In this document: piece by piece, positions 1-64,000 of the stretch
How positions within the stretch are numbered: position 1 is the first letter of the stretch
Layout of the letters: each line of letters begins with the position of its first letter
Source: Fragilariopsis cylindrus CCMP1102
Taxonomy: Eukaryota; Bacillariophyta; Bacillariophyceae; Bacillariales; Bacillariaceae
Reading direction: 5' to 3'
Length of the DNA: 64,000 bases
Assembly: GCA_900095095.1 (NCBI GenBank)
Contig: FMBT01000319.1
Span: 1-64,000, forward strand
Program-made: the position numbers and the translations under genes
Notes under the pieces: generated by a model
Told to the model about the DNA's origin: nothing
The model's database searches: none
The model's input: only the letters and a program-made list of their open reading frames with translations

Positions 1-240
1 TACTATGTATAATTTAACAAAATCATACTATTTTCAGCACATGATATACTTTCCTCACACATGTGTTGCATGAGTCCTTCAGTCTCCCCACAAGTTTGAC
101 CAGGGGGGGGGGGGGGTACGTACATTGCATTAGCAGCAGGGGTCAGTCAAAAGCACAATAATTGAAGAACAGCTCATTTGCCTGCCATTTGTGGATTAAA
201 GAACGAGATATGTATAGCCAGCTGTCATCAAAGTTCCCCT
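1..240. other. Window-edge non-coding sequence with a G14 run
   Basis: No gene is visible. The only notable feature is an uninterrupted run of 14 G at 103-116. The foldback repeat cluster starts immediately downstream. Confidence 0.5.
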
Positions 241-1345
241 GGTAAATGACCTTTTTTAGTCCCAAAATTAAGCCAACTTACCAGTCATGTGTAATTAATT
301 GTGATGAGATATAACTTTTCAATGGTGCTTGACCACTGCAAAATTAAAAAAATGAGGGAAGCTATAGTAAAACATGTATTTAAAATAATTTTTGATTGCG
401 CAAGTTTATTTCACTGCCAGGTTTTAGTACCTGCCAGATATGCCCTTTCCTGGCAACTGCCGTATATTGAGCTGACAAATATGCCCTTTCCCGGCAATTA
501 AGAATTGTTCTACTACTACAACAGTTCTTCCGCGACCAAAATATATGTTAATTGCTGGGAAAGGGCATTTCCCGCAGCTGGATTGTGGGTAATTGACCAT
601 TTTTAGTCCCAAAAATAGAACCAATTTCCAGTAATGTATAATTAAGCGTTCCACATATAAATTTTTTAGTATTTAGTGCTCGACCATTGGGAAATATTTC
701 AAAATAATGAGAGGGGCTATATAAAAACCCTGTACTTAAGATAATTTTTTGGTTGCACGGTTTGAAGTACTGCTGGGTTTTAGTACCTGCTGGATATGCC
801 TCTTCCCAGCAGCTTCCAGATATGGAGCTGCCGGATTTGCCTTTCCCCTGCAATTAACATATATGTTGGTCGCGGAAAAATTGTTGTAGAGCAAATTCTT
901 AATTGCCGGGAAAGGGCATAACCGGCAGCTCAATATACAGCAGCTGCCGGGAAGAGGCATATCCGGCAGGTACTAAAACCCGGCAGTACTTCAAACCGGC
1001 TACCAACAATTATTTTAAATACATGTTTTACCAAAGCCTCCCTCATTTTTTTAAAAATTTCCCGGCAGTCAAACACCATTGAAAAATTATATCTCATCTT
1101 GATTGATTACACACAACTGGGAAATTGGTTTAATTTTGGGACTAAAAAAGGTCATTTGCCCACACTCCTGCCAGGAATGAACATAACCGGTAGGTACTAC
1201 AAACCAGCAGAAAAATAATATGTGTGACCAATAAATTATCCCAAATATATTTTTCTCTAAAGCTCCTTTCATTCTTTTGAAATTTTTTCAAACGGTCAAA
1301 CACATACAAAAATCTATTAGTTTTCATAAATAATTGTACACGGCT
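241..1345. repeat. Foldback repeat cluster, about four copies of one ~300-bp unit
   Basis: One diverged unit occurs at roughly 241-563 (+), 589-868 (+), 851-1163 (-) and 1142-1345 (-, most degenerate). Shared landmarks are a block like GACCTTTTTTAGTCCCAAAA, a block like AAAATGAGGGAAGCT, a block like GGTTTTAGTACCTGCC, and several copies of a short GC-rich palindromic word around TGCCGGGAAAGGGCA. The outer copies are inverted, so a transcript or single strand could form a long hairpin. Small ORFs here look like chance products of the repeats. No transposase is seen, so it resembles a cluster of non-autonomous foldback or MITE-like elements. Confidence 0.75.
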
Positions 1346-1942
1346 AGGATTCTGGTAAGAGAAGCAATATGCCATTACCCTATTGGTTCAACCACTGGTA
1401 CTGCACTGTGCATGATATATTGCCCATATACTAAGTTTGGTGGTAGTTGTATTTGAATTAATTGTGCTATTGTGATCTTATAATAAGATACTAAACTGCT
1501 TCAGAATAGGTAATTGTCAGTAGCAGATACAACAAGAAGTAGAGAACAATAGTAGAGAAATAGAGACTTAAACTGCTTTGAAAGAATAAAGGGTGAGCAA
1601 CAACCTCTTTTTGTTTCATCTGTTTCTACGAGTGGATTGATTTATATATACTAGAATAATGCATATACAGTAACTATAAGATTTGATTTATGTTTGCAGA
1701 GAGCTATAAATGCAAAAAAATTGTTCAGTATTTTACTCGTAGAAAGTGAAGTTTTAGGTATATTTCTTCAGGGTGATTGATTAATTAATTAATTAAATCA
1801 AGTTATTTCTATGGTTACAACACTGATATCCTGATGCAATTCTTTGTTAGACAGTAAGTAAACTAATCGTCGTCGCCTTAAGGATCGTCTCATATCATCG
1901 TATCATTCGTTATCTAGTTAATGATCTCGTTATTTCTTAGTT
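1346..1942. other. Non-coding sequence downstream of the V-ATPase c gene
   Basis: AT-rich sequence with only short ORFs that I cannot support. It would contain the 3' UTR of the minus-strand V-ATPase subunit c gene. Confidence 0.4.
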
Positions 1943-2613
1943 CTAGTTATTTCCCTCACATACGTAGGAGTTTTGTGATAAGATAAGGGCAACAATTAAT
2001 CCTACGAAAAAGAAATATACAAATTAAACAACAAAAGAAATTATGTGTAAGAATGAGGATACCATTTCATCAGCCATATTCATTTTTTCAAGATATCACA
2101 TGCATATGTGTATGGCATGTCCATATTAATCTTAAAGTCATATATATTATATTACGTACCGTAAAGACCAAGAGCTTCTGCGAAAATCAAGATCAAAATC
2201 ATACCAACAAATAGTTTTTCTTGTTGTCCAACAGCTCGTACACCTGCATCTCCAACAATACCAATAGCCATACCAGCAGCAAGACCTGATAATCCACAGC
2301 AAAGACCGGCAGCCAAATGTGCGAAACCAGTGTATAGTGAATATTGAGAAAGACCATTTTGAGGAGCTACAATAGAACCTTGGATAATAACAGCAACAAT
2401 TAAACCGTAAATACCCAAAACACCCGCCATAACAACAGGAATAATGTTACGCATAACCAAGCCAGGGTTCATAACACCCATTGAAGAGATACCAACACCG
2501 GACTTGGCAGTTCCGTAGGCAGCACCGATATTGGCAAAAACAAGGGCGGAAGTGACGCCCATAAAGCCGAAGAAGGGCGCGGAGGCCGGGCAAGTTTCCA
2601 TTTCAACACTCAT
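1943..2613 (-). CDS. V-type H+-ATPase proteolipid subunit c
   Basis: Subunit c of the membrane Vo ring, which carries protons across endomembranes. Two exons on the minus strand: 2613-2160 and 2001-1943. The donor is GTACGT after 2160 and the acceptor ends ...CGTAG before 2001. Joined, they give 170 aa ending on TAG at 1943-1945, close to the usual size of the family. Four hydrophobic helices are evident. The proton-carrying glutamate lies in [11 protein letters not shown] near residue 145, and the intron splits the glycine codon of that helix. Other family signatures are [13 protein letters not shown] and [18 protein letters not shown]. Without the second exon the protein would lose the end of helix 4, so the intron is well supported. 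A paralogous c'' subunit lies at about 23.2-24.0 kb. Confidence 0.95.
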
Positions 2614-5048
2614 GATTAATAGTTATCTTTTCTTTCTGTTGTTTATTTGAATCATTCATCAAATAGTTTAGTAGTTGGTTTGGTTAAGTGACCATTGTTG
2701 CAGAGAAAGAAGTTTTCAATTTTAACGGTGAGAATGACGAGCGAAGTGGTCAAAATAAAATAGCAACAGGGTTAGCGAACTATACAAGCAAAAGATATTT
2801 GAACTTGAACAGTCAATAGTCATCTCAGCCCATTCGTCATCCGAGCGAAGGAAGACCACATTTGATATCAGAATGTATCTCTCTCTCTCCCTATTTATAT
2901 ACCTTCTTTCGTGATTAGACGAAAGGAGAAGGTAACAAATAAATAAAATAACTTTATTTTTCTCGTTTACTTTTTCCATCGCAATCTCCGTATTAATTCA
3001 TAAGATGCATCTACTTCGTCAAAGGTGTTAAGATGGCCTGTTTATTAGGGAGAGTTGGTTCAAATAAATACGCTACCGTAGTTGCCATTGCTTTTTGCCG
3101 TTGACTTACCTATCTATTTTACTAGCTAATGTAATATATGACAATTCGTTGTTGCGGAATGTTTTGTTTTTGTTTGTGCCTTTTTTGTATATTTCACTGA
3201 TACTAACGTTACTAGCTAAATAGCTGAGCTGTTTTAGTATGCAAAAACGACTACTTTTAACGTACTGTACTTTTTTTCAGTGTAAATTATTACCTCAAAA
3301 AAGGTGTTCGCTCTCCAAAACTCATCAAGACGGCTTGGTCGGCGATTACAGCCGGCACACTTTAAAACGGCGACAGAAATGCTGAAAAATTCGCATCGAT
3401 CGAGTCAATCGAGTCACGAGATGGAGGCGATGCGACGAGACACGAGTGAGTTCTGTCGAAAATCGAAAATGGTAAGGTAAGGAATGAAAAAAGTTTTGCT
3501 TTGACAGACTAGATTTGACTGGATGGTGAAAAGGTGGAAAGTGCTTGAACTGATATGTTGGGCATATTGCCATGTATTTGTTATTTAGATTAATATTCCT
3601 ACTAGCCAAACGATGGGGGGTGGGCGGGGGGGGGGGGGGAACAACATAGTCTAACGAGATGTGGTTGGCGGGTTCTTCTTCTAAAGATTATGACTGATGG
3701 GGGAAAGAAGGTTCCTTTTTGGTACTGCATGCTAGCATAGCTCTTTTGATTGTAGCTGGTACAATTCCGAGTGTGGAAAATCGAAAAGGGGTTGTCCTTG
3801 TTGGCTGTTTTAGCACGTGATTTTACACGCCGCTTTTTACTGCGGATGAGTAAAGTTTGACGGTATATAAACCGTATCCGGTTCCTTGTCTTGACCGGTT
3901 GAACTCTGCTTGTGTTTTGGTACCAACAAGTAGAATAGTTTGGTAGGAAGAACAGGAGAAAAATGTTGGTTATTAGTCTGTTACAGCGTCCTGCACTTCA
4001 CCCTGGTGAGGTGCGGTTTACAAGCTAAACAGAGGTTAGCAGGGGTAACGGCGACTAGGTGCTGTTTGGTTAATCAACAACCATGAGATTTTTCTTCTAC
4101 CACATCCAGTCTGTCTGTACTTCCGTCACACCTGGGATTACGTTTTAACTAGGGGTCTAATGAAGGAGAAGTGAGTAAAGTCCACAAGGGACAATATTCA
4201 ATTATGCTATGAGAGCTAAAGTGAGATTGATCTAGTACTTCTGAGAAGGCACTTCTTCTTTTGTACTTCTTCATTAGGTAGATTCTCACCTGGTGTAATT
4301 ATTTTTTTGATATACCTTGCAACGAGATAAATTCTTGAAAATAATTTATATGCAATGTCAAAAATTATCCCATCAACATGACACAAGCACTTCATGAAGA
4401 ACTTTCCTTAGTACTGGTAGGTGTATGCTGTTGTTTTTTAATGAAATTCTTTATTTGACGTGTGATATGGGGGGCTAGTTCCACGCGGTACTAGTATACT
4501 ATACTCAAACTAATTAGTAGCAGACTGTTTTTATTATGGCACACCTCTTTCAATGCAAGAAAACAAGCGAAATCCAGAAAAATGTTCTTTTGTATTAAAG
4601 AAAACTTACAATGAAGAAGGGACACACTCATTGTCTTTCCTTCTAGGATACACAATGATGCCCTTTTAGAAAAGCTGCCTAGTATATTGTATTAATACCT
4701 CTCCTCCCTACTTGCTAGGTCATTTTATAGGTGCTTGGTTTTGAACCAAAACTTAAATCATCCTCCAGAAAATTGAGAGAGAAGAAATTGATACTCACTA
4801 TTAGAAGAAGAAAATAACATTAACACATCCATCATAGGTTGCATGAGGTAAGGTAATAATCATTTTCATCTAAAATGTGGTTCAATTATTATTACTATAA
4901 GTAGTCCTAAATACTGCCCTTGTATTAGATTGTGACATGACGGCATATGCACATCAGCACCCAAAAGCACCCTTCGTTTCTTGGTACTAGAAATAAAGTA
5001 GGTATGAGTTATTTATAGTCTAGGAGTTGGAATTATAGTCCATTGGCC
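2614..5048. other. Gene-free interval between V-ATPase c and ORC1
   Basis: I see no supportable gene in these 2.4 kb. The 2614-3300 part is the likely promoter and 5' UTR of V-ATPase c, with a GTAC-type repeat (CGTACTGTAC) at 3261-3270. A G-rich tract lies at 3615-3639. The rest is AT-rich with short chance ORFs. Confidence 0.4.
3615..3639. repeat. G-rich tract (G6-T-G3-C-G14)
   Basis: Runs of 6, 3 and 14 G occur within 25 bases, separated by single T and C bases. This is compatible with G-quadruplex formation and is also a likely source of sequencing-length error. Confidence 0.7.
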
Positions 5049-8000
5049 CTAGAATGTAGACGGCAAATTCTTTTGGGCAAGTTTTGTATGCGTTGTACTT
5101 TTAAGCCCCTTTAAAAGTGTGAGCTCATCAATGGCAAGGGAAGTCACTGGCCAAGCACCAGCGCTTCCGCCGTGTGATTGTCGGAACGTTATAGATGAGC
5201 TCTTTTTTGTTTGCAGCTCAACAAGATTCACCTAAGACGATATGCAAGTCAGAGTAATGAACGAATGGTTAAGTAATGCATGTCAGGAAAGAAAAACTCC
5301 GTAATTTGAGAACAACGACTTACCTCTCCGAGACGAGTCAAAAGTAGAATAGCTGTGGTACAAATATAGATAATTAGTGAGGAAAAATCAGGTCTAGAAT
5401 CACCAACACTACAGATATTATACGCATCACGCACACATTAGAACATACCTTCTCCAAAAGAGGGTGGGGGTAGATATTGATGGTCTCCTGACGCATTTGC
5501 AAGAGCTTCATAAGGATAAAATTGTATGAGAGAAACAGATTTCAGCTTTCAAACACCAAACAAGTTCAAATAAAAGACGACTTACCTTCCATTTTACCAA
5601 GAATATCTTTTATATCAAATCCTCCTATCTCTCTACCAGTTGTCCTGGATAGGGCAGCCAAAGAAACTAATAAAAGTGCTTCAAACGGTGCAGAAAATGA
5701 GACAGCAGCCGTTAAAGCAATATTGAACGAATCCAGGCTCGCTTTTTGCACGTCACCGATCCGAATTTTAGGGTATAAAACCGTTGCATGCCCCCCATCT
5801 TTTACTAGATTATCTTCAAATCTCTGAGTGACAAGTTCAGCAGCAGATCTGCAGATCTGGAATGCCTTTCGTATATCACCGCTCAACGCAGCTGTCTTTT
5901 TTGCGGCAAATAAAATGGCATCATCTTCAAAGAATTGATGATTCTAAGGGAAACAAAAAAGAATGAGTTGGTGGGAGTGTGCTGAATCACGTAGATTGAG
6001 CGAGTCTAATTTTGCAAAGATTTCTTACCGGCGATCCCTCCTTTATCTTCGATCTTAGAATAGATATTGTATCGTGAAGGCTATAAGCCTTGAAAACAAA
6101 TTTGTCTGTCCCTACACGAGACTGAACGCTCGGCATTAACTGATCCACCAAGTTCAACGTATTGGAGATGCCGACAACAACCAGTCGTCTACCGTTAGCC
6201 ACTTCAGCTGCACGTTTGGGCCAGTCAAAAAAATTGTATAGAACTGATTGCTTGTCCGTAACCAGGTAGTCGATTTCATCCAACAAGACGATTGTTATAC
6301 TGCTATCAGTAACGTCCAGTTGAGAAGATACAGAAGTGAAGTATGCTTCGAGCCATTCACACGCCCGTTCGTGTGGGCCAACATGTTTTTTTCCAGTCAA
6401 TGCCTCCCAAAATCTGATGTATACATCGAAAGGATGCCGCACCTCAATTCCGTTCAACGATATGAACCTAAACTTTGGTACAACCCCAGCCTCCTGCTCG
6501 TGTTGAAGCTTTGCAATCGCAGCGCGGACGCTTGCGGTTTTACCCCTTTAAGGGTGGACATCAGCGATCAGGAAAAGGAAAAAAAAAAGGGGGAGGGGGG
6601 GGTAAACAAGATTATCAAGTCAGTTTCAAGAAGAAGAAGAAAATCTTCTCGTCATCTATCATGGGGAACTTACACTCCAGGTGGTCCAGCAAGAAACAAT
6701 GAAGACTTAAAGCTCTCGTTCGTGGGATCTTTACTGAAGGCTGCTCTGAAAAAAGTAAGGAGATTAGATATCTCCTTTTCTCTGCCAACCAACAATGCCT
6801 CTCCACCTTCGTAGGCATTTTTTGATGCATCCTTGAGCGTTAGCTTACCAATTAAATTGATCATTGAGTCCTTCCAATTAGAAGAAATATTATCATATTC
6901 AGTGAATGCCTTTCTTGATGATGGCGATTTGTTGAGATACTTCGAGTGAATCAAGCCTCGCTTCTTTCTTCCAATAGCACCACTACAGGGGATTAACGAC
7001 CGTCGTTTCGTAGACCAAAATTTAGTGCAAACAAAATGTTGGGTATTTGGGTCCTCGTTGTCATCCTTCTTCATCTCTCTAAAATTCTCAACAAGTTTAG
7101 CGTAACCACCCAAAATAGCTGTACAGGCGTCCATTACTTGGCAATGGTCCGTTTCGTAGACTTCGACCAACTCTGAAGTTTCTTCTGCTGACGATGAAGC
7201 AACCATCGATATGTCCTGGCGCTCATAAAACCAACGAATTTCGACTTTTATTTTGGGCTTGCGATGATCTTTTGGATCTAAGTTATGCTCATGCCCAAGC
7301 TCAAGCTCAAGTTCTTCCTGTGATGTAAACTCTTCGAAGATGGAAATAATTTCAGCCAGAGCCCAGTTGCAATCGTATGGCAGACGTTTTGATCCTTCGA
7401 ATCTAGCCTGAATAGTGTCCCCCATCCGTACAATTTTTGGTGCCGATTTCTGTTCGTATCTGCCAGCTCCTGCATTGGTCTTGCACTGCGGTATTAAAGT
7501 CATTTCAGCATAGAAAGCCTTCAGTTGTGATGAATCGACTCGAAAGGGTTTCTTATGACACCAAGTTTCACCTGGATTGCGTCCACGGTGACTCGTATCT
7601 AGAGGATGGTCAGAAGAATTGATATGATGAGGTATCTCGACCTGATTTCGTACCAGCTGTCTGAACTTTTTAATCTCGTCAATAGTGTACATATTTGAGA
7701 GAGCTAAAACGCTTCCTTTCTCTGTGTTTAGAGATTTTGTTGAAGCCAAAAATTCAGACAGTGGAAGTTCTATCTGTCTCTCACTTAAGTCAGTTTCAGG
7801 ATAAGTTCCTGAGCAATAGAGTACAATCGGTCCCAGCAAATATTTTGATTCTACTAAGATCGTCACTGGGGGGCGACTATCAGCAATTTGTCTTCGTTTG
7901 CTTTTACCGTTGGCTTCTGTTACAAATTTCAAGCGCCGAATTTCAAATCGTAGACTATCGAGTTCAGAGTTTTCATTAAATATAGAAATAACCTGACCTG

Positions 8001-11000
8001 GGTAGTGCGGGACAGTAAAGGGATACAACTCCTCATTTTGCGAAGTGTCGAAATCTTGTATGGCGACAATATCTCCAACCTTCAATACCCAGGATCTACT
8101 TTCAGATCTATCGAAAATATCTGAGGCACAAAATAGAGACCACTGTGGAATTAGCGAAACTTCTGCGTAGAATAAGCGTCTAGATTGTAATGATTGTATT
8201 TGTTTCCCTAGGCGCACACAAGAACCCTCATTTGACATTTTTTTGGATGGAATCAATAGATCGCAAATGTTGCCTATGGTCAGCAAAAGGCTACTGTCAT
8301 TCTCCATTGCCTCACGTAGAGTCTTGTGCTGTTGCAGAAATTTCGATCGTTGGAATCCTCGTTGTCGTAGGCCATGTAGCCAACCTATAGGGGAAAGAGA
8401 CGACCAATAAATAGGCTGCAATCTTTGGAAGGATTTTAGATAAAGGAATTTGCATCTGCAAGACACTATATGGTTTTGTCTTTTCGAATGATTCTTTTCG
8501 TTACCTGAAGAGGTGTGATTTCCAAGAAATATCTCAACAATGCCGAGAAGGCATTTGGCATCCAAGTCTACCTTAAGCTCGTTCGATTCAAAGATTTCTT
8601 CGCGGTTCGTCTCCAAATGCAACGGCAGGAATTCTTTTGCCTCGTCCGAAAGCTCGGATGATTTGTAGAAGCGTCGAACCTCAACCTTGATATCATTTAC
8701 GCACTGTGTTGTCGACTGCCGAAAAATGCTCAGCACCTGACCGTAAGAATACGGTATTTTAAAGGGATACCAGGGATGCTTCATGCAATGCATGGACGTG
8801 TAATCTCCAGGAAGACTTGCACTCTGATCAAAATAACAAACAATGTCTCCTACCATGCATTCGAATGAATGTTTTTTCTTTCGTCTAATTTCAATTGTTG
8901 GTTCAACAAGGTACGGAATCGGAGTCACAACATCAAGGCACTTGTAAAAGTCCTGAACTCCACCATCCAGATTTATTGCAAGCAAATGCGACCCTAAAGT
9001 CACCCTGATATCGTCAGGATTGAATGGGATGCCTATTAATTTATTATTATTGTGTGCTACATCATTTCCTACGATACTCAAATCTTCATTGCAACTACTG
9101 TGATCTGGATCGACACTACGGTTTTTCGTCGCTTTAATATAGAATCGAGACAAAATCAATATCCATTCCTTATTCTGACGATTAGTTGGTTTTAACAATA
9201 AACCACGGGATAGACCCGATGGTATTTTTGAAAGATTGAAATCGTAGTTCGTCCAGTCCCTTGAAGGCTCGATTTCTTCGTCCCAGCAGAACTGAGTACA
9301 TAGACGAGGAATAAGAGGGAGACCAGTCACATCACTGGCTACCACACCCCATTTTTGCTTGTTCTCTGTAGAGGATAGAATGATCCGTCCAGGCAGTGCA
9401 GCCGTAATCGATAAATGCTCGAATACCTCTGTTTCAAAGACGACATGTGACTTGTTCAGGTGTTGAATACTAGCCTTGTGTTGCTTCAGTATCTCTTGAA
9501 ATCGACAAAACCATCTAATTTGCATCATCCATGCCCCAAGTTCCGTTTGATAAAGTGAAACAATCTGAGCCGCCAACCACTTTTCTTTGAAAGGAAAGCA
9601 GCCAACAGAACCATGTTTATGGCGAACGGGAATCACGTGTCCAACAGCTAGCGTCCAACGATTGTTGGATCCCAAACGAAATTGTTTGTGTAAATCTATC
9701 TTTTTCACGCTCAAGCATACAGCATAGACGAATTTATTCCCCCACTGTTCATACAATGTTCCGATCATTTTTGGAGCTAGATTTAAACAGTCGACTGTGC
9801 TTTCGTTGCTGGAATTGTTAGATGCCGTCGTCTTTGAACAAATGTTATTCATAAGCCACGAATTATACATCGACTTGACCAATTTGGGCATTTTCTCCAC
9901 AGCACGTTTCAGAGGTCCTGGTGGTAAAGTCTCCTTGAGAGGTGGCGACAGGTTCTGAAGAAAGCTGTGGTAGTTGTAACTCCAATCATTTATCCTCGTT
10001 ATCTTTCCTAGGGAACGCTCGAGGTGCTGGCAGAGCATTCGAACGATAGGGAAGCCATCACTTCCTCGTGTTTGTCTAGGTAACTTAGTAAATAGATCAA
10101 TGTCAGAGGTTAACTCGATATTTGCAGGTAAAACTTCTTTCACAGAACAATCACAATATTCGTAGGTTTCGACTAATCCATCTTTTTTATTCATAGATGT
10201 GAGCACATCAGTTCGACGATTACTTTGTAATTCTGGATACCGATAAAACCATTTTATGGATAATTTCCACGAATGGTCATCGTCATCGTTGTTGTCGTTT
10301 CTTTCTTTGAAAATATTTGTCACCTGTGCTAGACCAAAAGGAACCAAAAATGGAGCCCATGAATTAGTGGTGGATATGGAGTCTTCGTAATGAATCGCAA
10401 CGACACTACCGATATTAATTTGAAAGGACAAATATTGGTCGTCACCGTGACGATTATGGTCCAAACTTCCTATTTCATCTTTGTCCAGAAGAGAACCTAT
10501 AGCAGGATCTCCGCTGGGAATCGTCATTCTCAACTGTTTGAAATAGTCCGAGTGATTATCGGTATAAAAAGGTCCAGTCTTTAGCATGAAAGCAGAATCC
10601 ACATTCCAATTGTCAAGAGCATCTGCCACATTTGGCAATGCAATGCTGTCCCTGCCCGCGCTAGTTGCATCATCATGTTCGCTATCATCGCTATCGCAAT
10701 TACTATCGTCCCTCATTTTTTTGTAACGCGTCCCAATGGTTCCTGTCGGTTTCTTCCCTTGGACTTTCAGACCAGCCCCACGGGTGGCAATTGTCGTATC
10801 TGTTGAATGAGTGTCTCGAGTCGTGGTGGATGCCGCTCCGTCATCGTTGTCGCCTTCCATGTTCGTCTGTCTGCCATTCTTTGTATTAGCATTCTTTTTT
10901 CCAGATATCGTTGCTGTTGATGACTGCAGCCGTGACGATGCATTCTTCATCGAAGTTTTCTTGGTTTTTGATGGCTTTTGACTGATATTGGAAATTCGCT

Positions 11001-12351
11001 GCGACGATGATGGCTTCTTTGTGTCAGCACTAAATCGAAGCCGCTTACTACCAGTGGTCGTCTCATCAAGACTATCGGTACTGTTGCGGCCATTGTCCTT
11101 TTTTCGCTTTTTGGTTGCTACATCTTTGGTCATACATGATCCAGATTTCGTACTCTTCTTCGTGTTTATTGTTCGTTTTTTGGTAGTGATTATGGTGGTA
11201 TCATTTATTCGTTCTGTGCCTATGCCCTCTTCAATTATTTCTCGTCGTTGCTCTTCTTTGAGCAAAACAGCCTTATTGTAACGTTCTCGACGGCTTTGAC
11301 TCCATCCTCGCATCAATGCGTCACGCAACAAAGATATTTGTTGTTGATCAATATCTTTGTCTTTGGATGAAAGTGTTGACGGGGTGCCACTCTTTGTACC
11401 ATTACCACTACCGCCACCCCTACAAGAATCGATGGTACTACTGGCTTGGATCCATCCTTTCCACGCTTGTAGAAGCGGTTCTGGAATTTTATTAAGAAGA
11501 GCGACATTTTTAACTTCGTTGCTGCTCCCTTCTTCGTCTTCTATACTGGGAGGATTTAATTCAATCCATGCATCGGGATTAGGCTCGCTGACAAAACTAA
11601 TTTCAGCCACCGCTGTGCTAGACTCCTCCCCATTTCCCAAAGACCTTCGACTCTCCAATCGAATCTTGAGACAACAGAATTGGAGCGCGTACTGAGATTC
11701 TTCCCCTTCCTTTATTCCGTTACTCACAAAGTCCTGTTGGGTTCTGATCGTGATGGTTACCGGCAAGAGTATATCATATTCTTGGTCAATTGAACTCGTC
11801 GTGGGCAACATCGATACGATACCGTAATCACCAGGACGATTAATCAGAACATGCGGCATTTGGGATCCATTTATTTTTGTTTTGTCATTGTACGAACGGA
11901 AAGTGCTTTTTATTTTGGAAGACTTCATTTCCTCTTCATCCAAATCCATTGCCTTGTCGAGCCATTGGATATGGCATTCAAATCCATGACTCGGTGTGTG
12001 GCGAGTGATTCTTTTTCTCAAGGCGACAACGAGGCCTACCTTCCAATCTGGAGACTTTCCTGTGTAGTGGTTGGGTTCCCATGATTCAATCAGATCTCGC
12101 ACGTCTTCTTTCGAATTATTCTTGGCGACGGCTACGATATCACCCAAGTGAACTTTCCATCGAAATTTAGATCCGAAGTTCCTGGAATCGTGGTCAATGA
12201 TCAGACTGGAATAATAGAAAGTTCGTCCTCCTTGGTCAGAGGTGCTTGTATGGATGCTCGTGGAGCTTGGAATGATTCTGGGTCTTGACGACGGTGGATG
12301 GGGATTCATGGCATATTTCAAATACGAGTACTGAAAGAATGTATCGTCCAT
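5049..12351 (-). CDS. ORC1: Origin recognition complex subunit 1, giant form with six BAH-like modules
   Basis: AAA+ ATPase of the origin recognition complex, which marks replication origins and loads Cdc6/MCM in the nucleus. Six exons on the minus strand: 12351-6674, 6545-6029, 5943-5586, 5505-5449, 5352-5324 and 5231-5049. All junctions are GT-AG and frame-consistent, giving 2273 aa. The AAA+ part has Walker A GPPGVGKT (about residues 1888-1895, split by intron 1), Walker B IVLLDEID (about 1980), sensor 1 GISNTLN (about 2016) and sensor 2 LSGDIRKAF (about 2085), followed by a winged-helix-like C-terminus. The long N-terminal part holds six BAH-like modules starting near residues 68, 650, 904, 1167, 1427 and 1645. 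Each has a (V/M)GD-V/I strand, a GQV-SIF-like strand and an R(R/W)F(Y/C) strand. A basic, Ser/Thr-rich linker fills about 300-620. Usual ORC1 proteins have one BAH domain and 400-1000 aa. Intron 1 contains a purine-rich A/G tract on the + strand. Orc1 rather than Cdc6 is inferred from the N-terminal BAH modules. Confidence 0.9.
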
Positions 12352-13166
12352 TATTTACATCAATTTGCAAAAATTTGAAAGATCGAAGTCCAGTATTACC
12401 ACTAGGACCGCAGTAGCACTGCTACAGTACTATCTACTTCGTACAGTAGCAGTACGATACAGTAGTGACGCTACGCGCGGTCGAACCATTTGACTCATGA
12501 GTCGAACCATTCGACTCATCCTATTCAGCTCATGGGACTCAAATATTTGAGGCGGAATCTTTTGACTCATTCAATTCACTCAGAAAGCCGCCCATCTTCA
12601 TGAAAATTGAAGAGGTCTCCCTTTAACTTAAGTTACCATCTTATATATTCGATTGTTTTCTATGCACTTGTTTTCATTATAATCAATTGGAGTGGCTTTT
12701 TTCATTGGTATGTATGAGGTAATTGTGTTGACTCACATGATTTCTCTTTTAATCAGCACAAGCAAAATTTGACTTTGAAAATAAGATAGAAAATAGTGTC
12801 ATCCAATAATTATACTACGGTAAACAATCAATACCGTAACGTTACAATGTAAATGTACTGTAAAAAAATCTGCTATTACCCATTGTGTTTTGTGGTAGAC
12901 TTATTAAATTGTAGACAGGTAACGTTACTGTTTATTCTAATCTTATTTAAATTTTAGATATTTTTAAATTTTGATTTAACTATACAAAGTTAAGCTCTTT
13001 GATCTCTCATACTTGCGATAATTTATTCCCCACAGAGAGAGGCACTTCAATAGTGTTATATATTGAACCACTATCTTTAACCCGATCCAATAGCATTTCC
13101 CACACGTATACGTTTTCGTTATTACATGTACACATTTCATTTTAATGATAATTGCCAACATTACGA
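12352..13166. other. ORC1 upstream region and intergenic
   Basis: No gene is seen. It contains a cluster of CAGTAC/GTACAG words at 12418-12470 and TGACTCA sites (see separate entry). The 13,000-13,166 part would be the 3' UTR of the DUF6824-like gene. Confidence 0.4.
12484..12735. promoter_or_regulatory. TGACTCA (bZIP/AP-1-like) site cluster upstream of ORC1
   Basis: Perfect TGACTCA words occur at 12491-12497, 12563-12569 and 12729-12735, that is 140-385 bp upstream of the ORC1 ATG. The first is part of a 12-bp perfect palindrome GACTCATGAGTC at 12492-12503. Related half-sites (GACTCA, ACTCA) lie between. TGACTCA is the classical AP-1/GCN4 bZIP site. Use by a diatom bZIP factor is inference only. 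Confidence 0.4.
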
Positions 13167-15818
13167 TCAGCCTCTCTTGCTCCACAGACGTGGTCCCAAA
13201 CAAAAGCTTCCAGCCGCGGCTCCGGTCATCATGTCCAAGGCGATACCAGCGCACCCTGCACTAGTTACCCCAGGAGTATCTTCCTCGTAGCGAATATCGT
13301 CGTCATCAAACTTGGAAGAACTCCGACCGATCGGAGTCATGCCACACATGTCCATGTGTGGGACATCGTCGCTACTAAGTCGAGGAGGAGGACTTCCTGC
13401 ACGTCCCAGATCAGCCCTCGGAGGGCAGAAGTCGGGAAAAAGTTTGTCACTCTGAAAGGGGTTGGTAACACCACATGTGCCGGTCGTAGGTTCTGAACCA
13501 CCATCAGCTGATCGCATACGACGCCTTTTTCGGAATTGCATTTGCTGTGGGGAAGGAGGTGCTTTCGGGGAGGTGCCATCTGCACTGAAGTCGGCATTGC
13601 TAGCGTCCCTTGTGCTATCTGAAGCTCCTTCTTGAAGTTTCGGCAAAGATAGCGGCGATTCCGAACGATTATTGATGGGAGTGATATCTTCGCCTTCGCT
13701 GATACCATTCATTTCCGACACATCGCCAACACCTGGAGGACTCACGACATCCTTCTCTTTGAACAACTCCTTCTCTTTTAGGTACTTGTCTGTAGATGAT
13801 TCAGTTTCAGCAACAGATGCCGAAATAACTTCGGGAGGTTCAACTATGCTATCATTATCATTCGCTGCATCGCAATCTTCCGATTGCTTCGAAGTTGACT
13901 TCTTTTTTTTCTTATCAACTAAGGAACCAGCACTCTTTGTGGCCCTCACGTCTAGACCTTCTCTTAGCGCCTGTGAGGTCTTTGCCTCGGCCTTCGAGTC
14001 TCCAACTTCATACAATTCTCCTGTCTCTTCATCTTTTTTCAAGAATCGTCCACCACGCTTACGGATAATCAAAACAATGGTTCGTGCTAAAAGGGGCTTC
14101 TCCTTGCGTCGTGCCAAAAGATAAATTGGTTGGAACTCTTGCACCAATTTTCGGAAACGACGATTCCCCACCTGGGAATTAGTACCACCACCACGTCCAC
14201 AAAGGACGTCGAACGAGTTCACGTCTGCAGGGGATTCGCAAACAGGTTGATTTGAGGCTGGAGTAGAAGGCTCAAGAGGTGGATCACTGACATCAAAGTC
14301 CACTTCAGAGGCCGCCTTCGGAAGGACCATGCCTGACTTGTCATCTTTCTTGCCTTGATGATAATGGTGATTATATTGGTTGTGAGGATGGTAAGGGTAG
14401 TGGTGATGATATTGATCGTATTCGTCATAAGATCTCTGAGGAGGACGTCCGTAATGACCTGGATGGGGAGAATATGAATCGTAGTAACCATTGTTACTTC
14501 CTCCGGGGGAGTATCCGTACGAATACGGCGAGGATTCCGACGGATGTGGTGGATGATGAGAAGATGGAGATTGTCCGTAGTACGATGATGATGATCGATC
14601 TTGATCATAGTATCCTCCTGATCCGCCATGGTGTGAAGATGACGATGGTGGACCGTAAGGTGCATGATGACTATCGAAGCTAGTACCATGCTCGAAGGAT
14701 CCAGGGTATCCCGCACTTGCATAATGAGGTGGAGAAGGATCGCTGTGATGACCATGATGAGGTGGACCTCCTCCGTAATGAGTTGCATTAGGAGTCGTAG
14801 GGTGCGGAGAGCTGTGAGATACTTGAGACGAATACGGATGCTCTGAATCGAAGGAGGATTCAGCCACAACGGGAGGACGAGTCCTGTCAGGAGTCGGATA
14901 ACCCCAAGACCCATTGTTGGTGGTATTCTCGTCTCTACTTCTTTGAGCCACAGAGTAAGGTCCTTCTGGTCTCCTCATACCGTACCCTCGTACTCGAGGA
15001 GGAGAAGCCCCATTACTAGCGGCACGGCTACCAGGAGATGATGGCGGGTAATGATGGTAAGACGACGAGTTGGTTTGGGGAGGATACCGACTCCCACTGC
15101 TACCGTTACTACGAGGAGTCAAGGGTGGATGATGAGGAGGACCGTGGCTTGGATGATGACGTTGACTGTTTGCGTTAGGGTGGGAGGCGTGATGATCCTT
15201 GTGATTCGGTGAAATTACATTCAAATCCTCTGGTCGTCTCCCTCCAGCTGGAGGATATTGTACGTGAGGACTGTAATGAGAGGTAGGTGCAGTGCCGGGG
15301 AAGGAAGAAACATTGCTATCTTGTTGATCGAATGAACCAGAATTGACGTATGATACAGGATGATAGGGCTGTTGCCTGTAGTCGCCGTGAGGTGGAGCTG
15401 GATGCGCAGGTGCGTGTGCATGTGAATGTTGGCTTCCACCGTATCCGCCGTATGAACCCGAACCATGTCCTACTCCTCGAATAGCTCTCGGTCTCACAGG
15501 GTGTGGAGCTCGAAAAACATTCTGATCCTGGCTTGGACGAGATGGAGAATCTATTACGCTGGACTTTCCGCTTCCCTCTAGGACAACTTCAACCCCCTCA
15601 TCGTTATCGGAACTAATCTGACGCATCTGGTAGTCCTCCGGTGGGTGTTGTTTGGTTTCTCTGGATCCACCTTGGATGATTTCCTCGCTATCACCTCGGT
15701 CAGTACTGCCACTCGGAAAAATACGATTATCGTGATTTTCATTGCCAGATATTTTTAATGATAAAGCAGCATCAGACAGACCAGAAACCGCAGACGATGT
15801 TGCTAATTCAGCAGACAT
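13167..15818 (-). CDS. DUF6824-like domain protein with long disordered His/Pro/Ser-rich N-terminus
   Basis: Intronless 883-aa ORF starting with ATG at 15818. Residues 1 to about 525 are low-complexity and rich in His, Pro, Ser, Gly and Tyr, so probably disordered. Residues about 535-635 form the recognisable domain: DVLCGRGGGTNS near the start, GNRRFR, LLARRKEKPLLART in the middle, then RKRGGRFLKKDEETGELY and KTSQALREGL. This domain is common in diatoms and other stramenopiles and is catalogued as DUF6824; its biochemical role is unknown to me. A basic KKKKK segment follows, and the C-terminal 200 aa are again low-complexity. A nuclear or regulatory role would be a guess. The ORC1 start lies about 0.8 kb from its stop, on the same strand. 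Confidence 0.85.
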   Translation of the reverse strand: MSAELATSSAVSGLSDAALSLKISGNENHDNRIFPSGSTDRGDSEEIIQGGSRETKQHPPEDYQMRQISSDNDEGVEVVLEGSGKSSVIDSPSRPSQDQNVFRAPHPVRPRAIRGVGHGSGSYGGYGGSQHSHAHAPAHPAPPHGDYRQQPYHPVSYVNSGSFDQQDSNVSSFPGTAPTSHYSPHVQYPPAGGRRPEDLNVISPNHKDHHASHPNANSQRHHPSHGPPHHPPLTPRSNGSSGSRYPPQTNSSSYHHYPPSSPGSRAASNGASPPRVRGYGMRRPEGPYSVAQRSRDENTTNNGSWGYPTPDRTRPPVVAESSFDSEHPYSSQVSHSSPHPTTPNATHYGGGPPHHGHHSDPSPPHYASAGYPGSFEHGTSFDSHHAPYGPPSSSSHHGGSGGYYDQDRSSSSYYGQSPSSHHPPHPSESSPYSYGYSPGGSNNGYYDSYSPHPGHYGRPPQRSYDEYDQYHHHYPYHPHNQYNHHYHQGKKDDKSGMVLPKAASEVDFDVSDPPLEPSTPASNQPVCESPADVNSFDVLCGRGGGTNSQVGNRRFRKLVQEFQPIYLLARRKEKPLLARTIVLIIRKRGGRFLKKDEETGELYEVGDSKAEAKTSQALREGLDVRATKSAGSLVDKKKKKSTSKQSEDCDAANDNDSIVEPPEVISASVAETESSTDKYLKEKELFKEKDVVSPPGVGDVSEMNGISEGEDITPINNRSESPLSLPKLQEGASDSTRDASNADFSADGTSPKAPPSPQQMQFRKRRRMRSADGGSEPTTGTCGVTNPFQSDKLFPDFCPPRADLGRAGSPPPRLSSDDVPHMDMCGMTPIGRSSSKFDDDDIRYEEDTPGVTSAGCAGIALDMMTGAAAGSFCLGPRLWSKRG

Positions 15819-18800
15819 AATTTTATTTTATACAGCCGATGTGGATGCAGTAATGATCTTTCAAGTCCAATCAAGAACAATAGGAGAATAGTGTTATGTT
15901 GTAATCGTTGTGTACGGTATTGTACTGTGCAATTTGTACGGTAGAAATAATAATGATCACAGCCGAAAAATAATTTTAGCAAGAAGGTTGATGATTATGA
16001 TCGTTTCCAGTAATCGAGAACTACTACTGCTTGGAGTGTCGTAGTATAATGGAATACTTGTTGTACCGGTGTTAGATCCAACAACAACAACGACAACAGA
16101 AACAACGTGAGTTTAGCGGTGATTATTTTTATGGCGGACGTTGATTAAGACTATTTTCAGCAACAAGAGGTGCGATAAGGTGATGAGGTCTAACAATAAT
16201 GTCATTAGGGGGGCACAGTCCGTATACAATTTTTTGGAGTAGAGAGCGCACCCCTACAAAATCAAATCAAAAATTTGCATTATCATCTCCGTTGAAAGTA
16301 TAAAATCATTGATTTTAATTTTTACCGCGCACCTACCTGTTACATATACATGCTTGCTTTTTCCAACGTCGAAGGCGGTCATAATAAGGAGCCAGCCGAT
16401 CCTTTATTTTTTTCTCTTTTTTTCTCTTTTTCTTTTCTTTTCTTTTCTTTTCAAGTTCCGCCTTTTCGCTTGGATCGAATGAATCAAATAGATGAGATAG
16501 TAAATCTTCAAAATTTCTAATTTTCAATCAATCACACACACTGAGAGGCAAACAACACAAGTAAATCTTCAAGATTTCACTGTATCTCATACATACATGT
16601 TCTTTTTTCCAAATGACGACTTTCAAATCCTGAAAATCATTGCTTTCATAACCTTACATAAAAAAAGCAACACGACACCACAGTAATAATGATAGTAATA
16701 ATATAATAATAATTAAACAACAATTAATAGCCATGAAATAATAATAGCAAGGGCTGACAATCGATCAACACCATATTTAGGGTTGCCAATATAATTATTG
16801 TACAGGAATCTCTCATAGGGAGTTGGTTCTAATGGCATGATAGGATAAAAATAATGGTAATAATACAATTAGAATAGGAAATGCACAGCTACTCCCAGTT
16901 CTACAGTTCTACTGATCAACTTTGGCGCGCAACTTTGCCAAATAGTGCCCAGTTCCAGACTATGTCAGATTATGTCGAATGTGCAGCAACTAAAATTGAT
17001 GGACATTCTCATATACGAGGTTGTTGCACTCCACCATGACTGTACAGGATCCAGTAAAACAACTACTGCTACTATTGATAATATACAATACATTCATGTA
17101 CAAAAATAACAATAACAATGATAGTAATAGTAATAGTAATAACAATAATACGGTTCATACCTGTACAAGAATATCAAGATTATGATGCTAATTCATTGTG
17201 TAATCCGTATCAAGATGGTTGTCAATATGTTGGTAGTTGGTACGTACATCCTTTGCATGTTGCAAAATGTTGGTGCGCATTTTGATTTGTTTACACAATG
17301 TGCTGGTTGTTCAACATAATGTAATGTGATAGCTCATCATTATGATAATTTTGCATCAAATTTCTACATTCTCAGGGGCACTACTTCCTATTTTACTACC
17401 TTAGATTTTGAGTATCTAACAAAATAGCCCCCACTTGCTTCAATTGTGTTTGATAATCATAGTAACTACTGCAACTCTTTCTGGACTACGCTGTCTCAAC
17501 TTCCTGAAAGAAGCAAAATGATTTCTGACTGAAACTTCCAACTTATCATTGCCAATCGATTCTGGATAGCTTTCATTCTTACTTGCTTACTACGTTGCAA
17601 TTTAGTTTGAAGAAGAACATCATTCTCACTGGGAGTGTACTTGTGAAGACGTTCTTGTTGTTGCAGAAAATGTCCCAAAATCTTGCGTTGAATCTCAGGG
17701 CTATCTGGACATACACTTTTTGGTGTTGCAGGAGTCCGATTACTTTCAAAGATTTGTTACAGTGGGTACAATCTTGGGTTCTATACTCTATATAATGGCT
17801 AAACCACTGGGTATATACACCATGCTCTCTAATGGCAAAAACCACTGGGTACACACCGTTCTCGGCCCATCTCTTTCAGTAGTTATTGTTTGAATTGGCC
17901 CATCCAACTCAATATACACCACCAATAGCTCATGCCTTCTCTGAAGCCTTCCAGATGGTACCATCTTCTGGCCACCCCTTCTTTGGAGCCTTCCGTATGG
18001 CACTATCTTCCATCCATCTCTTCTCTATAGCTTTACATATGGTACCATCTTTCATCCATCCCTTCTCTGTAGATTTCTATATGGTTCCACCTTCCATCCA
18101 TCCCTTCACTGAAGCCTATCGTATGTTACTATTGGGATTGGCCCAGTGTTCTATCATCGCCTGACTCATGATTTGACGCCGGGTTTCAAGTACTGCATCA
18201 TTAGCAAATTGAACTACATCCATTAGGCCGTTGTCACTCAAGAATATCAAAAATTCTATGATATTGATATTAACAAGAAATGCATTGATAACACTACCCA
18301 TGAATCACATAAAATCCAATGTATGCTTTATTGTATTAAATTGCATAGGAAAGAATTGTGAGTGGCAAAGGAATGCGCAGGGAGAGTTGAATTATTCACT
18401 ACCCTTACAGAAGGATTCATTGAACAAGTGGTCAAGGCCTTCTTCTCTCAATTTTGGAAGGAACTTATCAACCGCCCAAACATTTGGTTTCAAATATGAC
18501 TATGTTCCTCAAGTTGGGACTGACTTTGATGAAATCAATGACAACTTCTGTTATTAATTTTTGAAGTGCCTCCATCTGGAGATCACCGCTTCATCCTTGA
18601 TGTAAATGATCTGCATTAAAAATCAAAAATGGATTTTCAAACTGAAACTTTTTCAGTGCTGGGTTGCATACATTGTATGCTCGGAATAGTATAAATACAT
18701 TTTCTAGGGCGTTGGTTCAGCACACAACAATGATCAAGTGTTGATGCCCATATTATACATGTTGATTCAATTCTTGGAAGTGCCCGCAAAAACAGTGTCA

Positions 18801-19545
18801 ATGGGTTGCGGTGTGTTGGCAGGAGCATTGATGCCATCATCCAAACAAGACCAATCAATACATTTGAGTGGATTGCCTGGGTTATGCATTAACTGCGATC
18901 AGGTTGACAACATTTGTACTGATTGCTCAAACTTTCGAATGACGACAATATGAAACCTAACAGGAACAACTACAAAAGCACAAGCCCGCGCTTGTATTCA
19001 TGAGAAACAGCTAGGATTAATAGGAGGATCTTCCTTGACGATGCATATTTATCCTGGAAATATGCTTCTATTTGGTATTTTTATATTAACAACGAGAACA
19101 AGAACGGTAGTGAAACGCGGCTCCACCGAATATAATTCCGAAAATTGCTTAATATGACTCACGAGCCACACACACACACACACACACATTAAGCCAGAGA
19201 AAAATATTCGTGTATGTTCAAGCTGGTAGTTATACCCTATCAAAATTGATATATCGTCTTGTGTGTGTGTGCTTGTGTGTGTAAGTTTGAGATCTTCCTT
19301 ATATTATCATGCTATGTACAAAATAGGAGCATATTTCCAAAATAGCCGTGCACTACTTTTACAAACAAAAAATCACGGATCTCCGAAGGTCAAAACTTCA
19401 GTGTGTTGATGACACATCTTGATGAATATCGCGGTGGCGCTAAAATGGCCTTGAGTCTATCTTTCTTTCTCTTCCCTCCCTTTATATCAACATCGTAATT
19501 GGAAGTCACGTCTAATTATTTTTGTAATGACCAGAAATTCTTGCA
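15819..19545. other. Gene-poor interval with simple repeats
   Basis: No convincing gene. The first part (15,819-16,250) is the probable promoter of the DUF6824-like gene, with GTACGGTA, GTACTGTG and GTACGGTA words at 15,911-15,942. Also present: a CT-rich tract at about 16,405-16,454, (TAA/TAG)n stretches near 16,680-16,880 and 17,105-17,150, a 42-bp tandem repeat (17,936-18,123) and a (CA)n tract near 19,169-19,190. Short minus-strand open stretches at 17,495-17,756 and 16,333-16,520 look slightly protein-like but cannot be identified. Confidence 0.4.
17936..18123. repeat. 42-bp tandem repeat (minisatellite), about 4.5 units
   Basis: Units begin with a CTTCTCTGAAGCC-like block and contain a ATGGTACCATCTT-like block and a CCATCCATC-like block. 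The period is about 42 bp, so a + strand reading stays open and gives a 14-aa repeat (pattern HPFSEAFxMVPSSI). Units differ by several substitutions each, mostly without shifting frame. The surrounding ORF (17886-18164) has no recognisable domain. Confidence 0.7.
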
Positions 19546-20526
19546 CTAGACCCAAAAGACATTCACAGTCATATGATGTGAGAGCAGGTTGATGGCTGTA
19601 GCCCCAGCTAGCAATATCCCAGTTATTGCACCTAGCCTTAACAATAGTCCGTCGGCATCGTCGGCGTCATATGATACGGCATTTAGATCAATATTGCTGA
19701 CAATACCAGCAGCATTTTCTATGCTCTTCTTTGCGACGACTTCTACGCCACTAGGAGTATTTTTACTTCGTTCGTCGTTCCCTATTGGACGACCCAGCTC
19801 AAACAAGGCAGAACCATCGCTCGTTTGAATATATCCTTTTGGTAGACTTTCCTTGACGTTGATAACGGCTGGGGTTGTAATTCTGCTACCATCCGCAACG
19901 CAATCTAGTCCGTAGACATTTCCACAAATTCCACCTTCGTTGGAAAACTCGTAGTCGTCCAAAAAGGGGAGAGCTTCCAGTAAAGTAGGAATCGTAGTCG
20001 TATCACTGCTAGGAGGCAAGTCTACTTTTTTTGTCACCTTCTCGTCTTCATTATCACTTTTGAAACCTCGCGTTTGCTGCTCGTTGTACCGAGCCTGCAA
20101 AAAGTCGATAGGGTATCCTGATAATTCAGGCGTCTCTTCGATAAGGCTTCTCCAGAGAGCAAATGACGAGAATACTACATTTTGTTCCTTATTTTTTCTT
20201 GTTTCTATTTTACCCGGTGTAGTGGAGATCAATGTGGACGACGACGACGAATTGTTTTGTTCGACTGGAATACGAATAGTGAACTTGGGTAAGCTATCTC
20301 GCAAAACATAATCCTGAACGGTTGACCACGGGTACTGGTAACCTTCATCCTCCTCGATATTTCTTCTGGATTTCTTTGTGTAGTGTTCATCCACGGAAAC
20401 AATGTATCGAGAAGATGTTCTGTAAGATATGGTCGACGAGATCAAGGAAGATGGTGTTTTCTGTAAATAGAAGAATCCACTGACTCGGTGGAGCAGTAGC
20501 CCAAAAACAAGATGATGGAAATTCAT
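19546..20526 (-). CDS. Putative plastid-targeted protein of unknown function
   Basis: Single-exon 326-aa protein. I take the ATG at 20526 as start, because the open frame upstream encodes Asn-rich residues from a TTA/ATT microsatellite and begins without ATG. From this start the N-terminus is MNFHHLVFGLLLHRVSG followed by FFYLQK: a signal-peptide-like hydrophobic stretch then Phe, as in diatom bipartite plastid presequences, with a Ser/Thr/Arg-rich stretch after it. The middle is hydrophilic. Near the C-terminus there is one hydrophobic helix (LGAITGILLAGATAINLL). I recognise no family. It is divergent from IWS1, sharing a 575-bp intergenic region. Plastid location is inference from the presequence. 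Confidence 0.7.
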   Translation of the reverse strand: MNFHHLVFGLLLHRVSGFFYLQKTPSSLISSTISYRTSSRYIVSVDEHYTKKSRRNIEEDEGYQYPWSTVQDYVLRDSLPKFTIRIPVEQNNSSSSSTLISTTPGKIETRKNKEQNVVFSSFALWRSLIEETPELSGYPIDFLQARYNEQQTRGFKSDNEDEKVTKKVDLPPSSDTTTIPTLLEALPFLDDYEFSNEGGICGNVYGLDCVADGSRITTPAVINVKESLPKGYIQTSDGSALFELGRPIGNDERSKNTPSGVEVVAKKSIENAAGIVSNIDLNAVSYDADDADGLLLRLGAITGILLAGATAINLLSHHMTVNVFWV

Positions 20527-21101
20527 TACTGTCGTCTTATTATTACTATTATTACTATTATTACTTTTATTATTATTATTGTTAAGACAATTGCAGATCC
20601 AAGAAATGTTACAAACTTTGAATTTGAACAAAGATTTACAAACACAAACACACACCGCTTGAAGTTATCAACATGAAAAATGTAGAGTATGTTGTAATCT
20701 GATATCTCCGGAATCTCCGATCAAATCCAAAAGAAATTACTTGTGCGTGAATTATTGCAATAATATGTACGTTTCATGTATTTCGTTCACGTCTTCAGTT
20801 GTGCACTGTACAGTGCGTAGCGTACCGAGTTTCATAGTTACTTAGTACTCGTACCACACGGCGATCAAAACACATATTTATTTTAACTGTACACAGCACG
20901 CAAATCGTCAACAAAAAGTACAAGTCTACAAAAGTAACCATAGGACTACACAATTAAATCAAGTACTCTACACAGTGTAAAAGTTCTCGTACAGTATATA
21001 CATGCATTCATACCTGCTCTACGCTGCCACATCTATAGAAACACGAACTCTGCCTCGAATATAGCATAATAAAAGCGACAAAATCTAAAAACAGCCATAA
21101 T
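20527..21101. promoter_or_regulatory. Shared divergent promoter region (plastid protein / IWS1)
   Basis: 575 bp between two divergent start codons. It contains a 14-bp perfect palindrome GCACTGTACAGTGC at 20803-20816 and another CGTACAGTATATAC block near 20,985-21,000. The minus-strand side has TTATTATT microsatellite sequence. Confidence 0.45.
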
Positions 21102-22776
21102 ATGTCTGACCAGGATGATGATTTATTTGCAGACAGTGACGAAAGTGGCGACACCGATGACTTGATTGCCGAATCCAAGCAAAAGCCAATTGCAAAACCT
21201 AAAAAGAAGAAGATCCTTAAGAAAAAGAAAGCCTCTTCTGGTGGAGGGAATAAACGAAAAAGAATTCCAGGTAAATATTTCTACTCTCTCTTCCTCTCTC
21301 TCTCTCGTCCTCTTCTTTACGTTGTACTCACAATCCTGATTACAATTGCACTGAAACAAACACAACTTCTTGACCTCGTTATTGTCATAATTAGATGCAG
21401 ATAACGACAGTGACGACGACGACGGCCCTGGACTTTTCGATTCCGATTCTGAAGAAGACGTTGAAGGTAAAAAATCAGGTGCAAAAGTCGCGGACTATCG
21501 CCATGAGGCAAAAAAGAAACCAATGTCGAAAAGAGAACGCATGGATGCTCTAAGGGCTAAGAAGCGACAGGTTGTAAATTCGGTCCCAGGCAGCAGTCAA
21601 AGCGGTGATGCGAAACAAGGTGATGATGACGAGGATAGTTATAACTCGGCTGAATATATTCGCACGAAAGAAGATTTGGATTTCATCGATACAGAGGGAG
21701 ATGATGCTGATGCAGTGGCCGAATTGTACGCCGAGCAGAATTTCGAAGACGAGCGAGAGGCCATGGAAGATTCTGGCGAAGGTAAAAAGAAAATGAAAGC
21801 AGCCGGCTCAAGCGCATATCGTGGAAGATCGGAGCGGGCTATTCTTGAGGCAGAGGCGGACGAGGATGATCCCGTTTTACAAGCAGTAAATAAGTTGAAA
21901 AGTAAGAAAAAGGTACAAAAGAAGTACAGTGAACTGGAAGAAGAAGCTAAACCATTTCTGGCGAAAATGGAACAAGCTGCAGACGACGATGAACAAGCTA
22001 TTTCTCAGAAACGCCCGGCGTTGAAGAAGCTAGTAATGATTGACGAAGTGTGTGAAACTTTAGCACGCCGTGACATGCAGCGGCCCCTCCTGGATCAGGA
22101 CCTTTTGACGATATGTAAACGTTGGATTCAACCTCTCTCCAATGGGCATTTGGGGAACATTACGGTTCGCCAGCGTCTCCTGGGAGCTATCGCTATTATG
22201 ACAGGAGAAAATGGTATAACTGCTTCCGATTTAAAACGGTCCGATTTTGGTAAAGTTGTTATGTCTTTGTACATGCACAAGAGCGAGACTAATACCATGA
22301 AGAGAAAACTTAGGTCATTAATTGATCAATGGAGTCGACCCATTTTTCAAAAGTCTGGCAATATGCGAGATTTGGAACGTGTCCATCATTCTCGTGGCGA
22401 TGGAGGTTTATCGCAGATTTCTCGAAGACATATGATGGAAGAACAGTCCCGAGAACGCGCTCTGAAGGCCCCCGTCAAGCGTGGTCACAGAGGAGGGAAA
22501 GATCAAGATCTTAATTCCTTAATTCAGTCAGGAGCGAAGGGAAAGACTGAATCAGGAATCAACCGAGTGCGCATTCCATATTCGAAAGGATTTCAATACA
22601 GTGTTAGACCCGAAAATAGAATCACGGGAGACATGGATAAGCGCAGAGATACTACTGCGGGGCCATCACAGGACTCTCGAGGAAAGCTGAGCAAACGAAT
22701 GGTTGAAAAAGGACGAGCTAAGTCAAAGAATCAACGAAGTGCCAATATAAGCGTCGAAGGGAGAAATACAAAATAA
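21102..22776 (+). CDS. IWS1: Transcription elongation factor IWS1/Spn1
   Basis: IWS1/Spn1 binds Spt6 and RNA polymerase II and acts in elongation and mRNA processing. Two exons: 21102-21270 and 21395-22776. The donor is GTAAAT, the acceptor TTAG, and the split codon is Asp, giving 516 aa. The N-terminal third is acidic and Lys-rich (DSDDDDGPGLFDSDSEED), typical of the family. The conserved TFIIS-N/LW-like helical domain spans about residues 270-378 and includes RDMQRPLLDQDLL, TVRQRLLGAIAIM, SDFGKVVMSLYMHKSET and WSRPIFQKS. The C-terminus is basic. Later in-frame methionines exist, but the acidic exon 1 and good splice sites support the ATG at 21102. Confidence 0.93.
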
Positions 22777-23169
22777 GGATAAAAGAAAGGTTTTCTAGCT
22801 TTAACTGTCAACGCGTGGTATTATCTGAACGAAAGAATCGAATAATATTCAATATGGTATGTCCTATGATGCTCCATTGAAGAGTGTTTTGTATCCCCCC
22901 CCCCCCCCCCCCCAACTTCTCAAACACTTAGCTCTTTGCTTTGCCCCATATCGTAGTAGCAAAAGCGCACCCTTGCACTCACAGGAATTACCTTTTGATA
23001 GTATTTTATTATATTATATCTTTATATAAATAACGGTACAATAGTTAAACAGTAATCATTTAATTGCTAGATTTACAAGTCTTTATTTTATTATCGTCAT
23101 TTTCTAAAAGTGAGGTATATCCTTCGTTCATCATATTCATAATCAAAAAAGTTGGGTGCTCAGCGTCGT
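22777..23169. other. Convergent intergenic with C19 tract
   Basis: 3' flanks of IWS1 (+) and V-ATPase c'' (-). It contains an uninterrupted C19 run at 22895-22913. No gene is seen. Confidence 0.5.
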
Positions 23170-23998
23170 CTACTCTTGACTTAAGGCAAATGTGGGGAAG
23201 GTGCAAGCATTAGACTGAATAATACCAACAATAATTCCAAAGATCCCAAGCGCACTAGCAAAAATCTCAACGATCAAAATCTTAACGAAAAGACTAGCAT
23301 CTTGAGCATCAGCAATAGCACACGATGATCCAGCGAGTCCAACACTGACTCCACTGGCGATGTTCGTCAATCCAACACTTAGACCAGCTGAAAACATTCC
23401 GTACCCAGCATAGTAATACCCGTTGTAATCCCATCCCTCATCAAGGTAGTATCCAACAGATTCTGGTTCCTTGATTTTGTTGCCTAAAATAATAGCCATA
23501 ATTAGACCGTAAATGGCTGTGGCCTCGCAGAAAATAACAGACACCAAGTTTTTCGATTTGATACGAGGAGCTTTTACGGCAGCACCAACAACTGTATTTT
23601 TAATTGTTTATAAATATTTATATTGATATAAATAAGTAATCCGAATTTTGATTTTTTGTTTTGTTTTCATTATTTATTTGTTTATGCGATGAATAGAGCA
23701 GAAGAAGATAAACGCAGAAGGATCACGAGATGTGTTAGGATTGAATTTTCCACTTGATCAGTTAGTATGAATCCATGTCAATCAAATCATACCATAATTG
23801 AATCAATTGTCATCGTCTATCAATTCAAGATAACTTACGACTTGAACCTGTAAGCCAGATTCCCCATGCAGCGCCGATAACAGAAAGTCCTAATCCGAAA
23901 GCCACGCCGAAATTAGCGAATCCATACGGAGACATATGAGTCAAGACTTCTGACCATCCTTGATTACAATATTCTGATGTGCATGTAAGAGAACTCAT
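23170..23998 (-). CDS. V-type H+-ATPase proteolipid subunit c''
   Basis: Larger proteolipid of the Vo ring (Vma16/ATP6V0B type). Two exons on the minus strand: 23998-23839 and 23591-23170. The donor is GTAAGT and the acceptor ends in TACAG, giving 193 aa. Exon 1 supplies the start ([15 protein letters not shown]) and the first helix. The junction recreates the family motif [20 protein letters not shown] followed by the conserved glutamate in [11 protein letters not shown]. Later segments [19 protein letters not shown] and [20 protein letters not shown] are typical of c''. It is divergent from the HOOK-domain gene across about 690 bp and convergent with IWS1. The partner subunit c is about 21 kb away on the same strand. 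Confidence 0.94.
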
Positions 23999-24689
23999 GA
24001 CGACAAAGAAGATTAGATTTTATTTCTATTATTTCTTTTTGTTTAAAGTATCAACAAAAAGAGAGACAGCACAATCATTCAAACAAAGAAGACTTAAAAA
24101 ATTTTCAGCGCTCTTCAGAAGGCGAAGGGAAACTATCGTCACATACGAAGAAGTAGTATGCAGTGTAACAAAAAATCACAGCGCTGGTACGTGAACTGCT
24201 AATACGCGCGTGGCAGACCTTTTGACAACGACTCCTCGACTCGACTCGACTCGACTCGCTAATTACAGTACTCATTGGTTGTTTTACCTACTGTCTTTCA
24301 TCTTGTAGCAGTATCGCTGTGTACACATTTTGGTTGAAATTAATGGTTTCAGGACTGTACATCTTACCTTCATAATGGTTTGTCAGTACCGTACAATGTA
24401 CCGTACGTAATAAACATACCTTCAAACCAACATGTGCATTTAAAATAACTGAATTCTTGTTATTTGTGGTACAAGAACTGCTACTGTAGTACGAAGCACA
24501 GTACGAAGCAATGATAACAAACTGTATTCCACGATGTGTTCAGTAGAATAATCCCCATTTAGAAGGAAAAAAAACATACTTACATATTTCGATTACAATT
24601 GAAAAATACTGTTTTAGAGAAGACAAAAACAATCTTCTTTGTACACAAAGATTGCTGTGCCTACTGGTTGTTTTTACTAAGATTTTAAG
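23999..24689. promoter_or_regulatory. Shared divergent promoter region (V-ATPase c'' / HOOK protein)
   Basis: 691 bp between divergent starts. It holds about five CTCGA pentamer units at 24235-24258 and a cluster of GTAC palindromes (CAGTACCGTAC, TGTACCGTACGTA) at 24384-24408, plus CTGTAGTACGAAG words near 24,483-24,510. No coding sequence is seen. Confidence 0.45.
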
Positions 24690-26650
24690 ATGACTGATGT
24701 AAACGCTGCTCGGCAGCGTGCCATGGTTGAATTTTTGGGTACATTTCCCACACTTTCTGGTGCCCCTCCATTGGAATTGTCAGATCTGAGTGATGGCGTG
24801 GCTCTTTTCGAAGTATTGTCCGAAATGTAAGTTGTGATGTACAATGTAGGAAGAAAAAGTAGAAAAAAGAGAGACGGAGAACGATATCGACAGTCACCAA
24901 TCGGTTTAAATTGTAACCGAACTTAAACCGTTGTTTGACTATTATCTGACACATCGTCTGTCATATCTGTTCCGGTTGTTGTGATCAATCTTCTACTAAT
25001 GAAAGTGCTCCCAATCACTTCGACCCCACCACAATTGCTCGTCAGTTGGGAGACAATTGGGCGCTCAAATCATCTAACCTCAGAAAACTCGTTCGCAATT
25101 TGCAGTACTACTACCATGAAGATCTTCAGAAAGATGCAGCAGAATCGTTTCGGGAAGTATCCTCTAATCTAAGTAAGATTTCACGAACAGGAGATACGCA
25201 TGCCATTGAACCTTTAGTTGAACTTGTCGCTGCGGCAGCTGTGACATGTCCTCAAAAAACAGAATTCGTAGGTCGAATCATGAGTATGTCTAGTGAGTCG
25301 CAAATTCAAATGAAAGGCATTATCGAATCGAGTTTGCAACGCATGGATGATTATGACGATACAGATGGAGATAACGATCACATCAACGACGAAGAGGATG
25401 ATCCTGAAATGATTTTCTCCGAAGATACAGGTGAACCAGGAGCAGGTCCATCCGCAATAGATGACGGTGGCGAATCATTATTCAATGCTGGCCATCTAAA
25501 ACAATCTTCCCCAATGGATGCCGATACAGAAGAATTAGAGCAATCACTCTTGGAAATAAAACGAGAATTGGCGACCCAGAAATCACTAATGAATGAAGTT
25601 AGAGAGGATGCCGAAAAGGCTCAATCCAAACTTCGTGCTTTGGTGGAAGATTTACAGGATCGTCTAGCCAAGCGCCAAGATGAACTTATCACTTCTGAAG
25701 AAGAATTGAAAGATGCGACAACAGAGCTTGATGCTCTAAAATCAAGAGTGGGTGAGCTGGAAGAAGAGAAAGCGCAGTTAGCCGATGAGCTGGATGTGGC
25801 GTCGGCGAAGGCAAATCAGTTGTATAAAGCAGAGGCAACAGTTATGGCATACAAGAGAAAGCTGGAAGGGGTCGGTGTTATCAACCAACAAATGACCGAT
25901 TTGGAAGATCAGGCAGCCGGCTATCTTCGTCAAATCATGGATTTGGAGGCGGAAGTTAAAAAGACCGCAACTCTTCAGAGACAAGTTGATTCACTTCAAA
26001 AGAAATTAAATGTCTCCGAAAATAACAAGATAGAAAGCACAGACTCTTTGCAAATTGCATCGGCAGAAATTACGAAGCTCAAAGATACACTTTTATCTGC
26101 AGAAAAGGCGAAAAAATTGTATATGGATGAATTGAAGGAACTTCGAGCCCAGCAAGACGTAGGTGAGGAATTGGTTGCAGTTGAAGGATTTGATGGGCAA
26201 GCACAAGTCTCGATGGCACAGAGAGAAAAAACTATGCGCCTTGAGATAGAGAACAATAGACTGAAAGCAGAGATAGATGCATTGAAAAAAGCTGCATCGA
26301 CTGGGGAAACAATTACCGCTTCTTCAGGGGCGACAGATTCTTCGCAAGATAAAATGGAGGCGCTTAAGGACGAACTTGATAAGAAAATCGCAGAAAACAA
26401 GAAGATCGTTAGTGATAAGGATAAGCTTGAGGCATATACAAAGAGAACTCTAGCGAAGTTTCAAGACAAATACTTGGTGGCTCTTCAAGAATGTAAAGCA
26501 AAGCTGAAAGAGAAACAAGATAAGATCGAAGTTTTGGAAAGCAGGAGTGCAACAGAAAAGACTTCGCAGAAGAGAGAAGAGCGGCTTCTATCGTCGACAA
26601 TTTTTGAGCTTGGGTTGTCTATAATGCAGAATAGATTGAAAGATAGGTAG
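24690..26650 (+). CDS. HOOK-domain coiled-coil protein (putative dynein/cargo adaptor)
   Basis: HOOK-family proteins link cargo or organelles to dynein and microtubules. Two exons: 24690-24826 and 25006-26650. The donor is GTAAGT, and a CTAAT branch-point-like sequence lies just before the acceptor AAAG, giving 593 aa. The N-terminal HOOK (calponin-like) domain covers about residues 1-150, including ELSDLSDGVALFEVLSE, HFDPTTIARQLGDNW and SSNLRKLVRNLQYYYHEDL. Residues from about 175 to 590 are a long Glu/Lys-rich heptad coiled coil. The long open stretch in exon 2 alone would lack the N-terminal helices. Whether it truly binds dynein is inferred from the family. Confidence 0.85.
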
Positions 26651-27046
26651 ACGTAAAGATCTTTTTTTGTTAGCACTTACTTAGCTAAATTAAGCAAACC
26701 ATAGTAAGAAATATCCGTACATGATAACTGAGGAAACTATCAGCCTGTGTGGTGCGAAGAACCACAAAATGATGTCAGTATGCATTATTATTATGCATTG
26801 CTTGTTATGTAGAAAATTTCTATCTCATTTAGCGTGAATAATGAGCAGCACAACTTTTTCGACAAGATGTCGAGCATAGTCTACATGATACAAACAAAGA
26901 ATCTTCTTCTTTCCAGTGGGAATATGAAACTAAGATCTTTATTCTATCTTGTTTTGTTCCGAAACAAACTGCAGCACAGACTACCTGGACTGCGTTATAC
27001 AAGTCAGCTACTAACTGGTCTTTAAGGTCATGTATCGGTTAACATC

Positions 27047-27071
27047 GGGGTGGGGTGGGGGGGGGGGGGGG
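27047..27071. repeat. G-rich tract (G4-T-G4-T-G15)
   Basis: Runs of 4, 4 and 15 G separated by single T bases. It has G-quadruplex potential and a probable length-error hot spot. It lies about 400 bp beyond the HOOK-protein stop codon. Confidence 0.75.
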
Positions 27072-30000
27072 TGAGTTGGACTTTTCAGTGAATGAAGGCG
27101 AACTTGAGGAAGTAATAGTCTGCTTTACATATCTACATTAAAAATAGCTAAATTACAGAATATTTATATAAAAATATCATGTAGTCAATCAGTCAGTCCA
27201 GTCGAACTATAACCAGAATTTGATTTTGTTCAATTATTTCCTGGATAGTAAAGCTTTTTGCTTTTGTTCTGGTAAAACTTCCCTGTGTGTGTGTCTGTGG
27301 GGAGGGAAAGGGAGGAGGGGGGCTTGTACAATTGATTCGAACACAGATGAGCTGAAGTAAACACGCCTTTACCACTCGCACCAACACTTTCTTCACTCTC
27401 CTCATCCTGCCAAATTTCTAATGGATACAACAACTACCGAACTATTTTTTACTGGTACTACTCCTTCTTACCACCTAATCTTGCTTAACCGATATGTCCG
27501 ACAACGCCGACCTAATAAATTCCTACGTCTTGTTCACTTTCGTTCGAGTTAAAACTGTACCTATTTCAGTGTTGAACCCAAGCAAAGATAACCACTTGCC
27601 ATTATATCTAGGATTGAGGTTGCAAATTAGATATACTTCCAAACAGTCAGCAGATGGCTGTTGATCTCCGAGGTGTCGATTCGGTAGCAGTATGCAAGTG
27701 ATCGGTGAAGTGCGGTAACATACGTTAAGCTGATTATATATGTGAGGTTGAGGTGTTTCTTCTTTCGTGTGCTTAATACGTATTTTGCCGGCCCATCGTT
27801 CCTCTGCAAATGTGGAACCGACAATTCTTCAACAAAAGTACCAAACTTGTCAGGTTTGCATATATCAGGCCGGTATAATGGTTTCGGTACCTTGATCGTA
27901 ACCATGTTCAACATGGTAGTGATATGTGCATAAAAAGCGTGAATAATGAATTATCTTGTCGAATAAAATGGTTCAAGTGCAGTTTGAAGTTGATTGTTAT
28001 CTTGTTCGTACTTTTTTGTATGGTTTGCCGTCGAAAAATATGAAAACTCGTGCTCAGTTCAAGTAGGATGCAAGATCAGCCTACCGCTTTTGCTTCAAAA
28101 GTCGAGTTTCTGTAGACCAAGTACGAAATTATAGCAAACCATAATTAGAACAAGCTCTTGAAAGGGAATTTTACGTAAAATCTTCTTCAGAACCAGCAAT
28201 TTATACGAATATGCAGGCTTAACGATGTGTTGGCAATACTATACATTCTCTGACCAGTTTTACTAAATACTCACCTGTAATCATCCTGCCTTGTAAGAAA
28301 ACCAGGCAAACTAGTAACCATTCGACCTGTCGCAATCGTAATCACAAAACCATTCCTTCAAGCCGGATCTTTCAGTTACGGGTCGAGCCTACTAAAATGA
28401 CCTATTAAGTGAAAGCTTCGGAACTCAAAGTAAGCATCCGCTACAATCTTAATTATTTACAAGAACAACAGGTAGTCGATATTGAAATGATAAGCAAAGG
28501 ACAGGATGAACCGACTAATTTCTCTGAAAATATCCCTTGCTAGAGCTTTAAACTCCGGCATTGCTTCCATTTTTCGCTCGCTAGTCTCAACAACCCAGAC
28601 AACTTTCAGATTATCCGCGTCGTGTGTTTTCAGAAATCTCTCCTGTTTCTTGCTTATTCGATGGTACTGGACAGAGATTTGAGGGTGAGCTTTTCCTTCA
28701 GAGCTCAATCAAAGTCTGTCCTAGATATAAATCGGTGCGAGTAGGATGCTTTTTTAGGGAAATTGATGTTTGCGCTAACGCTGGCTGCTTATTCACCCAG
28801 TTTGTCATGAAAATTCTGTAGAATTAGCTTTGCAAGAAATCAGACAACTACAAAAAATTGATTCTTTGTCTCATTTTTCGACTTTAGAGACATAGTCGAC
28901 ATCAGATACAGAATCTCAAGAAAATTCAAAGTATTGATCATTGGTATAGAATTGAACTTGTAGAGAGATTGATTTTTCCCTAAAGTTTCCTCCTGTATTT
29001 CTGACATGAACTTTTTCCGTACTTACAGAAGTACATTAATATATAATTGTACTATTCCATTAAATACGAGTGTGGTGGCATATTCTATGGCTTTTGCTGG
29101 TCTACAGCCTCTCTCACCGCAGCAGTAGGGAAATGCCATACAATTCACTGTGATCTCTAATTTTGGTAGATCTAAGAACCAGTATGACCCTCATTCAATC
29201 GTTGTATTTCGAACCAATGAATGAATCGTTGATAGTAATTTTCTACTTCTATATCACTTCCTTTGTAGTAAACAGTGGTGAAATAACACTAAAATGACAT
29301 AGAACGATTCGAGCTATGTATTGTGATACTACACGCGTTCTGAGGTATAACAATGGAAATTATCTGCTTATAATAGGTACACTAGGAGTAGTTAGAGGCA
29401 AACTCGTGAAAAGTTCTTCAAAAACACCTTGTTATGTGTATTGACAGATAATTGAGGCTCAAATAGGTCTAACATCCAACAAGCTAATTCATTTAGGTAG
29501 CAGAAGAGGAAAAAGACAATTTCACTCGCGCGTATTTGTCGTCATATGATTGTTACAGGTTGCTATTTTTCCACTAAGGAAATATCCTGCAGCATTTTTT
29601 TCCTGAAACGTTGTAAATATGGTCAGTTATTTCGACAAAGAAGAAAAACTCATAGTACTTTCTTTACCTACCGGAGCTGGCTTTCATAACAATTTTTTTC
29701 CGCGAGTTATGAAAAGTGAGCGCGTCTCTTCAAAGCACTAGCTGGCGTAGCTGATTTATAATCATTTTTTAGAAGCATTACTGTTAATAATTGGCTGCAA
29801 AACCTATAGCTCTCATTAAAGCTTACTTTACCGGACGGTGTCGAGAAAATGGACTCATTACTAGGGAAATATTTTTGTCTTGATATATGTTGGAGAAAAC
29901 GGAATACATCTACATGAAACGAGGTTGAATGATGGTACAAAATTACGAACGCTAATTTGACTTTAAGCATTAATATACGCAAACTGCACGAAGTGCACCA

Positions 30001-32550
30001 TGAAAATTGCACTAAGATACATATAGGAAAGTCTGTATGTCAAATTCCTTCTACCTAAAGTTTGATATCGCAGCGATCGTAGAAGCAACAGTAACCAAAA
30101 AAAACCGACCCAGAGCAATGCAAACAAAATTATCTCCGTTATAGAGACTGAATAAACCAATGACGTTAAGAATTTTTGATCAATTAGATTTCGGATCTAC
30201 AACAACTTTATTGTTCATCAAAGTATCATCTGCCGCGAAACTGCAAGACAGTAAACACTGCTTAGCTAAAGCAGGTCAAACAACCTTGTGTTATGTTAGC
30301 GATATCAATTTTGGATACATCATTCATCCTTGATCCTAATTTGTTCAGATAAAAAACATGAGACGGCGGAGCCAGGCTATAGAAATCCAGATTCAGTACC
30401 TGCAGAATATCGCTCTATTAACCAACTTATCACTTATTTTAAGTTGAAGCATAGTTCGATCTTTTTCTAATTGAATGACAAAATGCGCTATGTATCTCAA
30501 ACAAATTCAAACGCGGGTGGTATTTGATAAGTTTTCTCCAAATCCGATAACAATTACCCTTAATGCGATACGATATGTTGCTAGACGTGATGAGAATCAT
30601 TTATACACTTTACAAACTTAGATTTTATCTTATCAGTAAGAATATGCAGTTTTCAGATGTGTTTGTCTATCATCTATCTACTCCTAAGTTGTGATTTACT
30701 ATACTGCGTTATTACTGGTATAGAAATTGATTGACGTCCTTGGTAGAACCCAGGATGAATCTAGGACTACATTTATTGGAAGAACTTTGCATATACTTAA
30801 ATCCCCAAAACGTGGTTGGACCCAATTTATCGTTGGCTGTACATGAGACTTTGAGCTCTTTGCTAGAAGATCGTAATGAGCAGCAGTAAGGGAACTGTAA
30901 CAATCAAGAAAATTCGAAGTGTGTTTAAACATTCATTGATCTAGCTAATTTCCATGTAGGTAGAGGATGAAGTCAGATAACCTAAAAATAAACCTTTTCT
31001 TAACCCTCTATCTTTGATTTTTGTGGGGATACAGCCAGGGCTTTCTTACTACTTTGTCCTGCATGCTTTTTTGATTCCAAATAATTATTTAGTACTTTGA
31101 TTTAGTTTCTTTTTTGGCACTACTAATCTACTACTTAACAGAATGCCCAGGGACAAAAGTGAGTTAGTTTTTGTACTTGAGAAGCACAGCTTACGTCTTC
31201 CTAGTAGTGTCGGGTAGATTGTTATTGTCGTTTCTTTTGGTCTGGCAATCCTGACGAGACTTCTTGCACCAATGAATAGAGTGGCTGTCATCTTCAGTAG
31301 TCTTCTTGCGTTGGTATTGTCTTCCTGTTGTAAGGCTTCTCCTTTTTGTCCTCTGTATTTGCCTTCTTTGTTGTCTCACTTGTCTTCATCACCATCTTTT
31401 CTGCTGGATTTGTTCCTGGAGCTGGATGAGCTGGAGGAGGATGAGCTGGAAGATGAGGATGAAGAGGCATAGTCCTCATTGTGTCTTTGTTTCTGTGTTG
31501 GTAGAGTGATCTTCGCTGCCTGTTTTGCCGGGGATGCATCATGTCGCCTCGTGGCTTTGATGATGGCTCTGTTGTTGGTTACACTGTGTCCGTTTTGTAT
31601 ACTGATGATGAGGGATGGTTGATATAGGTTGGGGGCTCACTTGTATATATCTGGTAGCTCTTGATGGTCAAACAGGCCGTGGCCAAACTTTCGCATGTAG
31701 TACTGGCTGGTTTTAACTGAGCCTTTTTGTTTTACAATCATGGCTACTCAAAGCCTGGTAACAACTTGCACATTAGATCCAATCAATTAAGTTTTGCACA
31801 GAGCATATATTTCCTCTAGCATTAAATACAAACAGCTCCCTACTTTCAACGTGACCTCCTCTTTGGATTGTTCTACTTTCTACTTGGAACTTTATGTACC
31901 GGTAGTAAGGAATTTGGAGGTGCTTGAGACCGTTTTTTTACCAATATAAATACAATGTGTTAAGTTTCTAATCCAAAAAAGAACTAACAGAAAACAATGC
32001 TTCTACTGGTGAGTAGTAGATGAGATAAGCCTATCAGTGCTTCTACAAAGAGAATTGAGAGTCAATACCCAGTTATCAAACTCATTTTCTCCCTTTGACT
32101 ATTTTCACAATGAAATGGATTCGATTCATCTACTTCTCTAGGTGCGATCATCTATATTATCCATTGTACCAGAATGACCAATCTTATATAATATGAAGGA
32201 GTTGAATTGAATTGATTGTCTTGCCTATGAAGCAGTTGCGTTCGAAAGATATAGAGCAGAACGGAAATTATGAGAATTTATTACGTGACGACGATGTAGT
32301 GTGATGGTTTGAACACAATACAAGCAGATATAATTGGTGTTCAATTACTACGCCTTTTTTACGATTGAGTGAGTCTAATGATGGCATGACGCCCAGTGTC
32401 ATCTATAAACCCCTGCTAGTATGAAACACAAAACAGCGAACAACCAGCAAATCAACTTTCAAAATGTAGTAGGAATTCTTCTAAAGTGTGATTTGAATTA
32501 CACGCAAAAGTATCAGAACTTCTTTTTAATATTAACTAACAACGTCGGAG

Positions 32551-32913
32551 ATGCATATACCAAGAGCAACAAATACGTCATTCAACACAGAGCGTACATC
32601 ATCTTCGAACACTAGTCCAAACACAACTGTTGACAGCAAAGAAGAATTGGTGGATGTTGCAACTCAGCGTACATCATCTTCGAACACTAGTCTGAACACA
32701 ACTGTTGACAACGCAGAAGAACTGGTGGATGCTGCAACTCAGTGTACATCATCTTCGAACAATAGTAGTCCAAACACAACTGTTGACAACACAGAAGAAT
32801 TGGTGGATGCTGCTAGTGTTGACAGTGAAGAAGGATTGGAGGAGTTGGAGGCGGAGCTAACTGCAGTACTGGGAGTACTAGAGGAACTTAAAATAACACT
32901 CAATAATATATGA
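32551..32913 (+). CDS. Hypothetical 120-aa ORF built from 75-bp tandem repeats
   Basis: ATG-started ORF. Residues about 14-90 are three tandem 25-26-aa units of pattern RTSSSNTSxNTTVDxxEELVDAATQ, encoded by 75-bp (third unit 78-bp) DNA repeats at about 32592-32819. The C-terminal 30 aa are Glu/Leu-rich and could form a helix. The frame is kept through all repeats and substitutions. There is no known family and no intron evidence, so it could be a small acidic protein or a minisatellite that happens to be open. Confidence 0.35.
   Translation: MHIPRATNTSFNTERTSSSNTSPNTTVDSKEELVDVATQRTSSSNTSLNTTVDNAEELVDAATQCTSSSNNSSPNTTVDNTEELVDAASVDSEEGLEELEAELTAVLGVLEELKITLNNI
32592..32819. repeat. 75-bp tandem repeat, three units
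   Basis: Units start near 32592, 32667 and 32742, each containing ACATCATCTTCGAACA and AACACAACTGTTGACA blocks. The third unit has 3 extra bases, so it stays in frame. Confidence 0.8.
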
Positions 32914-33075
32914 TTCAATCGTAATAACAGAGTTATTTGTAAATATAACAAATATGATTCAATAGTAATGATAGTTATTTGGATTTATTCTTTGTTGTAT
33001 TGAGTATCGCCCCATCATTATTATTCTTCTTTTTACAAATATGAGATTGGAATTTGAAGGGACTATTGAAGCGGT

Positions 33076-33103
33076 GATGAGGCCTGCCGGGGCAGGCCTC
33101 ATC
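33076..33103. other. Perfect 13-bp GC-rich hairpin
   Basis: GATGAGGCCTGCC at 33076-33088 and its exact reverse complement at 33091-33103 are separated by two G. It is isolated in AT-rich sequence about 450 bp upstream of CcdA. The function is unknown. Confidence 0.75.
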
Positions 33104-33557
33104 TCTCATCAAAATATGTTGGTACATTACTTCATTTCATTCTGTTGATTTTTGACGGTGTAGTTGTTTGTGACAATCCCCCTGCAATGGTACCAAGGGT
33201 GTAAATGCGTGCAACAAAAAAATGTGTCATTTTCTATTCAATTTAACATCATGATGTGTCTTTTTGTGCAAATCTTATCTGCATGAAAGGGTGCTCGTTG
33301 ATGCTTTTTGCTTTTGACATAAAAAGTTAAAACGTCATATTTTTGGATGTGACTCACGCATCATAGCGACAAGCTAATAGTATTTACTAGCAGCTAGCTA
33401 CTGTATTATTTGTATCGTCGAAACATTTTCTCTCATTAATTAGCAAACACTAAACACGTCACAAGTACTACTACTAACGTTACTGTATACTACTAATATT
33501 GCGATAGCTATTAGAGAAACGTAAAAATAAAAATAAGCAATAAATAATAAATAATAA

Positions 33558-34962
33558 ATGATACCAAAAGAGCCTTATCATCACAAACTTTCGAAAACGA
33601 CAGGGAGAAAGAAGTCGAATGCAACAATGGCAAAATCAATCGGCAGGGGAGCGGTGAATATAAATCTGTTCTTGCTACTTGCACTCGGTCTCATACAATA
33701 TACCATTGCCTTCCAAACGATCGGAAGAAACTACGAGCCTCATATAAGTTATGTTGGACCGAAATCGTCTGAACTAAAAATGATGAATTTGGAAGATATA
33801 ATGTTTAATGCTCAATCAACAGCTTCTTCTATGGCATCAGTATCTCTTGACGACCCATCTAATCTTGCATCGTCTATACCGATCATGTACGCCGCTGGGC
33901 TTCTTACAGGTACGAAGCTTAGTCTACGTACAATTGAGAATACCTTTATTTTTTTACGACTTTGATATTCGCTAAGAATCAATTAACTCATCCAATTGCC
34001 TTTGTTTAGCTTTCTCTCCTTGCGTATGGGGCTTGTTACCTTTGACGATTTCGTACGTACCAATTTATTTTATTTTGTCTGAAAAAATAATATGGAATAA
34101 CCTTGAATGTGATCGTCTAACCCCATTTCTTGAATTTGTTTCTTTTAAAATCGGCATCATAGTTACATATCGACGGCTGCAGGAGAACGGGAAGATAAAA
34201 AAATACTTCTACCAACGCTTTCGTTTGCCTTCGGTTTAGCATCTGTATTTTGCTCGCTTGGACTTATTGCTGCATCAGGTAAGTCGTGTCCATGGAAGGA
34301 AAGCTTTTTTATTTAAATTTATCCACTCACACGGAATTATTCATTGTTGCTATTTACAAGTCGGTGGAGCAGTATACGGGAACAGCGGAAATACGAATAT
34401 TATACTTCCAATTTTCTCTAATGCTATTTGTTGTGTGATGGGATTGCAACTTCTTGAGCTCATTGATGTTCCTCTTCCCGCATTGCAATCATCGTCGACA
34501 AAAAAGACTCAGAACGACGAACCGATACTGATCGATAGCAGCGGGAAAATATTATCATCCAATAAAGATTCGTCATCTAAGAAGGGAGAGCAGGGTTCTC
34601 TCTTTCGTACTTTCCTTCTGGGCGGCTCTTCAGCACTGGTAGCATCTCCCTGTGCGACTCCTGTCTTAACTTCGATCCTAGCCTTTGTGGCCAACAGCTC
34701 AAACCCCTTGCTGGGAGGCTTCTTACTATTATTCTATACACTTGGCTATTCAACACCACTCTTAGTTACGGCTGCAACTGGAGGTAAAGCGCTGGTTGGA
34801 TTAAAGGAGCTGGGAGGAAAGGACGAGACTTCAATCTATGCTAAGATTGCTCCATGGGTCACACCATGCACTGCAGGTATTCTTCTCTGGTATGGTACTA
34901 ACGGTCTATTGACAGCATTTCTAGGCGATCCCTCATTGGCCGGTTTATTAGCGTTAGGCTAG
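33558..34962 (+). CDS. ccdA: CcdA-type cytochrome c biogenesis / thiol transport protein, probably plastid
   Basis: CcdA carries reducing equivalents across the thylakoid membrane for haem attachment to c-type cytochromes. Four exons: 33558-33909, 34010-34052, 34163-34278 and 34361-34962. All junctions are GT-AG and frame-consistent, giving 370 aa. The two redox cysteines sit in AFSPCVWGLLPLT (exon 2) and VASPCATPVLTSI (exon 4). About six hydrophobic helices are present, arranged as a pseudo-repeat. A second in-frame ATG at 33627 starts a clear signal peptide (NLFLLLALGLIQYTIA) followed by FQT, as in diatom plastid presequences. That ATG may therefore be the true start, with the upstream 23 residues optional. 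Exon 2 is only 43 nt but carries the first active cysteine. Confidence 0.92.
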
Positions 34963-35510
34963 CTAGTTTGGACTTCTAAGTTAAGCATCATCCAAGTACT
35001 AACAGGACATCCCACCCATACCGAGGATTTCACACGAGAACGAAACGATAGCAAATAATATATAGAAGAATGTATTCATTCAGCCTTTTCTTGTTTTATT
35101 TTTTTCAATGTATTTTTATATCTTTTTTGATGAAATTTGGATAATTGTGGATGATGTATTGCATGGTTAACTTGACTTTTTCAAGGACCATTGGTGGTGA
35201 TATTTGTTGAGCTACTGTATAGTATACCTTGATATTAAACTTATGTCTAAAGTTATTATGAGCTATCTATTCATTTGTCAACTCAACTGGGCTATTCCCA
35301 ATACACGAGTCTATTCAATGGGTATGCAATCTCCCTTACCAATTGAATGAGTTGTGACTGGGTATGGCTTGTTTTGTTGCAACTGTCACACTGGGCTGTA
35401 GTATTTATGTACTGGCTAGTAATGGTGTCTTCACTGTTAGGCCATTTTGCTAGTGACTCCAGGATCTTATCAATATTGTCTCACTTCTTCCTGAGGAGCC
35501 ATATGCTATA

Positions 35511-35547
<37 letters not shown>

Positions 35548-36376
35548 GTCTGAAATTGACCATGATTTTGTAGTGACATCTATCTGTTGCTCATCATCCT
35601 AGATGATCTGAAATGACAATATCAAGAGAATTTTTGTGATATTTTAGTCCTCCATTTGCTTTTCAGATTGACCCAGAAAGTGGTTTTTCATCATAATAAG
35701 ATCACCATATACCACACACCAACACACAAAATTTCAGAAAAATGGCAGAAATTGCAGCAATGGTATTGATTGTTACAAATTAAGTGATTGAAGAAATGAG
35801 ATATATAAAATAATAATAGTAATAATAATAGTAAAAATATTAATATAAAATACAAACTATACAACAATAATTAGTACTGTAAAGTGTTTTGTGTAATAGC
35901 ATCAGCACTATTATTATGAGGTAGAGGGGTTGAATTTCACACAACAACAAAAAGAATGATGACTAGCCCAAATCTTCAAGTTAATGCTGCACTACTAACT
36001 ATGATGTAAAGTAGCCAACAACACTAAGTACACATAATGTCTGATAGATACCTGCTGATTGCCAAAGCTGTTAAAGTTACCACCACGAGTCCCCCCATTA
36101 TAGTTGCAGTGGTTCATTCAAAACAAAAACAAAACGAAACAGCATCTAAAGCATACAGGAATGTGTCAGTTAATAATGATTTGTCTAGCTGAGTGAACAA
36201 ATTTGTTTTGACCGAATTTGTACAGACATTTATTTTAGTTTCTTTTTGAAGTACAAGTAAGGATTCCATCGGATCTTTCCGTGTCATTTTTGAAGGAATC
36301 ACAAAACAACAAAACAACAACAACAACATAAGCAACAACAATTGGCAAAATATCATAGTCCTGCCTCAGTCACCAT
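34963..36376. other. Intergenic between ccdA and the S9 peptidase
   Basis: No gene is seen. It contains an (AT)n microsatellite at 35514-35545, an AATAATAGT-rich stretch at about 35,805-35,850 and, just upstream of the peptidase start, AACAAC repeats. Confidence 0.45.
35514..35545. repeat. (AT)16 microsatellite
   Basis: Uninterrupted alternating AT of about 32 bases. Confidence 0.9.
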
Positions 36377-38945
36377 ATGATCATTATCAAGCTGCTTCTC
36401 ACTTTTTCTATATTTACAGCAAGTTACCATACAGTTGTAAAATCGTTTAAAATTGCTGCAACTGTTGCCAGCAGCACGAGTATCAGCATGAGCAAGAGCA
36501 GGAGCATGCAAATAGACAAGGACACTTCCGATTTCCATCAATATGCTGCTGCTGCGGTAGATTTTTCCGCTGGTTCTGGTCACGTTTCTTCTCAATCAGG
36601 AATTCTTTCAATTGTTAGATCGGTTCGAAACTGGGACAAGAATCAACGACAAAATTATCTGTATAGGATATCAATTAACGAAGATCTCATGATGCCGCCT
36701 ATCCAGTTAGATACGCCAGTGGACATGTACTTACCATCTCCGTCGGGAAAGAAAACAGTTATAATCAAAGCAGAGACGGACAGTAGCGAGAAGAAAATTG
36801 ATGAGCGTATCGTCGAAGTTTGGCAAAGTTCTTCTCTTATACGTCGTATACCAGTAGGGGGAAAAGATAGCCATGGAATGATTATCAATGATTCCTCTGG
36901 ATTTGGTTGTCCAGTTTGGAGTCATGACGAGGAATTTTTACTATATTCAGCTGAACGCATTCCTGGCAAAACATACTCTTTTTTTGACAGAGAAAATTCA
37001 GACAAAGTTGGACGAGGTGAGCAGAATGTTCTAGGTCAAGGTCAGTCAGAAAATTGGGGAGAGTGCTACAGCAAGCAGGAACCAATTTTAGATATTTGGA
37101 TCTTGAATGTTTCTACAGGCCGGATTTCTCGTGTCCGGAATGTACCGACAGCATTCCATACGCATGAAACAACAGAATCATGTCCATCTCCATCTCCATC
37201 ATCTTCATCATCAATAACGCTTGGGCAAGCCGTGTGGCATCCCAACTCCCACAAAATTGCATACACAGGATGGCAGGCAGATCAGCCAAAACGCCTAGGC
37301 ATGGTCTATTGTAGGAATCGTAGAAGTAAAATATACGAATCCAATGTTTTTCAGATGCTACAGCAACTTGCAAAAGACAACGAACATGAAGAAAGCGAGA
37401 ACCTGAAATTAAACGAGAATAACATTGTCTACGAAGCTGATGACACCTACACCTGTATCTCGAATGAACTCCCCTTTTCAAGATCTCCTCGATACGTTCA
37501 CGAAACCTTAGTGTTTCTGGGTAGCGAACACGCCTTCGTATCACACGATGCGTGTATGGGACTATATAAATACAAAGATAAAATGGAGATCATCGTTCCC
37601 ATAATAGAATTTCCGAAAGAGGAGGGAGGGAAAGTTGCAAACATGGGATTTCCTGGTCTCTTTCTCGGGCAGCTGCCAATTAATTGTGGTATTGATAAAA
37701 AATATTTAGTTACAACCACTCTCTGGGGATCAATTCAAAGGGTTGTTCTTATAAATATAAACGACGGTGGTGTTCATTTGGTCGATATCCCTCAATTAAA
37801 CGAGTTAGGAAGTCAGTCACTATGCACCCTGGCACCAAATGGTGACCTGATCATTTCGGAAGTATCATGTGATCAGCCGGCCAGCCTTTGGATAGTGAAA
37901 AAAGCAGATTTGCTACAAGACGCAATAAAAGATAGTGGTAAAATCATAGGCAACGCTCGCTTCCTAGCAAATTTCTCTCCGATTGCAGCCTCTACGTTCT
38001 CTCCGATAAAGCCAGAAACGCATCGATCATATACCATGAAGATCCTATCGATCAATCCCACTTCCATCGATGGAGCCACATCTAATCCCATTCAAGCGAT
38101 ACTGTTGCTTCCAAAAACTGAATCTTACAATGGAAAGCTTCCAATGGTGGTTGTGCCTCATGGTGGTCCTCATAGCTGTAGTACTTCTACGTTTGCACCC
38201 GGAATTGCTTTTCTCGCTAGCAAATATGCTGTTTTGCTTCCAAATTATCGAGGTTCAATAGGATTTGGACAAGCTTCTCTTAACTCTTTATTAAGCAGGA
38301 TAGGAAAAGTTGACGTAGACGATGTTATGATGTGTACGAGATATGTTATCGACAATTTCTCCGTCGTTGATGGTGATCGTGTGGGTATTTGTGGGGGTAG
38401 CCACGGCGGTTACCTTACTGCCCAGTGCACCTCCCAATATCCAGAATTTTTCAAGGCAGGTAAGAATAAACAAACCGTACTATGAGATTTTTCCTGTTGA
38501 TAATAGTTTTACTCACAACCTTTCATTGTGTGTGGAACCAAATGATGTGGAATGGCTGTTTTTAGCTGCAATGAGAAATCCGGTAACTAATATTGCAAGC
38601 ATGATTACTAGTACTGATATTCCAGACTGGTGTTTGGGTGAAGTAATGGGAGAGTACGACCAGTCACTGTACTGTGGTCCCACTTTAAATCAAATCACAA
38701 AAATGTACGAAAAGAGTCCAGTATCTCTCGTCCACAGAGTGAAGACGCCAACATTGATCGCTCTTGGTATGGCTGATTTGAGAGTGCCACCAAGTCAAGG
38801 ATTAGAATGGTTTCACAGTCTACGTTCCCTCGGTGTTCCTACAAAGCTTCTAAAATACCCCAATGACTGTCACTCACTGAATCTCGTCACAACCGAGATT
38901 GATCACTGGCTGCATATTAGAAAGTGGTTTGATAAATATCTTTGA
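36377..38945 (+). CDS. Prolyl oligopeptidase (S9) family serine peptidase, acylaminoacyl-peptidase-like
   Basis: S9 enzymes cleave short peptides; the acylaminoacyl-peptidase type removes blocked N-terminal residues. Two exons: 36377-38459 and 38566-38945. The donor is GTAAGA and the acceptor TTTTTAG, giving 820 aa. The C-terminal alpha/beta-hydrolase domain has LPMVVVPHGGPHS and the nucleophile motif GICGGSHGGY (Ser near residue 674). The catalytic Asp is in MADLRVPPSQG (about 764) and the His in NDCHSL (about 796). The preceding ~550 aa would form the beta-propeller. The N-terminus (MIIIKLLLTFSIFTASYHTVVKS then FKIAATVASS) resembles a signal peptide plus Phe and a Ser/Thr-rich transit region, so plastid or secretory location is likely. 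Exon 1 alone would lose Asp and His. Confidence 0.9.
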
Positions 38946-39017
38946 TACTAAATAGAAATTTGAACAACATTCTCTATAAAACTAAAATATTTTTGATACA
39001 TATTAGGACCTACATGT

Positions 39018-40315
39018 TTACACATTAGTTGGTGGATTTTTTAACTGATCAAGTGCCTTCTTTACATCCGCTTCTGACATATTGGACATTTGTTCTTGGG
39101 CTTGTTGACTAGCTTTTAACATCTCTTCGGGCGACATATTCTCCATCATCTGCTTCGCCTGTTCTCTCATTTGTGGATTATCTTTTAGCATGGCCGCAGT
39201 TTGCTTCATCAAATTCGGATCGACACCCATGGTTTTCAAGCGAGCCTCTTGAGCGGGATCCATTTCCTCCATCATGTCAAGAACAGATCCAACTTCATCA
39301 GTCGACAAGTTCTTCACGCGATCATTCACTTTCTCCAACTCTTCTGTACTTAAATTATCGCCAATAGTAGCTGATGTGGCGGTATTGGGTCTCTTTTTCT
39401 TTGGGGAGGTTATCTTTCTCGCCTCTTTGCGTGCCTCTTGCATAATATCATCTTCGAAATATTCTTGAACTTCTTTCCAAACACGTTCAAAACCAACGCG
39501 ATCAACTCGTGTGGCACCCAAAGATCCGTCAGTCCAACACTCCTTGAGTTCTTTCATCGACAAATCGAACTCCCGGTCCCCCGAAAGTAATTGAATAATA
39601 GGAAGAGAATAAAAACCAGTGAACGTAGCACCACCTATGGTAGGAGAATCACTCATAAATTCTGCTACTTGGAACATAGCATCAATAACCTTACTATCCG
39701 AACTACTTCCTGGACCGGTTTCCATCGGCTTATCTCCTTCGTCGTCGACAGTGGCCTCTATAGCATCGTTACTATTTTTAATCACCTTATTAACTGATTC
39801 CAAGTCATCGGGTGTCATCTTTGAAAGTTGTTCTTGAGCCTTTCTTGATTGCTCCAATAATTCATCTGGACTCATAGTTTCCATAACTTTTTGTGCCTGG
39901 GTCACCATCGATGGATTATCTCTCATCATTTCCATTGTCTTTTTCATCATATCAGGATCCATTTTCATAGCCTTGAGAGCATTTCGCTGGATTGGGTTCA
40001 TATTGTCGAACTCCTGAAGCATTTTGTCGATATCCCCGGGCTTCAGATTTTTCATTTGATCAATTGCTGCAGAACTCATGCTTTTGGCGTATTCATTTGG
40101 ATCCTTGGAAGATTGGAGTAACGAAGGAAAGTAAGATTCACTATACCGATAGGGAGAAATGAAACCATAACTTAGCTTTTTCATCGATGACGTCGTTTTC
40201 GGAAAAGCAAAGCTTCTGATACCAACAAACCTCCTCCACTGATCGTCGTCATGACTGCTTGAAGCATCAACGCATACGCCATCATATACGATACAGCTGT
40301 TTTTGATCCATTCAT
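39018..40315 (-). CDS. STI1/DP-repeat protein with apparent single-base frameshift after a plastid-type signal peptide
   Basis: The main open frame, 40184-39018 (388 aa), holds two related ~90-aa halves. Each has an MDPDMMKKT/VDPNLMKQT-type DP helix pair and MSPDELLEQSRKAQEQ/MSPEEMLKASQQAQEQ, as in STI1-type chaperone-binding regions of Hop, Tic40 and OEP61. No TPR is seen. Upstream, an ATG at 40315 opens a signal-peptide-like reading (MAYALMLQAVMTTISGGG) one frame away. The two frames meet at a TTT run (minus strand, 40211-40209), and one more base there would create an A-FAFP plastid cleavage motif. I infer a missing base, giving about 432 aa. Without it, the 388-aa form lacks any targeting signal. 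It is convergent with the S9 peptidase (72 bp between stops). Confidence 0.75.
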
Positions 40316-40732
40316 GATAAAGTATTGAATATTCTCGTTAAAAATAGAATATCAAATGTGTTATTGTTTTGATTTCTCTGCCACTCGTTGAATCGACTCT
40401 TTTAGATTTGATTTTTTCAAAAGTATGATGTAGTATGTATACACAGCCTGCAATTGTAGCAACTCATCAAATTTTTGTTCAAGATTATTCGGTGATGCGG
40501 ACGTATCACGTATCACGTTTCAGTTAGTGAGTGAGTGGAGTAGCGGTCGTAGTCGGAATGATGAATTAATAATGATGAATCATTCATAAATCAAGTCACA
40601 AGAAGAGATCTTTTAGAATTTAAAATAACTAACTTAAAGGACAGGCGGTCAGGAAATTTAATTTACAAATAAAAAATAATATTTTTTTCATTTTTAAATT
40701 TAGAACTTGTTTCAGCTTTTCTTCACAACACC

Positions 40733-41385
40733 ATGGCAACACGCCTCTCTGTGCTCTATCAACACACCTCTAAGATTAACAATAAGCATATAATAATTAA
40801 TTTGACTTGTAGATTTCGGAATGCAACCACAACCACAATAAGTACATCAGTACGTCAATTTTGTATCGAGGCGAAGGGCAAAACTACAATGATGATTTAT
40901 CCTCGGGCTGCGGTCGCAGCAACTGTCCAATGGACCAATCCTACACAAATTTATACCACTATTTACTTGTGAAACGTAAAAATCCACCGGCTCAAAACAA
41001 ATGGAGCATACCAGGAGGTAAAATTGAGTTAGGAGAAGAAACATTAACCGCTGCTAAACGGGAGATTGAGGAAGAAACACAAATTCGTGACTGCCTTTGG
41101 CATTCTAACTCTTTTTTAACTACTGATTCCATCGTTCTAGATGAGATGAATAGTAGCTCATATGCTTTTCATTATGTCATAGCACATTGCTTTGCGAAGA
41201 TTCCACCAACGAGTGAAAATGAATCACCGGCATTGACACCATCAGACGATGCTCTAGATGCGAAATGGTTGTCTCTAGAAGAGATTAAATCTCTCGAATG
41301 CTCTGAACATTTATCAAAAGGGGTTATCGAAGTTATAACGAAGGCTGAAGCATTAAGTACTCTAGGTATTCTTCCTGTACAGTAA
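40733..41385 (+). CDS. Nudix hydrolase, frame interrupted by an apparent single-base deletion
   Basis: Nudix enzymes hydrolyse nucleoside diphosphates linked to other moieties. The ATG at 40733 opens a frame with a basic, Ser/Thr-rich, presequence-like N-terminus, then YPRAAVAATVQWTN, the usual first strand of a Nudix fold. It stops soon after 40970. The next frame continues exactly where expected with LLVKRKNPPAQNKWSIPGG and the Nudix box GGKIELGEE...REIEEETQ, ending at 41385. The frames join near a TTT run at 40962-40964. One added base gives about 217 aa. The box keeps the metal-binding REIEEE; the usual Gly near its end is Gln here. No GT-AG intron fits. It may be an assembly error or a pseudogene. 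Mitochondrial location is inferred from the N-terminus only. Confidence 0.75.
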
Positions 41386-41827
41386 GTTAGTTAGACTCGT
41401 AGGTAAAAACCGGGATATATCGATTATTTTGAATATCATTTTGTCCATCTTATTACGAGTTGCGATTCCTCGTTACACGACAGGGAATTCAAAAAAAACT
41501 TGTCCCAGCTGAAATTAGAAGGGGAAATCTTTTCCTAGATTTCTCGAGGTTTTTGTTTTGCAATGGTCAACATTCAATGACTGTATGCGATATTCTTGGT
41601 CCAATATTATAACATAAATCTAAATAGTGGTTGTTAGCTACAAAGATTTTCAGATTTAACTATTAAAAAAACTGTTACCCCATAAAAGCAATCAGTAAAC
41701 TAAGAGAATATTTCCCCGGCCCATCCACGATTAAGGAGTCGCATTGAGACATTGAACCGCACTACTTTGAACTTGCTCCTAACTATAGTAGATGAACTTT
41801 TCGAAGGATACAGTATATGGAATATAT

Positions 41828-42768
41828 CTAGAAATTCTTCCTATTTTTCTTCGCTTCCTTTTCGTCCCCATTATAAACCTTCAATGCCGCTAGGAACGAA
41901 CGAACTTCCTTCATAGATCTAAGTCTATAATTCATTTTTGGCGATATCCCTGTGCGATTAAATATTGTGAGATGAGTACTAGTATAGCAGTATGAGAAAT
42001 ATTAAAACAATTTAACGCCATCGTGGAGCACTTACAGTAAGAATCGCACGATCCCGCTGATTGGCCGCCCATTCTTTTCACAGTCTTCTTTATCCAACCA
42101 TGCGGCCACCCACCTTCCAACGCCTCATCAGGCTCCCCACAAAAGATTTCAGGATTCTTAATCTTTGGTGAAGTTTTACTCTTAGCTTTCGCTGGGATAT
42201 TGGATGTTATCTTGGTGTGTTTTGTCCCCTTAGAAGAGTTTACAATTCCTCCAGCCCCTGGTATCATCGTGTGCTGTGCATATTGTTGTTGGTCATGTTG
42301 ATAAGCTATAGCTTGTTGCTGCTGCTGCATGTAATAATTATGGATAAATTCATTGCAATATTTATTATTGTTAGAGTTCTCGACTGGATATGTTGCATTT
42401 GTTCCTGGCGGAAGTGTCCCCACTTGCGGTGCTTGATTTATCGCACTGGTAGCACAATTTAAAGCTCCATCTGATATATTCACTTTCCACGGCCTTCTCA
42501 TTAAGAGAGTTTTACCGGCTATTAGTTTTCGTCTGACAGGAACAGTGTCGGAAGCAGCAACTGCGGAGATAGTTGCGGTTGGTGGTTTCGAGACCTCTGA
42601 TTGGTTGGAATTATCTGCCATTACAGCGCCAGCAGTTACGGATGGTGTGGATTGTTGGTTTGGTGGGGGTTTTGCATTGGGTTTGGCTTCTGCTGCCACA
42701 TCCTTCGATTTGTTATTGTTATCGTCTGCAAGGATTTTCGTTTCTTTTAATTCATTTCCTGTTGCCAT
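41828..42768 (-). CDS. MBD/TAM-like domain protein
   Basis: Two exons on the minus strand: 42768-42036 and 41949-41828. The donor is GTAAGT and the acceptor CACAG, giving 284 aa. Residues 1 to about 210 are low-complexity (Asn, Gln, Pro, Ala) with a Gln run. The conserved part (about 217-275) reads EGGWPHGWIKKTVKRMGG, then SCDSYWISPK across the intron, and YRLRSMKEVRSFLAAL. This matches the pattern of methyl-CpG-binding/TAM-like domains (GWP-GW, DSYWISP, RS--E---FL). Binding to methylated DNA is not shown; such domains in diatoms may bind other targets. Without exon 2 the domain would be cut off. It is convergent with the Nudix gene. Confidence 0.8.
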
Positions 42769-44969
42769 ATTATTATTATTATTATTATTACTATTATTGG
42801 GCTGGTAAAAAGGCCATGAGCAAATGACAGGGCCAACGCAATAATACGGTAGGGGACAGCAGGATGTTCTGTTGACTTTATTGGGTGTTAATACTATTAT
42901 GTCGTAGACAGATTGAATCTATCGCATAGACAGACTTAATCTATCGCATACTGTACTAGAAGAAAATTTTCTGATAAAAAATAATAATTTAATTTTATAA
43001 AATTTTCCGTAACTTTAAAAATTTTAGTCGATTTTTGATTGTCTTTCTTCATGTACTTCCTCCAGTCAGCGCTAAACGCGCAGGGCTATCGGCTGAAAAT
43101 TTTGCTCGTAATTAACACGCTATCACTCAAAAAGCTAAATAATGCCCAAAAAATAACTAGTAAAACTATACATCATTCAACTGTGTGCAACTCTATCAAT
43201 AAACAATTTCTTTCAAAATTTGAAGGTTCCATCTAAACTATTATTCTACACAGACTCCATATATCAACATCCATAAGGTTCTACCCTAGCATATTTCCTT
43301 CTGAAATAGGCAACCTGATAGACTAAATTAGCATGTGTGAAATGCACATTAAAAAAATCAAGATTGACAGTTGAACATGTTGATACACGCGCTAAATTTT
43401 CAGCCGATAGCCCCCTGTGCTTTTAGTGCTGACTAAAGGAAGTAAGAATGAGTTTTACCAGACCACAGGACTGTAGACGCGGCTTCCTCGATACCGTTGC
43501 TCAAAAAATGATGTGAAGTTAGCGCATTGCCAGAAATCAAATAATTCCATTAACAAGTAGCTCGTCTCTGTCCGCATTAGAGGCAATAATGTTTGACATC
43601 TTACACATGTTAGCAATTAAGCTTAGCCTTCTTTTGACATTTAACATTAATGTACAACCTGATAGAAGTCACATTATTACAGCAAGGAATGTAATACTTG
43701 ATAGTCCCCCAAAAACTCCTCGCGCACTATCAACACGGCAAAATATTTCAATGCACATTGCTGTCATTACTATTGATCATCATAGATCCATATTGACCAG
43801 GGACTAGAACACATTGAAGACATCGGCAAATAGCTTTTGAAAATAGGAATACAACAGTATTGCCTTTTGAAATTTGAGGAAATGGACATATTAGGCACGG
43901 CTGGCTACAGAGCCTGCGGTTTGGTAAAACTCATTCTTATTTCTTATCTAGTATGCTCAAACCGCAAAATTTTACCTTTGAACATCTTCAACAATTGATA
44001 TACTTCAGTTCTTTTTGAACATTTTAAATTTGTGGGACAACCATCCTAACAACTCTGCCATGCTCTGAACTAGTATTCTAGAGAATAGGCTTTTATATAC
44101 AGTAACATAATAATTATGAGATTAGTCTACATTATAGATACCTACATCTATTGATTGATATCATAGAGTAGTACCTTTCACCAATGAATCAGAGCGATTA
44201 GCGATCATTCACTAGTGTTTTAAAAACTCTAGTAGACAGAGAATATGCTAGTAGGCTTCCACTATAAAGCAAATGAACGAAAATATTCTGGTGGTATTGT
44301 TGGGAATGCTAATATCTCGTTTGGCATCTAGTCCACTTTGTGCAGAGTCTCTTTTGGTCTGGATCTCGTACTGCCTCAAACAGGAAGCTTTGATTTGACA
44401 TTAGACTGGTGAACATCGTTGTGTTTCGTGTTGCATCTGTCAACACAAAGAACTAAGAGAAAATGGTAGAAATCAGGAAGTACATTGATTGTATACTTTT
44501 CGTGATGTTTGTCTTTGTGATTGATGATTGATTGAATATCTATCCATTGAATACTAATGTTTGATGAGAATTGATAGTGTAATGAAAAGTGTCTGATGAT
44601 ATGTGTGAGATTTTGAAATTGAAAATTTACAAATACTATTCTAGAATAGAACATAATTAGTGCTTTTATCATACAGAAGTACGGTTTGAAATGATGGACA
44701 TCTGATTAAAATTGTCGACACGACACACCATTTTGAATTTAACATACTAGTATTTCGAAGTAGTACACATAAAACTCTATCAATAAACTTCAAACGGTAC
44801 CAATAAGATAAACGTCGAAACGTTAACAACTGTATCACTATACTATATACGATAAAAACCTGTACGATCGCCTACGGGAATTGCTTGACCGGAAGCGGTT
44901 CAAAATAGATGCAATTATCTCTGATACTAGTAAAAATTGTGCTTTACCATTACATTGTATTCAAATAGG
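42769..44969. other. Gene-free interval with nested inverted repeats
   Basis: No gene is supported. The first bases carry a (TAT)n/(ATT)n microsatellite next to the MBD-like gene start. Inverted repeats at 43045-43946 are listed separately. Confidence 0.45.
43045..43946. repeat. Nested inverted repeats (MITE-like)
   Basis: Pair 1: about 43045-43112 matches the reverse complement of about 43381-43447, sharing GGGCTATCGGCTGAAAATTT and a CAGTCAGC-CTAAA-like block. Pair 2: about 43440-43480 matches the reverse complement of about 43906-43943, sharing TAAGAATGAGTTTTACCA. The middle segment thus takes part in both pairs. No transposase is seen. Confidence 0.7.
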
Positions 44970-45896
44970 ATGAATGATAATCATGAAATGCAGGAAAAAT
45001 TGAAAGAGCGCAGGGATGACAGCAAGGATGAAAAAATTCTCTTCCAACGTTTCCAGAATGTGGCAACCTTAAAACTAGAACGAATGACGAAACAAGCGGA
45101 TAGTGTCGACGCCGGACAAAATGAACTGAAGATGGGCGAGGAAGAACAACGAATTATTTCGAGCATGAATGGAATGGGACTGAAGGAAGGATTGTTAGCA
45201 GGTGTTGCATCGTTTATCATTCTACGACGTGGACCTCGCTACATTGGGAGATGGATACTTCAACGACGGACTAAAAGGAATTATGTCCTTAGCGATCCAA
45301 ACAAATTAACGAGAAACAGTAATAATAATAGTAATAATAATAACAATCCGTTCTATAAGGCTTCAAATCGGAATGAATTTCCACGTCCGATGAGCTTTTT
45401 GAGCCGATCAATTTGGTTGACATTTGATTCGGTGTTGTCCCTTCTGATAGCTACGAATATTAGTATCGTTTTCACAGATAAGAATACGATTCGGAAACAG
45501 ATTGTGAAACTTCCATTGGTATCCGGAAGATCTTTGACCGCTGATGCCTTGTGTGATGATATAGTTGAAGAATTGAGGAAAGTTCGAGAGGAAAAGAATG
45601 CGGCATACGAAAGACTTAGGATGCGAGAAAAGGCTCAGGAAACTGCTGCTTCTTTCTACATGGATGGCATTGTACAATTTTGTGAGAATTGTGAACGGCG
45701 TAGGTTTTACGAAAGACGTATTCGGGAGGAAAGAGGTTTAGGAAAGACTGAGCAGGTAGAAATTCCCATCCCGGGTGTACCGAGTGATGCTCCTCGTTTG
45801 GTAGTGAGTACAAATGGAGAGGAATCGGTTGTCGATAAGGATGGAATAGAAGATCCGTTTCTGGAACAATTTGGAAATGATGCGAGCTGGGCATAG
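44970..45896 (+). CDS. Putative two-TM protein of unknown function
   Basis: Single-exon protein of 308 aa from the ATG at 44970; the open frame extends 11 codons upstream without ATG. Residues 1-65 are charged and probably helical. Hydrophobic helices lie at about 73-86 (GLLAGVASFIIL) and 148-168 (WLTFDSVLSLLIATNISIVF). A basic segment and an Asn-rich stretch (codons AAT/AAC) sit between them. Residues about 205-245 are charged and may form a coiled coil, including an ENCERRRFYERR motif. The C-terminus is acidic. I recognise no family. Mitochondrial or ER membrane are both possible. Confidence 0.65.
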   Translation: MNDNHEMQEKLKERRDDSKDEKILFQRFQNVATLKLERMTKQADSVDAGQNELKMGEEEQRIISSMNGMGLKEGLLAGVASFIILRRGPRYIGRWILQRRTKRNYVLSDPNKLTRNSNNNSNNNNNPFYKASNRNEFPRPMSFLSRSIWLTFDSVLSLLIATNISIVFTDKNTIRKQIVKLPLVSGRSLTADALCDDIVEELRKVREEKNAAYERLRMREKAQETAASFYMDGIVQFCENCERRRFYERRIREERGLGKTEQVEIPIPGVPSDAPRLVVSTNGEESVVDKDGIEDPFLEQFGNDASWA

Positions 45897-46519
45897 CCCA
45901 GAATAATACGTAACTAAGATACATCTAATCTATTGGAAGGAAAATATGACTGTTTTTACTTATTTATTTCAAGTCTTTATGCATCCTACGCATGCACGCT
46001 GCTACATTTAGAAAAAATGTATTTATTGCTTCAGTCTTCAATCTAATAATACTGATTATTAAAACTTAACAAACAATTTTATTTTATCAAATTTTACCAT
46101 ATTATCTCTCACATCTTTAGAAATTTTTTCGTCGCTTGCTAAGATCAGCAAATACAGTATTGAGTATGAGATAGAATTTATCCCGTTTCTGTTATGATTG
46201 TTCCTGCGAAAAAAGAGCACAGCCCTTAATATTATGAAAAACGTATAGAATTTGTGATTTAGCCATTGGACTGATTGCTATAGTGGCCTTTCCAAGGAAT
46301 TTTTTCCCCAACTTATGTTGAGAATTCGTGATTTCATTACTGGTAGAAAAAATCAGATTCTGTTCATAAAAATCGTTCAATCTAATAGATTCAAACCTTG
46401 AATATCAGAACATTGTACCAGAATGATACAAGGAAAGTTGATTTCCGGAAGCTTCTATAATACCGAAACAAAGGTACATGAAACATTTCGTTCCAGTAAA
46501 TATCAGACAGTTAATTCTT
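45897..46519. other. Convergent intergenic
   Basis: 3' flanks of the two-TM gene (+) and the WD40 gene (-). AT-rich, with nothing else seen. Confidence 0.4.
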
Positions 46520-47769
46520 CTATACCCTCACTAATTTCATTAAATAGAGTTAAGTGTTTATTAGATGTGAGCATTTGTTGCTACGTAACGTATACAGTAC
46601 AGTTAGTTCAAACATCAAACATTCGGGAAACTTACATATCTGGAGTTTGTCATCGAATGCAATTGATACCCAGTCTGGCTGGCTTGCGCTCCATTGGAGA
46701 TTATTAATTTCTCCATCAGCATTGTAAGCCAAGATAGGGTCATCCACCGGACGTTTCGGCATCGTACTCAAGTCCCATATGAGAGCTTGTGAATCATCGC
46801 CTGCTGTACAAATATGACAAGACGAATGCGGTGCCCATGCTGTTGCGTTGACAGATCCCCAATGGCCCCCCAGTTCCGCTACAGGCAAAGATGGTACTCG
46901 AATATCCAAGATGATGGTTTTTTTTGAGTCCCCCATGAACGTTGCCATATAATTCGGGTCCTGTTTGTTCCATTCTAATCTAAGCAATGGCTCAAGATCT
47001 GGTGATTCATATATTATGGTTGAATTTACGAGACTTCGCAAGTCGAACATACGGACAGATCCGTCTGCACCTACAGAAGCAAACACATCTTTCCCTCTTG
47101 CGAAGGCTAAATCAAATACTTCCCTGTCATGGGCGATCAACTGCGTCCTTGCTGTTGAAGTGTTGACATCCCAAATTGTAACAGTAGTATCAATAGACGA
47201 TGTCCCGATTATGCTCGGGTCAGTTTCGTTCCAATCAAAAGAAGTTAACGGTGCACAATATTCGCTTGTCTTATTGTTGTTCAATAGAGCTTCTTTTTTT
47301 ACAGTTCCTGATCCGTCGTCACTGACATTCCATATCCTTAAATAATCTCCTGTCGTCGCGAGTAAATCTTGTGATCCATGCCTCGTATCTGGTGACCACA
47401 TAATCTTAGTACACGGATATGGATGATCAAATTCAGCAGCCTGGTATAACGATCCGAGATCATCAGATGCAGAATTCTTTTTATTATGGAAACGACGTTT
47501 GAATATTGCTCAAGGTATGATCCTATCGCTAATCTGAATTGAGACGTCGGATCGGGTCTAAATGCGGCAGAGAAAGAGATAGATCATTAAGACAGACAGG
47601 ATTAAAAATTTGCACAAACAATGAATTTAAATGCAAACCCGATAATCGAAATACATTCAAAGCCAATTACTACCCACCTTCGACTCCAAGACAAAGAATA
47701 AATCGGCCATGGAGCCTTGTACGTGTAAATTTCTTTTCGCTGGGACTGCGAGTTGCCGTTATCTGCCAT
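46520..47769 (-). CDS. DCAF7/WDR68/TTG1-type WD40 protein with an apparent single-base frameshift
   Basis: WD40 scaffold of the WDR68/TTG1/AN11/LWD family, which binds DYRK/HIPK kinases or transcription factors. Exons on the minus strand: 47769-47678, 47557-46636 and a tiny 46530-46520. The start reads [20 protein letters not shown], with the family motif KEIYxYxAPW. Exon 2 gives [14 protein letters not shown], then [15 protein letters not shown] and WD repeats (LRIWNV, VTIWDV, VRMFDLR, ALIWDL). The last exon is 11 nt and supplies the universal ending LRV. The frame changes at an A5 run (minus strand, 47482-47478). One extra A gives 341 aa, about the length of human DCAF7, so a missing base is likely. 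A copia element is inserted 5 bp upstream of the ATG. Confidence 0.88.
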
Positions 47770-47774
47770 GGTCA

Positions 47775-47779
47775 ATCTA
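47775..47779. other. Left target-site duplication (ATCTA)
   Basis: ATCTA directly before the left LTR (TG at 47780), repeated at 57201-57205 directly after the right LTR. A 5-bp duplication is normal for copia integrases. Confidence 0.9.
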
Positions 47780-48592
47780 TGTTAAATTATACATAGTACT
47801 CAAGCGTAGGAGTCATATGTCGTACATAAGCCCCGCGGAGTAGAAATACAAGCGCGATCAGATTAGTGAGTGAGAATGCACGTGTATGCATTATTGAGAT
47901 AAAAGAGAACCGAAAGTTAGCTAAAAGCCAACATCGTACTGTTGGAGTTGAAGTGACTGTCGAAGCAGTTGTCGAAGCAATTGGAACCGAGCGCAAATAA
48001 GAGAAGTGCTTAGGTATATTTATACAAATCGGAACACGATTAGGAAGAGTGTCCGAATACATAGAACACGATTATGAAGAGTGTTATACATATGGAAGTC
48101 GAACAGATGTCGATGTCCACCTTTGAACCGCTAATGCGATATATATGCATTGAGGCGAAGTGAGTTAGGAACAGAAAGTTGTATGCAGGGTTACTGGAAA
48201 CCGCAATACTAAAATACGAAGAAAAGAGCAGAATTACCTCGATTACGAGAAATGAACAATTACTGTCTTTTATTGTTGAGAAATTGTAATAACCATAGAC
48301 TAATTAAACAAGTGTGTTAATAACAACTTTTGCGTTTGAACATATCGTTGTCTGGAAAGATAATAGAAATATCTACATTTACAGAGTGAACATTGTTCGG
48401 AAGAACTTTCAGCATTCTAAAAGGGAGAGTATCCTGGTAGAACATCGCAACCAGTCTATAAGAATCGAGAGTATCTTTTCTTACCGTCATAGCAGAATCT
48501 TACAAGACCGAAGAGTAAGATTGTCTGAATATCAAATCCTATTTGATACTGAACCCGTTTCAACAATCATCGATTGTTTGTGAAACTTATCA
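47780..48592 (+). repeat. Left LTR (813 bp)
   Basis: Begins TGTTAAATTATACATAG and ends AACTTATCA. It contains a CACGTG (47880-47885) and two near-direct copies of a AACACGATTA-GAAGAGTGT block at about 48031-48085. Matches the right LTR by eye. Confidence 0.95.
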
Positions 48593-48789
48593 GATTAACA
48601 GTCGCAATTCTATCCTATAGAACTGCTGATCAACTTCCTTTGATTTCATTTTGAACATCAAGAGGACCGGAGATCCAATTAAATTTAATTGATATTATTG
48701 AATTAACGATCTCGAAAGAAGTCTAAATACAATATACTCATACCTCAAGTCTTACCGAATAAGCAACTAGAGAAGTCATTCAACTGTGA

Positions 48790-51700
48790 ATGAATCAAGA
48801 AGAAGAAAAAGAAGGAACAGCTAATAATCCACTACCCACAACAGGAAGTGATAATAGCGATAGTCCATCTTATTCTTACTTGTCGGCAGCCAGCCTATCG
48901 CCAATACCCGAAGCGTCGCTCGACAGCTCTACTCCTCCAAGAGAAGATCCAAGTCTACTGACACCTTTGCGTCAAAGTACTACCTCTCCAAGGTCCGCGA
49001 AACCACTCAAGAGAAAGCAGCAATATCTATCGACGAGAGGAGAAGCAGAACCTGAAGCGAAACTAGATCATAACAACAGCGCTCTAAGCGGCTCTAGTTC
49101 CGGCGATTCAACAGATTCTGCTATACCCAGCTTGGATTCATATCTAGCAGTACATCAGATCAAATCTATTGTCTCGAAAGAAACAACAAACGACCCAGAA
49201 GAGAGTATCGAAGGAAACGACGATAACAACAAAGGAACAAGTCCACCTGATCCTTCAGATCCTCAAGACCCATCCGATCCACCTGACGATCCTCCTAAGA
49301 CTACAATGCCGTCCACTCGAACAACACCCACGGTAGCGACAACTGCTATAGTTCAAAAAGATCTAGAACATCTGTTAGTAGATATCATGGCACTTAAGCT
49401 CACGGATTATGTCTCGTTAGCACTTCACCGTCAAGGATGTCGTTCCTTTGAAGATTTCTGTGTATTAGATGAAATTGACACAGACACTCTTCAATACGAT
49501 ACGATAGATGGTATTTCTAATACGATTAAAGCAGAGCCATGTAATTCGACAGACAGGAAGAAGATCAAGCGTGCTGTTGCCTACTGCGCATTTCGTGAAA
49601 GTGATGGATCTGATGCTGAGAGACGTAATCCAACAGCATGGGTTGCAGCTGACTACTCTACATGGTGTAGAACTGGATATCCTGCCTGGCTTATCACACT
49701 CTCGAATGCAGCGTCAGTAACCTCATCTTCAGGAACGAGTGGTAGCTCAGCTGGTACTATCTTTTTACCTAAAAGCCAATTAGAAAAGGACCAAGATGCA
49801 TTGCTTGTTAGCTGGAATAGAAGCCCAAGAGATATTGCTAAATATCCACATATCAAGGATGATGTAGGTTACGGAGAATGGTTTATCAAGATGAAACGGC
49901 AATTGAAGGCTGATCGATTATGGCGGGTAGCAGCACCTAATTGGACAATTGCTAAGAATTGCAGTACAGGATCCGATACAACTTTAGCCGAACTTCAGCT
50001 AAACTATTTCGAACAGATCCTAGCTGCAGTTCTTCAGAATCCCGAAGGTAAAGGTTTACTAACCACACATCCAGAAGATTCACTTTATGTATGGAAAAAG
50101 CATGAGGAACATCAGACGTCATCTGATTCTGCAATGCAAGGTACACATCTCTTGATGAATAAGATAATGTCTTTAACGATTACTAAGTTCGATACAAGAT
50201 ACGAATTTCTCATTTCGTTCCAAGAATGTGCTGACAAGTATGACAAGATCGCAAGAAAGCCTCTCGACGAAGAGTTTAAGATTATGCTTCTTCAAAAAGC
50301 TACTAATCCTGATGTCGCTCTTTCCAATAGTTGGGTACAAAAGACAGAAGCAAAGAGAGCCAATGCGTTACCTGGTGCACCTACTACTGTTTCATATACG
50401 GAATACCTAAAGTTCCTAATGCAACAATCAAAGGTACACGATTTGAACACTCCATTCAAACGGCCAACTCGCCATGCGCATCAAGCTGAATCATTTTACA
50501 ATGATAATGACAACGGCGTTATCGACGGAGAAGACGATGGTACTAGTGATTTCATTGCAAATATGTCCATTTCTGGTGAAACTATGAGCAATGAACAAAC
50601 GGTACTCGCCTTCGCCGCTTATCAACGCAACCGTCCGCCACCTCGTCCTCGAGATCCAGAAGCTGATATCGACCAAGCAATCTACAGCAAGTGTTCTAGG
50701 GAATTTCGCATTGCATGGAGCAAGGAGCCAACGGATATCAAGAAGCAGATTCTTAAACAGAATAACAACAAATCTCCTAAGCAAGGTGCTAAGAAGAATA
50801 GTGAATTAGCTGTTTACATGGGTCAGTCTGAAGGCTACGAAACAGATACATCTGCATATTCAGAAGCCACGTACGGATACGACGCTGATGACAATGACGA
50901 TCAATCTGTTATTGAAGCTACCGAGCTAGTTGCAAATGCAGCAAGAAGACGCCCCAATGGAATCCTCAAGAAGAAAGATCTTCCAAAGAAGACCGATCTA
51001 CCAATTGCTGATCCACGAAGAATGCTGTCCAATAGATCTACACCATTAATCGGAAAAGATGGAAATATCACTGGACATCTCACGTATACAGCCTCTATGG
51101 CAGTAATCCGTCACCGATTCGATCAAGTCGATTCTTCGCAAGCAGTTTCCATCGAAGATAACTATGTCATATCCGTCAATGCAACCAAATTCTTTGATGA
51201 ACCGCTTGCATTAATGGACGGAGGCGCTAATGGTGGAATCGCAGGCAGCGATATGAGAGTTATGTCATACAACTCGGACGGACGACGTGTTAATATTGGC
51301 ATTGCAGGTGATCATCAAATGACGGGCAAGAAACTCGGTACCTTTTGCGCTGTGATCGAAACTCGATTCGGACGTGTTCTAGCAATATTCCATCAATATG
51401 CTCATGTACCCGAACAAAGACGATCCATCCATTCAAAATGCCAATTTCAAGCGCATCACAACCTAGTTGGTGATACAGCGACAGCCTATGGCGGTCTTCA
51501 ACGCATCGATACAGCAGATGGGTATCAACTACCTTTAACTATTCGAGCAGGATTACCATACATCCGTCAAACGTATCCCACAGATGATGATATGAACCTT
51601 CCACAAGTACAATTTACTTCACCTTCTCAATGGGATCCCAATCTTAATGATGATAACCGTACATCAGAAGAAATGATACGAACATTTCCTCCTATTCCTA

Positions 51701-54700
51701 AAGAAGCCATCGATAACTTCTATGATGAATATGGAAGAACTAACTACGAATATTTACAAAAGCGTGTAAATAAAACCGTTGAGATTGAACATGACGATGA
51801 TGACAGTGTTGGTACTATGCCCGGTTTACAAGATCGAGCTCGAGAAGATTCCTCAAGTGATGATGATAGTGTTGTGGAACATATCAGACCATCTACCTCA
51901 ATTGAATGGAATGTTCCAATCGATGACTCCAATGGGGAGAAGTTCGTATGTCCTCGAATTCAACAACAAAAGATTAAACGTACCACCAAGCGAAAAGCAA
52001 GACGAATTAAAGTTGCTGCAGCAAGAAAGAAATTAATTGACAATACTCCATTTGCTACAGACGCTAATGAACCAATTATCCCCTTTATTGATAACATGGG
52101 CAATAATGAGGAATCATCTACAATGGTAGACGGTATAAAATTCTTTCCGGCAGAACGTAATTCGACTTGCACCGACATTATTGAGGACAATAATATCGAA
52201 GATTTGAACGATCAAATATTTTATGACTCCACTGAAGTACTTCATGATCCTAACATCTTTGTTGACACTGTATCCGACACAGCGTATCTCGATGACATGT
52301 CGACGCCTCGACCTACGGAGCACGAGTACTGGGAAGACTTTCTATCAAATGAAGTCACTCAACGTCTTATTTATCAAGGCATCATTGATTCCTGTGAACA
52401 ATATGACATCAACGCTAACGATATAGCTTCTGTAATGACGCCTCTCAAGCCAAGATATTCGGTACCTACACCGATTGACTACGAATCCAAACGGAAATAT
52501 TTTGCACATCTACCGGCAGATATTATTAGAAATACCTTTAAGAATACAACGCAAAATATGAAGCTGCCTCCATCTACGAACCTGCACAAAATGTTCAAGT
52601 CACCTAATCCTTCTGCAAACCTCAAACGTCGAGACGAAGCTGATGCAACTGACATGATCTATTCAAATACACCTGCTATAAATGGTGGTGAGAAATGTGC
52701 TCATATCTTCGTTGGTAAAAAGTCAAAATTGACTGATGCATACAAGGTTAAAAATGGTTCTTCTGAAGAATTTCTAGAAAGCCTACAAGATCGAGTCCGT
52801 TATCGAGGATGTCCTACAGGATTAGAAGCAGATAATGCTCCTATGTACCGCGGTTGGAAAAACTCACGATATCTCCGAGATATATGTATTTCCCAGTGGC
52901 AGTGTGAATCGAAATATCAGCATCAAAATTACGCTGAAAATCGATGGCAAACTGTCAAGCGGTACACTAACCGAGTCATGGATCGCAGCGGCTGCCCTCC
53001 TTACATTTGGTTTCTAGCATTATCGTATGTCATCTTCTGCCTCAATCATTGTGTTGATCCTATGCTCGGAGATGGAACCAAAAGTCCTTTGCAAATCGCG
53101 ACATTCCAAATGACCGATATTAGTCCTCTGCTGTACTTTTATTTTTGGGAACCTGTTTATTTTCTTCTCGATGAAAAAGAACGAAAGTTTCCAGGAAAAT
53201 CAAAAGAATGCAGAGGCCATTGGGTAGGAGTATCAGAACACATTGGAAACAAGATGACCTACAAAATCATTACAGATGATACTGGAGAAGAAATTTGCCG
53301 ATCTGCCATACGTACTGCACGGGACACTACGATGAAGAATCTACGCGAAGATCCAATCACGATTGATGATAACCTACTCAACGTAGAAGATATCATTTCT
53401 CCAGCAGAAGAAATTGCAAATATCAAGTTAAAAGAAGTAACCTCGGGAAATACTTTTAACAATTTTGATACTACAGCAATATTAAAGAACATCGACGACC
53501 AACTACAAGAGGAACTGAAAGTAAAAGCAAAAGCTAAAGCTCATCAACTACAAGAAGAAGCGGATGACTACTTTCTTGATTCAAATGAACAGCAGACTGG
53601 TCATTTTAACACAGCACCTCCTGTTGTCCCCGTTAAATCGTCGCTGCCCAAACGTTCATCTACTACCAAGTCGAAACATGTAAAACCTAAGAAGTTACGC
53701 GACTTACATCCAAAAGATCCAAGTAGAGGAAGAGGAACACGTAGTAGTAAACGTTTGCGAGATATGAACATTCATGCAATGAATGCACTCATGACAAACG
53801 AAGTACAACCTGAACAAGACCTTCCGTTATCAACTAGTCGCCACCAAGAACATGTTACGGATATCAACCATCCCACCAACCCACGGCCATCGCCTCTAAC
53901 CCGTCAACAGGTTCTGAAAAATCGTGATACGCATATCACCGAACAAGAAGATCAATTTGTCTATCTACGAGAAAATGGGGAGAATGAAAATCCTATATGG
54001 CAAGAATTTGAGTTTCCTCTCGAAGACGAAAATGGTAACGCGGTAATCGGAGAAGATGGCAAACCGATGGTAATAATAGCACCCCCACCAAGTGACCTAG
54101 TAGGAAGAGTATTTCTAACCAAACCAGACGAGAGAGGTGAAGTTAATCGAGCAAGAGTTGTAGAACTTATCAAGAACTTCGACGGCGAAGTAGAGAAGAA
54201 TCAAGATCTAATCAGGTTCAAGCTTAACTATGATCACAGTTCCCAAGAAGATATCATGTCTTACAACGAGATCCTAGATTACATCGAAAGAGAAGAAAAC
54301 AATGAAGACGGACATCATTGGAAGTTTCGTACTATATTAGGACACGTGCATACTCCTGTGGGACACAAGGAAAGAATGGGGAGTGACTATAATGTCAAGA
54401 CGGCTTGGGAAACTGGAGCAGTTTCGGTTGAACCATTGGACTTCCTTGCTAAGGATATCCCAGTTGATCTTGCTATATATGCCAAGAAACACGACCTACT
54501 TGAGTTAGAGGGATGGAAACGCTTTAAAAGAATTGCTAACCGAGATCAGCATATTCGACGACTTGTGAAACAAGCCAAGCTACGTTCCTTCCGTGTTACT
54601 CCGAAGTACAAGTATGGATTCTCTATACCACGCAATTACAAGAAGCCCTTGAATTTGACGAAAGAAACGGAAACCATAAATGGCAAGAAGCAAATGTACT

Positions 54701-54717
54701 GGAACATGCGCAACTAA
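48790..54717 (+). CDS. Copia gag-protease-integrase polyprotein (runs into a frameshift at the start of RT)
   Basis: 1975-aa open frame from the ATG at 48790. About residues 1-780 are gag-like: an acidic Ser/Thr/Pro-rich N-terminus, then a helical region, with no CCHC zinc knuckle visible. The aspartic protease site is LMDGGANGG near residue 808. The integrase core has DMIYSN (about 1290), LEADNAPM (about 1345) and QNYAENRW (about 1380), the D-D-E residues, followed by a GHWVGVSEHIGNKMTYKI block. A charged linker rich in Lys/Glu follows. The frame shifts near 54,640 just at the conserved start of RT, so the last 25 residues are out-of-frame and stop at 54717. Confidence 0.92.
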   Translation: MNQEEEKEGTANNPLPTTGSDNSDSPSYSYLSAASLSPIPEASLDSSTPPREDPSLLTPLRQSTTSPRSAKPLKRKQQYLSTRGEAEPEAKLDHNNSALSGSSSGDSTDSAIPSLDSYLAVHQIKSIVSKETTNDPEESIEGNDDNNKGTSPPDPSDPQDPSDPPDDPPKTTMPSTRTTPTVATTAIVQKDLEHLLVDIMALKLTDYVSLALHRQGCRSFEDFCVLDEIDTDTLQYDTIDGISNTIKAEPCNSTDRKKIKRAVAYCAFRESDGSDAERRNPTAWVAADYSTWCRTGYPAWLITLSNAASVTSSSGTSGSSAGTIFLPKSQLEKDQDALLVSWNRSPRDIAKYPHIKDDVGYGEWFIKMKRQLKADRLWRVAAPNWTIAKNCSTGSDTTLAELQLNYFEQILAAVLQNPEGKGLLTTHPEDSLYVWKKHEEHQTSSDSAMQGTHLLMNKIMSLTITKFDTRYEFLISFQECADKYDKIARKPLDEEFKIMLLQKATNPDVALSNSWVQKTEAKRANALPGAPTTVSYTEYLKFLMQQSKVHDLNTPFKRPTRHAHQAESFYNDNDNGVIDGEDDGTSDFIANMSISGETMSNEQTVLAFAAYQRNRPPPRPRDPEADIDQAIYSKCSREFRIAWSKEPTDIKKQILKQNNNKSPKQGAKKNSELAVYMGQSEGYETDTSAYSEATYGYDADDNDDQSVIEATELVANAARRRPNGILKKKDLPKKTDLPIADPRRMLSNRSTPLIGKDGNITGHLTYTASMAVIRHRFDQVDSSQAVSIEDNYVISVNATKFFDEPLALMDGGANGGIAGSDMRVMSYNSDGRRVNIGIAGDHQMTGKKLGTFCAVIETRFGRVLAIFHQYAHVPEQRRSIHSKCQFQAHHNLVGDTATAYGGLQRIDTADGYQLPLTIRAGLPYIRQTYPTDDDMNLPQVQFTSPSQWDPNLNDDNRTSEEMIRTFPPIPKEAIDNFYDEYGRTNYEYLQKRVNKTVEIEHDDDDSVGTMPGLQDRAREDSSSDDDSVVEHIRPSTSIEWNVPIDDSNGEKFVCPRIQQQKIKRTTKRKARRIKVAAARKKLIDNTPFATDANEPIIPFIDNMGNNEESSTMVDGIKFFPAERNSTCTDIIEDNNIEDLNDQIFYDSTEVLHDPNIFVDTVSDTAYLDDMSTPRPTEHEYWEDFLSNEVTQRLIYQGIIDSCEQYDINANDIASVMTPLKPRYSVPTPIDYESKRKYFAHLPADIIRNTFKNTTQNMKLPPSTNLHKMFKSPNPSANLKRRDEADATDMIYSNTPAINGGEKCAHIFVGKKSKLTDAYKVKNGSSEEFLESLQDRVRYRGCPTGLEADNAPMYRGWKNSRYLRDICISQWQCESKYQHQNYAENRWQTVKRYTNRVMDRSGCPPYIWFLALSYVIFCLNHCVDPMLGDGTKSPLQIATFQMTDISPLLYFYFWEPVYFLLDEKERKFPGKSKECRGHWVGVSEHIGNKMTYKIITDDTGEEICRSAIRTARDTTMKNLREDPITIDDNLLNVEDIISPAEEIANIKLKEVTSGNTFNNFDTTAILKNIDDQLQEELKVKAKAKAHQLQEEADDYFLDSNEQQTGHFNTAPPVVPVKSSLPKRSSTTKSKHVKPKKLRDLHPKDPSRGRGTRSSKRLRDMNIHAMNALMTNEVQPEQDLPLSTSRHQEHVTDINHPTNPRPSPLTRQQVLKNRDTHITEQEDQFVYLRENGENENPIWQEFEFPLEDENGNAVIGEDGKPMVIIAPPPSDLVGRVFLTKPDERGEVNRARVVELIKNFDGEVEKNQDLIRFKLNYDHSSQEDIMSYNEILDYIEREENNEDGHHWKFRTILGHVHTPVGHKERMGSDYNVKTAWETGAVSVEPLDFLAKDIPVDLAIYAKKHDLLELEGWKRFKRIANRDQHIRRLVKQAKLRSFRVTPKYKYGFSIPRNYKKPLNLTKETETINGKKQMYWNMRN

Positions 54718-56393
54718 CCGACTATGCAGTATTCAAGAATAAGGGTAAATTCAACGAAGCAAAGATACCAGAAGGATATCGAAAGATTCAGGTTCATACT
54801 ATCTTTGATGTGAAACACGATGGCAGACACAAGGCTCGAGTTGTAGCTAATGGTAATCTAACGGATGTACCTCTTGAATCTGTTTACTCAGGTGTTGTTT
54901 CATTACGTGGCTTACGTACATGCATATTCTTAGGAGAGCTGAACAACATGACTCCATGGGCTACTGATATTGGAAATGCTTATCTTGAAGCAAAGACCAC
55001 AGAAAAGGTATGTATCAAAGCAGGGCCAGAATTTGGGGAGCTACAAGGAAACCTTCTTATCATCGATAAGGCTCTTTACGGACTACGACTTAGCGGAAAA
55101 GCTTTCAACATTTTGCTATCTGACTGTCTACGAGACCTAGGATTCTTTCCATCTAAAGCCGAGTCAAGTATTTTCATGAGAAAATGTCCCACAAGAGACG
55201 TGTACGAATATGTGGCCACATATGTCGATGACCTATGCATTATTATGGAGAACCCGTTAGAGTTCCTCGAGCAGCTGTCGTCAGCACCGTACAACTTCAA
55301 ACTGAAAGGTTCAGGAGAAGTTAACTTCCACTTAGGATGTGGATTTGAAAGAGACTCTGATGGAGTTCTATGTATGAACCCAGGTCGGTACGTCGATAAG
55401 ATGGAAGATGCCTACAAGCAAGTCTTCAAGGAATTGCCTAAACAGAAGTACAGATCGCCGTTAGTAAAAGGAGACCATCCAGAGCTAGATACAACCGCAT
55501 TCCTTGACCAAGACGGAATTGAGATATATCAATCATTAATAGGAGCTATGCAATGGGCAATCTCTATAGGACGATGGGATATTCAATCGGCAGTAATGAC
55601 CTTATCAAGTTTCAGAGCTCAACCAAGAAAAGGACATCTTGAAAGAATCAAACGTATCTACGGATTCTTATGCAAGTTCAGGCATTTCAAACTACGCTTT
55701 CGAGTTGATGAACCAGATTATTCCGGTATTCCACCAATGCCACCTTACGATTGGAGCCATTCCGTATATGGAAACCCAACTGAAGACATCCCTAAAGATG
55801 CACCGCCTCCACTGGGAAAACGAATCGTTTTGACCCATTACTTCGATGCAAATCTAATGCATGACGTACTCTCCGGAAAGGCAGTTACAGGCGTAGTTCA
55901 TTTCTACAACAAGACTCCAGTCGATTGGTATTCCAAGAAACAATCTACTACAGAGACTGCAACATACGGATCGGAATTCCTAGCATGCCGAACTTGTTTC
56001 GAACAGATCATTGATCACCGACAGTATCTAAGATACCTTGGAGTACCAGTGGGTGATGAAGACTACGCATGGGGAGATAATGATGCTATGATTAATAGTG
56101 CAACCATACCTGACGCAAAGTTACATAAACGACATAACATTCTGTCATTTCACTTTGTTAGAAGCTTAATTGCAAGTGGTTTCATTAATCTGCAACATAT
56201 CAAATCGGAAAGTAATATCGCGGATATACTTACGAAACATTGGGGTTACCAAAGTACTTACGAGTTGATCCGTCCAATCTTTCATTTTGGAGGTAACACG
56301 GCCGCGCTGTATTTTGATGATACATTAGAAGTCGATCGCTACATTACTCAATCAGAGTTAGATGAAATCGTTACGATCAATGGGGAGTGTTAA
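54642..56393 (+). CDS. Copia reverse transcriptase / RNase H (downstream frame)
   Basis: Continuation of the polyprotein in another frame; its first in-frame ATG is at 54810, but RT homology begins near 54,642. RT motifs: ARVVANGN, TDIGNAYLEA (first catalytic Asp), KALYGLRLSGKAFN and TYVDDLC (catalytic DD near 55,220). RNase H motifs: HYFDANLMHD, TETATYGSEFLACRT and WGDNDAMINSA. The stop overlaps the first bases of the right LTR (56388). No slippery heptamer is visible at the junction, so I favour a one-base loss over programmed frameshifting. As it stands, this copy could not make RT from one frame. Confidence 0.92.
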   Translation, partial: EALEFDERNGNHKWQEANVLEHAQLTDYAVFKNKGKFNEAKIPEGYRKIQVHTIFDVKHDGRHKARVVANGNLTDVPLESVYSGVVSLRGLRTCIFLGELNNMTPWATDIGNAYLEAKTTEKVCIKAGPEFGELQGNLLIIDKALYGLRLSGKAFNILLSDCLRDLGFFPSKAESSIFMRKCPTRDVYEYVATYVDDLCIIMENPLEFLEQLSSAPYNFKLKGSGEVNFHLGCGFERDSDGVLCMNPGRYVDKMEDAYKQVFKELPKQKYRSPLVKGDHPELDTTAFLDQDGIEIYQSLIGAMQWAISIGRWDIQSAVMTLSSFRAQPRKGHLERIKRIYGFLCKFRHFKLRFRVDEPDYSGIPPMPPYDWSHSVYGNPTEDIPKDAPPPLGKRIVLTHYFDANLMHDVLSGKAVTGVVHFYNKTPVDWYSKKQSTTETATYGSEFLACRTCFEQIIDHRQYLRYLGVPVGDEDYAWGDNDAMINSATIPDAKLHKRHNILSFHFVRSLIASGFINLQHIKSESNIADILTKHWGYQSTYELIRPIFHFGGNTAALYFDDTLEVDRYITQSELDEIVTINGEC

Positions 56394-57200
56394 ATTATAC
56401 ATAGTACTCAAGCGTAGGAGTCATATGTCGTACATAAGCCCCGCGGAGTAGAAATACAAGCGCGATCAGATTAGTGAGTGAGAATGCACGTGTATGCATT
56501 ATTGAGATAAAAGAGAACCGAAAGTTAGCTAAAAGCCAACATCGTACTGTTGGAGTTGAAGTGACTGTCGAAGCAGTTGTCGAAGCAATTGGAACCGAGC
56601 GCAAATAAGAGAAGTGCTTAGGTATATTTATACAAATCGGAACACGATTAGGAAGAGTGTCCGAATACATAGAACACGATTATGAAGAGTGTTATACATA
56701 TGGAAGTCGAACAGATGTCGATGTCCACCTTTGAACCGCTAATGCGATATATATGCATTGAGGCGAAGTGAGTTAGGAACAGAAAGTTGTATGCAGGGTT
56801 ACTGGAAACCGCAATACTAAAATACGAAGAAAAGAGCAGAATTACCTCGATTACGAGAAATGAACAATTACTGTCTTTTATTGTTGAGAAATTGTAATAA
56901 CCATAGACTAATTAAACAAGTGTGTTAATAACAACTTTTGCGTTTGAACATATCGTTGTCTGGAAAGATAATAGAAATATCTACATTTACAGAGTGAACA
57001 TTGTTCGGAAGAACTTTCAGCATTCTAAAAGGGAGAGTATCCTGGTAGAACATCGCAACCAGTCTATAAGAATCGAGAGTATCTTTTCTTACCGTCATAG
57101 CAGAATCTTACAAGACCGAAGAGTAAGATTGTCTGAATATCAAATCCTATTTGATACTGAACCCGTTTCAACAATCATCGATTGTTTGTGAAACTTATCA
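56388..57200 (+). repeat. Right LTR (813 bp)
   Basis: Same length and, by eye, same sequence as the left LTR. Preceded by the purine tract AATGGGGAG and followed by the target duplication ATCTA at 57201-57205. Confidence 0.95.
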
Positions 57201-57461
57201 ATCTATAGTGTCTATGCGTTTATTCTCGATTCCATTCAAAAGCTACCGTATGATATAGGACTATCAGCCTTGTCTACCGTATATGTATTGCTAGTTTACA
57301 GCACAAGATTGATACAATTGTAGAGCAAATACTTCCTCAGTATTCATGACAATAAACAATAAAGAGGAGTTTAAGAGTGCAAACAAGAATTCGATGTGAT
57401 GTCTAAATAATTAAATATACGACTTCCGTTGAAATCACGAATCTAAAATACATTAACGTTA

Positions 57462-57800
57462 CAAGGTATTACAAAGAAAAGATAAACACAAGCAGGCATT
57501 TGCACGCGCAAAACGTCATCAAAAAACAGTATTATATAAGCTAAAACAAAAACAAAAAAAAACAAAAAAAGACAAAAAAAAAATCCAACACCCTCAATTT
57601 CTGGAGTCGATCTACCCTAACCGGAGATTTTGAATTGGTGATACCCCTAATCGTCTTGACCACCCTATACCCCACCACCAACCCAAATTTTCTGACCCTA
57701 TCACGCACTTTTCGCAAAGGGACGCGAAAAGTGCTTATTTTCAACCGATTCAGCACCCGAGGTTGGCCGGCGATTATCTTTACTCTGCAGTCTCCAGTCG
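57462..57800. repeat. Left arm of a ~310-bp inverted repeat
   Basis: Runs from ACAAGGTATTACAAAG to AGTCTCCAG and is the near-exact reverse complement of 59812-60120. It has about 28 extra bases near 57,712-57,745 containing a local duplication of the TTTTCGC/GCGAAAA word. Confidence 0.85.
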
Positions 57801-57825
57801 TGTTCTACGTAAATCCTGCTTTTTT

Positions 57826-57975
57826 ATAATGCGGGTATCCAAAGCCGATACCCCTACCTGTTTTGGGTATGGAAATTATTTCATAGCGTGTTTTTACAGC
57901 GTTGAAGTATACCTGCTTTTTACAAAGCGGGTATAAAAGTGGGTATGGGTACCCGCATTTTTACAAAGCGGGTAA
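57826..57975. repeat. GC-box palindromic array (left)
   Basis: Repeated words of type GCGGGTA, TACCCGC and TACCTGCTTT, spaced by AT-rich bases. It is related to the reverse complement of 60121-60290. Confidence 0.7.
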
Positions 57976-59811
57976 GTAAAGTGGAAACATTTGCGGTCAA
58001 AAATTGAGATTAATGATTATTAGTTTTCGATCAACCCCCACGCTGTTAACAGTGCCAGAAGGCCCATATAAAACAAGATGTGTTGAGAAAGATGTGTCTC
58101 TCTCTGATATTTAAAGTAGTAGTAGTGGAACCATACCATGTTAATTTTCCAAATCAAAGAGTAGAACAAGTAATAATCCTGTGGCTACTAGTACAGTAGT
58201 AGCCAAAGCAAATCTATCAATGCGTCGGAGCCTAGAATTGAGTCAACACCTGGTATCAAACTCACATCCTCTACCTTCGACTAATTTTACAATGAAGTTT
58301 GCTGTGGCAGAACCAATTATAGGTTGTTCCTACAGATTACAGCATACAGATATCTTTGAATGCACACCACTCTTGTAATAATTTGACCTATACTGATGGA
58401 GATTCAATTACACATTCCCCATTGTCATATTTTGATGGAATGGTTTCTGTTATTATTACACATAAAGAGAAAGAATTTTCAACAATCTTCCCTGTCATAA
58501 GTACCATATGCAGTAACTAATTGCCCCTAGCTCAGGTGGAACCTCACCCAATATCAATGCACCTCTCTCCTAAATTGTTACTGCTAAATATATAACGTAT
58601 TATATTATTTGATAGCTGCCAGGTTGAAATACAGTAGAGAGGAATTAAATTGTATCTCTAAATAATGAAAGATTTGTGCAGTTTCATGTGTCCGTATGAG
58701 AATCTTGCTACAGAGGTATGTTTGATAACATTATGTTGTATCAGTCAAGGCCAAATTTTGATACATCATGTAGGAGGTGCAAAAAAGAGAGAAGAAACAT
58801 AAAAATGAAATAGAGATCAGCAGAAGAGAAAAGAGAAACAGTCCTACCTGTTACTGTTGTTGATATTTTTACTCTTGGTCTATTAGAAGGAGTTCCATTC
58901 AGAATGACATATATTTTTATCTTGTTATCTCTAAAGTTACAGGTTCACACCAGTAGTACACAATATAAACAAAAATTGCAACCAACAATGGATCTGTTTG
59001 TCCAGGAATAATAGGGCAATTTTCAGCTACATCTTTTTGGTTCCTGATTGGGACAATTTCTGTGGGTAGAATGCGACAGGGTCTAGTCCTAACTGAGAAT
59101 TTTCATAACCTAAGGGATTAGACGACGCGAAGAGCATTTTTTTTAGTGAAGTTTGGAAAATCTGATAGACATGAGTTATTTTCGAAGTGACAATAATGTT
59201 GATGATGAGGAGGAGGATGATGATGGTAATAATAAATATCCATTATTCTACTTCATCAAGTTTAATAAGAGTTACCCATGCTTGTGATCTAGTTCAATTT
59301 CTATTGACTTTTATTCATCTTTTATTTGCTATACCTTGATGGGGTGGAGAATTATTTAAAAAATTGAACTATTTTCAAGGAATAAGTAAGTTGATAGACA
59401 AGGTACAGCTGCTTCTGATGCTGATAAAAGAGATGATTTCTTCACTCCAATTCACAGTTCCCAGAATCATATACACACCATGTGCTTTTTGGATCAAAAA
59501 ATACATCAAAAAATGTGCTTTAGCAGCAAGGGATATGGTAGACCCCTTATCTCCTCCTAACAGGCTTCTCCTACCAACCACCAATTCCACAATCCATGAA
59601 CTGATAAAGATACTCAATGCTAGGATTTTGCAAGCACTGCAGCTGTACCAAGGAGTGAAATCTTTCCAGCACAATGATGTTTCATTTTGTGTAGGTATAC
59701 TAGTATAACCTAGGGATAATTAATTCAACATCATGTAGAGCCAAGAATTACTACGGTATGTTGAGCAGAACGGTTTATATAAGCCCACCAACATCATCAT
59801 GAATTCCTTAC

Positions 59812-60120
59812 TGGAGACTGCAGAGAAAAGATAATCGCCGGCCAACCTCGGGTGCTGAATCGGACGCGAAAAGTGCGTGATAGGGTCAGAAAATTTGGGT
59901 TGGTGGTGGGGTATAGGGTGGTCAAGACGATTAGGGGTATCACCAATTCAAAATCTCCGGTTAGGGTAGATCGACTCCAGAAATTGAGGGTGTTGGATTT
60001 TTTTTTTGTCTTTTTTTGTTTTTGTTTGTTTTTGTTTTAGCTTATATAATACTGTTTTTTGATGACGTTTTGCGCGTGCAAATGCCTGCTTGTGTTTATC
60101 TTTTCTTTGTAATACCTTGT
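59812..60120. repeat. Right arm of the ~310-bp inverted repeat
   Basis: Runs from CTGGAGACTGCAG to AATACCTTGT, the reverse complement of the left arm. It includes a poly-T/GTTTTT stretch near 60,000-60,040. Confidence 0.85.
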
Positions 60121-60290
60121 AAAAATGCGGGTACCCCTACCCGCTTTGTATACCTGCTTCGTAAAAAAGCAGGTACCCCTTATCACGTAAAAACACGCTA
60201 TAAAATTATTTCCATACCCTCTTTGCTAAAAAGCGGGTAGGGGTATCTGCTTTGGATACCCGCTTTGAGCGTGTATTCAAAATCACGCTT
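60121..60290. repeat. GC-box palindromic array (right)
   Basis: Words of type GCGGGTA, TACCCGC and AGCAGGTACCCC. Its reverse complement aligns with 57826-57975. Here it lies outside the arm, whereas on the left it lies inside. Confidence 0.7.
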
Positions 60291-60631
60291 TAAAAAAATC
60301 TGAATATTTAGTTTCTAGAAAACCCCCAAAAATTATTACAATTTGTGATTCAGATTTTTAGTAATTTCAATCCCGCAAGACAAAATTTATACCGCTTTAC
60401 TAAAAATCGCGCGCACATCGGTCAAATACAAATTTACCCTCACGGCACCGCATATAACACACGATATGAATATTAGTAGGAAAGTAGTACAAGCACTTAA
60501 GAAATCGAATGAATAATCTAATAACTCTCCTCCTTACGACAATCACACTTTCAATTTAATCCTCTTTTCGTGTTTTAGGACCCCTACTATAAATACGACG
60601 AGCATAGCTTCTAACCCAACAACATACAATC

Positions 60632-61030
60632 ATGTGGATCCCTAAAGAAAACCGAATCGCAGTCTACTCTTACCTCTTCCAAGAGGGTGTTTGTGTTGTG
60701 AAGAAGGACACGAAGTCGGACAAGCATCCCGATATTGAAGGTCCTTCTAACTTGGAAGTTCTTATGTTGATGAAGTCTCTTGCATCAAAAGAATATATCC
60801 GCGTTACATTTTCATGGCAATACAATTACTGCTATTTGACTGATGAGGGTATCGAGTACTTGCGTACCTACCTTGCTCTCCCAGCAGAGATTGTCCCTGC
60901 CACGCACAAGCAAACAAACAAGCGCCCAGAAGGTCGTGATCGAGAGGAAGACAAATTTGCTGATGGTGGAAGACCAGCATTCCGTGATAGCCGTGCTGGT
61001 GGAGGCTTCGGTCGTGGCGGCGGTGTATAA
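60632..61030 (+). CDS. RPS10: 40S ribosomal protein eS10
   Basis: Small-subunit ribosomal protein of the cytosolic ribosome. Single exon of 132 aa. The N-terminal winged-helix domain starts with the family motif MWIPKENRIAVYSYLFQEGV. The middle has DIEGPSNLEVLMLMKSLASK and FSWQYNYCYLTDEGIEYLR, and the family's LPAEIVPAT motif follows. A charged, Arg/Gly-rich tail ends GGGFGRGGGV. Length and start fit the family. It is convergent with the PP2A B'' gene. Confidence 0.97.
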   Translation: MWIPKENRIAVYSYLFQEGVCVVKKDTKSDKHPDIEGPSNLEVLMLMKSLASKEYIRVTFSWQYNYCYLTDEGIEYLRTYLALPAEIVPATHKQTNKRPEGRDREEDKFADGGRPAFRDSRAGGGFGRGGGV

Positions 61031-61742
61031 AATGTTAGTCCAGTAGAATAAGCGTTTTACACAACACAAACGGATTCTGCTGTATGCCGTCATGTTGGCG
61101 TGTGCAATGATTTCCGGTAGATATCTATTTAATAGTACAAGTAAAATAGTATTTTTAATTTCTATGAACTTCCGTATTAAAATTCAGAAATAATATTACA
61201 TATAGCTTTGTTTCTTAAGTCTGAAATTCAAAACTATCGACTGTACCATTCTACCAAGAAAAACAATAATTATTATTGATACTGCATACATAACTAATCA
61301 TGACGTTGGTGCAACCGCATTCAAACAAAACTCACTTGATGCTATAATTGTACCCCAGAAACTCTGTTTAAACATTACCTCTCCTCACCCATCTTGTTCT
61401 GGACGGCATAATGATTCATTCAATTATAGGAGTATATTGATCTTCCCACAAGATATTCTGTGATTCATTGTATCAGGGCCAGTCTATTCAATTCTACATC
61501 ATCAATCATGGACACGTCATTGTGAGCCTCCCATAGTCTAAAATTAGGTTCATTTGATTCGGCGTATCAAGATGATATATGAATTGATCCGATTTACTTA
61601 CTCAATACAAAAATGAAAATAAACATACGTAGTAGTTGATATAATAACTTCTTCATAAGATTAGTGCCTTCAGAAACTTCCACCTGATTTCTCAAGTTTC
61701 TCCCGTTGGCCGATATGTGATTAAACAAAATTGTCTAAAATA
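61031..61742. other. Convergent intergenic
   Basis: 3' flanks of eS10 (+) and PP2A B'' (-). AT-rich; no gene or notable repeat is seen. Confidence 0.45.
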
Positions 61743-63720
61743 TTAAAATGGTGCTTCGGATGAAACCGCTCCGTTGAATTCAGGTTCCTCTTCCTCGTCT
61801 TCGTCTACTGTGACCCAGTCAATTTCCATTGCCTCTTCTTCTCTTGCCTCTTCTTCCATAGCTAGTCTGTTGTAATCGATACACGCAAATCTGTCCCAAT
61901 CCGTCTCAAATTCATCTTCACGTTTTTGCCTTTCAACAAATGGATCGCGTTGTTCAAACAGCAAGTACTTGTTGAGATTGAATAGAGCATCAAATAAGGC
62001 GCCAGAAACCTGCGAGCATTCTGGCTGCATAAAATCTTCAACGACAAGGTGGTCTGGGTTCGTAGGCTTAATCATATCCATCATCTGACACAGCATGTCC
62101 TCGAATGGAACAATTTCGTGTCCCATACACTGCATTCGATGTAATTGAACAGCATAGAATGATCTCATTTCCATGTTGTTTAGTCTTCCGTCCCCGTCAA
62201 CATCTACGCAGTTAAACCAATAACGAACTGAGACTTCATTCGATTTATCTTCCTCTATAATTCGAAATTGATCACGACAAGCATAAAAGTATTATGTGAG
62301 AAAAGTGTTAAAGCGCACCATTTTAATATCATCCATAGATAATTACAACTCTAGTGCATTCTTACCAGATAACATAAAATATATGAAGTCCTCGTATGAT
62401 AGATGTTCCCTGTCGACCTTATCGTGCTCAAATGGTCTTGGTGCAGAATCGAATATTCGATCCACGATCATATGAGATAAGGAATGATCTCCGTACTTGA
62501 GCAAGTCTTCTCGTGTAATCCTGTAGTCCCTATCATGATCGAGTTCCCAGAAACGGCAATATAGAACGTAAAAATGTTCATAACTGAAATATCTTGTCAC
62601 CTTGTTAATATCTTCTTCTTCGTCCACTAGCGAAAATGACTCTAGGAGATCAGATCGTCGAACCTGTCGAGAAGTGATTCGTCCCGAATGGCATTTGTTT
62701 ACAGAATAAAATATACGGGTGATAACAGTGACAGCATACTTCTCCTGGAATTCGGCATGATTTGCTAAAAATTCTAGACCCTGGAAATGAAGAGTACATA
62801 TTGAAAACAACGGAAAAGAGAGAATTAGAACTAGCATCATAACATCTTTTCGCTCTCTAACTTCGTCGTGAACCTACCGGATGGTCGTTAAGCAACGCTT
62901 TAATGTATGGAAGAAAGTCATCTCTAAGAATACAATCTTCATCTGGTTGTTTAACAAGACGAAAGAAGCGCTCTGGTGGATCGAAAGGTTCCATTTCCTT
63001 TTTCCAGTACCATTCTAGAGCAGGTAAAGTTACCGCCGATAATGCGTCGTGCTGAGGGTTATCCATATTCCACAAATGCATGATACGCTGATATAGAGGA
63101 CCATTAAAAAAGGAAGGGAAGTGACATATCTCCTTTGTGATCCTGACAAAAACTTCAAGTGGAAGAGTAACATTACTATCAGTGGTCAACGCGTCATTGC
63201 CCGAATCGTCTTGAGGAAGAATCTGAACTTCTTGTAGCAACTTTAATATTTGATCACGAACACAAACCATGTTCGCAGTTTCTAAAGAAGATGATTTCTC
63301 GTCGGCGCTACCCACCATCCCACTTGGTATGCTGCTGTTCTCATCTGGAGTTCTATTTTTTCTACCCTCGTCTTCCGATGAATGATTGATTGGAAGCGGG
63401 TCCCATGTTTCGAATTGTCTAGGAAGCTTTCGTCGTCGCTGAACTGTTACTCCGTTGGATGTTCTCAAAGGATAAAAGGGAGGAATTGGTTGCTTCCCAG
63501 TTGCTAATGCTGCTTCAGACTTAACGGGGTAGTTGGGTGGTACAAATTTATTGGGAGAGTTATCTGTGCCTGCTTGATCTGTTGTCATTTTTCCTTCCTC
63601 ATCATATTTTTCTACGAGTTTAAGTACGTTCTCGTACACATCGTCGCTTCCCAACCAAGATACCAGTAGTTCATTTAATTTTACCGTACTGATTACACAT
63701 CGAGATGGGATTGATGACAT
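61743..63720 (-). CDS. Protein phosphatase 2A regulatory subunit B'' (PPP2R3-like, EF-hand)
   Basis: B'' subunits direct the PP2A core to substrates and bind calcium. Three exons on the minus strand: 63720-62878, 62780-62366 and 62254-61743, with donors GTAGGT and GTAAGA, giving 589 aa. The N-terminus has LNELLVSWLGSDD like plant and animal B'' proteins. The conserved core runs from VFVRITKEICHFPSFFNGPL through EWYWKKEMEPFDPPERFFRL, GLEFLANHAEFQEKY and YFSYEHFYVLYCRFWELD. EF-hand-like loops are DHDRDYRITREDL (near 360) and DVDGDGRLNNMEM (near 440); the second keeps the D-D-D pattern for calcium, the first lacks a perfect loop. The C-terminal 60 aa are strongly acidic. The first ATG is used; intron phases are consistent. 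Confidence 0.9.
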
Positions 63721-64000
63721 GATGGAAATCTTTGCGCTGGTATGTAGGAATTTCGAAGTTAGAATGAGGAGAATACTTGCGACCTCAATTTTTTTTCTGG
63801 TAGTATTAACTAGATCGATAGTCGACGTCGAGTAGCGATGAGAAAGATGATTGGACTACAATACGTTTAATGTCTTGCCTATCTTTTTTAGAGAGGATGC
63901 AACCAGTTACACTTATAAAAATACGTATTTCTGTACAATTTCTTGCCTATCTGTGTCGATGTTGTGCTTTCGCCAAGACTCAAAATTGAGCGAAAAATCG

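Follow-up and report, generated by a model that had tools for sequence, protein, structure and literature searches.

A single, apparently intact gene of the diatom Fragilariopsis cylindrus encodes an ORC1 that carries an array of BAH modules in the same chain as its AAA+ motor, as supported by the gene model described below. The usual ORC1, which takes part in starting DNA replication, has one chromatin-binding BAH domain. Here there are five clear ones (M2 to M6), each well supported as part of the set, and a sixth, diverged BAH (M1) is probable at the usual N-terminal place. The order along the chain is BAH (M1, probable), basic linker, five BAH domains, AAA+ and winged helix. The gene lies on the minus strand of the window (the whole stretch of 64,000 nucleotides that was analysed), and its model was drawn from the genomic letters of one assembly of one species.

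Gene model and identity of the product

Exon 1 (6674..12351, minus strand, residues 1–1892) was delimited by the open reading frame, the splice site and codon usage. It contains 1892 codons in a single uninterrupted frame, which begins with an ATG at 12351, is preceded by an in-frame stop two codons 5′ of this ATG, and reaches the Walker A motif. The end of the exon at 6674 splits this motif between GPPGV and GKT, where the donor GTAAGT follows, so that the exon limits proposed by the sequence-only reading turned out to be exact. Codon usage was scored in windows of 60 codons, with the other frames of the 64-kb window plus exon 2 as the training set. The own frame of exon 1 was the best of six frames in 28 of the 31 windows, thus giving no sign of a gene boundary within the exon. 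The continuous coding frame into Walker A and the codon-usage result both uphold the earlier claim of a single gene.

The remaining exons are also on the minus strand. Exon 2 (6029..6545) encodes the AAA+ core with Walker B and sensor 1, and matches human ORC1 with an E-value of 6e-26 and CDC6 with about 1e-9 to 2e-9. Exon 3 (5586..5943) covers sensor 2 (SGDIRKA) and the lid and runs into the winged helix, to which exon 4 (5449..5505) and exon 5 (5324..5352) also belong; these three were assigned from the gene model and the alignment. Exon 6 (5049..5231), placed by the gene model, supplies the C-terminus and the stop codon. All five introns are GT-AG and 80–128 bases long. The spliced product has 2273 amino acids, in agreement with the approximately 2270 expected beforehand.

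When the last 393 residues of the spliced product are compared with human proteins, ORC1 aligns with E of 4.2e-42 (query residues 5–343) and CDC6 with 1.9e-23. By these scores, the protein is closer to ORC1 than to CDC6. The product contains GPPGVGKT at residue 1889, LLDEID at 1980, SNT at 2020 and SGDIRKA at 2086, which we take to be Walker A, Walker B, sensor 1 and sensor 2, respectively. The ORC1 identity suggested at the outset is borne out by the scores and the motifs together. Exon 2 reaches 32 bits with the Pfam AAA model, whose cut-off is 21.2. Beyond the lid, the alignment to human ORC1 goes on into the winged helix, as far as query residue 343 of 393; in the Pfam scan of the exons, the winged-helix models found no match and the lid models stayed below cut-off. 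A search of the own genome with the AAA exon recovers, besides the exon, a single weak match (E 0.012), which lies on another contig.

The neighbourhood of the gene was also inspected. An 883-aa frame adjoining ORC1 (13167–15818, minus strand) is histidine- and proline-rich and contains DUF6824 (98.1 bits), which is typical of diatoms. A HOOK-family gene is located at 25046–26650 on the plus strand (HOOK coiled coil, 59.1 bits), and frames of 1975 and 527 codons at 48790–56393 (plus strand) have, from their translation by eye, the look of a copia-type retroelement.

The BAH modules and the linker

The six modules, all on the minus strand, are M1 (11812..12222, residues 44–180), M2 (10081..10548, residues 602–757), M3 (9370..9738, residues 872–994), M4 (8512..8952, residues 1134–1280), M5 (7798..8175, residues 1393–1518) and M6 (7081..7518, residues 1612–1757). 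Their GD-V/I strands are found at residues 67, 645, 901, 1165, 1423 and 1641, and the module starts first proposed (68, 650, 904, 1167, 1427 and 1645) were right to within about 5 residues of these strands.

The Pfam BAH profile (PF01426), the check suggested along with the sequence-only reading, gives the exon-1 protein as a whole 54.5 bits (E 1.3e-14, four stretches; cut-off 30.8), which bears out the BAH assignment at that level. With matches admitted up to E 10, the Pfam scan of exon 1 shows no family other than BAH, and no PHD; NCBIfam gave no match. Taken singly, M2, M3 and M6 obtain 13.2, 19.4 and 22.5 bits, each below the cut-off, and M1, M4 and M5 have no BAH match. Larger pieces score 29.0 bits (M2+M3) and 20.9 bits (M5+M6), and M4+M5 none. 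Leave-one-out profiles, each built from the other five modules, yield 31.7 bits for M2, 19.4 for M3, 35.8 for M4, 33.4 for M5, 13.8 for M6 and 8.8 for M1; with 200 shuffles, the top score of each of the six tests lay between 2.1 and 6.2 bits. M4 and M5 are linked to the BAH set by similarity between modules, as in the blastp values given below.

M1 is the most diverged. Its 8.8 bits compare with 2.7 for the best of its shuffles and, for the M1-free profile, with 3.4 for the best of the 284 other frames in the window. The same score corresponds to E 2.0 in a search of 20,000 proteins, so M1 would not be detectable in a blind search. The hhalign comparison of the M2–M6 profile with M1 gives 14.8% probability with E 0.0018, and the sole Pfam match of M1 alone is GOLD_2 (13.5 bits, where 28.4 is the cut-off). 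Its best blastp E-value to any other module is 0.002.

In the PDB, phmmer with exon 1 retrieved nothing at E up to 10. A profile of the M2–M6 cores found no BAH there, only two unrelated matches (E 0.86 and 0.89), and a profile from the longer six-module alignment found only DNMT1/MET1 chains (E 1.1). Viral contigs scanned with exon 1 and exon 2 contained no relative. Structure prediction, which was also among the checks suggested, covered two of the six modules, M4 and M1, and gave BAH-like models of low confidence (pLDDT 49 and 44). Within that coverage, neither the models nor the continuous frame of exon 1 refuted the sequence-only reading. Both match mostly BAH structures, with the BAH domains of Sir3, yeast Orc1 and mouse ORC1 among the top rows. 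In Foldseek, the best matches of the M4 model are yeast Orc1 and Sir3 BAH with E 0.0073 (none at E ≤ 0.001), the BAH matches have a TM-score of ≤0.30 by model length, and rows past the 15th are mostly unrelated. The matches include, according to their titles, nucleosome-bound Sir3 and Orc1 BAH, as well as the yeast Orc1p-Sir1p complex. The alignment behind the M1 model included the other modules. The Foldseek list of this model is headed by a gasdermin-like protein and Pif1 (probability ≤0.18); the BAH entries lower down reach a probability of 0.91, though with E-values no better than 0.32.

Between modules, the blastp E-values are 1e-7 (M4–M5), 1.5e-7 (M2–M3), 5e-6 (M2–M4) and 9e-6 (M5–M6). 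The modules are 15–23% identical to M4 over the alignment. We infer that M2–M6 arose through internal tandem duplication, which placed the array beside the motor; which module derived from which, they are too diverged to tell. The earlier proposal that M5 and M6 are a duplicate pair holds in that M5 is the best partner of M6, but the best partner of M5 is M4, and a plain step from M5 to M6 does not describe the history. The motif FYAExxLIPQ put forward for this pair is indeed present at residues 1394 (FYAEVSLIPQ) and 1613 (FYAEMTLIPQ). It was rejected as a private mark of M5 and M6, since an aromatic strand is seen by eye at this position in all six modules; the stretch looks like the first BAH strand.

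The segments that follow M4 and M6 are weakly alike (6832–8510, minus strand, E 0.001) and are possibly part of a duplicated unit. The remaining post-BAH pairs shown have E of 1.6 or worse, and a larger common repeat unit that includes these segments is not established. In its own genome M6 matches only itself. M2 recovers, apart from its own position, a portion of M3 and two weak candidates (E 0.13 and 3.7), which were discarded as module copies on the grounds that their frames look low-complexity or unrelated by eye.

The linker (10627..11739, minus strand, residues 205–575), identified by composition, is basic and poor in aromatic residues. The whole stretch of about 370 residues between M1 and M2 has a pI of 9.24 with 3.0% aromatics, and residues 300–575 have a pI of 9.93 with 1.8% FWY. 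Judged only by its composition, it is probably disordered. Metazoan ORC1 is described as having its BAH domain N-terminal to a basic disordered region, followed by AAA+ and winged helix (PMC11077064). Given the same order and the basic, aromatic-poor linker here, M1 and the linker may most simply be read as the ancestral, ordinary ORC1 N-terminus, and M2–M6 as the added array.

Cages, ligands and competing readings

The cage positions of the modules were aligned by hand, and the first of them may be off by one. In this alignment, the triads are W/W/D in M1, F672/W701/Y703 in M2, W925/W947/C949 in M3, Y1203/R1227/Y1229 in M4, H1449/R1473/K1475 in M5 and W1663/W1707/Y1709 in M6. By this placement, a full three-residue cage appears only in M2 and M6; it is incomplete in M1, M3, M4 and M5, and both M4 and M5 have Arg in place of the cage Trp. 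For comparison, the BAHD1 cage consists of Y645, W667 and Y669, and reader BAH domains are reported to follow the pattern of an aromatic residue plus W-x-Y (PMC4791424). The cage of PBRM1 BAH1 is formed by H976, W997 and Y999, and that of BAH2 is atypical, with weaker binding (PMC10425938). At most two modules, M2 and M6, look like classical methyl-lysine readers.

The sequence-only reading suggested that the array could mean multivalent reading of chromatin at origins; taken as multivalent reading of H4 lysine methylation, this is not supported as stated. The BAH domain of mammalian ORC1 reads H4K20me2 (PMC8093215). For Phaeodactylum tricornutum, it was reported that neither mass spectrometry nor western blot detected H4K20me, with the data not shown in that source, and acetylation was seen at H4K20 (PMC4504042). 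In contrast, the brown alga Ectocarpus, a stramenopile, is described as having H4K20me3 at transposons (PMC7784034), so it is not safe to assume that the mark is absent from the present species. Unlike in mammals, H4K20me2 is probably not what the array binds. That several modules read histone lysine methylation, H4K20me in particular, is improbable in our estimation: the full cages of M2 and M6, the mammalian precedent and the Ectocarpus mark speak for it, but only two of the six cages are complete, the Phaeodactylum report points the other way, and the BAH domains of Sir3 and PBRM1 are reported to bind nucleosomes or unmodified tails (PMC10425938).

We consider it about an even chance that the heterogeneous BAH array tethers ORC to chromatin by avidity. 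The array would give ORC avidity for nucleosomes, with several singly weak BAH-histone or BAH-nucleosome contacts acting together with the basic linker. Pockets for lysine, possibly methyl-lysine, would be most plausible in M2 and M6, and the remaining modules would be degenerate or serve contacts with the nucleosome surface or with proteins. The array and the linker would keep ORC on the chosen chromatin while the AAA+ motor helps to load MCM. A precedent that favours this is PBRM1 BAH2, a weak BAH with an atypical cage beside a normal one; however, the tandem BAHs of PBRM1 bind histone tails and yet its overall chromatin targeting is reported to be independent of them, which speaks against BAH-array tethering as a rule (PMC10425938). 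A wider form of the same idea is more doubtful, and we offer it tentatively: the lineage may have rebuilt ORC1 as a six-BAH chromatin-gripping platform, in which origin choice would depend on the state of several nucleosomes taken together, rather than on H4K20me2 or DNA sequence. With four degenerate cages, an array that makes no histone contact could be equally compatible with the data. The main rival of the avidity reading is rather unlikely but substantial, namely that the array is mainly a protein–protein scaffold, which binds replication or silencing proteins or itself and keeps ORC within a large complex, with no histone reading involved. The incomplete cages, two with Arg for Trp, the yeast Orc1p-Sir1p complex among the matches of the M4 model, and the action of yeast ORC1 BAH as a Sir1 scaffold (PMC4791424) all fit such a role, but the cages of M2 and M6 are complete in the alignment, and Sir3 and Orc1 BAH bound to nucleosomes are among the nearest solved structures in Foldseek.

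Two further readings concern the gene itself. If the array were a separate protein and a short ORC1 were transcribed from an internal start, that ORC1, reduced to AAA+ and winged helix, would be like the ORC1s without BAH that are described (PMC7058166). We regard this as very unlikely, given the uninterrupted frame into Walker A, the codon-usage result and the end of exon 1 within the Walker A sequence itself. An artefact of the assembly or the gene model (missed introns, a haplotype join) is hardly to be expected. There is one assembly, and in-frame introns are possible in the low-complexity linker; however, modules so diverged from M4 are not assembly repeats, the introns are GT-AG in five cases of five, and the match of the spliced product to human ORC1 extends over most of the C-terminal part.

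Relation to known systems

Where no DNA consensus guides it, the way ORC locates origins is still an open question; in animals and plants, single BAH domains explain only part of it. With BAH domains multiplied beside its motor, such an ORC1 would offer a natural experiment on how chromatin guides the choice of origins, set in a group where one diatom is reported without detected H4K20me (PMC4504042). The differing cages make the modules separately comparable as to which binds what and with what effect on replication start sites. A literature search on ORC1 in diatoms, BAH architecture and tandem BAH, over the titles and abstract openings among the matches listed and with diatom protein databases outside its scope, found no multi-BAH ORC1. 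The array may already be visible, unremarked, in those databases.

DNMT1 has two BAH domains, and yeast Orc1 and Sir3 have a single BAH each. The present array resembles PBRM1 and DNMT1 in that the BAHs stand in tandem, with one atypical cage in PBRM1 (PMC10425938) and DNMT1/MET1 reached by the six-module PDB profile, but those proteins have two BAHs each and are not ORC subunits. Yeast Orc1 and Sir3 BAH, solved nucleosome-bound according to the titles, are the best Foldseek matches of the low-confidence M4 model. Section 11 of PMC7058166 describes ORC1 as having a conserved AAA+ part, a patchy BAH and a PHD in Chloroplastida, and that section does not mention a multi-BAH form. The Chloroplastida protein (BAH-PHD) is alike in that an extra reader element was added near the BAH (PMC7058166), but there it is a PHD, whereas here BAH copies were added and no PHD matches. 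Metazoan ORC1 shares the N-terminal BAH, basic linker, AAA+ and winged helix in the same order (PMC11077064), with an AAA+/winged-helix part to which the diatom protein aligns; in contrast to it, the diatom ORC1 has five extra BAH domains between the linker and AAA+ in its 2273 amino acids.
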